A stretch of DNA of 64,000 nucleotides from Umbelopsis ramanniana AG. Its lineage: Eukaryota; Mucoromycota; Umbelopsidomycetes; Umbelopsidales; Umbelopsidaceae. Below are positions 1-64,000 of this stretch, piece after piece (within the stretch, counting starts at the first letter, position 1; each line of letters begins with the position of its first letter). Below the pieces are notes generated by a model. The model was not told where the DNA came from. It saw nothing but the letters and a program-made list of their open reading frames with translations, and did not search any database. The stretch covers positions 1 to 64,000 of the forward strand of contig NW_026252124.1 of the NCBI RefSeq assembly GCF_025399195.1. The letters run 5' to 3'. The translations under genes were made by a program, and so were the position numbers.

Positions 1-1128
1 ATGATGGAAGCGGCTGTCAAGCATCAAACGGGGATTCGACTTTACCGTGTTCATGATGATTTCTGGTTCTGGGACTCTCATCAAGACAAGGTAGTCCAAG
101 CATGGCGGGTGATGAACGAATATGCCAGCTTGACCAACCTCCGATTCAATGTTGCAAAGTCTGGTTCTGCTGTAATCAATAGCCAGGGCATGAGCAACAC
201 GTCTTCTATTGCATCATTTGGACCATCGCCTTTACCTCAAGCTAGAGTATGGTGGGGATCTCTGGTCTTCCGAGCGGACGGGCTTTTCCAAATTGACCAT
301 GCCTTAACAGAGCTTCATATTCAAGAGATGCGACAAAAGCTAAAGACCAGCAAGACGGTTCTCAGCTGGGTCAATGTATATAACAAGTACATCGCTTTCT
401 TCCTGCGAAGCTTTGGATCGTGTGCTAAGGTTCTGGGAACTCAACATTTAGACCAGATTGGTGAATGCATGCAGATGATTCAAAGACGAGTATTCCAGGA
501 GCAACACGGCAATGCTCTTTCTGCATTGAAGAAGCAGTTTGAGGTTTTCCAATCTACGGACATTCTAGACATGTGGGCATACTGGCCACTTCCAGCAGGA
601 GGACTCGGCATGAAGAACTATTTGATGGATATTGGAGCCCTAAGAGAGACATTCATCAAGGTAGAGCACACTGACTTTACAGATCTACCCAAGGAAGACA
701 AGGTGCTGTGGGAAGAGCAAGAGAAGAAAAAAGAGCAAAGTCGCAAGCAATTTCATATAACTATAAAGGACTTGCAAGATCCCTCCAATGTACGTTATAA
801 CCAAAGGCATTTATACTTCCCGTTGACATTTGCGATGTACTGTAAAGGACGAGAAAGGATGCATCGGCATTGGTCCCGTCGATTTCTCGAACTGTTGGAT
901 GTTGTTGAACTTGCACATCCAGTTCAACTGAGTGCCAGTGTAAATAATCAATTGAACAATCTACGGCTGGGTGATGCTAACGATATTACTACCGCTAAAC
1001 GTGTTGTTAGCCATTATGATAATCAGTTAGGCAAGGCTTGTGGAAGTTTGGAATTTTTGGACATGGCACTTATACCCAAGAGTTTAGTTCAGTCCCTGAA
1101 CAAAGCCAAGGTTCAGTGGGATGCATAA
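1..1128 (+). CDS. rvt-like reverse transcriptase, 3' part of upstream tandem copy (partial)
   Basis: This is the C-terminal 375 codons of a cellular reverse-transcriptase-like protein, open to the left window edge, so the true start lies outside. It aligns without any net length change to 3421-4548 of the next gene; both stretches are 1128 nt. RT motif C is visible as HDD followed by FWFWD near residues 25-32, and motif D-like NLRFN follows. The C-terminal domain after the palm is conserved with its neighbour (MWAYWPLPAGGLGMKNYLMD). There is no stop or frameshift in the visible part, so this looks like a second functional copy rather than a relic. Identity to the neighbour is uneven, nearly perfect in some blocks and low around 180-225. 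Known of the family: rvt genes encode RT-related proteins of unknown cellular role and are not ordinary retrotransposons. Confidence 0.8.
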   Translation: MMEAAVKHQTGIRLYRVHDDFWFWDSHQDKVVQAWRVMNEYASLTNLRFNVAKSGSAVINSQGMSNTSSIASFGPSPLPQARVWWGSLVFRADGLFQIDHALTELHIQEMRQKLKTSKTVLSWVNVYNKYIAFFLRSFGSCAKVLGTQHLDQIGECMQMIQRRVFQEQHGNALSALKKQFEVFQSTDILDMWAYWPLPAGGLGMKNYLMDIGALRETFIKVEHTDFTDLPKEDKVLWEEQEKKKEQSRKQFHITIKDLQDPSNVRYNQRHLYFPLTFAMYCKGRERMHRHWSRRFLELLDVVELAHPVQLSASVNNQLNNLRLGDANDITTAKRVVSHYDNQLGKACGSLEFLDMALIPKSLVQSLNKAKVQWDA

Positions 1129-1968
1129 ACGAAAGCAGTGCACTAGATCCAATTCTGTTTATAGATTTTGAAAATTACAATAAAAGATGTGTAAGCTTTA
1201 ATGATGAAGTTTATGAGTATAATGACCGCATAAAAAGTTTTAAAGGAAAGAGAGATAACCCATGTAATCATGCAATGATCTATTTTCAAAACGCCATTAG
1301 ATGAGTGTGGAGAGTTGGAGCTTAAAAAAACAAAATAAGCAACAAGCAAAGGACTTGAGCTGTACCATAAGAACGAAGCTAGAGAGGATCAAGTGCTAGG
1401 AGCTGGAAGGCGAGTGTCATGATATTTGAGTCAAAACATGAGAATGAAACGTACTAGCCAAAGCGTAATATCAAACGCAAGGTCCGTGACATATTGATGG
1501 GCTCAAAACTAAGTTACATTTGTCACATGCTGGCTGTAGAGGTCGTAGTTGTTTGGCAAGAGCTTTTTGTTGCAAAGTAACTATGTGGCAAAGTGTTTTA
1601 ACGATGCTGTGGACGCTTGAGCCAAAGCTGACGATAGTGTGACAACTCCACGATTCTGTCCAATGGTGGTGGCAAAGTATTTGATGCCGCAGTACTTTAG
1701 TATCGTAAACCCATCATCCTGCATAAGCGATCGACTTTTGTCCACTTTATCTGCTACATTTTTGTAAATGAAAGCAGAAGATTGCCCATAGCTTACGTTT
1801 TCAGACCTATACTCGTTACTGTCGTCAGCATGGTTGATGATTGAAAAGGTATGGTAGATGTCACATCTACTATCGCTTGTATAACCTTTTTTCTATTTTT
1901 TTTTTTAGCACACTATAAAAGCAGTAAATTTTGAGGGCGGTTGTTAATGATAAAATACTCTTTTAACC
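1129..1968. other. intergenic spacer between tandem RT copies
   Basis: About 840 bp without a supportable gene; the small ORFs here have no recognisable protein and no splice context. It carries the 3' flank of the first RT copy and the promoter of the second, including a T-rich run and a TATA-like box just before the second gene. I see no terminal repeat, RNase H or endonuclease remnant that would mark a transposon boundary. Confidence 0.6.
1914..1920 (+). promoter_or_regulatory. TATA-like box upstream of the RT gene
   Basis: TATAAAA about 49 nt before the ATG at 1969 and just after a poly-T tract. Its spacing fits a core promoter, which supports transcription of the second RT copy from its own promoter rather than by read-through from the first. 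Confidence 0.45.
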
Positions 1969-4548
1969 ATGATGCATAACGAAGCCAAAAGTGCAAGCAA
2001 GTCCTCTCTCAACCAGGTCCTCTATGAGGTGACTAGCGAGAAAATCATGGAGCTTCAAAGACAAAAGGATGTCTTGAGCCGCCATTACAGTGATGTACTG
2101 AAAACTGCAGATGCTAGTGACGACTTGATTCAAGAGATTGAAATACTGTATCAAGGTATCAAGGAGGCTCCAGTTCAACACAAACAAAATTTGAATATGG
2201 AGAGTGCTCGACTCTTCATTGGGAGCGTAGCTAAGGATCCATCTACTAGTGAACAACTCTTACGCCATTGGATTGCCAGTTTTCGAAAAGAGATACAATA
2301 CTCGACCTGCAAATGTACATACACATACATGTATGGAAAGCGTTTACGCGATGAATTATCTGAAGCTGAAACCTCTGCTCTAGATGATGAGTTTCATGCA
2401 GTGTCAAAAAAAAGGAAGGAGCAGATAACAGAGCGTGAAAAGACAATCAAGGAACTTGAAAAGCGTGTGTTTGAAGCTGGACAAATCAATTCGGACGCTT
2501 TCAAGGCTTTTCTGGACAAGACTTTGGACATGGGAGAAGTGAAGATCAAGAAAGTGCTGGATACTGCAAGAATGAACACTGGGTTGTTCTGTAAGAAGCT
2601 GCTTGAAGACGACATTACTGTGTCTGGGCTGAAAACCTGTGTGGAAGGATTATTGGGATGTGATTTGCTCAACGCCGAGAAGCAAACTACTTTAAGGCAG
2701 TTGATGGAAAGCGAGCCGTATCTTCAAGATCTTGCGACACTTCTATCCAGTCGAATCAAGGCGGTCAAGTACTGGAACTGGCCTGAGAAAGGAGTTCATG
2801 TGGATGTTCGACGATCAATAGCAGGAAGATATCGAGCTTTTCTTGATGAAGACATTATTACGGCACTTTTCCTTCAGTATATCGGAGCACAATTTGCAAT
2901 TCACATGAAAGGTGAATTGAGAAAAATGTTTATCATGATATATGAACCTTTTGCGAACCACACCCGAAAGCTGCCACGTCGAACTATGAGTATTGAGGAA
3001 TTGCGATGTAATATCCACTTGGAAAGTTTCCTCTCTGTACTTCCTAGCGGGATGCAAAACCAAGCCCAGTTCTCGTATGAGGATAATGGAAATTCTAAAA
3101 ATACCACTGCGAATACCAAGAATTCACTCATTCATCTCCTTGCTACAGAAGCTCAACTTCACAAGGTGATCAAGCCTGACCAGCCATTTACCGTAGTCCG
3201 CACTGACATGGAATGGTTCGGACCGTCTATTGAGCATGAGTCGATCAAGATTGTACTTCAGTTCCTTGGAGTGACTGATGTATGGGTTGATTTTATGATG
3301 CGGTTCTTGAACGTACCAATGACGTTCCAAAAGGATGTGAGTGAGGATGTCCGCATCCGGCGAAGAGGAGTACCAATCTCACACCAGCTGTCTGCTCTAT
3401 TTGGTGAATGTATCCTATTCATGATGGAAGCGGCTGTCAAGCATCAAACGGGGATTCGACTTTACCGTGTTCATGATGATTTCTGGTTCTGGGACTCTCA
3501 TCAAGACAAGGTAGTTCAAGCATGGCGGGTGATGAACGAGTATGCCAGCTTGACCAACCTCCGATTTAATGCTGAAAAATCTGGCTCTGCTGTGATCAAT
3601 GGTCAGGATAATAGCATATTGTTGTCAACTGCGTCGTTTGGACCATTGCCTTTACCTCAAGCTCGAGTATGGTGGGGATTTCTTGTCTTTCGGGAAGATG
3701 GACTTTTTCAAATTGATCATGCTCTGATTGAGCCTCATATTGAAGAGATGCGACAGAAGTTACAAAGCAGTAAGACGGTACTCAGCTGGGTTAACGTATA
3801 TAACAAGTACATATCTTTCTTCATGCAAGGCTTTGGATCGTGTGCCAAGGTCCTAGGGACGCAACATTTAGACCAGATTGGTAAATGCATGCAGATGATT
3901 CAAAGACGAGTATTTCATGAGCAAAACGGCAATGCTCTTGCTGCGTTGAAGAAGCAGTTTGAGGTTTTCCAATCTACGGATATGCTAGACATGTGGGCAT
4001 ACTGGCCACTTCCAGCAGGAGGACTCGGCATGAAGAACTATTTGATGGATATTGGAGCCTTAAGAGAGACATTCATCAAGGTAGAGCACACTGACTTTAC
4101 AGATCTACCCAAGGAAGACAAGGTGCTGTGGGAAGAGCAAGAGAAGAAAAAAGAGGAGAACCGCAAGAACTTGCAATTAAGTATCAGGGACTTGCAAGAT
4201 CCCTCTAATGCACGTTATAACCAAAGGTATTTCTTATTACCGCAGACATTTGTGACGTACTGTAGTGGAAGAGAAACGTTACATCGACATTGGAGACTTC
4301 GATTTCTCGTGCTGTTGGATATTGTTGACCTTGCACATCCAGTTGAATTGAATGCCAATGTAAATACTCAACTGAACAATCTACAGTTGGGTGATGTTAA
4401 CGATGTTATTACTGCTAAACGTGTTGTTAGCCATTATAACAATCAGTTAGGCAAGGCTTGTGGAACTTTAGAGTTCTTGGATATGGCCCTTATCCCCAAA
4501 AGTTTAGTGCAAACCCTGAACAAAGCCAAGGTACAGTGGGATGCGTGA
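1969..4548 (+). CDS. rvt-family cellular reverse transcriptase-related protein, 859 aa, intronless
   Basis: Single open frame of 859 residues starting at the first ATG after a TATA-like box. The N-terminal third is charged and helical with coiled-coil potential (about residues 15-60 and 140-170). RT palm motifs follow in order: motif A TDMEWFGPS with Asp about 413, motif B-like RRRGVPISHQL about 464-474, motif C HDDFWFWD with Asp 503-504, motif D-like NLRFN. The three catalytic aspartates are present. The long region between N-terminus and motif A and the conserved C-terminal extension match the rvt family of fungi and other eukaryotes, domesticated RT-like genes without endonuclease or RNase H. 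It is intronless although most neighbours are intron-rich. Telomerase is unlikely: no TERT RNA-binding or TEN motifs are seen. Biochemical role unknown. Confidence 0.82.
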   Translation: MMHNEAKSASKSSLNQVLYEVTSEKIMELQRQKDVLSRHYSDVLKTADASDDLIQEIEILYQGIKEAPVQHKQNLNMESARLFIGSVAKDPSTSEQLLRHWIASFRKEIQYSTCKCTYTYMYGKRLRDELSEAETSALDDEFHAVSKKRKEQITEREKTIKELEKRVFEAGQINSDAFKAFLDKTLDMGEVKIKKVLDTARMNTGLFCKKLLEDDITVSGLKTCVEGLLGCDLLNAEKQTTLRQLMESEPYLQDLATLLSSRIKAVKYWNWPEKGVHVDVRRSIAGRYRAFLDEDIITALFLQYIGAQFAIHMKGELRKMFIMIYEPFANHTRKLPRRTMSIEELRCNIHLESFLSVLPSGMQNQAQFSYEDNGNSKNTTANTKNSLIHLLATEAQLHKVIKPDQPFTVVRTDMEWFGPSIEHESIKIVLQFLGVTDVWVDFMMRFLNVPMTFQKDVSEDVRIRRRGVPISHQLSALFGECILFMMEAAVKHQTGIRLYRVHDDFWFWDSHQDKVVQAWRVMNEYASLTNLRFNAEKSGSAVINGQDNSILLSTASFGPLPLPQARVWWGFLVFREDGLFQIDHALIEPHIEEMRQKLQSSKTVLSWVNVYNKYISFFMQGFGSCAKVLGTQHLDQIGKCMQMIQRRVFHEQNGNALAALKKQFEVFQSTDMLDMWAYWPLPAGGLGMKNYLMDIGALRETFIKVEHTDFTDLPKEDKVLWEEQEKKKEENRKNLQLSIRDLQDPSNARYNQRYFLLPQTFVTYCSGRETLHRHWRLRFLVLLDIVDLAHPVELNANVNTQLNNLQLGDVNDVITAKRVVSHYNNQLGKACGTLEFLDMALIPKSLVQTLNKAKVQWDA

Positions 4549-4730
4549 GCGATAGTAGTGCCGCAGCAGGTCAGTGTACTGAATTTTGAAATATTCCTTA
4601 TAAAATTACAAGAAAATGATTGCTTAAACAATTGGTAGGCGTAGACTAGGAAAAGGTAGAAGTTTATGGTGGTCTTGTTTGGCATTAGGGAGGTAACTAA
4701 TTTAGAACTTTGGGGATATGTGACAACGGA

Positions 4731-7700
4731 TCAAGTAAGATGACTGGATTTTGGAAGGGTATGCGGTCCAGAGGTCTGAGAACGATGTGGTTTTACACGT
4801 TTGCTGATTCCAGAGAGAGATTTCAAGCTGGGCAAGCTGGAGGTTGATTGATTTTGGCCAACTTTCAAATTCTCTAAGCCCGGTTCAAACGGAAGACCGG
4901 CTACACTGGCATCCTTGATGGATGCTTTGCGAGCATACTTTGCAATATCGGACTTAGACAATTTTATGCGAAAAGCTGTTTCCAGTAACAAGTCGGGTCC
5001 CAAGTATTTATGTGGGATATGGAGCAAAAATGCCAAGAGTTCTGAATTGCTTGGACAGTTTTGGAGGAGATGATCTATGGAAGTAGGGTTAGCGAAAGTT
5101 GGACCAAGAGAATAAGTGGTGTCGAAAGTGGTTCGAAGGGCATCTATGTCGACACCTTGTTCAATTCATTACCTTTGCAAATTTCCAAGATAGCCAACGT
5201 AATTCTATAAAACACCTTGACACCTGTGGGAAGAAAGGAAGAGGTGGATTAGCTACAGTCCTATGCTAACAGGATATGAACCATCTCATCTGTACCTTCA
5301 AAATAAAAGACATCCCAGAGGCGCAAAACAGAGCTCCAAGGTAATGATAAAGTAAATGCCGTCAAGAACCACGAAGGGATGTACATAATGGGAGTGACGC
5401 CATTGGATTCCTATTGTTATTACAATCATAGATAGGCATTAGCAACGTCTCTTTCAATTCATTCAAAAGTTGAGCCATGTAATTCACTTACCAGATGACG
5501 AGCCAATTTGGGTTGATGCTCTCGAAGCAGTTCTCCAATGACAACGGTATCAATTCGTATCTGTGACAGGGATGGGTCAAAATAGCCCTTCAAATATCGA
5601 TCGACCGTGGCCACTAGCAGCCAAAAAGCATCCTGTAGGTAGGAAAGACGTTATTACAACATGAGAATGGTCTGCAGTTCGCTATCTTGGCAAGACTTAC
5701 CTCCGCAGGCATCTGCATAAGCATGCAGCCAGCTAGGCAGTGCATGCCTTGACAGTATCCAAGATCTGGATTATACTGTGCATACGCTGATAAAACATCC
5801 CTTAAATCGTTTTGTCCTTCTCCATCTCGACGCATAAAATGAACATGATTGGGATAGCACCTAAAAAGGCAGCAAATTAGTGAGCTGCCACGTTTGGGAA
5901 TAAGCATCGTCAGTTACTATATCATACCTTGCAACATCTTGCTCAATGACGTCGTGTACAGAGCTTTTCGCACCTTGGAGTAAGGTCTGTCAACATAACA
6001 AGTCAGTAAATTCATTAGCAGACGTGCTTGACATGTAATGTTGCTTATGCTTGGTGTACCTTATATAAACCCGGTTTTTGGTATTCTCGACTTCGTGAAA
6101 GAAATTGCCATGATTTGGCACGGATCGAAGCTGGTATCCCGGATCGTACCAACTTTTTCAGCTTGTTGTCCTTTTCGACCGTTCCCACATCCATCTTGGA
6201 TACCACTGACAGCCACTTCAATTCCCTCTCACGATATTCCTTCATGGAAGACTTGTTCAATATTGGGTTACTAATAAACGTATGTGTTAATGTTGAAATA
6301 AATGGGGTTAGCACACAGGAGCTCGTCAGCTTACGTGGGTGGAGGTACATCTTGAAGAGTTTCCCATAAGAATCCATATTCGTCGACCAAGCCAGAATGC
6401 TTGTCCAAATGATCAGATACGAATGGTTTGCTTTTTGCAACAGGGGTTGGAGGAAGTTGTTGAACAGGTGCACTGCTCCTAGCTGCCGGCGAAGAAGGCT
6501 TGCTATTCTTTGGCTTAGCAGGAAGGGGTTTGTATTCTCCATCACTGGATCTGTCAGAGTACGAATCATTCATATCCGATGTATCAAAAGAGGGATCATG
6601 TTCGGCAATTTGGGACGGTATGGAGGTAGTAGGAAAGGATGCACGATATGGGTTATCTGGAAACAGGTGTTAATAATCAATATGGCGTAATAAATTATTA
6701 TGTAACATGAAATGGCACATACTCCAAGTAGGTAGTCGAGAGAGTGAATTGGAAGATCGAGTTGGAGTTGGGTTCTGCAAATCGTTCCATGGTATGTGCG
6801 GTCGACCAACGTCATGCGAGGCCACAGAAAATGTAGATGGGAGTGATGAACCTGTCCAACTACTGTCCATGCTTGAGCGGCTGTAGGATGGCCTTTCAAC
6901 GGCGCCATCGGATGGAATACTGTGAATAGATGCAGTCGAGTAGACGGATCGTTTTGCTGGAGGCTGGGGCCCATCAGGGTGATCGGATTGCCAGGTAGCA
7001 TGTGAGTGCCAAGAGTCCGAGAGCCGACGATTTTCGTAAGCAAAGTCCACCATCTCGTCATAAGGGTCGGCATCAAACGAATCCAGTACTCGGGGGTCCA
7101 ATTCAACAAAATGAACGTTGTCTGCGCTGAAATTTCCAACCACACCTTCACAGTATCCCTAAAGAAAAGAGTCGAGTTAGCATGCGTATGTAGAAAGCAT
7201 TAAAGAGCAATAGCGTGGCGCTTGAGGTGAGAAATGACCATTTGCACTCGGTAGCATTAATGAAGGTCTACGCTTGGTGGCAATACCAGCACTTTGTCTT
7301 GAGAGATCAATTGACCTTGAAAGAGAGAATATTTTTGCTTACCAGATATTGATCCTTCTCCACGTACTTTAAAACTATGATACGTTCACCTATTACTGCT
7401 GTTAGACATGGGAGATCGGACTGACATGAAATAAACCAAGGAAAACCGCTAACCAGCGAGAAACATCAAGTCATCCTCATCATCGGCCAAAACGTCTACT
7501 TTTGCAACGCACGATCCGAGGCCGCCTACGCATGGTATTATACGTTAGTGTGGTGCCTGAGTACACTGAAACATTGCTGCATTCTACATACCATTCTCCG
7601 CAAAGCGACGAAGGCCCTGTACTGACAAGTCTTGCAGAAGACCAACATCGGCCACCTCTGAGATGTCTAGATTCTTCAGAGCCTGCCTGATTCGAACGTC

Positions 7701-7745
7701 AACTTGCTCCAGATCAGTGGACGTATGTTTCGTAATGGTTCTCAT
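4731..7745 (-). CDS. SH3-TBC domain Rab GTPase-activating protein (with a possible micro-intron or frameshift)
   Basis: Predicted Rab-GAP of roughly 730 aa. The start ATG at 7745 is preceded immediately by an in-frame TAG. Exons: 7592-7745, 7454-7525, about 7343-7389, 6723-7158, 6335-6656, 6060-6270, 5928-5986, 5701-5860, 5492-5632, 5296-5410, 5173-5223, then to 4731. An N-terminal SH3 domain is split over exons 2-4 (AKVDVLADDEDDLMFLAGE ... VVGNFSADNVHFVE). A Ser/Pro-rich linker with PPTP and PAKP stretches follows, then a TBC domain: LVRSGIPASIRAKSW, the IEQDVAR segment, the glutamine finger YNPDLGYCQGM, and NGVTPIMYIPSWFLTAFT. The TBC arginine finger expected in IxxDxxR is present. Between 5173 and 5143 the frame continues only if a 17- or 29-nt GT...AG stretch is removed, or if there is a frameshift. 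TBC proteins accelerate GTP hydrolysis on Rabs in membrane traffic; the substrate Rab cannot be told. Confidence 0.8.
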
Positions 7746-8277
7746 CTAGCCGTCAACTTGTCAACCTGTCTAAACTCCGCCAAATAAAATACAGGTTGGT
7801 TGAGCTTGTTTTTTGTCTACTGCACCGCCCAAATGCGGTGAACCAACCAACAACCGCCTATTCAGCCATTCTGTAGACCGCATAGAGAGAATGGTTTTCG
7901 CTCATTCGCAGTAGAGGGATCCAGAAGAATTGTCCTCGGGAATACCAGATGATTGAGGAGGGTTAAGTTTGCTACAACTGTTATGATCCGAATTGGCATA
8001 TCATCCAATGTATTTAACTGCTGAATGGCCTTCATTACCGCAAGCACGTCCTTTGATTCTTTTTGAATAGCCTGTAAGATAAGCTAAATTTAGCGTTGCT
8101 GTCATAGCTTTTTACCACTCAAATGTTTCAGGTTGAATTTTTATGACAAAAATGTCTGGTTTCAATTTTGTGACGGAAGCTTTTTTTTTGAGAGCGAGCG
8201 TGGTTCGGGAGGGTGGCACTCTTCAACCTTGAGCAAACCAATTGTGCAGTCTACCCATTCTTAAAGCACTAGGGCAT
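7746..8277. other. divergent promoter region between TBC and BRE1 genes
   Basis: About 530 bp between the start codons of the two divergent genes. It holds pyrimidine-rich and T-rich stretches (a poly-T run near 8182-8189) but no convincing ORF or RNA gene; the small minus-strand ORF at 7862-8047 has no recognisable content. Confidence 0.5.
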
Positions 8278-11200
8278 ATGGCGGCTGCGGAAGACAGAAA
8301 ACGCCGGTACCCTGTAGAATCTTCCGAATCAAATATTCAAGTGACAAGACAGCCACCAAAGAAACGTTTCCTAACCTCTGCACCAACCTCTCCAACCGGC
8401 CACCAGCCTGCCGATATGGACAATGATCAGCAAGGTGCTGATGATCCCAACGATCCTTTCAAGGTATGCTCGGTGCCAGGAGCAACGTGCCGTAAATTAT
8501 TGCAGCGCAGAAAACTAAGCCTTGTGTTCTTTCTCAGAGTCAAATAGTCCATTATCAAAAGGATGCCATTCATCGACAAACCAGCGAGTATCGAGTAAGC
8601 CGCAATTCACAGAGAGGTCAATATTTCTCTAATGCGTGAACTAACTTTGATATTTGCAGCGTTTGGCGGGTCGACTGAAGCGTAAAGCTAGCGCTTTGGA
8701 GACCGACATTTCTGAATGGGAAACCCTTCAAGATGTTTCAAAGCGGTGGTGGTCATTGGTAATGCTCGCTCAGCCTTTATTGTGAGGAGTTCAACACCGA
8801 TAGTAACGAGAAAAACATGTATATTTTCAGACTTGCGACGAATTGAAGACAGCTATGCAACCATTGGATGCCCAAACTTGGGATCCGCCTAGCAGTTGGG
8901 AAAAGTGTATGTACAGTCAGCTAGTTAACTTCCATGTATGTTTAATCTAACTTTTGAATCGACAGCAAAAACAATGGAACAATTATATTGCCACTCATAC
9001 TTATGGCCAGAATCGAGCGAAGAGGCGCCGTCAGATTTACTCTTAATGCTTCGGAACGACGGTGGTCCATTGTATGGTATCATGCGACGCATGGGATATC
9101 ACTTGGATAAATGCAATGCCGCTCGGTCGCATCAATTTGACGAAATGAAAGAAGTTCAAGGTATGCTTACTGGAATGCATTGGATAATTAATGTAGAAAC
9201 AGAGTTCTAATTCCCCATCGTAACTCTCCGAAGGTTCCAGCGTCGTCAATAACTATGGAAAGTCACTAGGTCGATGGCAAGACCAACAGCAAAATTTAAT
9301 TGCCAGACAAAAGACTTATCGTAAAGTTATTTCAGAGGTGTGTGGTGAATGCAATTCATTTTGTTTACCAGAAAAGCTAGGCTCTGACCGATTTGCTCTA
9401 GTTAATGTTGATGAAAGAGCAGACTGGAATGGCGACACGAAGAGCTATCCAACTTCAAAAGGCGATACAATCTATGAAAGCGGAACGTGACCATGTGCTC
9501 ATCAACATGACCAACGAATCCGACAGCAATGCAGCGAAGGAAGAACCAAAGCCCTCAACTACGCCAAATGGTCAACCAGAAAGCGTACACGTTACAGCCA
9601 AGGCGGACACACCGGTCGAACATGTTGCTGGTAGCTCAGCTGGCGCATCTGACCCGTTGACGAGCGTTCGACTACGTGCTGCCTCCATCCTACAAGAGAT
9701 CGACGCCATCAAGGAAAACAATCTCGCCATGAGACAGCAAGCAGATGAATTGCAGTTTGCTTTACTTTGTATTAGCAACGAAGCGGCCTCTGACGCACCC
9801 ATGTGCAGACAGCTTGAACAATCAGTCCGACAAAGACGTGAACGATGTGGAGAGCTTGTCGAAAAATGCGATAGGCTCGAACGAACACTGGCAACATGTA
9901 TACAGGATAGATGTAATTTGCTGGATGCCAATCAGACCAACATGCCAGACGACCTTCGAGCCATAACCGAGCATATGAAGAGTCTGGAACACGAATTGAG
10001 TTCAGCGAGAGGCGAAAGAGACAACTTGCAAATCAACTTGGATGAGAAGAAGGCCAAAATGGAAATCGAGAGAGCTTCCGTTTCAGAAATGCAAGTTCTG
10101 GCAGATGCACGCAAGGTATGATACTTGAAGACTAGGGGTGCAGTAGATACTGATGGTGGCCATTGGTTGGTGGTTTTTCATTATGGCTAGCCGCCTAACG
10201 ATTGGAATACCTGCCGTGTTGTCTTCTTATCTGTAACAACTGAAATGGAACACTAACGCCATTTTTCATTCGCTTAGTCTCGATTCGTTTCGGTCACAAA
10301 CGACAAAACTCGTCTCATGTACAAAAAGATAGCTAGTAGTGGCAATCGAACCATTTTTGAGTTGATAAAGGCAACTCAAGGTACCAATGGATTGATATCT
10401 GAGTGGCTTAACAACAAATTAAGGTAAGCAATGATATTGCTGAACTTACCCATGGAAATTGAGTACTCACCACGGTAACAGAACTTTGGAGGAAGAAGGG
10501 CAGGCTCTACAGAAAAAGCTTGTCAGTTCGCATGAGGAGTCTAGCGTTGCTCAAGAACGAAAGCGACTTGCAACATCTCAATACTACTGGCAAAAGAAGC
10601 AAGAGCGATTACAACAAGAACTCAACGCCATTTACCGTGACTATGGTCATGATGGCACACCTTTCAACATGAGAGATTTGAATTCAGCGATGGATTCGCT
10701 ACGAAAAGCCTCTGAAAGCAAACAGCAAGAGATAAAATCATTAGAACAACATGTTATAGATCTGGAAACGGTATGTAACGGCTGCCTTTGCTTCATTGAA
10801 TTGATTACTTTTTTACTCATTCATGATATTAGGTGGAGTCAGAACTACTCAAAGAGGTTGCCGGACTCGCTGCTGGTTTCAGTGAGCTGGAAGAACAAAA
10901 TAATGCTAAAGTGGATGCACTCATTAAGAAAGAGGATGAAATTGTGACACTTCAATTTGAAGTACGTAAATTTTTTGGCTATGTGTCAGTATTGGACTCG
11001 ATACTAATGATCCGATACAGAAACTAAAGCACAGCCAGGCGTTTACTGCGTTGAATAAGTCCAAAGATGTTTTCAAGCTACTCTCGAACCAGCTCCAGCG
11101 CCAGAATGAAATGCAACTGGAAGTCATTCGACAGTTCAATGAGCACGAAAAGAATATGAATGCCCAACTGGTAAGTGAGCCATTCATATATGTGCCACAT

Positions 11201-11849
11201 TTCGTTTCATTGTCATTCATCTACAACTATATTACATTACAGAGCAATTATGATCGTGAAATGATATCTGTTTCCAGCTCATTAGAACTCCATCAACAGC
11301 AGGTTTCTGATGTTTGGGCCAGTCAAGGAGAATTGGAAGAGCGACTTGGCAATCTTTCATCAAAATTAGTCGAGGTAAAGGCTTCAATTTCCAGCGGTGA
11401 AAAATATATTAGTTTCATCTCATCTAACCTTATTCATCAGATGCGGGACTTAATCAAAGATCGAAGCAAGGCACTGGAAGAAACACGATATCTTCGATCC
11501 AGAATAGAAGAGGAATCTGAATTATTGAAACGGCGACTGGATGCCATGGCTCGTGTTGAAAATCCTACTGAAATGAAGCTGGCAAAGGAACGAGAAGAGT
11601 ACAAGGTAAGCGACATGCTTCTCTTATTCATCTTGACTGATGAGGTATTAATGCTTGGGCACTCATTCTATGTAGACATTGCTCAAATGCTCTTCTTGCC
11701 ACTTGCGGTTCAAATCTCACGTTCTATTGCGGTGCATGCATACATTTTGCAAGGAATGTCTTGATATTCGTATCGAGACACGTCAGCGGAAGTGTCCCAA
11801 CTGTGGTGAATCGTTTGGAAGTAATGACGTGAAGCAATTTTTCTTTTAA
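8278..11849 (+). CDS. BRE1: E3 ubiquitin-protein ligase Bre1 (histone H2B)
   Basis: Spliced product of 871 aa in 14 exons: 8278-8463, 8538-8594, 8660-8758, 8831-8906, 8966-9160, 9234-9337, 9402-10115, 10278-10423, 10482-10770, 10833-10961, 11021-11170, 11243-11374, 11441-11605, 11676-11849. All junctions are GT-AG and keep frame. The N-terminus has a basic PPKKR segment; most of the protein is long coiled coil; the last 57 residues form the diagnostic RING: KCSSCHLRFKSHVLLRC, MHTFCKECLD, TRQRKCPNCGESFG, ending QFFF. This C-terminal signature is specific to Bre1/RNF20/RNF40, which with Rad6 monoubiquitinates histone H2B in transcribed chromatin. The length is in the normal range for the family. 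The start ATG gives MAAAEDRKRR. Confidence 0.95.
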
Positions 11850-11953
11850 CTAAGCATGTATTTTATTCTATCTCGCAATCTGTACTTCTACTATTAAAAC
11901 TCAGCACACTGTAATTCCCTGCCTTTTTTCTTGCTTCTGCCTTGAATTTCCTC

Positions 11954-13496
11954 ATGTTGCGTGTTATTAGCAATGTTTGGCCCATTCGTAGCGCAAATAA
12001 ACGAAAGGATGATGGAAAGCAAGGTATATTGCCACTACAACGTTGTCCATCGTTACCATGCACTTTTGGTTCTAATGATTACTGTTGTTGAAAACGCTCA
12101 ACCTAGTCTTTGTCAACGTCTACGATATGGCAAGTATTAGCCTCCAGTCAAGGAACAACGAACTGTCACTTTGATTCAGTGAAAAATAACATGTATAAAT
12201 ATTCTTATAGATTGAACCATGTACTCTGACCAACTTTGGTTATTTCATGGGCGTTGGTAAGCTCCCCTCACCATAAAGCTACATGCTGCAAATGGAAAAG
12301 CCTTCTTTATGCTTGTCGATCACAAGGCTGACTAAACGTGATATCACTTTCAGGCATTTTCCATTCTGGTATAGAAGTAAATGGTAGGGAATATTGTTAT
12401 GGAGGGCATCCATACGATTTCAGTGGCGTTTTTGTAGTGGAGCCTAAAGTCGGACCACCTGGTGTTCTGTTCAAGTGAGTGTCAACTATGCTGCCTGCAG
12501 AGTAGTAAAGGTGTCATTACTCACAAAAGCAAAATGTAGACAATCCATCAACATGGGCTATATTGACCTTGAAGAGGACAAAATTACAGAACTGATACAA
12601 ACACTATCTGGAGAGTACTCCGGAAACTCCTATAATCTGCTAAATAGGTATGCGGACGGGTGCCCTGAAGGACAAATACGAGACGGTGCATTAACCTTTG
12701 GCCATTATTAGAAACTGTAATCACTTTACAGCAGACCTTTGCAACAGACTGACCAGCAAAACTATACCGGGCTGGATCAATAGGGCTGCAAAGCTAGGAA
12801 CTATGTTTCCTTGCGTTCTACCGGCAGAGTGGGTTGAGCCTCCAGAGTGCGATTGTAAGCCTACTCCATATCGTTTCATAGCAAAGGAATCTAAAATAAC
12901 TCAATGTTTAAAAAACCCTTCTAGTTACAGACGGTGAAGACCGTGAAACATCGCTTTCCCCAGCAATGTCATTTTCGTCAAACACTCCATTGAGAGGTAA
13001 CGGCCATCGAGCAACCGAATCAAGGACATCCTATTCATCTACAACATCCAAATCAGGCAAGTCCTCGACACGACTTGTTTCAGCGTCAGACGTCACTACT
13101 AGAAAGGATCGCGCTACGGATACGGACACGAGATCCAAGCACAGCAAAACAGCCTCCTCTAGTGTATACTCGGATAGGAAACAGAGCTCGGCAGGCATAG
13201 AGTCGAGTGAACGAGGGAAGCGAGCTTCATCTATAACCAGCAATACGATCCATAATAAATCTCTACCAAGGCGATCTTCCACACCTATATCCGTACGCCT
13301 TTCACATTCTGCGAATGATAACGACTCGGATCTTTTTATTATTCAAGCTGTGTCGCCCTTCTCTGACGATGATGATTATGTCAGTGACTCTGGGTCATTT
13401 CCCATCAAGGAACCCAATAGTGCCCGACCAGAAGTGGTGCGATCAGCAACGCAATTGTCATTGAAAGCATCGGTTCAAGAGTTGGAAAAGCAATAG
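11954..13496 (+). CDS. DESI2-like PPPDE-family cysteine protease with long Ser-rich tail
   Basis: Predicted 360 aa in 7 exons: 11954-12023, 12107-12129, 12211-12256, 12354-12474, 12540-12647, 12712-12854, 12925-13496. The PPPDE fold is clear: [30 protein letters not shown] with the catalytic His, and [10 protein letters not shown] with the catalytic Cys, then [12 protein letters not shown] and LPAEWV, as in DESI2/DESI1 (deSUMOylating isopeptidase, also reported as deubiquitinase or depalmitoylase). Exon 1 was chosen because it alone joins in frame to the conserved VFVNVYDM segment. Intron 2 has a GC donor (ATG then GCAAGT). The last about 190 residues are Ser/Thr-rich and low-complexity with an acidic FSDDDDY patch, absent from animal DESI2, so regulation or localisation may be fungus-specific. 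Substrate unknown. Confidence 0.85.
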
Positions 13497-13923
13497 TTGA
13501 GAGATTTATACCTTTTTTTTAAACAAAAACTAGCGGTTTATGTAATATAGTATCCGAAGGGTCTATCCATGTATATTCATTCGTTCGTCATTAAACGGCC
13601 CAACTTCAATTGAACGCTTGTATTGAAAGGTACATTTGACTTTACCTGAAGATGATTTGCCACAGCTGAATTTCATTGTCATCAGGGCAAAAGAGGAAAA
13701 AAAAAACTTATGCTGTACATTTTTATTCTTATCACGTACAAATTTATGAATTGTCAGAAATACTATTAGAAATCACTGGAGTACACTATGTGTATAGCTG
13801 ACAATCTGGGTAAGCCAGGTGTAAAGTAGACAAAGTCCGTATGCCACATATAATTTGGAGCTATTAAGACATTATGTGAATAATATACGTTCGAGCTAGG
13901 AGCATATTGCATTAGCCAAATTA
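13497..13923. other. convergent 3' intergenic region
   Basis: About 430 bp between the stops of two converging genes. AT-rich with short A/T runs near 13509 and 13702 and no ORF or RNA gene; presumably the two 3' UTRs and polyadenylation regions. Confidence 0.5.
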
Positions 13924-14490
13924 CTACAATGAAGGCTGAGCACTCTTGCTTCGTACTGTACGGCCACCACAGGTAGGCGGAACATAATCTGGATTCATAT
14001 GGTATTCGAAATCGTCATCCGAGCGCCGTAAGCAAGTTAAACATACATGTGCATCTTGTATACCGACCACCGGTTCCAATCTCTTGGGCAAGCGCTTTAG
14101 TTGAGCCGTTTCAGCAATCTCGGTAGGTTTCGAGCCTTTTGGCGGCCGTCCACGGCGTGGAACAACCGTTGACTGTGCTGCATTCACGAGGGCCGCATAG
14201 ATAGGATGCTTGGGGTGCTGACAATGACTTGGCTTTATAATCCATTTCGGATTTTTTTTGGTACCAGCATTGACAAGTGCTTGCTCAGAGTATAATTTAG
14301 CTTGATCAATCACTGGGTAGCACACATGGTAATCGGATGGGTTCACCAAAGATAGGTCCTCAGGCATGCACCACGCAGGGTCGTAAATAAGCATCTGTTG
14401 ACCATAGAATTCATTGACTAGTTCGAGGAAATTAGGAGCTACCAGATTTCCGTCGTCCTCACCGTCGATTTTGATTGCTGGTTCTGCCAT
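13924..14490 (-). CDS. orphan protein with AT-hook-like motif, 188 aa
   Basis: Single-exon frame of 188 aa beginning MAEPAIKIDGEDDG. I do not recognise a family. Visible features: an acidic N-terminus, a segment rich in aromatic residues (ELVNEFYGQQMLIYDPAWCM), an AT-hook-like core RRGRPPKGSKP near residues 112-122, and a Cys-containing C-terminal part (HVCLTCLRRSDDD ... PPTCGGR) that could bind a metal. The RGRPP core suggests minor-groove DNA binding, so a chromatin or transcription role is plausible, but this is inference from one motif. It sits tail-to-tail with the DESI-like gene and is intronless. Conserved-looking composition and one uninterrupted frame with a clean ATG make it likely a real gene. 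Confidence 0.65.
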   Translation of the reverse strand: MAEPAIKIDGEDDGNLVAPNFLELVNEFYGQQMLIYDPAWCMPEDLSLVNPSDYHVCYPVIDQAKLYSEQALVNAGTKKNPKWIIKPSHCQHPKHPIYAALVNAAQSTVVPRRGRPPKGSKPTEIAETAQLKRLPKRLEPVVGIQDAHVCLTCLRRSDDDFEYHMNPDYVPPTCGGRTVRSKSAQPSL

Positions 14491-14922
14491 TGCGTGATAA
14501 GGGAATCGATTGTAATTGAAGAAAGGCTAAACAAAAGGACCGTTGCCTTTCGCGACAATCAATTTATGAGACGGGGGTGGTCTATAGGTGAGACCGATCA
14601 CAAATTCACACCCTTTTGTGGTCCAATTCCCAAGCTGGATTATAGCTAAGTGCCCCTATTGTCTCAAAAGTTGTAGAATGAGCGTTATGAAGCCTAAATC
14701 AGAGCCAACATGGTACAGATAGCACGCTCCAGCCGACAGCATAGACACCATATTCATGTAGCTAAGTCTTCTTAATCTATAGAGTGTTTATTTGTACACT
14801 ACAGCCATTTTTGCTTCTATCGGCCATATCCCATGTAAATATCGTACCAAATGGGCATTTGATTCTTTGAAGAGCATGTGCGCCATGTGAAAAAAAAAAA
14901 AAAACCGGCTTGTGACCACAGC
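14491..14922. other. intergenic region with poly-A tract
   Basis: About 430 bp upstream of the orphan and downstream of the citrate carrier (both minus strand). Contains a 15-nt A run at 14890-14904 just past the carrier stop. No coding signal seen. Confidence 0.5.
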
Positions 14923-16020
14923 TTATTGACTGGCTTGGCTCGCAAGTACGTTGTATACCTTCTCATACACCGTAAACACAATACCTCCAGAGAACTAGAG
15001 ACGTGATAAGGTTAGCATTTGTACAGCAGTTTGCGAAGCTCTCTTATTTACATCGCTTTATCCACTTACAATGAGACGGGTTAGTCTTGGGGTAGTTCCT
15101 TTCCACAACGAAAGGACACCATCTGATTTGACAACCTTGATCAAGCAGTCCAAGGAGTTCTTGTACAAGTTGCGGGCATCCAGTCCCTGCATTCTAGTCT
15201 TTACAACATCGAGCGGCATGGTAGTGTACACAGTGATGATACCTGCGGTCGCGCCAATAGCAAAGGTATGCGCTGCCGGCAGTGGTGCATCGCCCTTGTT
15301 TCTCCATTGCTGGACTTGTGCTTTGAGTGTTGAATAGCTTGTAAATCGAACGGCACTGTTTGCACCTTGTCGCATCATGACCGGGAACAACCCTCTATAT
15401 ACACCTCCTAGACCTTCATTTTTAATGATCAAACTCGTGCCGTGAATCAAGCCTTTGTACTGTGGATTCGCGCTATTCTTATCGTGGATGAGCTTGGTCC
15501 TAGAGGTGTCATATTAGCAATGGTTTCAGTAGCTACTAATACAACATACAGCTTCCACAGGATTATGAAGTTCCTTTGTGGCTAACCAGTTACTTTTCGC
15601 ACAAAATTACACTTACTTGATTGTCTCCGATGGCGTGACTACAAGGATGGCTTCCGTCATGCCAGCACAGAGGCCAGCGAGAACATTTCGAGATCCGGTC
15701 AACTTTCCATCTTTGTCACGAAGTGCGTCTGCGATTTTGTCATATGCTAAAAATCGGACACCAGCTTTGGCAGCATTTCCAATAACCAGAGCAGACATTC
15801 CAGTGTAAACTGCTCCTACTCCGTGTGTTCGTATCGTTTTGACCAAGCAGTCAATAGGACCGTTGAAGCGAAGTTCTCCTGCCGCTAGCTTTCCTCCTGC
15901 TTGAAGTTGAAGTCGTGTCTTGACGTATTCTGTAGGGTAGGTTACGGCTCCTTCGATTGCTCCGGCAACAGTTCCAGAGATAAGAGAGAACGTCGCATTC
16001 TTTTCCTTCTTTGCGCTCAT
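14923..16020 (-). CDS. CTP1: mitochondrial tricarboxylate (citrate) carrier, Ctp1-type
   Basis: 301 aa from three exons (15617-16020, 15070-15499, 14923-14994), GT-AG junctions in frame. Three mitochondrial-carrier repeats are present with their signatures: PTEYVKTRLQLQ in repeat 1, TPSETIKTKL across intron 1 in repeat 2, and PLDVVKTRMQGL in repeat 3, each followed by a G-x-x-x-x-Y/W-x-G type element (GAVYTGMSAL, GGVYRGLFPV, SLWKGTTPRL). MRQGANSAVRF is typical of the citrate/tricarboxylate branch. Length matches Ctp1/SLC25A1, about 300 aa. It exchanges citrate for malate or another tricarboxylate across the inner membrane, feeding cytosolic acetyl-CoA for lipid and sterol synthesis. The start MSAKKEKNATFSL is the first ATG giving the conserved N-terminus. 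It diverges from the IleRS gene across about 390 bp. Confidence 0.93.
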
Positions 16021-16412
16021 TCTGAAAGGAAACCAAGTTGAAACGAGAAAGAGAAAAGTCAGATCCCATCTCATCTCATTTCGGCTTCAATCTTTTTCAT
16101 ACTCCGTAAAGCTAATTCATTTGACAGTCAAGGGCTCTCGTTGTCGGCAATGGAAGCGGCTGCCTATATTTCTTCAGACAAGAGAGCTATTATGACAAAC
16201 TGCTTAAGAATAAAATGTTTCAGATGTTTTTTAGTGTGATGTCCATCCTTTTATACTGAACTATCTACCAAAATGCAAGCTGATATTTTTATGAGTAAAT
16301 TAAACGAGTTCGTGTTGCAAAGCCACCAATCAGTGGTGCGTCAAAAAAGTTGGGCTGTCAGTCGAAACAAAAATCTCACCTTGAACGTGTTAGATTCAAA
16401 GAAGCATACAGC
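16021..16412. other. divergent promoter region, CTP1/ILS1
   Basis: 392 bp separating the two start codons, with no ORF. It presumably carries both promoters; no strong TATA box or named regulatory motif was recognised. Confidence 0.5.
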
Positions 16413-19400
16413 ATGTCTTTGGAAGACGGTATGTTCTGAACACGAATGACGTTACAACCAATGCCTACGTTGTCTAACCCAAATTTCATGACTTTTTCCT
16501 CGCATCGCTCATCAGTATCTGGCCACTTCAAGTAAGTGTCATCGATTATGCTGGAAAAGTAGAATGCAGGATTACTAAGACCTCCATTTCAGTTTCCCTG
16601 AAGAGGAAGAGAAAATCCTAGCATTCTGGAAGGAAATTGACGCCTTTGGCACCTCGCAGAAGCTTAACGCCGGCAAAAAGCCCTTCACTTTCTTTGACGG
16701 ACCTCCCTTCGCCACTGGTCTTCCTCACTATGGTCACTTGCTCGCAGGTACCATCAAGGTAGAAATTGCGACTGCTTACTGCTAGATCCTTATATTGAAG
16801 GCGTAGCTGAAAATTCATATTTTGATGGTATTTAGGATATTGTGACTCGATATGCTCACTCTACCGGCCACAGCGTTGAACGTCGTTTCGGTTGGGATAC
16901 TCACGGTTTGCCCGTTGAATACGAGATTGACAAGAAGCTCGGTATCAAGGTACTTGACATACCTAGCATGAAATAGAACGACGGTTTGAAATTAACCATA
17001 GATCAAAGGGCAAACAAGACGTCATGGACATGGGAATCGCAAAGTACAACGCTGAGTGCAGATCCATTGTTATGCGTTACGCCTCTGAATGGAGAGCTAC
17101 TGTTGAGCGTATGGCTCGTTGGATCGATTTCGACAACGATTATAAGACTCTTAACCCAACCTTTATGGAAACCGAATGGTGGGTTTTCAAGCAATTGTTC
17201 GACAAGGGTTTGGTCTATCAAGGACGTAGGGTGAGTGACTGACAGTAGCGCAGAGTTGATCCTGTTCAATGGACGCACTGACTAAGCAGCCGATTTTCTA
17301 GGTCATGCCTTACTCCACTGTCTGTATGACTCCTCTTTCCAACTTTGAGGCCACTCAAAACTACAAGGATGTCAATGATCCCGCCGGTGAGTTGATCGCC
17401 TAGAAATCATCATTCATGATGTGCACGCCGTTGTGCATTGTCACGTCTCCAATCATAACACCTTGGTAACTAACGCTTCATTCCCCAGTCGTTATTTCTT
17501 TCCCATTGCTCAACGACCCTACCGTCCTCTTGTTGGCATGGACTACTACTCCCTGGACCATTCCAAGTAACCTTGGTTTGACCGTCCACCCCGACTTTGA
17601 CTATATTAAGATCAAGGATGAATTGACCGGCAACGTGTATGTCCTTTTGGAGAAGCGTCTTGACATTCTGTACAAGGACCCTAAGAAGGCTAAGTTCGAA
17701 GTTCTCGAGAAATACAAGGGAACTGATATGAAGGGTTGGGAATACATTCCTCCCTTCAAGTACTTTGAGGAAGAGTTCAGAGGCCGTGGCTTCAAGGTCA
17801 TGTGCGATACTTATGTTACGGATGATTCTGGTACTGGTATTGTTCACTGCTCTCCTGCCTTTGGTGAAGACGATAGCCGCGTTGCACTCGAGCACGGTGT
17901 CATCACTGCCGATGGTCGCGTACCTTGCCCAGTCGACGAGTCCGGTCTGTTCACCAGTGAAGTCTCTGATTTTGCTGGCATGCATGTTAAGGTGCGATAT
18001 TCTTTCAAAAAACTTTAATCAGCGTTGCCTAGGGGTAGAACTAATTTTGCATTATTCTACAGGAAGCCGACAAGCACATCCAAAAGTATTTGAAGCAGGA
18101 GAAGCGATTGATTGTTCAATCCCAAATCATGCATAGTTATCCCTTCTGCTGGCGTTCTGATTCTCCCCTCATCTACAAGGCTGTTCCATCTTGGTTCATC
18201 CGCGTTAAGCCATCCATTGACAAGATTATGGCCAACAACGACAAGATGAAGTGGTGAGTAAATTTATCATGTACGAGAATCGTTTACACGTGTATGATCT
18301 AACCTCATGATAGGGTCCCTGGTTTCGTTCAAGAGAAGCGCTTCGCTAACTGGATTGCCAACGCTCGTGACTGGAACGTGTCTCGTAACCGTTACTGGGG
18401 TACTCCCATGCCTATCTGGGTCAACGAGGACATGAGTGAGATTGTTTGTATCGGTTCCATTGCTGAGCTTGAGGAACTCAGTGGTGTCAAGGGTATCACT
18501 GATCTCCACAGAGAGAGCATCGACCACATTACCATTCCCTCCAAGACTGGCAACGGCCAACTTAAGCGTATCGAAGAAGTCTTTGATTGTTGGTTCGAAT
18601 CTGGTTCTATGCCTTATGCTCAGCAGCATTATCCTTTCGAGAACCAGGAGGAATTTGCCAATAAGTTCCCTGCTGATTTCATCTCTGAGGGTATTGATCA
18701 AACTCGTGGCTGGTTTTACACTCTTCTCGTTCTTTCAAGCCATCTGTTCGATGAACCACCCGCCAAGAACGTCATTGTCAGCGGTCTTGTTCTTGCTGCG
18801 TACGTATTGATAATCATGTTTAACCGTCATGCCAGGTGATGAAGTATTTAGGCACTAATACTGTTACCCTACATTTCACAGTGATGGTAAGAAGATGAGC
18901 AAGCGTCTCAAGAACTACCCAGAGCCTGGAATCGTCATTGACAAGTTTGGTGCTGATGCTTTGAGACTTTACCTCATCAACTCACCCGTTGTCAGAGCCG
19001 AAACTCTCAAGTTCAAGGAAGAAGGTGTCAAGGAGATCATTGCCCGTGTCTTCTTGCCCTGGTACAACGCTTTCAAGTTCTTTGTCACTCAGACCCACGT
19101 CTTGAAGCAGGTAAAAGATGGTAGCAACGTTTTTCGTGCTTCTCATACCAGCAATGACTAACGTCTGTTCTTTAATAGAACCATAACTTCGAGTTCAAGT
19201 ACACCACCCACGCCAAAAAGTCTGAGAACGTCATGGATCGTTGGGTTCTTGCCTCATGCCAATCTTTGATCAAGTTTGTTCGTGAGGAAATGAACGCATA
19301 CCGCTTGTACACCGTTGTTCCAAGATTGTTGACTCTCATTGACACCTTGACCAACTGGTATGTCCGATTCAACCGTAAGAGACTGAAGGTAAGCATCCAT

Positions 19401-20753
19401 CTATGTATGTGCTTTGAGTAAACTTGTATTGCGGACTGTTGACCATATTTTGTACATTAGGGTGATGAGGGTATGGATGAAGCTGAGAAGGCTATGAACA
19501 CTCTTTTCGAGGTTTTGTTCACTCTTTGCCGCACTATGGTACGTTGAGCATTGATAACGATGATGAAGCGACTCTTGTCACTCACCCAATTGAATATTCT
19601 TACAGGCACCTTTCACACCTTTCTTGACCGAGAACATGTACCAAGGTTTGAAGACATTCATTCCTGCCGACGAGTCTACTGCTGTAGATGATCGCTCCGT
19701 GCATTTCTTGGACTTCCCCACACCACGTGAGGAGTACTTTGATGACGAAATCGAGCGTTCCGTTGGAAGAATGCAAGCTGTCATCGAATTGGGCCGTAAC
19801 ATTCGTGAGAAGAACACTATTTCACTCAAGGTAAAGTACAGCGACGCATGTTTATAAACGGCTTCGAATATACCAACTCATTATCCTCGCGGTTATAGAC
19901 CCCATTGAAGGAGCTTGTTGTCATTCATCCTGATCCTCAATATCTGCAAGACATCAAGTCGCTCGAAAACTATATTTACGAAGAATTGAACGTCCGAGAT
20001 ATCATTGTCACCTCCGATGAGGACAAATTCGGTATTAAATACAAGGTTGAGGCCGACCAGAAGGTTTTGGGCCAAAAGTTGAAGAAGGAGGCACCCAAGG
20101 TCAGAAAGGCATTGCCTGATGTGTCCAGTGATGACGTTAAGCAATTCATGCAAACCAAGCAAATCACTGTTGCTGGACATACGCTCACTGAAGAAGATCT
20201 TAATGTAAGAATTCGGGTCGTTAAGAGCCTAACTAGTGTGTTTAGCCGCTCTGCTATAATCAAATTTACTCATATTCCGTTATTTGATAGGTCGTTCGTT
20301 TCTTCGAGTCAGAAGCTTCAACATATCAGACCAACAGCGACAAGGATGTTTTGATCTTGTTGGACACCAAGCTTTACAAGGAGCTAGAGCAAGAAGGTCT
20401 TGCAAGAGAAATCATCAACCGTGTCCAGCGTCTCCGAAAGAAGGCCAACTTGTTGCCCACTGACAACGTCCTTACATACTACCAGTTTACAAAGGATCTT
20501 GGCGATGCTTTGGAAACCGTCATCAAGACCCAGACCGATGTCATTGTCAAGGTTCTCAAGAAGCCTCTTATCGATGCTTCTGAGAAGGCTGCCAATGCCG
20601 AAGTATTGGCTGAAGAGGAGCAAGAGGTAAGCATATACCATGTTTATGTTGGGTAGAATTTGTATTTCACGACCATATCTGACAATCTCTCATTACACTT
20701 TAATACAGGTCAATGGATCAACGTTCAACCTTGTCCTTGTTAAGAACTGGTAG
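16413..20753 (+). CDS. ILS1: isoleucyl-tRNA synthetase, cytosolic
   Basis: 1075 aa from 16 exons: 16413-16428, 16516-16531, 16593-16758, 16836-16949, 17009-17230, 17302-17386, 17489-17991, 18063-18253, 18314-18799, 18882-19110, 19179-19388, 19461-19538, 19606-19830, 19899-20204, 20291-20626, 20709-20753. The class I HIGH signature is HYGH at residues 56-59 within [12 protein letters not shown], preceded by [13 protein letters not shown] is at about 604-608. The editing domain contains [13 protein letters not shown] and [15 protein letters not shown]. The C-terminal tRNA-binding region matches eukaryotic cytosolic IleRS, and length agrees with yeast Ils1 (1072 aa). There is no mitochondrial targeting peptide (starts MSLEDVSGHFNFPEEE). 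It charges tRNA-Ile with isoleucine. The first two coding exons are only 16 nt each. Its stop lies one base from the stop of the convergent APC10 model. Confidence 0.96.
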
Positions 20754-20754
20754 A

Positions 20755-21984
20755 TCAAAAAAATTGGCAATATGCTAGAAAAATATTAAAAATAAAAATG
20801 CCATGATTATTAAAAAGAAATGTACACATTGCGTGTCTGTAAGTATGATAAAATGGTCTTAGAGGCAGGAGTGTCTGTTGGTTATATTTTTTTAAGTGCT
20901 TGTCTTCGGCTATGTGCGGGATCAATGACATCCTGCTCATGAATGAACGCTCTGTAACGGAAGGAAAATGAGGTCCTGCTCTGGAAACAATGTATAGATC
21001 GACTAACAAGTACTTACGGTATCGGTGAGTACAATTTGATCTGTCGTATATGTGTATCGCGTCCTCCTTGGTGAGTGCTGAGCACTGCAATTTGTAATCG
21101 GAATACCCTCACAGGTTCACTATAAGTACCGTTAATAAATAACATGGACGTGCAGGTAGCAAAGACAACAAGATGATTGTTTACCCATCGTCCACGCAAA
21201 GGTCGGCATTCTTCCATCCCGTCTGATCGTCACATTCTAATAGTGTAATTTCCTATAAAAAATGGTTGCATCAAAATAGGCCCTTTCCAGTCCAAATTTG
21301 AAGTTATAAAATTTCCTGCCGTTTACCTGCAGGTCTCGAAATGTGGTTCCGCCGCGAATTGATATTTGTTTAGGAGTGTAACTCTCATCCTGGTTAAAGT
21401 CCACGAATATCGAAACTTGCTATAGGATCCAAATGATAGAGTCAGTTGGCAATCCATATTCAATTAAAAATCGTCCACAATGATCGTTGGCTACGTTGAA
21501 CAATGGATGACTGTACCTTGATTATCGTTGCACGATGGAAAAGGATATTGACAGAATGAGGGAAATGGGGTTGAGGGCAATCCGATCTACACAATAGGTG
21601 GTTAGATGCGACTTTAATGCGTCGTGTACAGTGTTGTACTCACTGCCAATAGGTCAATGGGTTGTTGTCTCGAAGCTTTTCTACCCCCCAATCGGGTCTG
21701 AACGAAGAAACAGACCAAACAGCATCTTCACCTATTTCTCGGCCACCGGTTGTCCGCAAAGTAAGATCTGGGCGCTGTTCTTCGTAGATTTGGACGGCAT
21801 TGCGGGCATCAAGCGCAACTTTGTCGGCAGCATTGCGATCTACTGACTCGTCGCCACCATTGGTGTCCAAAGTGCTGGTATCCGAGTTTATGAATCCAGA
21901 GACATGATGAAGTTGTTGATCGTCTTCGGTAAGTGGCAAATCAAAGTCGTTGTTGCTTGAATCCAACTGATCAATGCTGGACAT
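20755..21984 (-). CDS. APC10: anaphase-promoting complex subunit 10 (Doc1)
   Basis: 299 aa from six exons: 21644-21984, 21517-21586, 21327-21419, 21185-21252, 21018-21119, 20755-20980. The DOC domain is unmistakable: [93 protein letters not shown] then [11 protein letters not shown]10 is a substrate-recognition subunit of the APC/C ubiquitin ligase, working with Cdc20/Cdh1 to bind D-box degrons. The N-terminal about 75 residues are acidic and non-conserved. The C-terminus is odd: family members end soon after the IKLYSP segment with an Ile-Arg tail that docks on Apc3, whereas the frame followed here runs about 50 residues further into AT-rich sequence and stops one base from ILS1. An alternative acceptor giving a shorter end cannot be excluded. 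Confidence 0.88.
20791..20796 (+). terminator. poly(A) signal of ILS1
   Basis: AATAAA about 38 nt after the ILS1 stop, in an A-rich context. It lies inside the predicted 3' coding end of the opposite APC10 model, which casts some doubt on that model's last residues. Confidence 0.5.
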
Positions 21985-23098
21985 TCGCGAACCTGACTTT
22001 CGGAGCGTGCCATATTTCGGTTCTCAATTTATTTGAATTTTCAGTCCCCCATATTGTCGCGTAACACTATCCTTGCACACAATAATGAGGGTTGTATATG
22101 ATCTGCTTACTCTACCGTTTAGGGGTACGGTGAAACTAAGAGGCTCGTTCTAGGACATATACTGATGTAATGGCTATTCAAAGTGAGTGGGTAACACACA
22201 TGAGACGGTTTACAGTAACATCCATTTGGTTGATTGTATTTCTTACAGCTCATAGCTTCTTTCTCAATTGCCGTTGCCAGCCAGTTAAGCACTGAATCAC
22301 AGGCGTGCCACGTACAATTAGGAAGTTGGCAAAACTAGGGTTAGCGTTGAGATGACTACAGCTTTTCGCCTAATTACGTTAAATTTGAACAACTCCTCAA
22401 TATGCATTAGGCGATAGACAACTTATTGAACCTTGATCGGTTCAAAATTAGATACGCTGTACAGAATATGTTTATGTACGCCTGTTATATATATTGCAAA
22501 TTTCCATCTATTCGTCACGCAAGTGTACAGCACTGAGCATGAACTTCTTACATGCTGTCTCGGGTGAATTGTGTTATCTCAATACGAGTTCGATTCAGAA
22601 GACTGCCCTGGATGTAACGTTGTAACGAGGGGTCATATTTTGTTGATTTGTTAGAGGCTTGGAAATGGGACTTTAACAAAAGATCATTCATTACTAGTGG
22701 AATTAGGAACTGCCGTTGACTTTGAGTTCTGTTCGTGTCCGGTACTGATTTTCATTCTCGTTTGTGTATCTGTCGAGCATTGTGGTTCCAAGTTCGTGTG
22801 AGTTCGCTGTGCTATGGCATACATGGAGGCAATTTCCCACTGATCAATTCATGTAAATTCAATAATATTGAAATCAATTAGATTTTCTGAAGTGGAAATC
22901 AATGTAATATTGAATATAGGGCTACTACAGCATGTAATATTGAAAGATGATACGTGATTCTGGCAGAGTTCAACATTTATTACGGACTTTAAAACGTTTT
23001 CAGGTGAAGAATTGCCTTTATTGAGCAGTCACAATTTTTTTCCGCAAAAAACTTGCCAGTTCTCCAACTTCACCTTCTCTGCCTTTAGAAACCTGATC
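21985..23098. other. gene-free divergent region between APC10 and UTP11
   Basis: 1.1 kb with no ORF of interest, no tRNA cloverleaf and no splice-linked coding signal on either strand. It is AT-rich, with three copies of AATATTGAA toward the UTP11 side. It probably holds both promoters and 5' leaders. Confidence 0.5.
22864..22944. repeat. three short AATATTGAA repeats
   Basis: AATATTGAA occurs at 22864-22872, 22906-22914 and 22936-22944, the last two inside a longer shared TGTAATATTGAA. They lie 155-235 bp upstream of the UTP11 start. They could be binding sites for a regulator or chance in AT-rich DNA. Confidence 0.4.
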
Positions 23099-24266
23099 AT
23101 GTCCACTCTTCGAAATGCCGTTCAGCGGCGCAACCACAAAGAAAGAGGTCAGCTTGCCTCAAGAGAGAGACTAGGTCTTTTGGAGAAGAAGAAGGACTAT
23201 GTTCTTCGTGCCAAAGATTTCCATTCTAAGGAAAAGCGTCTCAAGGCACTCCGAGAGAAGGCAGCGCAGAGAAATCCCGATGAATTCTACTTTAAAATGA
23301 TTAATTCAAACACCAAGGTAAAGGCAGATTCGAAATTCGATTAACATTCCACTCGAGACTAATGGAACTAATATCAAACTGTCTGTTGCTAGGGTGGTAA
23401 ACACATTACAGAACGAAATGCAGCGCTGCCAGTAGAAATGATCTCCATGCTCAAATCGCAAGACAAAAATTATATCAAGACCCAGCGTGAAATCAGTAAA
23501 AAGGTTAGAATCATATTGAACGGGATATGAAATCAACGGCAAATGCTAACGTGGTCTTTGCAACATAGAAAATGCAACGTCTGCAAGAAAGCTTACATTT
23601 CATCGACGAGCAAGATATGGACGACGAAGACATGTTGGCAGGATTTTCAGATGAAGCCGAAGATGAGGAAGAAGAACAAACCCAAAAATCAAAAAAGTCC
23701 AACCATGTTGTTTTTGTAGACACGGAAGAAGAAGGTAAGGCATGCCTGACCAAGTTGATGATGGGCTTGGTATTGCCATCGCTCACTGTATTCTTCTACG
23801 CTTTGCTAGTTAAAAAATTCAACCCTGCCAAGCACCTCAACACCTTGCCGGAACTAGTTAATCGAAAATTCAACCGGCCGACCGTTGATTCATTGAAGAA
23901 AAATGTTATTGCTAATGCTTCAGTCGATTCTGATGATGAGAATGAAAAGGTACATGAGCAGAAATCTTCGAGGTCAGGTGTTCAAATTCTGATTATCGTG
24001 TTATAGGAAATGAAAAAGGCCCGGAGAATGAAGTACAAAGAGCTGGCCTCTCGTATCGTGAGAGAGCAGCAGCTGTCGAAGGCAGAAAGAGAGATAGAGA
24101 TACAGCGTGCCATTCAGGTAAGATTGAGTCAAAATATCATGAACCACCTTGTGTTGTCGTTCTTACTAATCCATACTACCTGTAGTCTAAAGGAAAGAAA
24201 AAGAGAGTTGGCACCGATGAAAATGGATTGCCCGTCTACAAGTGGAAGGCAGACCGCAAGAAATAA
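23099..24266 (+). CDS. UTP11: U3 snoRNP / SSU processome protein Utp11
   Basis: 275 aa in six exons: 23099-23317, 23393-23503, 23569-23734, 23810-23949, 24007-24117, 24186-24266. The N-terminus matches Utp11 closely: [57 protein letters not shown]. Later blocks [25 protein letters not shown] and [11 protein letters not shown], and the basic tail [13 protein letters not shown], are also diagnostic. Utp11 is part of the nucleolar small-subunit processome needed for 18S rRNA maturation. An acidic Glu/Asp stretch ([12 protein letters not shown]) separates the conserved blocks. The ATG at 23099 gives the conserved MSTLRN start; the frame is open further upstream but without an ATG. An AATAAA overlaps the stop region. 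Confidence 0.95.
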
Positions 24267-24354
24267 ATGTTAACCCATGTATATATCTCCCCTTTGCAAA
24301 TCATAATAGCATATTATCATTTAAATTTGTCTCGTTTCCTTTCGATTTCTATCT

Positions 24355-25781
24355 TTATTGAAAATGAGCATGTGTGGATGAATGTGTAGCGTTCCTTTCT
24401 ACTGGAAATGTTGGTGTCCATGGCGATGTAGGTTGCGAATAGTACAGATATGGTTGACTTTGACCCTCAGGGTAGCAAAGCCATCGCTCAGCGTCATATC
24501 CTTGTCTATACGAACCGTTTACTCTGTAAGAGGCATCGGAGACATTGTGTGTACCTTGTGTATCTACTTGATGGTAAGGGTTGTTGCGTGGTTGCTGATA
24601 TGTAGAATGATGGTCGTATATTTCAAGTGAGCGACTTCTTCTCTTTGAAGTCGAAGAGTAGTTGGTGCTGCTCTGATACTCATGCTTGATAGCAAGGTCA
24701 TCAATGGTGGGTCCGTTATCGCATGGAGCAATACGGTATGGTGGTCCTGTACGACTTTGATCTGTGCCAGCAGATTTATTAGCCGAAGGGAGCTGCCAAC
24801 TCAGAAACCATTTTTCTGGATACTGAGCTTGGTTGGGTGATTTAATTGGAATGTCTTTAATAGACGTTGTACATTTGGGGTGGTCGGTGTTGTGTTTAAT
24901 AACCTGAGCTTTAAGCCGGTTTTCAGTTTTGGCTAAAGAGGGACGGCCTCTTTTCTTTCGTTCGGCGTCTTCACAAGAATCTTCTTTGCCGATTCTACGG
25001 CATCGTTGGCAAGGACGTTCAACATCACAAGCTGTAAAGAGTGAAAGATGAAAGAAATAGGCATGAGCATAATTGTCGTAAATGGCAATGATCTGCGTTA
25101 ACCCATCGTCGTTCAATGAATTTCTTACCGACATGGGCAGCTTTGCATGTTTTGCAAGCTTTTAGGACATAAACGTGTCTCTGGTATGAAGAACCAGCTT
25201 CATTTTGATCCCCCTTACGTTCTTTAGCCGACTTTTTCTTTTCTTTGAGTGCATCGGTACCGGATTTCGAATTCTGTACAACCAGCGATGGCTCAAAACT
25301 GTTGATGAAGATGGAACTATGGGAAACTCTATTTAGAATTGGGGTCGCCGCCAGTGGGGCAGAGGAGCCCTGCTCGATTGCTTCCAGTGGCGTATATGTG
25401 CATTGAGAAATATGCGAAAGCATTTGCTAGAAGGGAGTGAAGGGTCAGATAATTGTTGTTTACCATACACACCACACCCCATTTCTATTTATCGGTCCAT
25501 ACATAAGAAAGTTGTTGCTTAACGTTGCTTGGTTCATTCATATTCATTACTGGTTCAGCCAAGCTGTTATTTGGTGGATAATAAAGACCTGGTAGATACT
25601 CAAATGGCTGTAGCAAGCACATAGCATCAAGTGCGTCACTAGCAGATGAGACATTGTTGATGGACTCATTGTGGCTATTTCCATGAGCGGACCCGGTTTT
25701 GACTCGTCCTTCAGACATAGCAGCGGCACTAGTATAATAGCTTGGGAAACCAGTAAAATGAACAGAAGATGAAAAGTGCAT
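24355..25781 (-). CDS. Zn(II)2Cys6 fungal transcription factor, 417 aa
   Basis: Three exons (25503-25781, 25129-25426, 24355-25031) give 417 aa. The binuclear zinc cluster spans intron 2: C184-x2-C187-x6-C194-x5-C200-x2-C203-x8-C212, within KACKTCKAAHVACDVERPCQ, followed by a basic KKRGRPSLAKTENR segment resembling an AT-hook. The cluster is central rather than N-terminal. The AHVACD and RPCQRC residues resemble the gluconeogenesis-regulator branch (Ert1/AcuK-like), but there is no recognisable PAS domain, so that link is weak. The C-terminal half is rich in Tyr, Ser, Gln and Pro, as in activation regions. No fungal_trans middle homology domain is seen. The start could be 25781 or the internal Met at about 25718. 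It has a 1.8 kb gene-free upstream region. Confidence 0.85.
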
Positions 25782-27617
25782 AAAGACACGTAAGCGAGAA
25801 AGGAAGAGAAAGGAAGAGAAGATACGTATGAAGTGGTGGTGAATAGATCAATGTTTATGTCCACAATTCATCCTTTGTTATTATATGTGATGATGGTGAT
25901 CGGATTATCGAGTTACACATCTTCCACAATGGTACAGCTGCGAACAACTCCAGCACGACCAAAAGCCTGGGTAAATTACCCTACTGTCCGATCGTCTAGA
26001 TTAATAGGACCTCCGATATCGATTATAAGAGTTGCTTGGAAAGGGAACATCTTAGCCTATTGGCACTAGCAGTGCTTGGCTTTTTGCCAGGTAACCCCTC
26101 GTGCATTTTCCCTTATACTCATACTCCATTTCCCCACACTGTCCGAAATGGTTTGATGTCATCACTGTGCAGTGCTACTTTCCGCGGAACTGCACCTTGT
26201 TCTACATGACTCTCTAAAAGCAACGCTTCGCTTTCCTTTCCCGTTAGCGTCAATTTTCATTTCAGCCCTTTGCGGCTGCCCATCACAATACACAAGTCAA
26301 ATTTTTGAGGTTTTTTCTCATTTCGTGTTTTGTGACAGGCACAGAACGCCATTTCACATCACATTACTTTTTCTCTGTATGGTGTCCTCAATGCCACTGT
26401 GTGCAGTGCACCACGTTTTGGACCTCATGGCCAATGGACCGTGATTAAGTGTACCACTGAGCTTATAGCACCAGCTATGCCAAATAGGTGCATCCCCCGG
26501 ACTTCATGCACGAAGTCAGCCCAGGTATTCAAACGAAGCGATCATATTCATATAACTCTGCATTTCATTTTCATGTAAATATCAGAAACACTATCTACCT
26601 ATCATGACTTCGGATATGCCCGAATTATATATCGTAAACCTAGTTTTTTGCCTGTACAGCCAGATTCACCCCTACGTGTAACTTGAAGGCGGTTATCCCA
26701 AAAGCTTTGGTCCCAATTCGTTAGGGTGAGCACTCCACAAAAACACCGGTATTCGCCGGTTCTCTGACGTTCTCACCTTGCTTCAGAAGTTTGTGTGTAC
26801 CAGTGGAAGGACGTGCCGTTCTTCCACCAAGCCTTTTTATTATGTGGCTTCTGAAGAACCACTTGGAAAATGTACCGCTGATTGAAATAAATTAGCTCTA
26901 GAACCTTGAAAAAAAAAACATTTGTGCGCTGGCTTGATGTCGGCTCATGGCCGTTGAAACGGTCATAAATTTTGTGTGTCCACATGTTTCTCATACACAA
27001 CATCACCGCTGCATCGTTCGAGCTTGCCTAGTGAAGGAATTTGGTGGTCGGGGTAAATTGTATTACGTTATGGTCATGACCGCAACAGCCAAGCATGAGC
27101 GCATGGGAAGTTTTGTACCATACTGCATATATTTGAAAAGCGTGGAGCCCACAAGGGAATAAGTCGTATAAAGGTTGCCAAACTAATGTTTTTCAATTTA
27201 CTGGCTTCACACGTAATTACGCACCCAGCTCTTTTGATGTAACAGAAAGTGCTGACCCCAGAACTTGGGCCATTTACCTGGACACCGCAAAGGGATGCTT
27301 TAGCGAGTAAACATTTGTGGAGAAACAACATTGCATATTTTCCAGCTTCCAACCATTTTCCATTTTGCCCATGTTCACTTGCAGACTTTCAGAAAATCTA
27401 AGTTAACATCCGAAAACTCCTTTTGGGGAAAAAGTTCCATATGGTTAGCGAGCTATTCGCTTTACTCGATTACACTTTCTGGGCTGGTGTTTAATTCTGT
27501 CTATCTTGTTATTAATATTTTTGAAAATAATGCAGTAATCGTAAGTAAGATGGTTCTTTTCAAGACGGCAAAGTTTTGGGAATACATTGATGAGAGATTA
27601 TCGTACAAACTATATCG
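25782..27617. other. 1.8 kb gene-free region upstream of the zinc-cluster gene
   Basis: No ORF on either strand has coding character or splice support. It contains scattered T runs, an A run near 26908-26917 and an imperfect ACCGGTATTCGCCGGT palindrome near 26743-26761. It holds the promoter of the minus-strand regulator at one end and the 3' flank of WDR92 at the other. An unrecognised noncoding RNA cannot be excluded. Confidence 0.45.
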
Positions 27618-29029
27618 TTAGAAGTTGACTATGCCTACACGAACTTGTTGATCAAACGAAACAGCAGCATAGAGTCCCTCTTTGCTTCCATTCCAATCAA
27701 ACGAAACTATTGGATGCTCAGTCTGCTTGAGATTAGCTTTGGACCCTACACCTTGTTGATACAGAGATAGACTACCATCACCAGTGGTTGTCATATAGTA
27801 ACTTGGACGTTGAGGCACATGTCGAACCTTCCACACTGTGCTATTCAGCTATATCAAACGAGAGTCGTCAGACATATGGAAGCAAAGCTAAGAGTTCAAC
27901 CACTTTATGTTACCTTATTGCTGTTGACTTTGCCAGTCGTTAGATCTATGACGTGAAAGCCATCGAGTGTGCCCGCCACTAAAACAACGTCTGTGCCAGC
28001 GGCACTGAATTCCAGAGAACATACCTAGTAGATTAAATTCGTTAAGCTGATTGCCATCTGTAACGGCGAACACAGATGTACTGCGGAACGACTGTATCTT
28101 ACCCCTGAACCAACATTGACGTCCCATACATAACTATTTCCTCTATGATCAAACACTTTTACATCTCCGTTGTCATATCCAGCTGCGAATATCCTTTCCA
28201 TGGTTCCACTGTTTGCTGAATTGCCAATAGTAACATAAGCATGTGATGTTAATGTACATAGCAGATGATTGCCAAGGATCGCAGTAAACGAATACCTACC
28301 AAATGCAACGGACCACACATCCGCAGTTGTGCTACCTGGATGAACCACTAATGTAGGGGATAGTCCAGCTCTGAGATCCCATACTTTCACCTGGCCTGGT
28401 GAAATGATTACGTAAATAATACTGCTGGATCTAATTTTGATATGGCGTTGTATATAACCCTACCATCCCTTCCGCCAGTCAAAAGCTCAGTCGTTTTGGT
28501 TTCGGCAAATGTGGGGCCATAGCCGTCGATGGCATTTATTATAAGATCATGACCTTTTGCGGACAGGACTGGTATCTCAAGACGCTCAGGATCCCTTTGA
28601 TCACGCAAATAAACGAAATGAGTGTCTAGTACAACAACTCCTAAAAAAAAAAGTACCACAGACACGTACCATATTTGAAGTTTGCCATCAAAGTTACCTG
28701 TAGCCAAGTGTCGTGCGTGTCCGGTGGATGCCGCGAACGTACCGCATCGGAAGGTAGAGCCAGTTTCAGTCTATCAGAGAATAATTGACAGGGGAATCAT
28801 TAAATTTCGATTTATTGTGTACGTCAACACGCTTAACGACGAACAAAGGTGGGTGCTGTACCTCATTTGCCAGAACTAATTGCTTTCCTTCCATTTTATA
28901 AAACGAAATAACTCCAGCACCTCGACCACTGGCTCCAATTGTACATAGCCGAGCCGAATGAGGTATCCATTTGACATCGTAGGCTGTGGACGTTAGAGCC
29001 TTTGAAATCAACGGCGTAATCGTGACCAT
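27618..29029 (-). CDS. WDR92 / DNAAF10-like WD40 protein (Monad)
   Basis: 316 aa from seven exons: 28862-29029, 28670-28770, 28464-28594, 28300-28395, 28103-28215, 27914-28024, 27618-27848. Conserved WDR92 segments appear in order: AYDVKWIPHSARL, GTFAASTGHARHLATGNFDG then KLQIW, KGHDLIINAIDGYG, LLTGGRDGQVKVWDLR, AAGYDNGDVKVFD, GVCSLEFSAAG, TVWKVRHVPQ, PIVSFDWN and SFDQQVRVGIV. Exon 3 uses a TCAAAG acceptor, chosen because it restores the W-D spacing of the family. WDR92 associates with prefoldin-like/R2TP co-chaperones and is required for assembly of axonemal dyneins; its phylogenetic distribution largely follows motile cilia. Its role in a fungus is unclear, perhaps R2TP-linked. It is divergent from UVSSA with only 136 bp between starts. 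Confidence 0.88.
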
Positions 29030-29165
29030 TGCAACTGAATCCTAGATTTTTTTTTTCTTTGACGGCAAAATTGGTCCAAGCACTTGGACCGAAACTGGAT
29101 CGGAGTTTTTTGGTCTACAATTATATCAACTGAGAGTTTGCTGCGGGAGCCGTAGCAGGTTTGTC

Positions 29166-31936
29166 ATGGATGTGAAAGCTAGAGAGCATTTGGCATCTTT
29201 AATAAACGACATTACCAAGACTGGAGAATGGACGCTGGATAATGAAAAACTAAAGGTTTGCACCTTTATCAGTGGTTTACAGCTCCTTCCGAATTCATAT
29301 GAAAACTGAGATTCTTTCTTTTCCTTCTCTACTAAAGGAGATCAAACGAATATGCAAAAAGTCTGAAGCTTTTGTTGAAATGTCCGTTGAGCTGATTTTT
29401 ATACAGCTGGGAAAGAAGCAAGCTCAGGTGAGCATTGTCACTGAGGAAATAGGTGTAACTATTAGCATACTGGACAGGGTCTGACACTCATCACTATATA
29501 ATAGATTCGATATTCTGCCCTTCAGCTAGTAGAAGAGTTGTTTTCACGATCCCACAAGTTTCGACAACTGATTGCGGAAGAGTTTCCGCAGTTTCTACAG
29601 TTGACTATTGGAATACATCAAAAGTCATTACCACCGCCTAGTAACGTGGCTTCCAAACTCAAAGAGTTCGCCGTTGCTTTGGTTAAGACGTGGTACGAAA
29701 AATACGGAGAGAGCTATCGACCTTTGGCTATTGGTTACGATTATTTAATATCCAGCGGTGAAGCTAACTTTGAGGGATCGAGCTTGAGGGATATCAGAAG
29801 TCGGGACACACAAAGATCCCAACAAGATGTACGTACCTAGTTCTACTTCGCTGGTACCTTGTATATGCGATTCACTAATTTGCTTGCTGTGTTGTTAAAG
29901 GTGAGGTTGAAGGCAATAAATGAACGGAGGTTCCAAAATATAGAGACACAGGTTGCAGACCTAAAAGATGATATTCAAGAAAACCTGAAAAACATGGTAC
30001 GTAACAGAAGTGATGGTTGCTGGTTCGAATCCGTACCTAACCACCTAATGTAGGAATCTTGTTTTGAAATTCTGGTCCCAAGATTTGAGGCAGAACAGGC
30101 ACTGGATGAAGAGAGAGCGGCTGGTGAAACTGGCAAAGCACTAAGCCGAGGAGATGCCTATAAAGATGTGAGTCCTGCTTTCATCTTTAGTAACCACGCT
30201 ATCAAAGTCACTAACATATGCTTGACATTAGAACATTATGTCTCATGGTCTCGGTTCTTCACGTTATACCATTGAAATCGATCTGTCTGAAGGCAATGTT
30301 ATGGAGGACGTAAAAGAGTCTGAAGACAATGAAATCTTATTCGAAAAACTTCGAGAGTCTTACAAAATTATGACCTCCAAGCATCTAACTAAAATCAATG
30401 AATGGCTGAAAAACTTGGTGAAGATTGAATATACGGTAGGTGACACTTCATTTACTCTTGCGTTTGTCATAAGTGTAGAAGACTCTCATCATTCGCCATT
30501 ACAGGATCCAGCGGCCAAAGATGACCTTCTCAAAGCCATCATCAGCTTGAAAGACGAAATTCGAGACGCCACTCGTAAGAGCGCTTTAATAGGTATTGAT
30601 ACTCAAGTTGAGAATGCCAACAAAGAAGCGAATAGCGACGATGAAGATGATGAAGACATCGATGCCCTTTTCGAGGAAGTTGAAGTTCCTACGTTGGATG
30701 AGCCCTCTACATCTGTCGCGTCAGATAAACCAAGTGCTGTCGTAAAATCGAAAAAACTGCCACCCGTCCAGAGAGTATTCCCATTAGCTCACGAACCACA
30801 TATGGCTGAAGATGCTACTTACACTTCGCCTTTGCAAGCGCAAATAGAGAGAACAGGCAGACTCCGAGAAAAGTAAGTACCTTGTTGGTGGAAACTACAT
30901 GTGAACAATAATATCTGACCAGTATAAAAGTTCACCATCAGGCAACAAAGGAAAGCAAAAGGCAGATCTTCAGCGAGAGGGTATGTTGCGTTTGAGCAGA
31001 TAGCATGCCATTTTATTTATTCAACGACTAATTTCTTCGATAGAGCTTTTGAAGGTCGCACCGGTGGTTGAGGTGAGTATCAGCACAATGTGTTAGTGAT
31101 TCCTGAGCCGTGCATTAAGGAATGTTCGTATCTTCTTTTCTTATAGTGGGGAGAGGACCTTTACTATTGGGACAAGCAAGATGTGCAGTTCAACCAAAGT
31201 GGCCTCGGTAAGTCTTTGCGATTAATGACGAACTGAGTTATACATCTCTTCTCATTACGTTTCGCCATATATTCATAGAATATCACCATCGATTTCTGGG
31301 AGATGGCGAAGGTGCAAATAAGCTGTCGGATGAAACATTACAATCTTTGAAAATGAGAGCCGTTTATTACAATCCTCAGTGGCCAGAGAAGATCAAGGTT
31401 TGTATATCGCATGTTGGTAAAATTTGCTCTGCAAACATACTCATAATTATATCCAGGCGTGCCGTGCCCCTTTAAGAAGCGGCAGTCTTTGTCCTCGTAG
31501 AGATTTGGTGACTTGCCCATTTCATGGACCAATTATTCCTCGTGATGAAATTGGTAGACCGGTGGATCCGAAAACCAAGTTACCAATGGTTGATTTAGGC
31601 GAACAAGAGACACCAGAAGTGGAGGAAGATAAGGATAAGTCCGTATTCTCTTCGGTGAAAGCCGCACAACCTGCCCTTTGGGAACAGCTGGAAAACGATG
31701 TCATGCGACAGCAGGGACTTACCCCGATTGAAAGCACTAAACGTGGCCAAAAGCGAAAGAAAGAAAAGGCTCCAAGTGCTTTAATTGATGTAAGGAAGAA
31801 GGCAGAAACCAGGCTTACCCGCCTTCAACGACGACTGGATGACCCACGTATGAAGAGAATTGTTGAGGAAACACTGGACCATGAAAGATCAATGAAACTT
31901 CGTGACAAGAAAGCAAACTCATGGAGAGGAATTTAG
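29166..31936 (+). CDS. UV-stimulated scaffold protein A (UVSSA) homologue
   Basis: 676 aa from 12 exons: 29166-29255, 29338-29427, 29505-29828, 29901-29996, 30054-30167, 30232-30435, 30505-30872, 30923-30980, 31046-31072, 31147-31207, 31279-31397, 31457-31936. The N-terminal VHS-like helical domain reads [45 protein letters not shown]-type block [20 protein letters not shown]. The C-terminal DUF2043 is clear: [30 protein letters not shown], and [20 protein letters not shown] then FHG, with C519, C529, C537 and H540 likely binding zinc. An acidic [14 protein letters not shown] tract is central and could bind TFIIH p62. UVSSA recruits TFIIH and USP7 to stalled RNA polymerase II in transcription-coupled repair. 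It is absent from budding yeast, so its presence supports an early-diverging fungus. Exon 9 is 27 nt. Confidence 0.92.
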
Positions 31937-32030
31937 CAACATCAATCACTCTAAAAAAAAAACTGTATCATATATTACTAGTTATCATACTGCCTATATT
32001 CTGTAAAATACTGCAAACTGAAAAGAGGAC

Positions 32031-32036
32031 AATAAA
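32031..32036 (+). terminator. poly(A) signal after UVSSA
   Basis: AATAAA about 95 nt past the UVSSA stop and before the formyltransferase start, consistent with separate transcripts for the two head-to-tail genes. Confidence 0.45.
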
Positions 32037-32166
32037 GAAAATGAATCAACCAGCCGTCGTAAACTGGCTCGCATTTCCAGGGTCGTGACTGTCACTTGAC
32101 TGAAATTGTCGAGACAACTTTTGTAACTTGTGTTTTTGACGAAAGGAACCTGAACGCGAATTTAGA

Positions 32167-33742
32167 ATGTTGGCGAATGCCTTTACAATAGGGAGACTGC
32201 ATCAACTGCGGCTGCACGTAAGTGACTTGCCAAGATTCGCATGAATGTGCCACTCTTGACAACTAAACTTGACGCTGCTGTTCCCAGTCTCCGTGCTCTA
32301 GCTATTTACGTTTGCAACTCTTGTCTAACGGTCGTCGATGGAAAAGCGACACTACCACCAAACAAGGTTACCGAGTACTTTTCTTTGGAAACGATGAATT
32401 CGCCGAAAGTCACCTGAAAGCACTGTTAGAAGAGAAAGGTTTGTTTAGGATGCCATTTTCGATAGCCCAATTTATACGCCTTCTAATGCCGACGCCACCA
32501 GAAAGAGACAGTACTGTTATAAGTCATATAGAGCTCGTAACATCACCGGACAGAAGGACTGGAAGAAAGTTGAGCGTGTTGAAGCCCAGTATGTATCATG
32601 GAAACAGATTTGCCTCTAGATCTATTTCTCACTCTTTTGTTCGTTTTGCTAGTGGCTACAAAAGTGTTCGCGGAAAAGCATAATATACCGGTTCATCATA
32701 CTCCATCCACAGGCCGAACACTTAATGGATGGAATCCACCCACACCATTTGATCTTGGTGTTGTTGTATCGTTCGGCTACTTTGTTACCCCAAATGTTCT
32801 GAAAACATTACCCTTGGGAGCGGTCAATGTACACCCTTCGCTATTGCCGGCTTACAGAGGAGCTTCGCCACTACAGTATACCATCATGAATAGAGATAAA
32901 GTTGGAGGAATTACGGTGCAGGAACTTGATGAGAAAGCTTTCGATGCCGGTAGAATATTAGCCCAAGAAGAGATTGTAGGTGGCCTACAGTTCACGCAAT
33001 TGAGATAATTCGCCTACGCTAACATTCATTTCACAGGATCTGAGTACGGAACCGCCAAAATCATACAACGATTTACGTGATAGATTAAGTTCTATAGGCG
33101 TACGGCTGCTGGTGGAGACAATTCGCGACCTCGAGAGCCGAAAGGTATGTTGGTGCGACTGTGATAGCGACTGCTACATTTGCCGTGCTGCGCTGTAACA
33201 CTCACATCTACTCTCACGACAGAAAAACGCTACAGTCCAAGATATGACAAAAGTCACAAAAGCTCCAAAAATAAAGAAAGAGCTGGCTCATGTTGACTTT
33301 GAAGGAATGGAGGCGGTCGACATAGAGGCGATCTTCAGAGCCATAGGTCACCAGGTACAGGAAACAATATACTTGCAAAACGAATAAGACGCAACCTTTA
33401 CTGACATTATGGCTGGAATAGAACCCACTGCTGACAACAATTGCCGTACCTCCTGAGAAAGGAAGGGAGAATGCAAAAGCGCGGCGGATCAATCTCCAGC
33501 TACATGACTTATACCTACCAGAGGAGTCAGTGCTCAAGACCAGATCCAGTAAGAATGCTCAACCTGGAACCATCGCTTATGATGCTCAGTCTCAATCCAT
33601 CCATGCTATGTGCAAAAATGGCACTGTTATTGGCATTAAACGGCTAAAGGCTGAAAATAAGGCTGAACGTAGCGCTGACGATTTTTGCAATGGCTACGGA
33701 CTACAAAAAGATAGAACTGGATTGTTCGAACGGATAATATAG
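32167..33742 (+). CDS. FMT1: mitochondrial methionyl-tRNA formyltransferase
   Basis: 389 aa from seven exons: 32167-32217, 32288-32438, 32508-32588, 32653-32979, 33038-33144, 33223-33354, 33422-33742. The catalytic domain shows VLFFGNDEFAESHLKALLEE, VTSPDRRTGR, and the hallmark AVNVHPSLLPAYRGASPLQY plus GGITVQELDEKAFDAGRIL. These contain the formyl-transfer Asn/His and SLLP motif; the Asp of the D-A-G segment is also present. The C-terminal OB-like domain is short and weakly conserved. The first about 45 residues are basic and low in acidic residues (MLANAFTIGRLHQLRLH, NGRRWKS), a likely mitochondrial presequence. The enzyme formylates Met-tRNA for mitochondrial translation initiation. The donor at 32980 (GTGGCC) is weak but is the one that keeps frame into GSEYGTAKSYNDLRDRL. 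Confidence 0.9.
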
Positions 33743-33904
33743 GTATATTGGAACTGTATGCATATGCTTGGAACTGAAGTCCATGTTGAGAAACAAAAAA
33801 GAAAATATTGTACAAAATGAATGAATAGATGAGAAAAAATAAGTTGTGTGAAAATACAATACTGATTGACAGTGACTCTACATATATGAAGATGGAATAA
33901 TGAA

Positions 33905-33960
33905 GGTTGCGTTGCGTTGTGTTGTGTTGGGCTGGGTTGTCATGGTATGGTGGGTTGGTT
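33905..33960. repeat. imperfect GTTGC/GTTGT short-unit repeat
   Basis: GTTGC, GTTGC, GTTGT, GTTGT, GTTGG and related 5-nt units in succession, ending at the stop of the minus-strand orphan. It is on the G/T-rich strand in the 3' flank shared by two converging genes. Confidence 0.6.
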
Positions 33961-34578
33961 TTAAATCAACAAACTCTCTACTTCATCTTCAGTTTGCTTC
34001 AATTTCCAGTCGTCAATGGCTGATTGCATCATTTTGCAAAAGCTGCTATTGCTGATCATCAGATTATCAGCCAGACTGCAAATTTTCTTGAAAGCAGTTC
34101 CGCCTTGTCCGTTGACAATAGTCTGTTCTAATTGAAGGCGGTCGTCAAATGATATATTTTGGCATTCTAAAGCCAGCTCCTGCAATTGAAGCTCCCGTTT
34201 GCGGAACCAATGCTTTCCGGATGTGATTGCCTCTTGTTCCTCTTTCTTTGTTAATATCCATCGAGGGTCTTGCTCCCATTTCATCCAGCGCCAATCGTGT
34301 TCTAGCATGGCTACCAGCAGGGCTAGTCTAGGTAGAGCAACTATAGCAGCTGGGTCATACGATTTGATATCGTCTTCTTGTAGAAGGCTGCTGTCCCTGG
34401 CACGATCAATGGCGGCAGTCAGAAACTCAGTAAATCCATCCTGAAGACTGGGCTTTGCGCCTTTGCTGGCTACTCGATCATTCCCTCGTCGTACTTTGAA
34501 TCTATCTTGAGCAATCGTGCTGCTGCACAGTGTCGGTTGTATTTCGACTCGTTCTGATGAGTGGTGTTGTGAAGGCAT
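33961..34578 (-). CDS. orphan protein, 205 aa, intronless
   Basis: Single open frame starting MPSQHHSSERVEIQP. I do not recognise the family. It looks helical and fairly charged, with a conserved-looking core LPRLALLVAMLEHDWRWMKWEQDPRWILTKKEEQEA (residues about 86-120; Trp-rich DWRWMKWEQDPRW) and a C-terminal helical part LADNLMISNSSFCKMMQSAI then DDWKLKQTEDEVESLLI. There is no signal peptide, membrane segment or metal motif. Composition and uninterrupted frame favour a real gene. It converges on the formyltransferase gene and is followed on the same strand upstream by the PX-PB1 gene. No function can be assigned. Confidence 0.6.
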   Translation of the reverse strand: MPSQHHSSERVEIQPTLCSSTIAQDRFKVRRGNDRVASKGAKPSLQDGFTEFLTAAIDRARDSSLLQEDDIKSYDPAAIVALPRLALLVAMLEHDWRWMKWEQDPRWILTKKEEQEAITSGKHWFRKRELQLQELALECQNISFDDRLQLEQTIVNGQGGTAFKKICSLADNLMISNSSFCKMMQSAIDDWKLKQTEDEVESLLI

Positions 34579-35021
34579 GATATGTTACAAAGAAATGTCT
34601 ATTCGATGAGAAAGAAAAATCTCCCGGGGCTAAAAAAGCACCAGCTAGCTTCTTTATATCCTGAGCTCCTTGGCTTGGAAAAAATTAATGTCAACCAGAA
34701 TCACCCCCCTTTCCGTTTCATAGCTATAAATGCGCCTAGATATCTCAGGAGAGGATGGAAGCATACGTATTGACATTATATCGGCTAAGCGGGCTCCTCA
34801 TCTTATTCCATAGCATACATGATCCTATTTAGTGTTATCTCTAGCAAAAAGTCATTATCATACAGTGAAATCATTTATTATATCATTTTTTTTTGTCACT
34901 TGCATAGGATGAGATGAAATACTCGAAATGGATAAAAAAGGGGTGGTCATTGTTCAAAGGCTCGGCCAGTCAAAAATCCACCAAACCAGGAGGTGGACGA
35001 AAGGGGATGCTCTCAATTGGG
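34579..35021. other. intergenic region between orphan and PX-PB1 genes
   Basis: About 440 bp, both neighbours on the minus strand. AT-rich with a poly-T run near 34887-34894; no coding or RNA signal seen. It holds the promoter of the orphan and the 3' flank of the PX gene. Confidence 0.5.
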
Positions 35022-36605
35022 TCAACCAACAGTTAACATTCCAATCGTAAGTCTCACAGTCACCTTATCCAGGTCACTCCACATGGTCGTCATGGCATAC
35101 ACCAGCTCCTTGCTGCTTGCTATGCTATAAGCGTCACTGGGACGTAAGCTTTGGCTGTCTTCATGACTCGTCCTCTGCTTCCCATAGAACAACAGCGACA
35201 TGGAATCCTTGGCGTTGGCTGGCAAGTGGATGTTGGATAATTTACTCTCAATCCTACTTTTAAGCTCCTGCAATGATATGTTTCGTGGTACTTGGAGTAT
35301 AATAATATTATCAAGATCATAGATAACTTTGATTCGAATATTCCTGGCCTGCGCAGGTTGCGCATAGCAATTCAGAATCGGTGTTGAGAGGCAGCGTTGT
35401 AAAGGCACAAATAAAGCCGAATCCCGCGGTTCATTTCTTATATTTTTTCTTGTACTTTCCTCTTTGGCTTTAGGAAAGTGTGTATTCCTTTGGAGATGGG
35501 TATACTTTTTGCGTGGTGCAGGAGCTGAGAGTGATAATTTTGGATTGGGTGCCAGAGGGCTTTCTGCAATCTCAAGAGGAGACACAGACTCCTTTGCATA
35601 AGCCTTTGGCACTATCAAGTCAGTTCTGTTGAAAACTTCATCCTTGGAGGCAAAATGAATGGGGTTTGATGTCTGATCATCCCAAGGATCAGACGCCACA
35701 TAGCTTGCTGGTGGGACATGAAGGGTGTTATGTGGATTTGGTGCTGACAAGAAGCGTTTCTGAGCCCGTTCTGCCTTATTGTATAACTTTGACGACACAT
35801 TGACATTTTTTTCGCTAGGCTTGTATTGAACATATGCGTCTTGGTTGAAATTAGGATTCGAAATTGTCTTTTTCACAGCTGATGTGGGTACTTTTACTGC
35901 CAGGGCAGAACAAGACCTAGACAGCATTGGCGGTGGTATTATACTGTAACTTTTAGATGGCACCGACCCTAGTCTTCGACCATAGGAGTGTGGTGCCAAG
36001 TCAAGGTCGAGATAGCTACTGTCTGGCGATAAGAGATTCATATCATGGCTGACTTTGTGTTCCATATCTGATTTGTCAATGCCGAAAAATTCCAAAACTG
36101 GCAGTGACTTGAGTAAATGGTCTGGCAGCCGGAATAAAGAATCTAGAAAATTGTCGAGATCTTCCCGTCGTTGTGAGCTATCTTGTTTGGTGACGAAGGA
36201 GACGATGCGAGATTTGAGTCTTGGCAATGCCACGACGGGACTTGCACTGTCTTTTATAAACGTTGTAGCCAATGCCTTATATTTATTAGCTCGGGGCGAT
36301 TTCGGTATTTTTGAACTTTCTGATGGTGAGGGCCCAACGACCTCTTGTAGTTTATTTGAAAATGCCAGAAAGTCTTCGTAGCGTCGAAAAACTGTGTAGG
36401 GAGCGCGAACTATCTTCCTATTAGGTAGGTCATTACGAGGAACTACGCTGATCGAGTACCATATCTTTTGGTCATGGCGTCTTAGAGTGGATATAATTCG
36501 TGCGGACGCAATAGTTGGAGCGAGCTTAATACCATGGCGCTGATTCGATTTTCTGCCTAGTAAGGTAGATGATAATGATGGGCGGGGTTGCGGTGAGTAG
36601 GACAT
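35022..36605 (-). CDS. PX-domain scaffold with C-terminal PB1-like domain, 527 aa
   Basis: Intronless, starting MSYSPQPRPSLSSTLLGRK. A PX domain occupies about residues 40-175: WYSISVVPRN, PYTVFRRYEDFLAFSNKLQE with the RRY phosphoinositide-binding motif, the PRLKSR segment, and REDLDNFLDSLFRLPDHLLK with LPVLEFFG. The middle is Ser/Pro-rich and disordered. The C-terminus (about 430-527) resembles PB1: IRIKVIYDLDNIIILQVPRN followed by SLQELKSRIESKL and a later acidic EDSQ stretch. PX-PB1 order is that of Bem1/NoxR-type polarity and NADPH-oxidase scaffolds, but no SH3 domain is present here. It is likely an endomembrane or plasma-membrane adaptor. The PX call is firm; PB1 is less so. Confidence 0.8.
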   Translation of the reverse strand: MSYSPQPRPSLSSTLLGRKSNQRHGIKLAPTIASARIISTLRRHDQKIWYSISVVPRNDLPNRKIVRAPYTVFRRYEDFLAFSNKLQEVVGPSPSESSKIPKSPRANKYKALATTFIKDSASPVVALPRLKSRIVSFVTKQDSSQRREDLDNFLDSLFRLPDHLLKSLPVLEFFGIDKSDMEHKVSHDMNLLSPDSSYLDLDLAPHSYGRRLGSVPSKSYSIIPPPMLSRSCSALAVKVPTSAVKKTISNPNFNQDAYVQYKPSEKNVNVSSKLYNKAERAQKRFLSAPNPHNTLHVPPASYVASDPWDDQTSNPIHFASKDEVFNRTDLIVPKAYAKESVSPLEIAESPLAPNPKLSLSAPAPRKKYTHLQRNTHFPKAKEESTRKNIRNEPRDSALFVPLQRCLSTPILNCYAQPAQARNIRIKVIYDLDNIIILQVPRNISLQELKSRIESKLSNIHLPANAKDSMSLLFYGKQRTSHEDSQSLRPSDAYSIASSKELVYAMTTMWSDLDKVTVRLTIGMLTVG

Positions 36606-37674
36606 TCAATTATAGCATTCACGTCAAGCTAAGGAAAGGAAGGGAGGGTAAAGGAAAGGCTAGCTATGGTGCACGGTGGAGGTATAAAGGAAAGAAAAGT
36701 GCAGTGTATGATTTTAATAGATGCCTCAGTTTGATAATGTTATCAACTCGAGGCAGCGTTCTTCAACGAGTGATTCAGCGAATAATTCAAGTCTGAAAAT
36801 GGAAAGATTGAATAATAAAATAATAGCAGAGGTCTTTGATAACAGAAGGAATTTACACTGAAATTTACTTGTAAGCTCATTTTTAAACCGTAGTACTATG
36901 GTCAATTTTCTGACTGCCTTATCTCACGAATCCATTTGATATTGTGTGTAGAGAAGTCTACCGTCCCTCCCAAGGTAGACTTTACCAGTATCCCACCCAT
37001 CCATACAAGCAAAACAAGGTTAAGAGAGAAAGACATTGCAATTGGCTTGCAAACCAGCCATTGCATGAGAAAAAATAAACCATTATTTGTAAAGAACGCT
37101 CAGCTAAGGCAGTTTATTTGTTATTGATCTTTCTTCCATAACAGTAACGGTTTGGCAACTACTTCCGCTTGCGAAACCATAGTATTTTATTAATCTGACA
37201 TCTCTTTGTTACTGTCTTACATGAGGAAAGTTTGTGCAAGGATGTATGTTATTGGATGGGTTTGTTCAATCAGTACTGGTGAAAAAAACTGGCGACCTAT
37301 AGTGAACTGCCGAAATTTTGGGCGGGCGGGTACGGTTTCTATGACCGATGCATCCCGCCAAGAAGAAATCTGCTCTGCAGGGCACCTCGGGGTTGCCCCT
37401 TCAAGAACGTCCATTGCTGAATATTAAAATGCACCTTGTCGTAGGCAAGAAAGCGTCTGTTATGGCAGAATCGTTTCTTTTTTTTACCTGAACTGGGTAG
37501 CATGTTTGGGTGGTATCCATTTTTGGTTGTTGTTGGCACATTGCCAAATTCAGTCTCCACAATAATTTTTGAAGTCTCCAAAAACAAGCTCGACTCAGCT
37601 TCGTCCTTTTTTTTCTTACACATTTATAATCCTTTCGAGACGTAAAAGTATCCTGAACATCATTGGAAAATATA
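36606..37674. other. 1.07 kb divergent region between PX-PB1 and PH coiled-coil genes
   Basis: No supportable gene on either strand; the small ORFs are unconvincing. Purine-rich AAGGAAAGG stretches at 36628-36700 lie just upstream of the PX-PB1 start, pyrimidine-rich on its own strand, as often seen in fungal promoters. Confidence 0.5.
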
Positions 37675-40600
37675 ATGTATAGTGAATACCTCTCAACTCC
37701 AGGTTCTCAAAGAAGTTCAGTTGCTCCAGAATACACCAGGCGATCTCCATCTCCCAGCCCCTCATCCACATCTTCCAAGGATTCTCCGGAGCGTACAAAT
37801 TCAAGGATGCTGACAAGAAGACCGGTATCAGGACAGTCTATAGCATCGCTTCAACAGCAGCATCATATTGTTCAACAACAACCACAATTATCACCCACAC
37901 TTCACCATTCACCATCATCATCCGCTTTATCCATACGGTCAATGAGCACGTCTAGAATAGATGATGACGATGCGGGTTCCGAAGACAACAGCCCCTCCGT
38001 AGAGTCAAAGGTAGCCAAGGAAGGATGGATCTTCAAGAAGAACAGCTTAATGGTAATGATATGATCCTGATCTTTGCGTGATGATCAAGTGTGTGACTGA
38101 TTATTTGTTTTTGTTTCGCATGTCGTACAGCAATGGAAACTCTACTACGCGGTGGCGAAACATGGAAATGCTATCAAACCTGGAAGTTTGAATTTATACA
38201 AAGACGAAAAAGTAGGAAATTTCAAATCAATTTTATGATGTCATGCAAATTTTTTGTATTAACATCGTGTCTATATGGAACAGTTCGTCAGTCACCATCA
38301 AACATTCGATATGTCTGAAGTGGTGGAAGTCGAGCCTAGAAGCCAACAATATCACCAAAACATCAAGTATGAATTCAGAATGCTTATCAAGCGTGATGAC
38401 ATATCATTTGCCACTGAAGATCCACAGGATCGTAAGGACTGGGTGGTCGCGTTAACTGCCATCATGGGCAAGGTTTCGCTGGCATCTCAAAGTGAACTGA
38501 AGAATCGAGTTTCTAATGCCGAAAACATGACTAGGGGCTTACAGAACGTAGCTTCTGAACTAGAGTTAGAATGTGTTGAACTTCAAAGGCAGTTAGAGGA
38601 GCAAACAGAAGAATACATGGTCAAAGAAAGGAAGCTACGAGAGCAGTGGAACGCCAAGGAAAAGGCCATGAAGCGCGAGCTGGAAGATTCCCAAAGATCA
38701 TCCCAAACACGAACTGAACTTTTGGAGCGCGAACTAGGTATCTGGAAGGGTAAATGCAGCGAATTCGAAAAGCGCAACGAAATGATCTTGATGAAGCGTA
38801 ACTCCGAGGACCACTACAGATTGGAACAAGCTGAAGAAGACGCAAGAAAATGGAAGACCAAGGCCACCGATCTTGAAGCGACAAATGAGCTTTTATTGCG
38901 ACAATATCATCGAGCTGAAAGTCTGGTTGCCCAAAGCAAAGTCGAAGGCTTGAGAATGGATGGAAAGCTCTCATTGGAACAAGCTGCTATTAAAGATGCT
39001 GTCAGTGAAATGAGACTAGATCTCTCCAAGCTTTCACAGCAGATGCAAAGTTCAAGTACGGAGTCTCGCCGCGTGGTCGAAATTCAAGACGACATACTAA
39101 GACTGAGTGATGCTATGGCGGATGCGAAGAAGGGATATGAGGTCATTCATCAGAACGTAGCTAAATTGGTACAACTTGATGAAGGTGATGAATTTCATAA
39201 CATCAAGCCAGAGGCCAAGATCTTGGAAGATATTCAAAAGCAAATTACTGAACTTAAGGGCGAGCTGATTGGAAGCAGTTCTGAAGAAGACAAGGTGGAC
39301 AGTGCTATTGACGTTTCTGCAAGTGGACTATCTATCTCCAGCAAGTTTGATGCATTGATGGCGCTTGTTGAAACGTTGCACAACAAAAAAGTAGATATGG
39401 ATAACAGCAAAAGTGAAGAAATGTCCAAGGTTTTGGAAACCATTCAAACAGCTGCAACACAGGAGGCTACTTTGGTGGAAGAAATGCAAAAGGCCAGCGA
39501 AAAGGCGTTCCAAGAGATCAGTGAAAAATACGAGTCCTTGTCAGAGGTGATGCAACAAATGCAAGCCAACTCAGCCCGCGCTATGTCACATATGGAGTCT
39601 ACTCTCAAAGATGCCAGGGACAATCACACCGCTATCAAGCCTGACGATCTTGAGAAGATCTATCGTAAAGTGAGAGATTCTCAGGCGCAAATATCCGATG
39701 TCTTGGCCACTGAGCTACAAAAACTTGGAGAACATGAAAGTCGACGCGCTGATGAACAAGAAAAGAGCCTCAGTGTGTTGAGCCAGTTATTCCAACATGT
39801 GGCAAATCAAATTGACAATAGCGCCATACCTGATCTTCCAGATTACATGCGGCAAATGGATGAAATGTTAGATCGACTTTCTGAGACTGAGCTTCGATTG
39901 ACAGAGCTATCACAAGTTGGTGCTTTGCAGAATGGCCCCATGTCTCCTAGAGATAAGAGTGGACCTATGATCAGCTCGACGCCAGTGAATGGAGGAAATA
40001 GCGCCGAAATTGTTCAATTGCTTCAAAATACCCGTAGCTTTATGGAGCGCACTCTCAGAGTACTAGACAAGTTTGGTGGAAGTGCCCATGGATTTGAGCA
40101 AATCATCAAGAACGCCGTTAAGCAAGCTATGCCAGCCACTGAGAATTATAACATATCCAAGAAATCCAATGACATGAGCCCAATTCTTGATGAAAAACTG
40201 AAGCGCTATGAAGACAATGCTAGAGGCTACATGGACAAGTCCATGGAAGGCATGCGCAACCACCTTGAGGATTATACTGGTGTTATGTACAAGATGATTG
40301 AAGACTTGATACTGCGCGCGATGGAGCACTTGGAAAGTAGTCGCGAGAAGGAAAATTACTCAGGCTACACTCCCAAGGAATCCAAGTCAGTCAATACTGA
40401 TCAGCTCAATAGTCTAATTGAAATGCAAAGCAAGCTCAGCGCCAACAAACAAGTACTGGAAGCTGATATCAAGCGCCTATTAACGGAAAAGGACGGCCTT
40501 TCGAAAGAAATACGTCAGTTGCAAGCTGAAGTTAAAGAGCTTCAAGAGCATCTTATGGAAGGAAAGGCTGAGTTTATTGGCTTACAAAGAAGCTCCGATC

Positions 40601-41167
40601 ACATAAATCAGACTCTTCAACGTCTCCAGAACATGGCTCCTCTGATTAAGCAAATGGAACGTCTGCAAATGATGTCTGAGACAGCCCCAAGGTATGAAAA
40701 TGATTCTGAGGGCGAAGGCAATAGCTCAGAAGAGTATGTAAATGTGGATAGGGAACAGGTCAGTACCATAGCCTGGTAGTTTAGATATGGTGTCGTACTT
40801 TAACAAAATCTAACTCTTGTACACGTCCATATAGATCCTAATGTCCAACCAGAAACACAATTTGAGAAGCGTATCTCCTACTCCTTCGCAAAGAAGCGGA
40901 TCAGAGCCCTCAAGTTGGATGCAACGTAAAGCAGCCTACCATACCCCACCACCATCTGCCCCTACCAGTGCACCTAAAAGAACCCCATCCTACGACACAA
41001 ATTATTCACTTGACTCTCCTGGAGGATCCCAAAGCAGCCAACGATCATCAAGATATGGATCTAATGATTTGCCCGATGTGCCACAGGAAAGAGGTCGCTT
41101 GACCAGTGGATTCGCTAACATGGTTGCGCGACGACGAGCCGCCAGCCCCAATCGACAAATACAGTGA
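37675..41167 (+). CDS. large PH-domain coiled-coil protein, 1088 aa
   Basis: Four exons: 37675-38052, 38131-38211, 38284-40758, 40835-41167. The first about 115 residues are Ser/Pro/Gln-rich and disordered. A PH domain follows (about 118-235): AKEGWIFKKNSLMQWKLYYA, KPGSLNLYKDEK, YEFRMLIKRDDISFATEDPQ, and the C-terminal helix DRKDWVVALTAIMG with the invariant Trp. From about 250 to 900 it is almost unbroken coiled coil. The last about 110 residues are basic and Ser-rich (SVSPTPSQRSGS, RRRAASPN). I do not recognise a named orthologue. The architecture recalls cortical anchor or cytoskeletal linker proteins, in which the PH domain binds phosphoinositides and the coiled coil dimerises; that role is inference. 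The ATG at 37675 is the first in frame. An AATAAA lies about 95 nt past the stop. Confidence 0.8.
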
Positions 41168-41259
41168 ACACACACCATACCTACAAATGATACCCTAGCC
41201 TATACTTTTGTAAAAAACGATTTTAGATCAACCATATCTTTATAATCTAAGTTCGCATA

Positions 41260-41265
41260 AATAAA
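41260..41265 (+). terminator. poly(A) signal after the PH coiled-coil gene
   Basis: AATAAA 93 nt past the stop, in the 270 bp spacer before the lanosterol synthase gene on the same strand. Confidence 0.45.
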
Positions 41266-41441
41266 CCAGCGTTCAAGTTTTTGGATTTTCAGAGATTTTC
41301 TATCAAATTGGATGGGGTAAAGTATCTGCGTGCTGGGCCGCTCTAGCATGATGCAGAGACAGTCACCGAAACCTCATGAAATTCCTAAATTCCTAGTTTT
41401 CTGGCAGCGACTCCGTTCGGTTGACAGTTCCTTTGCCCAGT

Positions 41442-44263
41442 ATGGTGAAAACCGAGAGATTTCCATCTGCCTTAATCAACAGCGTCAAGACTCCAAAGTT
41501 TACTGATTTAACTCGATGGCGCTTGAAAGTTGAACATGGAGCTCAGACATGGCACTACTTGGAATCCGATGAAGATTTAAAGCAATGGCCACAGACCCGC
41601 TGGGACAAATACTTTCTCGGCGTACCGTTCGTAAGACTGGTTTCTTTCATAGTTCCACCACGAACCATATCTAATTGTGCTATCAATTGCATAGGAATCC
41701 CCCAAGCTGCCTCGTGCACAAACCCCTTTGGAAACCGCGCGTAACGGTTTTGAATTTTACAAGGAGCTCCAAACCGAAGATGGCCATTGGGCAGGCGAAT
41801 ATGGCGGTCCAATGTACTAAGATCTGCGTATTAACTTATAGTGGTATCATTTCATTCCACTCATTTCGCCCATTTTTTTTTTTACTAGGTTTTTGATCCC
41901 AGGTCTCATTATTACATACTACATCACTGGAGTCCCTGTACCTGAACCAATGCGCCTCGAAATCATCCGATATCTGTTGAACCGAGCGCATAAGGACGAC
42001 GGAGGCTGGGGAATTCACATTGAAGGCATTTCCACTGTGTTTGGTACCGCTCTTAATTACGTTGTTTTGCGAATCCTTGGTCTGTCGGCAGATCACCCCG
42101 CTATGATCAAGGCCAGAGCCACGTTGCACAAGCTTGGTATGAAGCATTTTTGACCATGTCCATTTTTAGGGTGTTTAAAGCACATAATCTAACCGTCCTT
42201 GTTAAAATTCAATAGGTGGTGCTGTCGCTGCCCCCGCGTGGGGAAAGTTCTGGCTTTGTGCCATGAGCTTGTACGAATGGGAAGGTTTGAATCCCGTTCC
42301 GCCCGAATTATGGTAGGTTCAATGGCTATTCATTTCTCTAAAAAGACGTTCGACCTCATGCCATTCGAATCATAGGGCACTGCCACAGTTAATCCCCCTC
42401 TGCCCCGGCAACTGGTGGGTCCATACTCGTATGGTGTACCTTCCCATGGGATACATTTATGCAAAGCGTCTCAATCCCGAACCAACGGACTTTATCTTAC
42501 AACTTCGAGACGAACTATATGTCCAGCCTTACGATTCAATTCATTGGGATTCCCAGAGGAACAATGTTGCCGAAGCTGACCTGTTCCTTCCCCATACCAA
42601 GATCATGGATTTCCTCAATGGTGAGAATTATCGTAATCAGAGGCCTAGCGGTTGCATGTTACTGACCCGCATTTCGTCCATAGGTGCGCTCACTTACTAT
42701 GAAATGATCCCGGGAAAAATTAATATGTTGCGCAAATATGCTTTGGATCTCACTATCGATCAAATCAGAATGGAGGACGAAAATACATTTTTCTTGGATA
42801 TTGGTCCCGTCAACAAAGCATTGAATTGGTTGGTGGTGTATTACCATTACGGCAAAGACTCTAGGGAATTCCGAGAGCACGTCAAGCGGAACGCCGACTT
42901 TATGTGGATGGGACCCGAAGGTATGATGATGAACGGTACCAATGGCAGCCAACTTTGGGATACCACCTTCATTGCCCAAGCATGTACCGAAGCTCGACTG
43001 GTGGAGCATTCTGATTATCGATCCAATATGCTGAGGATCCTAGAATTTTTGGACGACTGTCAGATTAAACGCAATGTGCCCGACCACCAAAAATGCTATC
43101 GCCATGTTTCCAAGGGAGCATGGCCATTCTCTACTCGCGACCAAGGCTACACGGTCTCTGATTGTACTGCTGAGGGCCTGAAAGCTACTTTGGCCATGCA
43201 AAGCATAGAAGGCATGCCTCAACTTGTCTCCAAGGAGCGACTGCGTGACTCGGTGGATGTGATGCTTAGCATGCAAAACAGCGATGGAGGATTTGCTTCC
43301 TACGAGTGTATTCGGGGACCAAAATGGCTAGAGTGGCTCAATCCTGCCGAAGTGTTTGGTGATATTATGATAGAATACAGTTATCCAGAGTGTACCACCG
43401 CTGTTTTGACCGGTTTGAGTGCATTCAAGAAAACGGATCCCGACTACCGTCGTGCAGATATTGAGTAAGATTTGACATTTGTGGCACCGCCGGTGAGCCG
43501 CAATTAACCAAATTTTTTTTTTTTACCTTTTTGTGATAGGCGGGTCTCACAACGTGCTTTGCAATATATCAAGAAAAGTCAACGTCCTGATGGGTCATGG
43601 TTTGGTTCGTGGGCAATCTGCTTTACCTATGCCGCCATGTTCTCTCTGACTAGTTTATCTAGCATTGGAGAGTTTTATGAAAACAGGTAAAGTAGTATTT
43701 TGGAGGAAACGGTTGAATTTTTTTTGGCGATCTCCTTTACTAATCGGGCTGGCTGACCATGAAGCGATCACGCACGACGGGGCTGTGATTTCCTGTTATC
43801 AAAGCAAATGGCAGATGGTGGTTGGGGGGAGAAATACAAGGTGGGTGCGATAGTTATGGATGCCCTTGCTTACTGAACGCCGTGCTTACATTCTTGTTCG
43901 ACATAGTCCTGCGAGACGGGGGTGTACTGTCAAAATGAAAAATCGCAAGTTGTCAATACCGCTTATGCTGTGCTGGCTTTATTGGATGCCAAGTATCCAA
44001 ACGAGGAACCTATTCGCCGCGCAGTTAAATTAATCATGGACAGACAGCAAGAAAACGGCGAATGGCTTCAGGAGTCCATTGAAGGCGTTTTCAACAAGAA
44101 CTGTAAGTTGTAGCCGAATTTTCCCTTTTTTTTTCAATCCCTAGAAGCATGGACTAACCTTATGGCAGGCATGATTTCATACCCTAATTACAAATTCTCT
44201 TTCACTATTTGGGCCCTTGGTCGCTATGCCGCCGTCTGGGGCGACAAGCGTATTAGGAACTAA
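41442..44263 (+). CDS. ERG7: lanosterol synthase (oxidosqualene cyclase)
   Basis: 730 aa from ten exons: 41442-41630, 41695-41813, 41889-42136, 42216-42312, 42376-42620, 42684-43464, 43540-43686, 43765-43840, 43907-44102, 44169-44263. The catalytic DCTAE motif is at about 459-463 ([12 protein letters not shown]), matching human Asp455. QW repeats are visible: [82 protein letters not shown] and the C-terminal [17 protein letters not shown] are typical of fungal ERG7. Length is standard (yeast 731). It cyclises 2,3-oxidosqualene to lanosterol on ER or lipid-droplet membranes, the first sterol-specific step to ergosterol. A squalene-hopene cyclase is excluded by the DCTAE motif (DDTAV in bacteria). 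Exon 8 uses a CATGAAG acceptor, needed for frame. Confidence 0.95.
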
Positions 44264-44856
44264 TGCACAGACTACACCAAACGATAATTGTTGACGATGA
44301 ATAAAAAATCTCAGATGGTATGTTGCCATGGAACTTTGATCACCAAAGACCATGGGTGACTGAAAAACCCCTTTCCACATGCTCGTCCATGAAGGTGGTA
44401 GATGTTCATCCACCAGGGCAGGTATTTTTTTTTTGTTGCACAAAGTATTCCTGGGACTCATGAACGGGAGGTGGTGGTCGGTATGGCTGTTATTGGAAAT
44501 GGGATTTCAGCCCACGGAGATCGCCATTTTTCATGCCCTCGCTTCACAAAGATATGAACAGAGCGTGGCCTTTATCGGGTTTGTGTGCGGCCCCCCTCGC
44601 TGAGCAGACGTATGGAATGGCGATAAGCCTCCCCGGTCGATGGGAAAAACAAGCTCAATTGGTGTTCAAAACAAGCCCAAACAGAGAGGTAAATAAACGT
44701 TGCTGATTCTTTTCTTTAAGGACTATTTTAGTGCAGATAGCTTAGGTACATTAAAGTACATTAAATTATTTTGTTCAAGTCATGCATGCTGAGCAAGCCA
44801 AAAGCAATTCATCACACACGTGAGGATGAATCAGTATGACGCCTTAACACGGCTTT
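44264..44856. other. convergent 3' intergenic region, ERG7 / acyltransferase
   Basis: About 590 bp between converging stops. Holds the ERG7 poly(A) signal; no gene or RNA seen. The sequence GTACATTAAA occurs twice at 44748-44765 in near-tandem. Confidence 0.45.
44300..44305 (+). terminator. poly(A) signal of ERG7
   Basis: AATAAA 37 nt past the ERG7 stop codon, in an A-rich context. Confidence 0.5.
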
Positions 44857-45979
44857 TTACAAAGAAAAGAAGGTTCGTCTCCAAAATGGTAAGAAAAACA
44901 ATCGACCTGTTACACCTAGCCAGAGAAAGGTGGAAGACGTCGATAAGACGTGTTGAATTCCTTTCGGGGCGTAATGGCTGCCCAAACACTGCACTTCAGC
45001 AACTGTGGCAAGACCTTGTAGTAAGAAGAACGCCATATGTTCTCCATGTGTTTCTCTGAATAAAGATGACACTAGAATCTCATGAAAGACACCCGAGGCA
45101 GCAAATGTCGTCATGGCCGATAGGGAGTTTTTCCATCGTCTTTGCTCTACAGTCTGGTCTTGTTTAGTGGGAGCAAAGACTGAACGATGAAACATATTGG
45201 CCATGATTCTGTTCCAACGACTGAAAGAAGAGGTGAATGTAAGTTTCTAATGCAAAGCTGGTAGGACGGACCAAACGTCCTGCTGGGGTACTCACCGGCT
45301 CCAGAAATCCTTCAGACTGACAGCAACATTTGAGCTCGTTAGTAAAACCGTTTCCACAGCACACTTATCTAACACAAGTTCACTACACTCACCTATAGGC
45401 GAAGTACGGGTTATCCATGAGTTCCATGAGATCCTTATTCATGATAGCCTGCGCCAAACCTGTCACCACGTCGGTGACGGACCCCACAATGCAATAAAGC
45501 ACTGCTCCATAGCCTAATGTATTACCAATAGACAAAGGCGAATAGAAAGGCAATTGAAGCAAATCCTGTTCATTACTCAATAAAGGTACCAGTAGTAATT
45601 TAATACCATATTTGAGGGCTCCGCGAGCCATTTTTAAGACCCCTCGCTGCCTAATGCGAGTGGAGTCTGGAGGAGGATTTGGCTCCAGCATAACGGAGCA
45701 TAAGGATAAGACAATGTCTTTCACTGGAGGCAGTGGCGCTGGTAACGACATGTTCTGAGCGCATACATATATGGGCGTAGGCACCAAAAATAGGTCGATG
45801 GCGGGATGATTGCTTGTCAACAGCAAAGGTAGGAGAGCATGGTAGCCAATGAGACATGACCGAAGTGTACGACTACGCGGGGATGATCGCAGAAGGTACA
45901 AGTCAACGGTAGGTAGGAGAGTATGCAAGAGAATTAGCCGCGTCGGTGAAACGACATGAGCATCAGGTAGACGAAGCAT
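44857..45979 (-). CDS. wax-synthase-like membrane-bound O-acyltransferase (MBOAT)
   Basis: Predicted 323 aa from three exons (45393-45979, 45296-45316, 44857-45220); the middle exon is 21 nt. The wax synthase signature crosses the exons: NPYFAYSLKDFWSRRWNRIM, followed by TFAASGVFHEILV, which contains the catalytic His of the MBOAT superfamily, and FFLLQGLATVAEV. Several hydrophobic segments fit a polytopic ER membrane protein. Family members transfer acyl chains from acyl-CoA to alcohol acceptors; the acceptor here is unknown, and sterols, fatty alcohols or secondary metabolites are all possible. The start is uncertain: the frame is open to about 46021 without an ATG, so I chose the first Met (MLRLPDAHVV). 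An upstream exon may exist. The position beside lanosterol synthase is suggestive but not evidence of linked function. Confidence 0.75.
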
Positions 45980-46471
45980 AGGCAGGATATAATTTCCATG
46001 CCGGCCCGTCGTTACATGCAAAATTCGTCAGCCAGCCAAGCTATTTTTTTCCCTTCCCATTGCCACAAACTGGGATGTTTACGACGAGGCAAAGCATACC
46101 ATATTGTGCTTTGAGATGTGAAAAACCTTTTGTTATCTTGTCTGCAAATTTTTTTTTTTTTATATGGTTTTTTGTTCAATGCGTAAAAAGTCTTACATAA
46201 TATTGTGGCTCTCGCTGAAAAGAAAAATGACATTATGCAGGAAAGGGTTGATAAGCTGAATATGTACAGTAGTATGAAGGAAATTTATGATACATCAAGA
46301 AAGGTAGTGTAGGGTAAAAGGCCAAATGATGACAGGCTCAATTCAATCCAACATCCTGGTCGGGCTTGTGTGTGTGTGTGTGAGTAAATCATGACCGTGT
46401 TGTTGTGGGTGGTGGTGGGGATAGCAAAAAAAAAATGTACATAGAAAATTGTGAAAATCGCACTTTCGTGT
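45980..46471. other. intergenic region with TG microsatellite
   Basis: About 490 bp between two minus-strand genes, with T runs at 46149-46160 and a (TG)8 microsatellite at 46367-46382. Upstream coding exons of the acyltransferase could hide here, but I found none that join convincingly. Confidence 0.45.
46367..46382. repeat. (TG)8 microsatellite
   Basis: Eight perfect TG units in the 3' flank of the cyclin gene, followed by TGAGTAAATC. Length is likely polymorphic. Confidence 0.85.
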
Positions 46472-47075
46472 TCAGAGGCCGAGTTCCAGCTCAAGCTGTG
46501 CACCATGCTGTTGTACAAATCGCTCCACCTGAGCGAGATCAACATGAAGGTTGAATTTGATGAGTCCTAGAAAACTTCGTTCCATTTCGTTCATTTCTCT
46601 AGCTGAAAATACTGGGGCAATGGTGGCTCTAATGACTGTCGCTTGTAAGCTATAATCTTCTGTATATTTAGAGGCGATGACAATGGCAGCCAAAAAGATT
46701 TTGTACGGGGTGTCAAAGTCTAAAAGGAAAGGAGGTGTGAATGGGGAGGAGCGGTTTCATGAACAGATGCATGCAAATGGTAGTATGCAACGTACCTCCT
46801 CGAGCTTGTACTGGTAAACTGGTTTTGAGACGTTCCAGGTAGATCAGAGCGACAATCAAGACGGTGGGTGAGAGCTGGCATTTAAAGTATGTTTCTCGCA
46901 CAAAGTGAGCCAAGTGTGGCAACAATTCATGTCGACTTCGCCTTTGTTTTGAGCATTCCAAGATACTGCCAACGTTTTGGATGGTAAATGAAATCAAGGC
47001 CTCGGGACTTCTCGTTGACAACGAGGGAGACACTGGAGGGTAGCAATTAGTGGGTAGAAGAGGCGAAGAGGCCAT
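46472..47075 (-). CDS. cyclin, small Pho80/Pcl-like, 175 aa
   Basis: Two exons (46796-47075, 46719-46472) give 175 aa with a single cyclin box. Visible: LPHLAHFVRETYFKCQLSPT, VLIVALIYLERLK, then DFDTPYKIFLAAIVIASKYT, EDYSLQATVIRATIAPVFSA and REMNEMERSFLGLIKFNLHV. The PKIFLAAIVIASK/KY and Asn-x-x-E-x-x-FL pattern is typical of the cyclin fold; short length, with only the N-terminal cyclin box, resembles the Pcl/Pho80 group that partners Pho85/CDK5-type kinases. The kinase partner is inference. The first exon starts MASSPLLPTNCYPP. It lies downstream of the SETD6-like gene on the same strand with about 440 bp between. Confidence 0.85.
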
Positions 47076-47519
47076 GCAGGGCAGAAAGAGAGATAGGGAA
47101 AAGAAGAAGTGAGAAAGAAGTGGGAGAGTGAAGGATGTATTTATACAGTTGATAGTATTAAAATACCTAGCATATAATAAATTTTTGATAGCCCAAGGTA
47201 TTTTTTATTTGGATCAATCGCGTGTCAGTGATCCTTATGTCACTTTGGGCGGTCGATGCTTTATCAACCGCACAGTGCGTCGGTCGGCATGCCTTGAAAT
47301 GGCCATGCCATGATTTGCGAGAAGGAGGAGGTGCTCCAAATAGATGATAAGTGGATGGATGATTATAAAGTAAAGGGGAAACGGAAAGCTCGCGGAATAG
47401 GGCAGGCCGATGCTCAGCAATGCGGACGGTCTGGAATCTCGAATGGACAAAAGTCTGGACCCTCTCGCTCATAATGGGAAAAGGGGGATCGCCCACGAAA
47501 CAAGCTCATCGACGTCACT
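47076..47519. other. intergenic region between cyclin and SETD6-like genes
   Basis: About 440 bp. Contains the cyclin promoter, with a purine-rich AGAAAGAGAGATAGGGAAAAG run (pyrimidine-rich on the gene strand) right before its ATG, and the 3' flank of the methyltransferase. No separate gene supported. Confidence 0.5.
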
Positions 47520-49346
47520 TTATTTTCGCTGCTTTTTCCTCTTTGGGCCATCAGCCTCATTCAGAGTTTGCTGTAATATGCGCTTTTCTCCAGCTCGAAC
47601 TAGGATACTACTGTACTTTTTGGTCGACAGGTCATCTGCATTGGATAGCATTCTTTCGTCGTCCTAGAAGTCATTTGTAGGGTTAGTCGACAACATGATG
47701 ACAGCGTTACGTAGCCAAACACTTGCGCTTTACCTCTAAAGTGGTCTTGTATTGCTCAAGTCGTTTGGATAGAATGAGCTTCACTTTGTCCATCACGCTT
47801 GGCGTCAATTTGGGTTTTGGCACTTTCCGCTTTTCCAAAGCTATGGAAAATTCCTGACTTGACATCATAAACACCTGCACTGTGGACCCCCCATTGATCA
47901 TGTCAATGTTATCTATTTTTTTCAGCTTGCTTATCTTGGCATAAACGCTTACTTACCGCAGGCAATTAGTTCAGGAGGAATATCTCCATTCTTCTCAATC
48001 ACAAAGTAGCTGAACCCGGAACATAAGGTAAGAATCATTCCATGTTTCGTCTCAGCATTCCATCATGACTTACTCATCCAACACATCCTCTTCTAACAAA
48101 AATGTGACCTATCATTGGGCTGAGCATTTTGTGTTCTCATTTATAGTAACGTTGTATAAATCTTTTATACTGACCTTAGCATCTTTCTCCTCATCCGTCA
48201 CGTCGGCTGGGCAGCTCACATCGCATACCAAATCGCCGCTTATCTCGACAATGTCAAAGTCGTTGGGCTCATCCACAAAGCCGTATTTCCGTAACAGGTC
48301 TGCGTTGCACAGATCGCCATATGTGTTGTAAATCTGCTCTGAGACCTGGATATCCTTGATGGCTCTCATTTGCAAAGCCTCCGGTTCATGAAAAAGACGT
48401 GCATTATTGAAACCTGTGCGGTGATTGAGCATGTCCGCCATTGGTACCATGGCAATAATGCCTTCTTCCTCTTCCTCATCGTCCTCTTCCTCCTCATCGC
48501 CTTTGCTGGAAGGCTTGGGTGTAAGTTCGTCATGAAAGCTGTAAGCCATAATCAAAGACCCACAGATATGGAACAGATTAAGGTTATGGACATTTTCGTC
48601 AAAAACGTCGGGGTGGCTCTATGGCATTATCGGTCGGTGCATCAGTATCAGTTCAGCCCATGAGTAAAACCCTTTCGCTCCTATCGTAGGTTACCTTGAT
48701 AATGGGTTGTATGGTGCTCTTAAACAGATTTTCCGCATCGTCCCGTCCAATTTTATCTACCAAAGATGGCTCTCTTTAGTTCACTCAATGACATGCACCG
48801 CGTTTTGTACAGAGCAATTTATGTCCCGTGTAACACCAGCAAATGTACCAGCAATTTTCTTACCTGGGACACCAGTACCCGCCAATTCGTCAATATCTTT
48901 CTCTTCCCAAAACATTGGGGTGTCAAATATATTGGGGAGAATGTCCAGATAGGGCTTCCAAAATGAGTTCTCCGACTTGAGTTCGTACATTAGGCAAAGA
49001 ATCAACGGAGCCCAGCCTTGCTGCGAATTAAGGATATCCTTCATGCCCGGCTTGGTCGCCAATTGACTGGTTTCTTCCGAGAGTAAGACTTTTCGAGGTA
49101 TAGAGAACAAAAGTTCATCTTTCTAAAGTCCCAATGAGTGCATTGTCATTTGGTATTTTGTCAAAAACACGTATTTCATCAAAAATAGTTATTTATTTTA
49201 CTAACCTTTATGTCCTTTATTGCCACTACGCCTCTCCCAGCCTTTTCTGAGCGATAGTCTTTAATGGCAAGCGAATCAGAAATGGTAGCGTCATTGGCCT
49301 TCAGCCATTGTATGAAGTGGTTGGAAGCGTTGTCGAATTCTGACAT
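47520..49346 (-). CDS. SETD6/Rkm4-like SET-domain lysine methyltransferase
   Basis: 427 aa from eight exons: 49206-49346, 48864-49122, 48695-48756, 48175-48618, 48074-48108, 47957-48009, 47734-47879, 47520-47663. The split SET domain reads EKAGRGVVAIKDIKKDELLF with SIPRKVLL, then GWAPLILCLMYE, PMADMLNHRTGFNNARLF with the NH substrate/SAM motif, and QIYNTYGDLCNADLLRKYGF with VDEPN. The Rubs-subs-bind type C-terminal domain follows and ends with the RILQQTL and basic KKRKKQRK tail typical of the group. Yeast Rkm4 methylates a ribosomal protein of the 60S subunit; animal SETD6 methylates nuclear targets. A Glu/Asp run (DEEEEDDEEEEEG) is inserted within the SET domain. It is divergent from the BioF gene with 203 bp between starts. 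Confidence 0.9.
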
Positions 49347-49549
49347 GAAAGAACGTTTCGATCTATGTATGGCTTGATTTTTTTTTTTTTTGCGATTGAA
49401 TTTGACAGCAGCTTCTCTCAGTCAACGAGCGGACTGTTTCTTGCTCCAGCATTAGTCGGACTGCCACAAACTTTCGGCCACTTCAGAAATTTTGTCGTGC
49501 CTGGTTGCAACTGAGTTTGCCACCCTTCTCCTTTCCCCAAAAGTTGACC

Positions 49550-51085
49550 ATGTCGCTCACCAAGCAATTACAAACTGTTCTAGACAAGAGGAGGGACATA
49601 CTGAAGTTAAGAAGGCTCGTTGTCAACCCTCCTGATTCAATCGACTTCTCTTCCAACGACTTTCTGGGACTTGCCCGGTCAAAGGACTTTCGAGACCGAT
49701 TCATGACAGAATTGCAAACCTTTGAACATCCGCCTTTGGGATCCACCGGATCGCGATGCTTGGATGGCAACTCTCAGTATGCCTTGGACTTGGAAGCACG
49801 TATCGCAAAGTTCCATCATGCTGAAGCTGCTCTTTTGTTCAATTCTGGATTTGATGCAAACTCAGGTGTCTTCAGCACTATTCCTCAACCTGGCGACATC
49901 ATTCTTTATGACGAGCTAATTCACGCTAGTGTGCATGAAGGAATGAAGCTCTCCCGCGCAGGATCAAAGATACCCTTCAAACACAACAGTGTGACTGATC
50001 TTGAGTCAAAGATTATCGACATCTGCTCTCAGGGTCAAACCAAACAGAAACGCCGAAACGTTTTTGTAGCGGTGGAAACGGTGTACTCCATGGACGGCGA
50101 CATTCCTCCCCTAAAGGAAATAATCGCCATGCTTCGAAAATATTGGAGGAAGGATGAGAATGGCTGGGTCATTGTGGACGAGGTAAGCTTTCGGTTCGAG
50201 CTCCGTTGCGTTGCGTGTGAAAACCAAAAGACATACTAAATGTTTTGGGCTCGCTCGATGTTAGGCTCACGCGACGGGTGTTTTCGGAGAAAATGGTCGT
50301 GGGGTAGTCTGCCAGGAAGGCCTGGAAGATGAGATCTTTGCCCGGGTACATACCTTTGGAAAAGCCATGGCTAGTAATGGTGGTAAGTGTCTTTGCTAAA
50401 TTTTCCCAATACCCCAGTTTTATTTTTTCTTAAACCGGTGTCAACTATTTTAGCTGCTGTGTTGGGCACCGAGACGCTCAAAAATTATTTGATCAACTAC
50501 GCGAGATCCTTCATCTATACTACCTTCATGGGTTTTAGCAGTCTTGCCAGTATAAGTTGCGCATACCAGATGTTGGAACAAGGCGTAACCAGAGAGGTGA
50601 GGGCACACTATGATTTTTTCTTTGGCCGCATGTGACTTGGATTTTTGCCATTCAGTATTACTCATTGTCTTTTTCTTCAGGCACAGCACCACGTTATGGC
50701 TCTAGTTAGCCATTTTAAAAACACTATTCATTTACCGCATGGCCATCTACTTCCATCCACCAGCCCCATACAAGGAATCGTACTTGATGGTAAGTTTCAC
50801 AGTTGACATACAAATATCATGACTTCAGACTCTAACCTCCATCAAGGTAATGATAAAGTTCGAGCACTAGCTGAATATCTCAAAGCTCGGAAATTCAACG
50901 TTAAACCCATACTCTCGCCAACTGTACCAAAGGGAACTGAGCGCGTGCGAATCTGCCTACACGGCGATAATACCATAGACCAAATCGATGCTCTGGTGAA
51001 TGCCACCCATCAATACTTCCGCAACCCTACAAAGTCTACTACACACTTCTCTAGTTCTACGCCTATCATTGCCAGCAAACTGTAA
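49550..51085 (+). CDS. 8-amino-7-oxononanoate synthase-like PLP enzyme (alpha-oxoamine synthase)
   Basis: 413 aa from five exons: 49550-50182, 50265-50382, 50454-50596, 50681-50789, 50847-51085. The fold-type I aminotransferase core is complete: FSSNDFLGLARS, GSTGSRCLDGNSQYALDLEA, LLFNSGFDANSG, YDELIHASVHEGMKLSRA, VETVYSMDGDIPPL, VDEAHATGVFGENGRG with the PLP-ring Asp and the His, and HTFGKAMASNG with Lys244 as the Schiff-base lysine. It is closest to BioF (AONS), which condenses pimeloyl-CoA/ACP with alanine in biotin synthesis; 2-amino-3-ketobutyrate ligase and 5-ALA synthase are longer or lack this pattern. No clear mitochondrial presequence; fungal BioF is usually peroxisomal, and here the C-terminus ends SKL-like as ASKL, a canonical PTS1. 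That supports peroxisomal import. Confidence 0.9.
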
Positions 51086-51124
51086 TATTACCGAATCGTT
51101 TTGTAAAATATAGATCTATCATCG

Positions 51125-51130
51125 AATAAA
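51125..51130 (+). terminator. poly(A) signal of the BioF-like gene
   Basis: AATAAA 40 nt past the stop codon, before the convergent glucanase gene. Confidence 0.5.
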
Positions 51131-51280
51131 AGTTACCATGCCAATTGTGATATGGACAGCATTCAGTAATTGCTATTGACTGGGAAGAGAGCTCAATGGC
51201 TCTGAGAAATGGTTGGGAAATCATAACGAATGTTTATTTTACAGGTTGTTTACGTTATGTACTTGTTGTTTTCAAATGGC

Positions 51281-53252
51281 TCACAACTTTGGTGCGATTG
51301 TCATGTTAAATATTTTGGGCACCCTTTCTACCTCAGCACAGCTGAAACTTGGTTCTGCAATATTGGCAGGTGCAATTCCCAGATCCTGAAAATGGTAAGA
51401 GAGATGTGTTAGCAAAACAAGGCTATTATTCATCGACATAAGGTCGCGATACTTACAACTAGATCAAAGTAAGACCAGTGAGGCTCAGAGCCTCCTTCAA
51501 CCTTGAAGTTCCAGAAGAAGAATCCGTAGCTTCCTGAGAAAGCATCAATCTGTGCATCGACATACATCTGGAGGAACTGCTGATATCCTGATGGCCAGAC
51601 GGATGATTGACCTCTGTATTTGCATGAGCATTTGGGGCAGGACTTGGCAGTGAGATTACCTTGTTCATCGTAGAAAGTACCGTCCCAGCGGGAACCTTGG
51701 CCAACATTGTTCAACCACATAGCGCAGTCAGTATCAGCAGCACTCCATTCACCAATGATGGTGGGTCCAAAACCAGTTTCCAGGTTGTCTGAGTTTTTGA
51801 TATAGTTCTTAGCGCCTTGGCAGATACCGTTAACTACCTTGTCTCTGTAAGTGGACTTCATGGAGTAGGGGTCGAAAATTTGGTAAACATGGGCATCTAA
51901 CAAAAATGATTATTTAGAAATCGACCATTCAATACAGCTTATTCCTCCTTCAGTGATACTAACCAAGCATGATCCCTTCATATCGTTGCATCTTTCCCTT
52001 CCATTTGTCAAGACCAATAAATCCTTCACTGACACTGATCCAACCGTCAAAACCAGCTCCGCGAGCTGTTATTGAAAATAAAAAAGAAATGTTAGGGGTC
52101 GAACGGATAGAATACTCAGAATTTCTATTAGCATAATAACCAACATACCAAGACGATAGGCTGAATCATAAAATCGTAGCAGCTGGTGAACTTCCATCTG
52201 GCGCATATTTGGCTCGTTAAGTACACCAAAGATGCGAATAGTGTTCTTGTATCTTGGAGCTACTGCGATTTGGGTTAGAGCATCGATGATTTCCAACATT
52301 TGGCTGATCTCTTGTGTGCCGTTGGTAGTTCCCTTGGCCAACCAATGAACTTGACCTTGGCGTCCACTGTGATTCCATCCATTTTGCGATTGAGGAGCAC
52401 TGTGTAAATCAACATTCACTCGAAGTCCATATTGACGGGCCCATTCCAAGGCTTGAAGGAAATAACCCATGGATAATCTTGGTACATACGGGTCACCTTC
52501 CCAAGTTTTGACAGCCCAAAAACCAAGTGGAATACGAACGTGGTCGAAACCAAGTTGAGCGACTTTAGCAAAGGTTTCTTCAGTAACCCATGTTTCATAG
52601 TGCTCCATGAGAACTCCATAAGCCTTATCTTGACCCAGCGCCTTTGTAAGCGTGTATTCATCCACAATACGGTCGGTGATATTGGGAGCTGGAACCTTTT
52701 CAATACCTTCGTTGTAAGGCTTGAATAAAGATGGTTTGATGAATGGTTCAAGGACTAGCCATCCACCAAGGTTAATACCACGGATTGGCTTGATACCGTA
52801 TGGGAAAGGCTCTGATAGCGGAGGTACAGATGGATTAGGGCGGGCACTGTCAGAAAATTCCAAATCATTCAAGATTTCTGCTATTTCAATCTTGCCATCA
52901 ATCAATGATTGGAATCGTCCTTCAAGGCCGCGCTTTCCAAGTCGATGTGAGGGAGTGTTTGCTTTGATATCTTCAGCTGGTACGGATGATACGAGGGTAT
53001 CACTACCCCAAAATCCACCAAACACAAATCCTAGAACAACAGCTGATCCAAAGATGCAGGTGACAGCAATGGCTCGGTTAAATCTCTTTGGTCTTTTGCA
53101 TTCTGCTGGTACTTTTTCAACATGAATGCTATAGATGAAAATTGTTCAGAAAATGTAATGGATAGATTGTACGTTTTAAAGTGCAAGTTTGCTTACTGGA
53201 TTTCACGGGGCTGGTTTCCAGGCAAAGGGTCATCAAATGGATTACTTCCCAT
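51281..53252 (-). CDS. membrane-anchored exo-beta-1,3-glucanase, GH5
   Basis: 560 aa from five exons: 53197-53252, 52149-53128, 51964-52065, 51457-51896, 51281-51385. Short cytosolic N-terminus MGSNPFDDPLPGNQPREI, then a single membrane anchor (FNRAIAVTCIFGSAVVLGFV with FGGFWG, about residues 32-56), so a type II membrane protein. The GH5 (former Exg family) catalytic domain follows: IRGINLGGWLVLEPFIKPSL, LGFDHVRIPLGFWAV, VNVDLHSAPQSQNGWNHSGR, FGVLNEPN with acid/base Glu324, DAHVYQIF, and IIGEWSAADTDC with nucleophile Glu429. Architecture matches ExgD/glucan 1,3-beta-glucosidase D of filamentous fungi. It trims or remodels cell-wall beta-1,3-glucan outside the plasma membrane. Several N-x-S/T sequons are present. 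It is divergent from the BCS1-like gene (268 bp). Confidence 0.93.
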
Positions 53253-53520
53253 GATGAATAAAAGCTATGGACAGACCTTGCTCCAGAACACAGATGCTTT
53301 TATGTAGAAAGATGTTTTTAACGTCTTAAAATTTAATTGCATTTGCGGTGAGAATCAAAAATTCCATCCATGAAAGCAAGCAAACAATGTAGTGCGGGCT
53401 GTTGCCGACAATGGCGGTAAAAGCGTAACGAGCTCAATTTCATTTTTACGCACCCCGCGCTGTTTGAAATTCCTCATCTTTTTGCAGCAGGCCATTGTTA
53501 CCATCCCCCCCAATGCAAAC

Positions 53521-55493
53521 ATGGCTGTAAACTTAAACGACCCTACTGTCGACACATATCTACAAGTTCTATCGCCACTAATACCTTTATTCTCATACAA
53601 CCAACTTGAGACACTTTTATGTGCCTGGGTTCCTCATCGCTTGGATGGCGTACTTGAACGACATGGTCTGAAATCTGGACTCTATGTCGTAGATCACTTT
53701 ATCGTTACAGCAACTATTGCCTTGCTGATAGTAAGTACCAAAATGATAGTCACCTACATAACGCATCATTTTTCAAGAAAAGCTATACCCGATGGAAAAG
53801 GCAGTCAGTCAATATCGGTCACCATCCATCCGTCCATAACGGACTCATATCACAACAGTCAGTAATGTAGCCCATATTGCTATACTTGTTTATGACTTAA
53901 ACATTTTCTTGGCTTTGAGCGATTTTGTTCTGAAAATGATCTTCTCCCCCAGTTGCGAATGTATTCCATCAATCTTTGGCATATCTGATATCGGAACGAA
54001 CAAAGTCTTGGACATCTGGCTCATTTTCGCTTCAGGCCTGCTTAGACATCGGTCACGATGAGAATAATCCGCCCATATTTAATGTTGTCCCCGATTTAAA
54101 CCAAGGCAAGCCTATTTTTATTTTCATTTTTCTGAGTCCATCACCTTAGTTATGTTTCGGGCCTGCCACGTCTATACTTTGTCATGTTTTCTAAAGAACA
54201 CCTGGACTGAATAAACCTCTATGCATTTTGCTAATCGCAGCTGTGGAGATTCGTTATGAAGGTTTTTGCTTCAGCGCTCGGTTCATTGAGAAAGAAGAAT
54301 CTTCTCGTCAACCTCCACGTGAACTTAATACACCAGATGATCTGATCAGTCGTAAACTTGGTGCCATTACTGAACCTCCAATAGAGGTATGGTGCAAGCC
54401 CCAGTCGGGTATGAATACTGTGGAAGATTTAAGCAAGATTATCCGAAAGATAGCAAAGGAGTATATGGAGATGGTGGAAGCACAGAAGAGAACCATTAGG
54501 TCTCGCTATGAGTATTCAGCCTCTGGCAAATGGACTCGTGTATGCAATCTTCCGGAAATTCGCGGGCTGGAAACGGTAGCCTTGACTGAAGAACATGAAG
54601 AGCTCCTCAGTCGATCCATTAACAGCTTTGAAACCAGTAAGGAGTTCTATAGTCGTATCGGATCACCTTGGCGAATGGGGATCCTTCTGTATGGTTGTCC
54701 CGGAACAGGAAAGACAAGCCTGGTATTCGCTATTGCGTAGGTACCAGTGCGGGGATCGTATGAAACGTAATGATCGTTGGCTAAACACTTTGCCGTAGAT
54801 CTACTCTCAAGCGAGATATCTATTTTATGAACTTGAACAACATCGATTCCGACTCAGAGCTACTCAGTGCATTTGCAAGCATTCCATGCAAAAGCATTGT
54901 GGTTTTTGAGGACATAGATGCCATGACACCCGTGAGTTTACCTTTTCGGCTCCGTATTTTCTCACTCATCGATCATTTAGCCTCATTGTGTCTATAGGTC
55001 CTTCATAGACGAGATCCTGGAAAGGCAGACAGAGGAGATGATCAAAAGTTTGGACTGTCAAGTATGCTTGGTGTCTTGGATGGGCACACTCTCGAGGAAG
55101 GCATAATTTTTGTTATGACTACGAATTATATTGACAAGTTGGATCCAGCCTTGATAAGACCAGGTAAGACATTTTAATTGGTACGCCTAAAGCAAGCTGA
55201 GCCATTCTTTTTTCTTACAAGCACTACATTGCCATACATTCATAGGTCGTATGGACTTGCATCTGCAGCTCAAGTATGCCACTCACCATCAAATGGAACA
55301 CATATATCGATTGGTGGGCGGGGATAGCTTGCTTGAATTGTATCCTGAACTACGAAGGGAGATCCCGGAATTTGTGATTCCGCCGAGCGAAATCATGCAA
55401 TTGATGGTTCTCCTCCGTAACAACAAACATTTGATACCACAGCAATTACAGGAACTGGCCTCCAAGAGAAGCGGTCCATCATGGCAAACGTAG
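53521..55493 (+). CDS. BCS1-like AAA ATPase, 510 aa
   Basis: Six exons: 53521-53857, 53953-54105, 54241-54736, 54799-54931, 54998-55163, 55246-55493. An N-terminal membrane helix (about 60-85, [20 protein letters not shown]) is followed by a BCS1_N-type region ([20 protein letters not shown]) and one AAA domain: Walker A GCPGTGKT at 315-322, Walker [11 protein letters not shown], sensor-1 [20 protein letters not shown] with the Arg finger region RMD. The pattern [19 protein letters not shown] is characteristic of BCS1 and its paralogues. True Bcs1 inserts the Rieske protein into complex III; this copy has a diverged N-terminus, a GC-donor intron at 54106 and lacks an obvious internal matrix presequence, so it may be one of the fungal BCS1 paralogues. 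Start chosen as the first ATG in the frame, which is open further upstream. Confidence 0.88.
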
Positions 55494-55716
55494 AAGGATG
55501 GCAATAGAATTATATCAGCTATTTTTGCTATTATTAGTACGTTATTCTGATTCATAGACATCATCCTTACTACGCAGAAGGCGGACCAAAAATATATAAT
55601 ATTGGAGATGTTTCAATGATGAAACATAATTGAAAAAAAAAAATTGTTTGCATCCGACTGAACCTCCTTTCCCAAACTTTTTCTAACCTTTTTCACTCTA
55701 TAACATTTTTCTTAAC

Positions 55717-56703
55717 ATGTGTCCTGACACACAGATACCCAATGCCGCACAGTCTACACCAACGACAGTATCACCAGACACACTGACCGTACCAGATGAA
55801 CCCATTCAGTTATCACGAAGGACAACACTATCTTCTGTCTCGGAACAGGAGTATCCAAACTCTGTACCCAGCAGTCTTCCAAATGCAATCACTCCGTCAG
55901 ATTATGATGACAGTATCGAACAGATTCGCACAAATACATTAAGTCGACGTAGCTCTCTGTCGTCTGGATTAGCAACGCCAGTCCCTCTTACCCACCGAAC
56001 GTCTCGTATCTCTATAGCTTCCAATGCTCCATCACAATCAAGGTGGCGCTCACATACTCCTCGCAATTCCATTTTCACCATGTCGAGTCTTCTCTCTCGA
56101 CCCCCGAGCTATAAACGATTCGATCCCATTGAGAGCGACCCGCACGGTGAACATGGTGAAGACGAAGGCCATCATCTAGGTGGTTGGAAAGGGCTACAGA
56201 CGCAATTCCATGGAGTGTACTTTGCGTTTTGGTTGGTAGTGCTTGCCTTTGTAGGCGCTGTCGCTGTCATTGTCCCATCGTTGCCTCCAGTTGCTTTGTT
56301 GCTATGGATACCGCTGATTGTGTACCTAGGGTTTGCGATTTACTTCTTCCGCAAACGAAGACAGGAGAGAGCAGCCATGGAAGCGGCAGCACCAGAGAGA
56401 GAAAGACGAGAATCAAGAGTACGTGAGCTTCTCCACGCCATGCGTCTACCCGACAGCTACTTTTTCCTCATCGACAACCAAAAAGAACATCGGCATCCAG
56501 TTGTCACCCTTTTGCCACCACCACCTACCTACGTCAATGATAATAACACTAATGTACCGCAGCCAACCATCAACGAAATTCCCCCAAGCCCTCCTTCGTT
56601 TTACCCCAACACCACTCAAGAAGATGAAGATTATGTTCGTATCAATCTGCAAGGGTTGATCGACGCTGAACATCGTGATGAGCAAAGGCGAAATCCAGTA
56701 TAA
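55717..56703 (+). CDS. two-TM hairpin protein with two PPxY motifs, 328 aa
   Basis: Intronless, starting MCPDTQIPNAAQST. I do not recognise the family. The first about 160 residues are Ser/Thr/Pro-rich and disordered with several RRxS/T phosphosite-like motifs (LSRRTTLSS, LSRRSSLSS). Two hydrophobic helices (about 167-187 and 190-212) are separated by a short VPSLPP turn, followed by a basic stop RKRRQER, so both ends are predicted cytosolic. PPSY at 129-132 and PPTY at 269-272 flank the hairpin; PPxY is the ligand for WW domains of Rsp5/Nedd4 ubiquitin ligases. An acidic patch (GEHGEDEGHH) precedes the first helix. Role as a Rsp5 membrane adaptor is inference from topology and motifs. The frame and ATG are clear and no splice sites are needed. 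Confidence 0.75.
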   Translation: MCPDTQIPNAAQSTPTTVSPDTLTVPDEPIQLSRRTTLSSVSEQEYPNSVPSSLPNAITPSDYDDSIEQIRTNTLSRRSSLSSGLATPVPLTHRTSRISIASNAPSQSRWRSHTPRNSIFTMSSLLSRPPSYKRFDPIESDPHGEHGEDEGHHLGGWKGLQTQFHGVYFAFWLVVLAFVGAVAVIVPSLPPVALLLWIPLIVYLGFAIYFFRKRRQERAAMEAAAPERERRESRVRELLHAMRLPDSYFFLIDNQKEHRHPVVTLLPPPPTYVNDNNTNVPQPTINEIPPSPPSFYPNTTQEDEDYVRINLQGLIDAEHRDEQRRNPV

Positions 56704-56821
56704 ACACACAGAAAAAATTGGTCCACCAGTGTGGAAGCCGACCTGCTTCTTTTTTTTTTGGGTTATTATATTGCTACAAGAAACTATTCTTTTACTCTAC
56801 TTTTCTTTCTTTCTTTTTTTT

Positions 56822-59758
56822 TTACGACATCGCCGGCGAGTCAGTTCCAATAGAAGGAACAATCGAAGTTGGGGCTTTGGCTTCAATATCTCGTTTCAAT
56901 TGAAGGTACCAACAAACGGCATCTACTCTTCGCATATCGCTTATGCTGTTGCCGCTGACTGTCTCGAAGACAATTTTCAGCAGCGCCACAGCACTAGCAG
57001 GAGACTCATTGCGTATCAGATTTCCAATATCGTTCATCATCATGCTGAAGAAAGGTCCAAGCGATATGGGCTTCATTTGATCTATCAAGGTCACCAAGAA
57101 CTGAGATCTTTGTATGACGTCCTTTTCATCCAGCTTATCAATGTGTTGTCGCAAATGATTCACTGTCAGCCACGCTACCGAGTCATCAATCTCACATAGC
57201 GCTTGTACCATGTTGGTATAGGCTAGTCGCAACTGTTGATGCGACAGCTTGTTAGGATAGCTCTGTAAATTTCGATTTTAATACATTAGTGCTATTAGTT
57301 GACTGTACAAATAAATACCAAAGCTGTAACTACAATCCAATCCACAAGGTGTGCCTTACCTCAATGAGTATCTTGGCATATACGCATGCCAATTCCCTTG
57401 ACACTGGTTTTTTGGCTTCAAAAATGCTCAACACAACAGCATGCGCGCTTTCGAACAAGGCTTTGCTGTGGTCGTCGCCAAGCAATTGATAAATGACAGG
57501 AAGAATGTCGTTCTCTAGTGTGCTGTCATTGATGAGATCTACGACTTGTTCCAGCAAGTCCACAAAGAACAATACTCTTGTCTGCTGAACAGAAGTGAGA
57601 GCCAGTGTGCTATTCGTACTGTACTTTGAGATATCTAGAGGGGTGACATTATGAGTGTCAAGTTTTACAGTGGTTAAACATCAAGGACTGTGAATGCTTA
57701 CAGTATTCTCGGAAAGAATCACGCATCAGGTTATTAAGATTTTGTACTTGGTCATCCGTTTTCAAGAAGGTAACTGCAGCAGCCAGAGTGTTTTGATAGG
57801 CTTGGAAATCGTTAGCGACTCCTAAGTGATCAGTAATGAAGTTGAGGTTGGCAAACGAAACAACAATGTCTTGTGCTGAAGCAGATACGTGATGCCGTGT
57901 TAGTAGGGGTATGGAATACGCTGCACTAGTGTGTTCGCAGCCGAGCTTACCAACAGATGGAACATGTACAAAGCCTGTTCCCCCAACTGCATCTACAGCC
58001 ACCGCCAATAAAATAGTAGTAAAGCCAAAGAGGACGGTCTTAAAGACGTTCCACACTTGCTCGTGTATCCGAGCATTGACAGGTCGATCGGCTGCTATTG
58101 AAACAATTAGTTTGATTCCCTAATAAAGATTCGCTTGCATACAAAAATGCTGCTGTACTTGCCTGGTTCAGGCTTATCGGTTGATGCTGCAGAAGCAGGC
58201 GGTGTGGGGTAATCTGGTTGTCTTGTGCATTGGTCCCAATCGACGTACAGATTATAAGAAAATGCGGTCAAACTAAGTGATAAAAAGTATTAGGCTCAAG
58301 CGCAGATGTACCATGCCCACCAAATCATTTGTGAGTCAATGCTTTACCGTTCTACTGCTTGTGTAATGTATTCTGCTGGTTTGGCGCTCTTTGTCTTGAC
58401 TTGCACTTGTAACGATGTGTCTATTATTCTGCCAATCGCTCGACAAAGTCGGCCAATGTCTTTAAACTTTTCGTTTGCTGTAAGATGTTCTAGCGCCTCT
58501 AATGCTGACTGGGATTCCCATGGTATATTTCGGAAGAAGGATCCATTTGCCCAGGTGTTTTTACTGGTTATCAAGCCATCGATCAGGCACTGGAGCATTG
58601 TCTGTTAACAAAGTTGGGTTAGTATATGCTGCAAGGAACACTGCCAACAGTGATAGTTACCTCATTGTCCAACGCGTTCAAGCCCTTTTGTGGCATTGCT
58701 GGTATACATTGACTTGCCATGAATAAAGTGACATCTGCCGAGAATTGGGTTAAATTGGTTACCATTTCCCAAATAAGAGCTACTACATATTCAAAGTTAA
58801 TATACCTTGCATCGTACTGATCTCCTCGGCATCAGTAGATTTTCTCCACTGAGCTGTCACATCATTCAAGTAATTAACAATGACGGATTCGCCCTCCCTT
58901 TCAATATGCTGCACCGACTTTGAGCGATTTCCTTTTGCAAATTGTAACATACGGCTACGAAAAGATGAAATTAATGCGCATCCGCACTGAATTTTACAAG
59001 ATCTTTGAGACTTACACCAGGCCAGCGATGGCACTAACAGATGCAGCTTTTGACGCCTTTTCGCTTTCAACCTTTTGGAGAGCATCCCATAACATTGTTA
59101 ATGACGGGCCATTATTCTTGTCCTGCCACCGAAGGTCCGAGGCATTCTCAACAAGTAAGAAGATTCGCCGTAATTGGTGTCCAAGATGGTTTGTGTATGC
59201 TGACAGAACAAATGTAATGGCTTCGGGGCTGGTCGTGTTGCCCACGAAATAAGACAAGCTTGCATCTATCGTATCTTGTAGATCTTTGTCTTGAGGTGAG
59301 CACACCGCTATGGGTAAGGCCAGAGACATTATCCTAGCCAGTTCCATGTCATTCGTCACACCGGTATCTATACCAGTCATGCAGCTGAGAGCAATCACAG
59401 CGAATTTAACAGATTCGTCATGACTGCAGTCGACGGCGTTTTCCGTGGACAAGACATTCTCGAATTGCTTCACGACAAATGTCAATTGCGCCTGAGCTTC
59501 ACTCAAATCGCCTCCAGAGAGAACAAGACGACGGATCCACGTTGACCATAAACCAAAGATGGGAGGTTGTGCCTGTGCATCGTCAGTGCTAAAATGAGCC
59601 TGAAGAGCATTCAGAAGTTGCGGAGTGAACCAGGACAAGGGAAGATGCGAGTTGTACTGGTTCAGATGCTTAAGGCTTTCGAGATCTCGTGTGTTAAGGT
59701 ATTTTGAATAGCTCTGGTGTAGAGCAGCGGCCAACTGCTTCAAGTCTTGATCAGCCAT
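56822..59758 (-). CDS. orphan alpha-helical (HEAT/ARM-like) protein, 802 aa
   Basis: Nine exons: 59016-59758, 58806-58954, 58661-58779, 58348-58601, 58163-58272, 57951-58094, 57702-57875, 57360-57634, 56822-57262. All join in frame to give 802 aa starting MADQDLKQLAAALHQSYSKY. I do not recognise the family. It is predicted mostly helical with amphipathic repeats that look HEAT/ARM-like, for example VWNVFKTVLFGFTTILLAVA, LFFVDLLEQVVDLINDSTLE and the tail LDEKDVIQRSQFLVTLIDQM. No catalytic motif, signal peptide or clear membrane span is seen. Intron 5 has a GC donor (CCAG then GCAAGT). Intron 6 (57876-57950) is 75 nt and open in frame, so retention would add 25 residues. Multi-exon structure preserving frame over 2.4 kb makes this a real gene. 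It could be a scaffold or transport adaptor; that is not assignable from sequence. Confidence 0.75.
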
Positions 59759-59869
59759 GCCGGTCTGCAAAAAGCTGGGGATGGAGTGTGGGAGGAGTTC
59801 GGACGGTAGCCAATTTCATTGTTATCACGTGTCAATGTTATGCTGACACATCTTTTATTGCCAATTCTT

Positions 59870-61081
59870 TTAAACGTAAGTAACTTTTGTTCCCATTTGG
59901 AGGGTTGCCCATAATTTACTAGCAGCAAGCTGAAAAGCTGCTCTTAACCGAGCTCTCTGAGATCCCAGTAATCCCACTATAGATAAAACAAAGAGAATAT
60001 ATGCCATTGAAGTCGAATCAATCGACATTTGTTTGACCTTTTCAATCCACTGACTTGACATCGTGACCATTTTTCTTGAGGTAGGGGTAGCCTTGGATAC
60101 CTCAGCATGATTTCCATTTGGAATATCTTTTGAATGGCTTGGGGTTGGTGATGTGGGTAATGGTGATTTTGGTTTAACTTCTCGAGTTTCCTGCTTCTGC
60201 CTCATAGCCTCTTGTTGTTGTCGTTGCTTCTTTTCCTCCTCGGCCGCCTTCGCTGCAGCAGCAGATTCCTGCGCCTTCCGTTCTTCCTCTTGTTTTCGCT
60301 GCTTTTCCTCAAATTTCTCATTTTCCTTTTGTTCAATACGCTGATCAAATGTCTATTGATGAACCCGTGTTATTTTCAAACATTTCCCACGTCACTTGAT
60401 CATAGCATGAAACTTACCTTCTTTTGCTGGTCCGATATGTAGGGATTATATTTAATAAATTCACGAGCAGATGAATAGTCTTGCAAGGTTGTTAAGATGC
60501 TGACAGAGTAGAGTTCGAGAACCTCATAGTATGCACTGATAGGCGATTCCTCATCTTCACTGGACAGGATAGCAGATTCAGTCATTGGACCAGCCATATC
60601 CAGTTCTGCAATCAATGTATCTGGTACATTTGCCAGCCATTCCTCAGCAATTTGTTGACCAATACGTGCAGTACCTAGTCTCAGAGACATGAGCAGACTG
60701 ATATTATTCAGTTAGCGCGCATGGAGGATTCAAATTCAGACAGATTTTCGCTTACCAAACTGCTATGACAGATCCATCAACGTTGCCTACTTGGCCAGCA
60801 TAGCCTTCCAGTACTTTGTTCCAAACAGCATTCATCAGGTCCTCTTTTGTTTTTCCTTGAAGGCCTAGTATTCGGAAGGTGGTGGGAAGGTCTTTTGATT
60901 CGGCCAGGGAAGTAGCAATGTTAACAAAGAGGACATGGATCATACGTCGAAGGGACGAGTGGTTGGGAGATTCCGAAGTATTAAGTAGGTTGATGGCCTT
61001 GATGCACGAGTGTGATGCCGAGACATGCTGAGTCAACAAATACGCTCGAGTAGCCTTTTGGTAGAGGCTCTGAACAGACAT
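59870..61081 (-). CDS. PEX26-like tail-anchored peroxisomal protein, 362 aa
   Basis: Three exons: 60756-61081, 60418-60697, 59870-60352. The N-terminal helical TPR-like part (MSVQSLYQKATRAYLLTQHV, SLRRMIHVLFVNIATSLAES) and the segment ISAYYEVLELYSVSILTTLQ with DYSSAREFIKYNPYISDQQK resemble fungal Pex26/animal PEX26, where a similar REFI block follows paired helices. A highly charged coiled-coil/Gln-Glu-Lys region (EEKQRKQEEERKAQESAAAA) comes next. Near the C-terminus a single hydrophobic helix (STSMAYILFVLSIVGLLGS) is followed by a basic short tail, the topology of a tail-anchored protein. PEX26/Pex15 recruits the Pex1-Pex6 AAA complex to peroxisomes to recycle Pex5. The call rests on topology and one conserved block, so it is moderate. 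It is divergent from the Sip3-like gene across 138 bp. Confidence 0.6.
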
Positions 61082-61219
61082 GAGTGGTAATGTGTGTGGG
61101 GTTGATGGTGTGGGGAGAGAAAATATGAAAGCCGTCGGGAAGACAAGCAAGTCCCAAAATTTCCGCTTTCGCTTTATTAAGCCTCAGCCCAGCTGGAGTC
61201 CCTTTCATTTCAACCCGCA

Positions 61220-63981
61220 ATGACTCAGCTACAGAATGGGGATGCTCTTATCTCGGCATCGGCCAGTATGCTCACTATTCAAGATGCTGTACTAGATTCT
61301 CCCATATTCAGGGCCAACATCGCCCACATTGAAGATCAAGTCGACCAGATTCAGCTGTGGTTAGAGGGTCTGACCAAGCAGTTGAGACTGTATCTCGACG
61401 AACTTAACAGTAGGTTTCATTTATGTGGAGAATACAAAAACATCATCAGGAGTTTGATATCAACGTGATTGCTGCAGAGTTCAATCTGTCTACCAACGCA
61501 TTATGCAAAAAAGCTATACCGCAAGGCATTGACGAGTCGCTTCTCGGTAAGTCCGAAGTGCGCGATAACAATTTTTCTCGGGGCTGGCTTGTAATCCAAA
61601 CTTTTGAACAGATTCCGACTTTACTAGTGGAATAATACGATCTTTTACTGATGCTCTTCAAACCAGTCTTGCTTTCAAGTCTAAACTGGTACGTGATATC
61701 TGGCGGGCGGCTGAGGCGCCTAAAAAGGCATTATTAACATCCAAAACATCATTGTAGGTCACGGATGTGGAGGAAGAGTTACTACAGCCTTTGACGCAAT
61801 TTCTAAAGACGGATGTAAAGGAGTTCAAGGTGAGCGTTTGTTTGTTTGACCAGGCAGCCTTTTCCCCACGCTTGCGTAGACTAATAGGAGCTGAAACAGG
61901 AGTACCGAAAGCAAATGGAAAAGCAGCTATCATCCTATGAATCTCAATTGGCAAGGTATAGCGTACTCAGCAAGACAAAAGAAGCATCAGCTCTGCGGGA
62001 AGATGCATTCCAACTGCACGAAGTTCGAAAAGCATATGTTCGAATGTGCAATAACTATGTCACGCATATCATTGCTTTTCGGACATACCTGGACCGAGCC
62101 ATAGTGACATGTTTCACTGGAGCCACTGTAGCGCATGTTGAAGATTTGGAAGGAGCTCATGAGGTTTGGCAAAAGCTGAAATCTTCTATAGGTGCTTGGC
62201 GGCGTTGGCTTATCGAGGTGAATATTTAAGGTTCCACTATGCTATAACTAGATTTCTCTGTTCTAATCTCCTGGCATGGTAACGGTACAGAACCGGCAGA
62301 CCTGCGATTTTCAATTACAAAAATTGCAGAAGACCAGAAAACGCATCGAAAGCAATTACCTCAAGCAGGTTCGGCCAAGTCGCGATTTAGAGGATTACAA
62401 TCTCACCGCTGCCTCAGCCGCTGGAAGCAGTGCCATAGCCTCTCTTACCGCTCTATCGCCAAGCGATTCCGCCGCATTTCACAAGCAGAAGTTAGAGGAG
62501 TTGGTAGCGACCTCTTCTAAACAAGGCTACCTGTTCAACCGCATTGTCGTTGGAAAGCCTGCTAGATATTCTTGGGTGAGAAAGTGGTTTTTCTTGCACG
62601 ATGGCTGGTTTGGCTCATGCATCGTAGGAACTACAAACAAGATCAAGGGCACCATCACCGTGAATGATCGTGTTAGTGTTCTACTTTGTGATATCAAGGT
62701 TGTTTCTGATCTCGACCGACGTTTCTGCTTTGAAATTGTGTGTGCCCAACAGTAAGTATTTCATTTTAAAAACGTGCTTTAGCTGTCTTTGGAGAGCTTA
62801 CCTAACAATCCACTAGGCCATCTTTCATGCTGCAGGCTGAGACAGAAGAGGATATGCAGATTTGGATTACGGCTTTCAATAGCAGCAAACGACTCGCCTT
62901 GGAAAATACCTATGGAGGAAATTCGAGTCCGTCAGAGAAGAATTCAGATGGGGAAAAATCAGATGCCATATCTAAGTCATTGAACTTGGTTTCGTCCAAA
63001 GCAAAGTCCACTACGGTGGTCACCACTGACGCCAGTTTCCCTTCAACTGCGACATCCACCACTATCTTACCATCTGGAGAAACCGCTACAACCACATCTA
63101 TAGTCACACCGTCCATCCAATCTTCAGGTTATTTCCCTAAAGCGGCTGGCAAGAACTTTATGAGCACTAAAACCCTCTCTACCAGTAGTTCCCTTACATC
63201 TCTTTTGGTTCGAGATGTCTCTAAAGACAACTTGCATCGCTCACCAAGTGGTTCACCCACTATTGGTTTAAATCCTATGAATACATCCGTTACAACTTTA
63301 TCAGGAAACAAGGAAGATGAATCTCGGCCTACAACCCCCGGTCAACAAAATCCTGCCGATGGACAAAATTCAACTTGGGGAATACCATGGGCTCTCGTAC
63401 CTGGAATTAACATGTTTTCCAATCCCTCGGAAGCGGGTACTGAAGCTGCAAATGGATCGTCGCCCATTGAATCGAAATCAATGGTCGTTTGGCCAGCGCA
63501 TATCGACGCAGATGTCGAAAAAGTCAATCTTAGCGGATATGATACCAGTATGGAATCCAAAAATCAAGAATTGAGGCGTCTATTTGGTGGAGTTGGCTCA
63601 GAAGAAGTTGTTGTTGATGGTAAGTAGTGAGCTTAGTAGGAACCGGTTAAAAAAAAAAATTAGAAAGTGACAGTGCATGGTAAACAGTTTGTGTACGGTA
63701 ACTAATTCCGTCCTCCTCGATCATCATTTTTTCTCCTTTGACGTATAGCTTTTCTGGCTTCTCTTCATCGGCCGGCTTCCAGCGAGAGCACCGAACCTGC
63801 CTACGACGATCCGCCTATGACTCCAGTCACACCATCAATACCAGATATACCCATCAAGCTAGATTCAGAAATCCAAGAAGTACCTCTATCCAGCTATGGA
63901 CACGCCTACACAGGAAGAGCTTTCTTAACACAGGAAACTTTCTGGTTTTACAGTTGCATGATGATGACGTGCGTTAACACG
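61220..63981 (+). CDS. Sip3/Lam-like BAR-PH-VASt lipid-binding protein (partial, cut at right edge)
   Basis: Eight exons visible: 61220-61409, 61478-61546, 61612-61688, 61758-61829, 61888-62217, 62291-62751, 62817-63619, 63749-63981, with a donor GTAAGG after 63981; the 3' exons lie beyond 64000. About 745 residues are readable. An N-terminal BAR-type helical region (HIEDQVDQIQLWLEGLTKQL through SYESQLARYSVLSKTKEASA and VRMCNNYVTHIIAFRTYLDR) is followed by a PH domain (SKQGYLFNRIVVGKPARYSW then VRKWFFLHDGWFG, ending DMQIWITAFNSSK with the conserved Trp). After a Ser/Thr-rich linker comes the start of a GRAM/VASt-like block: YTGRAFLTQETFWFYSCMMM. This order is that of yeast Sip3/Lam3 and Ysp1/Lam1, sterol-transfer proteins of ER contact sites. 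The VASt sterol-binding domain and TM are off the window. Confidence 0.85.
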
Positions 63982-64000
63982 GTAAGGGCACATTTAATGG

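What the first reader, a model, noticed from the sequence alone, without database searches (positions are those of the whole stretch)
1..4548. Tandem duplication of a cellular rvt-type reverse transcriptase gene
Two head-to-tail copies of an RT-like gene lie 840 bp apart. Both retain open frames over the shared 1128 nt and the catalytic HDD. The downstream copy has all three catalytic Asp (413, 503, 504). rvt genes are usually reported as single-copy, immobile, cellular RT-related genes of unknown role, so two apparently intact adjacent copies point to recent duplication under constraint, possibly with dosage or functional divergence.
Basis: partly seen in the sequence, partly recalled or inferred. 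Interest (0 to 1): 0.75.

Follow-up and report, generated by a model that had tools for sequence, protein, structure and literature searches.

The report
Tandem pair of rvt polymerase genes
A soil fungus related to Umbelopsis appears to carry two adjacent, apparently intact copies of rvt, a cellular gene related to reverse transcriptases that is usually reported as single-copy; the pair looks old rather than recent, and parts of the two genes, including the active-site region, seem to have been copied from one to the other.

Summary
Window 1969-4548 is an intact 859-codon rvt-type gene (copy 2); 1-1128 is the 3' part of a second head-to-tail copy, cut because the contig starts there. The missing 5' part of copy 1 (421 open codons) lies at the end of contig C79. 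Both contig ends stop exactly 95 nt inside sequence identical to copy 2; the inferred 181-nt gap keeps frame (857 codons) but was not seen. The proteins belong to the rvt family: full-length relatives in Umbelopsis, other early-diverging fungi, an ascomycete, oomycetes, a springtail and bdelloid rotifers; the model has a reverse-transcriptase fold nearest R2/LINE-1. 'Recent duplication' is not supported: synonymous divergence is about 0.6 in the 5' part, alignable homology ends 12-13 nt outside the coding sequence, and trees put the two 5' parts in different lineages that both occur in U. vinacea. Identity is patchy: an observed 190 nt (inferred tract 371 nt) around the catalytic motifs is identical and the 3' parts group together, so gene conversion is the best explanation. 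Pairwise dN/dS is 0.25. Likely function, from literature on relatives: stress-induced, non-templated nucleotide polymerisation. Known family, unusual arrangement; moderate interest.

The parts
1..1128 (+). Copy 1 (upstream), 3' part: residues equivalent to 485-859 of copy 2, plus stop; truncated at its 5' side by the contig start
   Evidence: open frame; 83.7% protein identity to copy 2; its 5' part is at C79:3-1265 minus strand
1..95 (+). Stretch of copy 1 identical to window 3421-3515; first mismatch at base 96
52..60 (+). HDD motif of copy 1
   Evidence: sequence; column check
565..735 (+). Second near-identical tract of copy 1 (pairs with 3985-4155; one difference in 171 nt)
1129..1968 (+). 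840-bp spacer holding the presumed promoter region of copy 2; BLASTN found no match to it in the 10 kb held of C79 beyond 12 nt next to the start codon
1914..1921 (+). TATAAAAG, 55 bp before the copy 2 ATG; copy 1 has TATAAATA at -56
1969..4548 (+). Copy 2 (downstream), intact rvt-type gene, 859 aa in one open frame
2005..2760 (+). N-terminal all-helical part of copy 2 (residues 13-264)
   Evidence: AlphaFold2 model
2944..3123 (+). Fast-evolving, gap-rich insert before motif A (residues 326-385), possibly the rvt loop 2a
   Evidence: alignment; low-pLDDT stretches 327-338 and 369-377; pN 0.44 for residues 321-360; loop 2a as described in PMC5718144 (passage)
3145..3515 (+). Tract identical between copies: 3145-3239 seen against C79, 3421-3515 against window 1-95; the middle 181 nt are inferred
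3205..3207 (+). D413, motif A aspartate of copy 2
   Evidence: near the end of predicted strand 407-414; column check
3472..3480 (+). H502-D503-D504, motif C of copy 2
   Evidence: D503 and D504 in 24 of 24 rows of A2
3985..4155 (+). Second near-identical tract of copy 2 (pairs with 565-735)

Best explanation
Two tandem rvt genes in an Umbelopsis-like soil fungus. An ancestral rvt gene was duplicated head-to-tail before this species split from U. vinacea. Both copies stayed open and under purifying selection. Shown here: patchy identity, conflicting trees for the two parts, open frames in all that was seen, RT fold (predicted). Inferred: patches of one copy were written over the other by gene conversion, most recently across the catalytic motifs A to C; that tract also broke the assembly and left the 5' half of copy 1 on contig C79. 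Function is inferred from published work on relatives: each protein is expected to be a multimeric, non-mobile polymerase with an N-terminal helical part, RT fingers/palm/thumb and loop 2a. It would add nucleotides without a template, be induced when translation is inhibited or amino acids run short, and need its catalytic aspartates to relieve that stress. Conversion would keep the catalytic core the same in both, while loop 2a and residues 721-800 are freer to differ.
Against: The 181 nt in the middle of copy 1 were not seen, nor any read that joins C79 to C38. The 11 contigs whose length I saw (of 123) fall in length order down to C123 at 14,092 bp, so a small contig with another copy could be missing from what is held. 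Three other contig ends did not show the 95-nt signature, and an identical run of exactly 95 nt also occurs inside the gene (4061-4155), so that number can arise by chance. The groups in the AU tests were chosen after seeing identities. No DNA of relatives was available, so conversion direction and dates are open. Support for the copy 1/P0004 node is moderate (86/91; 84/93). No function was tested.
Confidence: 0.75

Rival explanations
1. The array has three or more copies: the C79 piece belongs to a full 'A-type' gene whose 3' part, plus the 5' part of the gene ending at window 1128, sit in a small contig that is absent here. The mosaic would then be partly an artefact of pairing pieces of different genes.
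For: The C79 piece is 93% identical to U. vinacea P0004 while the 3' part of copy 1 is 76%. The last contig held, C123, is 14 kb. A boundary inside the repeat allows extra units.
Against: Three protein queries found no further piece apart from one weak 83-residue match on C12 (E 0.0125, 34%). Residues 561-640 of the 3' part of copy 1 carry the P0004 state at 8 of 8 diagnostic sites, as expected if the same gene continues.
Confidence: 0.15
2. The identical tract reflects strong constraint on the catalytic core, not conversion.
For: The region is conserved in protein between species (copy 2 is 94-96% identical to P0002-P0004 there).
Against: Silent sites are unchanged too: the observed 62 codons hold 37.5 synonymous sites, and no change has a chance of about 4e-8 at the silent divergence seen elsewhere (the tract was picked after the fact), or 3 of 100,000 shuffles for a run this long anywhere. 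The tree conflict lies outside the tract.
Confidence: 0.07
3. The pair is a recent duplication.
For: Near-identical stretches and adjacency.
Against: dS 0.62 in the 5' part; homology ends 12-13 nt beyond the coding ends; both lineages are in U. vinacea.
Confidence: 0.04
4. Assembly artefact: haplotypes or a collapsed repeat make one gene look like two.
For: The contig breaks in the middle of copy 1.
Against: The copies differ at 370 of 2388 compared positions, and the 3' part of copy 1, the spacer and copy 2 are continuous in one contig with no N in the window.
Confidence: 0.03

Closest known systems
rvt / RVT cellular RT-related genes (Neurospora crassa RVT; bdelloid and bacterial rvts)
   Same: Homology over most of the length to proteins of bdelloids and many fungi, predicted RT fold with motif A Asp and motif C DD, long N-terminal helical part, insert before motif A, low copy number, ordinary neighbour genes
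   Different: Two tandem genes with patchy identity; the family is described as single-copy (passages of PMC10680173, and PMC3520738)
R2 and LINE-1 non-LTR retrotransposon RTs
   Different: Two tandem copies rather than an interspersed family; no Pfam match of any kind in copy 2 at E up to 1, so no endonuclease was seen
Telomerase reverse transcriptase (TERT)
   Same: RT fold; also a cellular gene
   Different: First telomerase row at rank 32 of the Foldseek list, below R2/LINE-1; no Pfam family reached E 1 for copy 2

Membership tests
rvt | Homology to proteins from hosts with described rvt genes (bdelloid rotifers) | tested here: met
   Adineta vaga P0028 and Rotaria P0026, 32% identity over 81% and 90% of copy 2. 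That these are the described bdelloid rvts is inferred from PMC3520738 (passage); no record in the lists bears the name rvt.
rvt | RT fold with catalytic aspartates | tested here: met
   Model with R2/LINE-1 matches; D503 and D504 in 24 of 24 rows; the D413 column is D in 21 of 24 and E, E, V in P0014, P0015, P0017
[quoted passage not shown]
   A gap-rich insert with low-confidence stretches at 326-385 lies before motif A; motif 2 was not assigned independently
rvt | Not part of a mobile element, low copy | tested here: met
   Two copies in the held assembly; of four neighbouring frames scanned three hit host-type domains (OB_NTP_bind, mitochondrial carrier, class I tRNA synthetase) and one had no hit; homology stops at the coding ends
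rvt | Single copy per genome (a reported habit of the family, in my view not a criterion of membership) | tested here: not met
   Two copies here; two also in U. vinacea and U. ramanniana, judged by equal contig lengths and, for U. vinacea, locus tags
rvt | Multimeric, non-templated nucleotide polymerisation | not testable with these tools
   Needs purified protein; literature passages only
rvt | Purifying selection | tested here: met
   Pairwise dN/dS 0.246 over 796 codons
R2/LINE-1 retrotransposon | Interspersed multicopy element | tested here: not met
   Three matches in the held assembly, which are the two tandem genes

The most novel reading that the evidence does not exclude
The pair is a long-maintained two-gene rvt system: gene conversion holds the catalytic core of both proteins the same while the outer parts (loop 2a, residues 721-800) diverge, so that the two act together, for instance as a mixed multimer with two specificities in the stress response.
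Probability: 0.15. Interest if true: 0.6.

Novelty: new member of a known kind. Interest (0 to 1): 0.38.

Why it matters
PMC12440569 (passage) names TERT and RVT as the two cellular RT genes of eukaryotes, and the role of RVT is still poorly understood. rvt genes are described as single-copy. A tandem pair here, with the same two lineages in U. vinacea and two genes in U. ramanniana, suggests that copy number can rise and be kept, and gives a natural comparison: shared core, different loop 2a and C-terminal parts. It also warns that a contig break inside such a pair can hide a copy.

Tried and rejected
Recent duplication: rejected on silent divergence, unalignable flanks and trees. Pseudogene: no stop in either observed piece of copy 1 and 46 of 46 scorable conserved residues kept (13 of 59 without data); the 181-nt gap is unseen. 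Pfam: no hit for copy 2 at E up to 1 and one weak, below-cut-off SH3b_P2 hit for the fragment; in the 6 relatives I scanned RVT_1 matches all lie below the cut-off, while P0016 and P0025 carry a precomputed PF00078 label. The 28 RVT_1 matches in the assembly include neither copy. Prokaryote genomes: two scans found no relative, so the reported bacterial branch was not recovered; that says little, as 6 patterns and 1 pattern were used. Assembler-word idea: both ends at this break stop exactly 95 nt into identity, which would fit a word of 96; of three other contig ends none showed this: two lay in longer repeats and one was unique. A run of exactly 95 identical nt also occurs at 4061-4155. So the word length stays an inference. 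A chance figure of 2.6e-8 printed counted codon 392, which has one silent difference, as part of the tract; redid it for the 62 unchanged observed codons (4e-8). A Gcn4-type site TGASTCA (name recalled) lies at -542 of copy 2 and not in 1 kb before copy 1; there are 6 in 64 kb, so no weight is put on it. Sequence search of solved structures gave 8 rows, one of them RT-like, at E 0.45. Telomerase and spliceosome rows (their RT-like chain is Prp8, recalled) stand below R2/LINE-1 in the fold lists.

Rows left out: the trees use 11 of the 17 proteins (P0002-P0012; P0001 is copy 2 itself, P0013-P0017 judged too distant); P0030 and P0032 were added. A1 (model, first profile) holds the 17. A2 holds 24 of the 34 proteins known then. 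Candidate lists were capped, so hit numbers are lower bounds.

Literature: searches. No title or abstract start that I saw in those lists (one search showed 20 of 33) concerns tandem rvt genes. I read passages only, of PMC5718144, PMC10680173, PMC3520738, PMC4920403 (there RVT means retrotransposon genes), PMC12632851, PMC12440569, PMC13042297 and PMC7928374. The founding rvt paper is not held, so earlier notice of multi-copy rvts cannot be excluded.

Full report
Setting. Window base 1 is base 1 of contig C38 of a 22.8-Mb, 123-contig assembly. The nearest relatives of the gene are from Umbelopsis, a genus of soil saprotrophs; four of five genome sizes given in PMC13042297 are 22.1-23.2 Mb (passage). 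I therefore take the source to be an Umbelopsis or close kin; the species was not determined.

Observation. Two head-to-tail open frames are present: 1-1128 and 1969-4548, 840 bp apart. The shared 375 codons align without gaps, at 87.9% DNA and 83.7% protein identity. HDD is present in both, and D413/D503/D504 in copy 2.

The rest of copy 1. A search of the assembly with copy 2 gives three matches: copy 2 itself, the fragment, and C79:3-1265 on the minus strand, aligned to residues 1-423 at 77% identity with no stop. The last 95 nt of that piece equal window 3145-3239, and the first 95 nt of C38 equal 3421-3515, with the first mismatch immediately beyond on each side. Between them copy 2 has 181 nt, and 1265+181+1125 nt is 857 codons, in frame. 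The simplest reading is that the two pieces are one gene, split where a repeat could not be resolved. The equal 95-nt figures would fit an assembler word of 96 (I recall AllPaths-LG using this), but three other contig ends did not show it, and a 95-nt identical run occurs inside the gene too. The order C79 - copy 1 - copy 2 is inferred, not read.

Age of the pair. Outside the identical tract the N part has pS 0.42, dS 0.62 and dN/dS 0.24; the C part dS 0.37 and dN/dS 0.24; overall dS 0.45 and dN/dS 0.25. BLASTN finds no homology between the copies beyond 12 nt before the start and 13 nt after the stop. In the tree of residues 1-385, copy 1 joins U. vinacea P0004 (86/91) and copy 2 joins P0003/P0005/P0010 (96/97). 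U. vinacea's second gene P0030 (INT44_007761, on a contig of the same length as that of P0004, INT44_007763) falls in the lineage of copy 2 (95/97). So both lineages, and probably their adjacency, predate the split from U. vinacea. P0030 as annotated is only 412 aa and ends just after HDD; whether it is broken or mis-modelled is unknown.

Conversion. In residues 517-859 copy 1 instead joins copy 2 (98/98). Holding copy 1 with copy 2 in the N part is rejected (AU p 0.0017), as is holding copy 1 with P0004/P0002 in the C part (p 0.00033); these groups were picked after the identities had been seen. At 117 sites where P0002 and P0004 agree and differ from copy 2, copy 1 has the P0004 state at 56 of 60 in residues 1-400 and 8 of 8 in 561-640, but the copy 2 state at 5 of 9 in 481-560 and at 21 of 40 in 641-859, where 8 of 40 have the P0004 state and 11 neither. 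At silent sites the longest unchanged run is 56 codons, spanning the observed parts of 393-515; 3 of 100,000 shuffles reach that. A second run (699-733) reaches P 0.03 and overlaps a 171-nt stretch with one difference. Protein differences from relatives inside the tract do not settle the direction of transfer. Unequal exchange or a missing third copy could produce part of this pattern.

Divergence between the copies is greatest in residues 321-400 (pN 0.22-0.44) and 721-800 (pN 0.16-0.19, windowed dN/dS 0.67-1.08). These windows hold few synonymous sites and are no test of positive selection, but they mark where the proteins could differ in function.

How it works (inferred). PMC3520738 (passage) reports that N. 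[quoted passage not shown] PMC10680173 (passage) reports that rvt genes help bacteria, fungi and rotifers under amino-acid starvation or certain antibiotics, polymerise without template, and need intact catalytic residues for this. Protein priming and multimerisation of bacterial rvts are known to me only from a title in a reference list. I expect the same of both Umbelopsis proteins. The substrate in the cell and the way the product relieves stress are unknown.

Verdict. What is new here is a tandem, apparently intact, partly converted rvt pair in a family described as single-copy, with the same two lineages in U. vinacea and two genes on contigs of one length in U. ramanniana. It is an unusual arrangement in a known family, not a new kind of system.

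Noticed in passing
homologs P0011 (Orchesella dallaii, contig of 4.8 Mb) and P0012: A springtail protein is closer to the Umbelopsis rvts (35%) than the oomycete and ascomycete hits are (26-27%); horizontal transfer from an early-diverging fungus is a possibility.
   Followed up: no
P0005 and P0010 (U. ramanniana): A further diverged rvt paralog in which HDD reads YDD; P0010 departs from 6 of 54 scorable family-conserved residues.
   Followed up: partly
P0014, P0015, P0017 (Diaporthe), column of D413: These three similar rows have E, E and V at the motif A aspartate column, with a D two places on; either the alignment slips or motif A differs there.
   Followed up: no
P0030 (U. vinacea INT44_007761): The annotated protein stops just after HDD, at about the place where the identical tract ends in the window.
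   Followed up: no
window 1427-1433: TGASTCA (Gcn4/AP-1 type, recalled) site 542 bp before the copy 2 start; one of 6 in the window, none in 1 kb before copy 1.
   Followed up: partly
L024 (right end of C38): The other end of the contig lies in repeated DNA, with 13 further matching places in the assembly.
   Followed up: no
P0031 and P0032 (contigs of 1,886,436 bp): C-terminal and N-terminal halves of an rvt predicted as two proteins; perhaps a split or broken gene.
   Followed up: no
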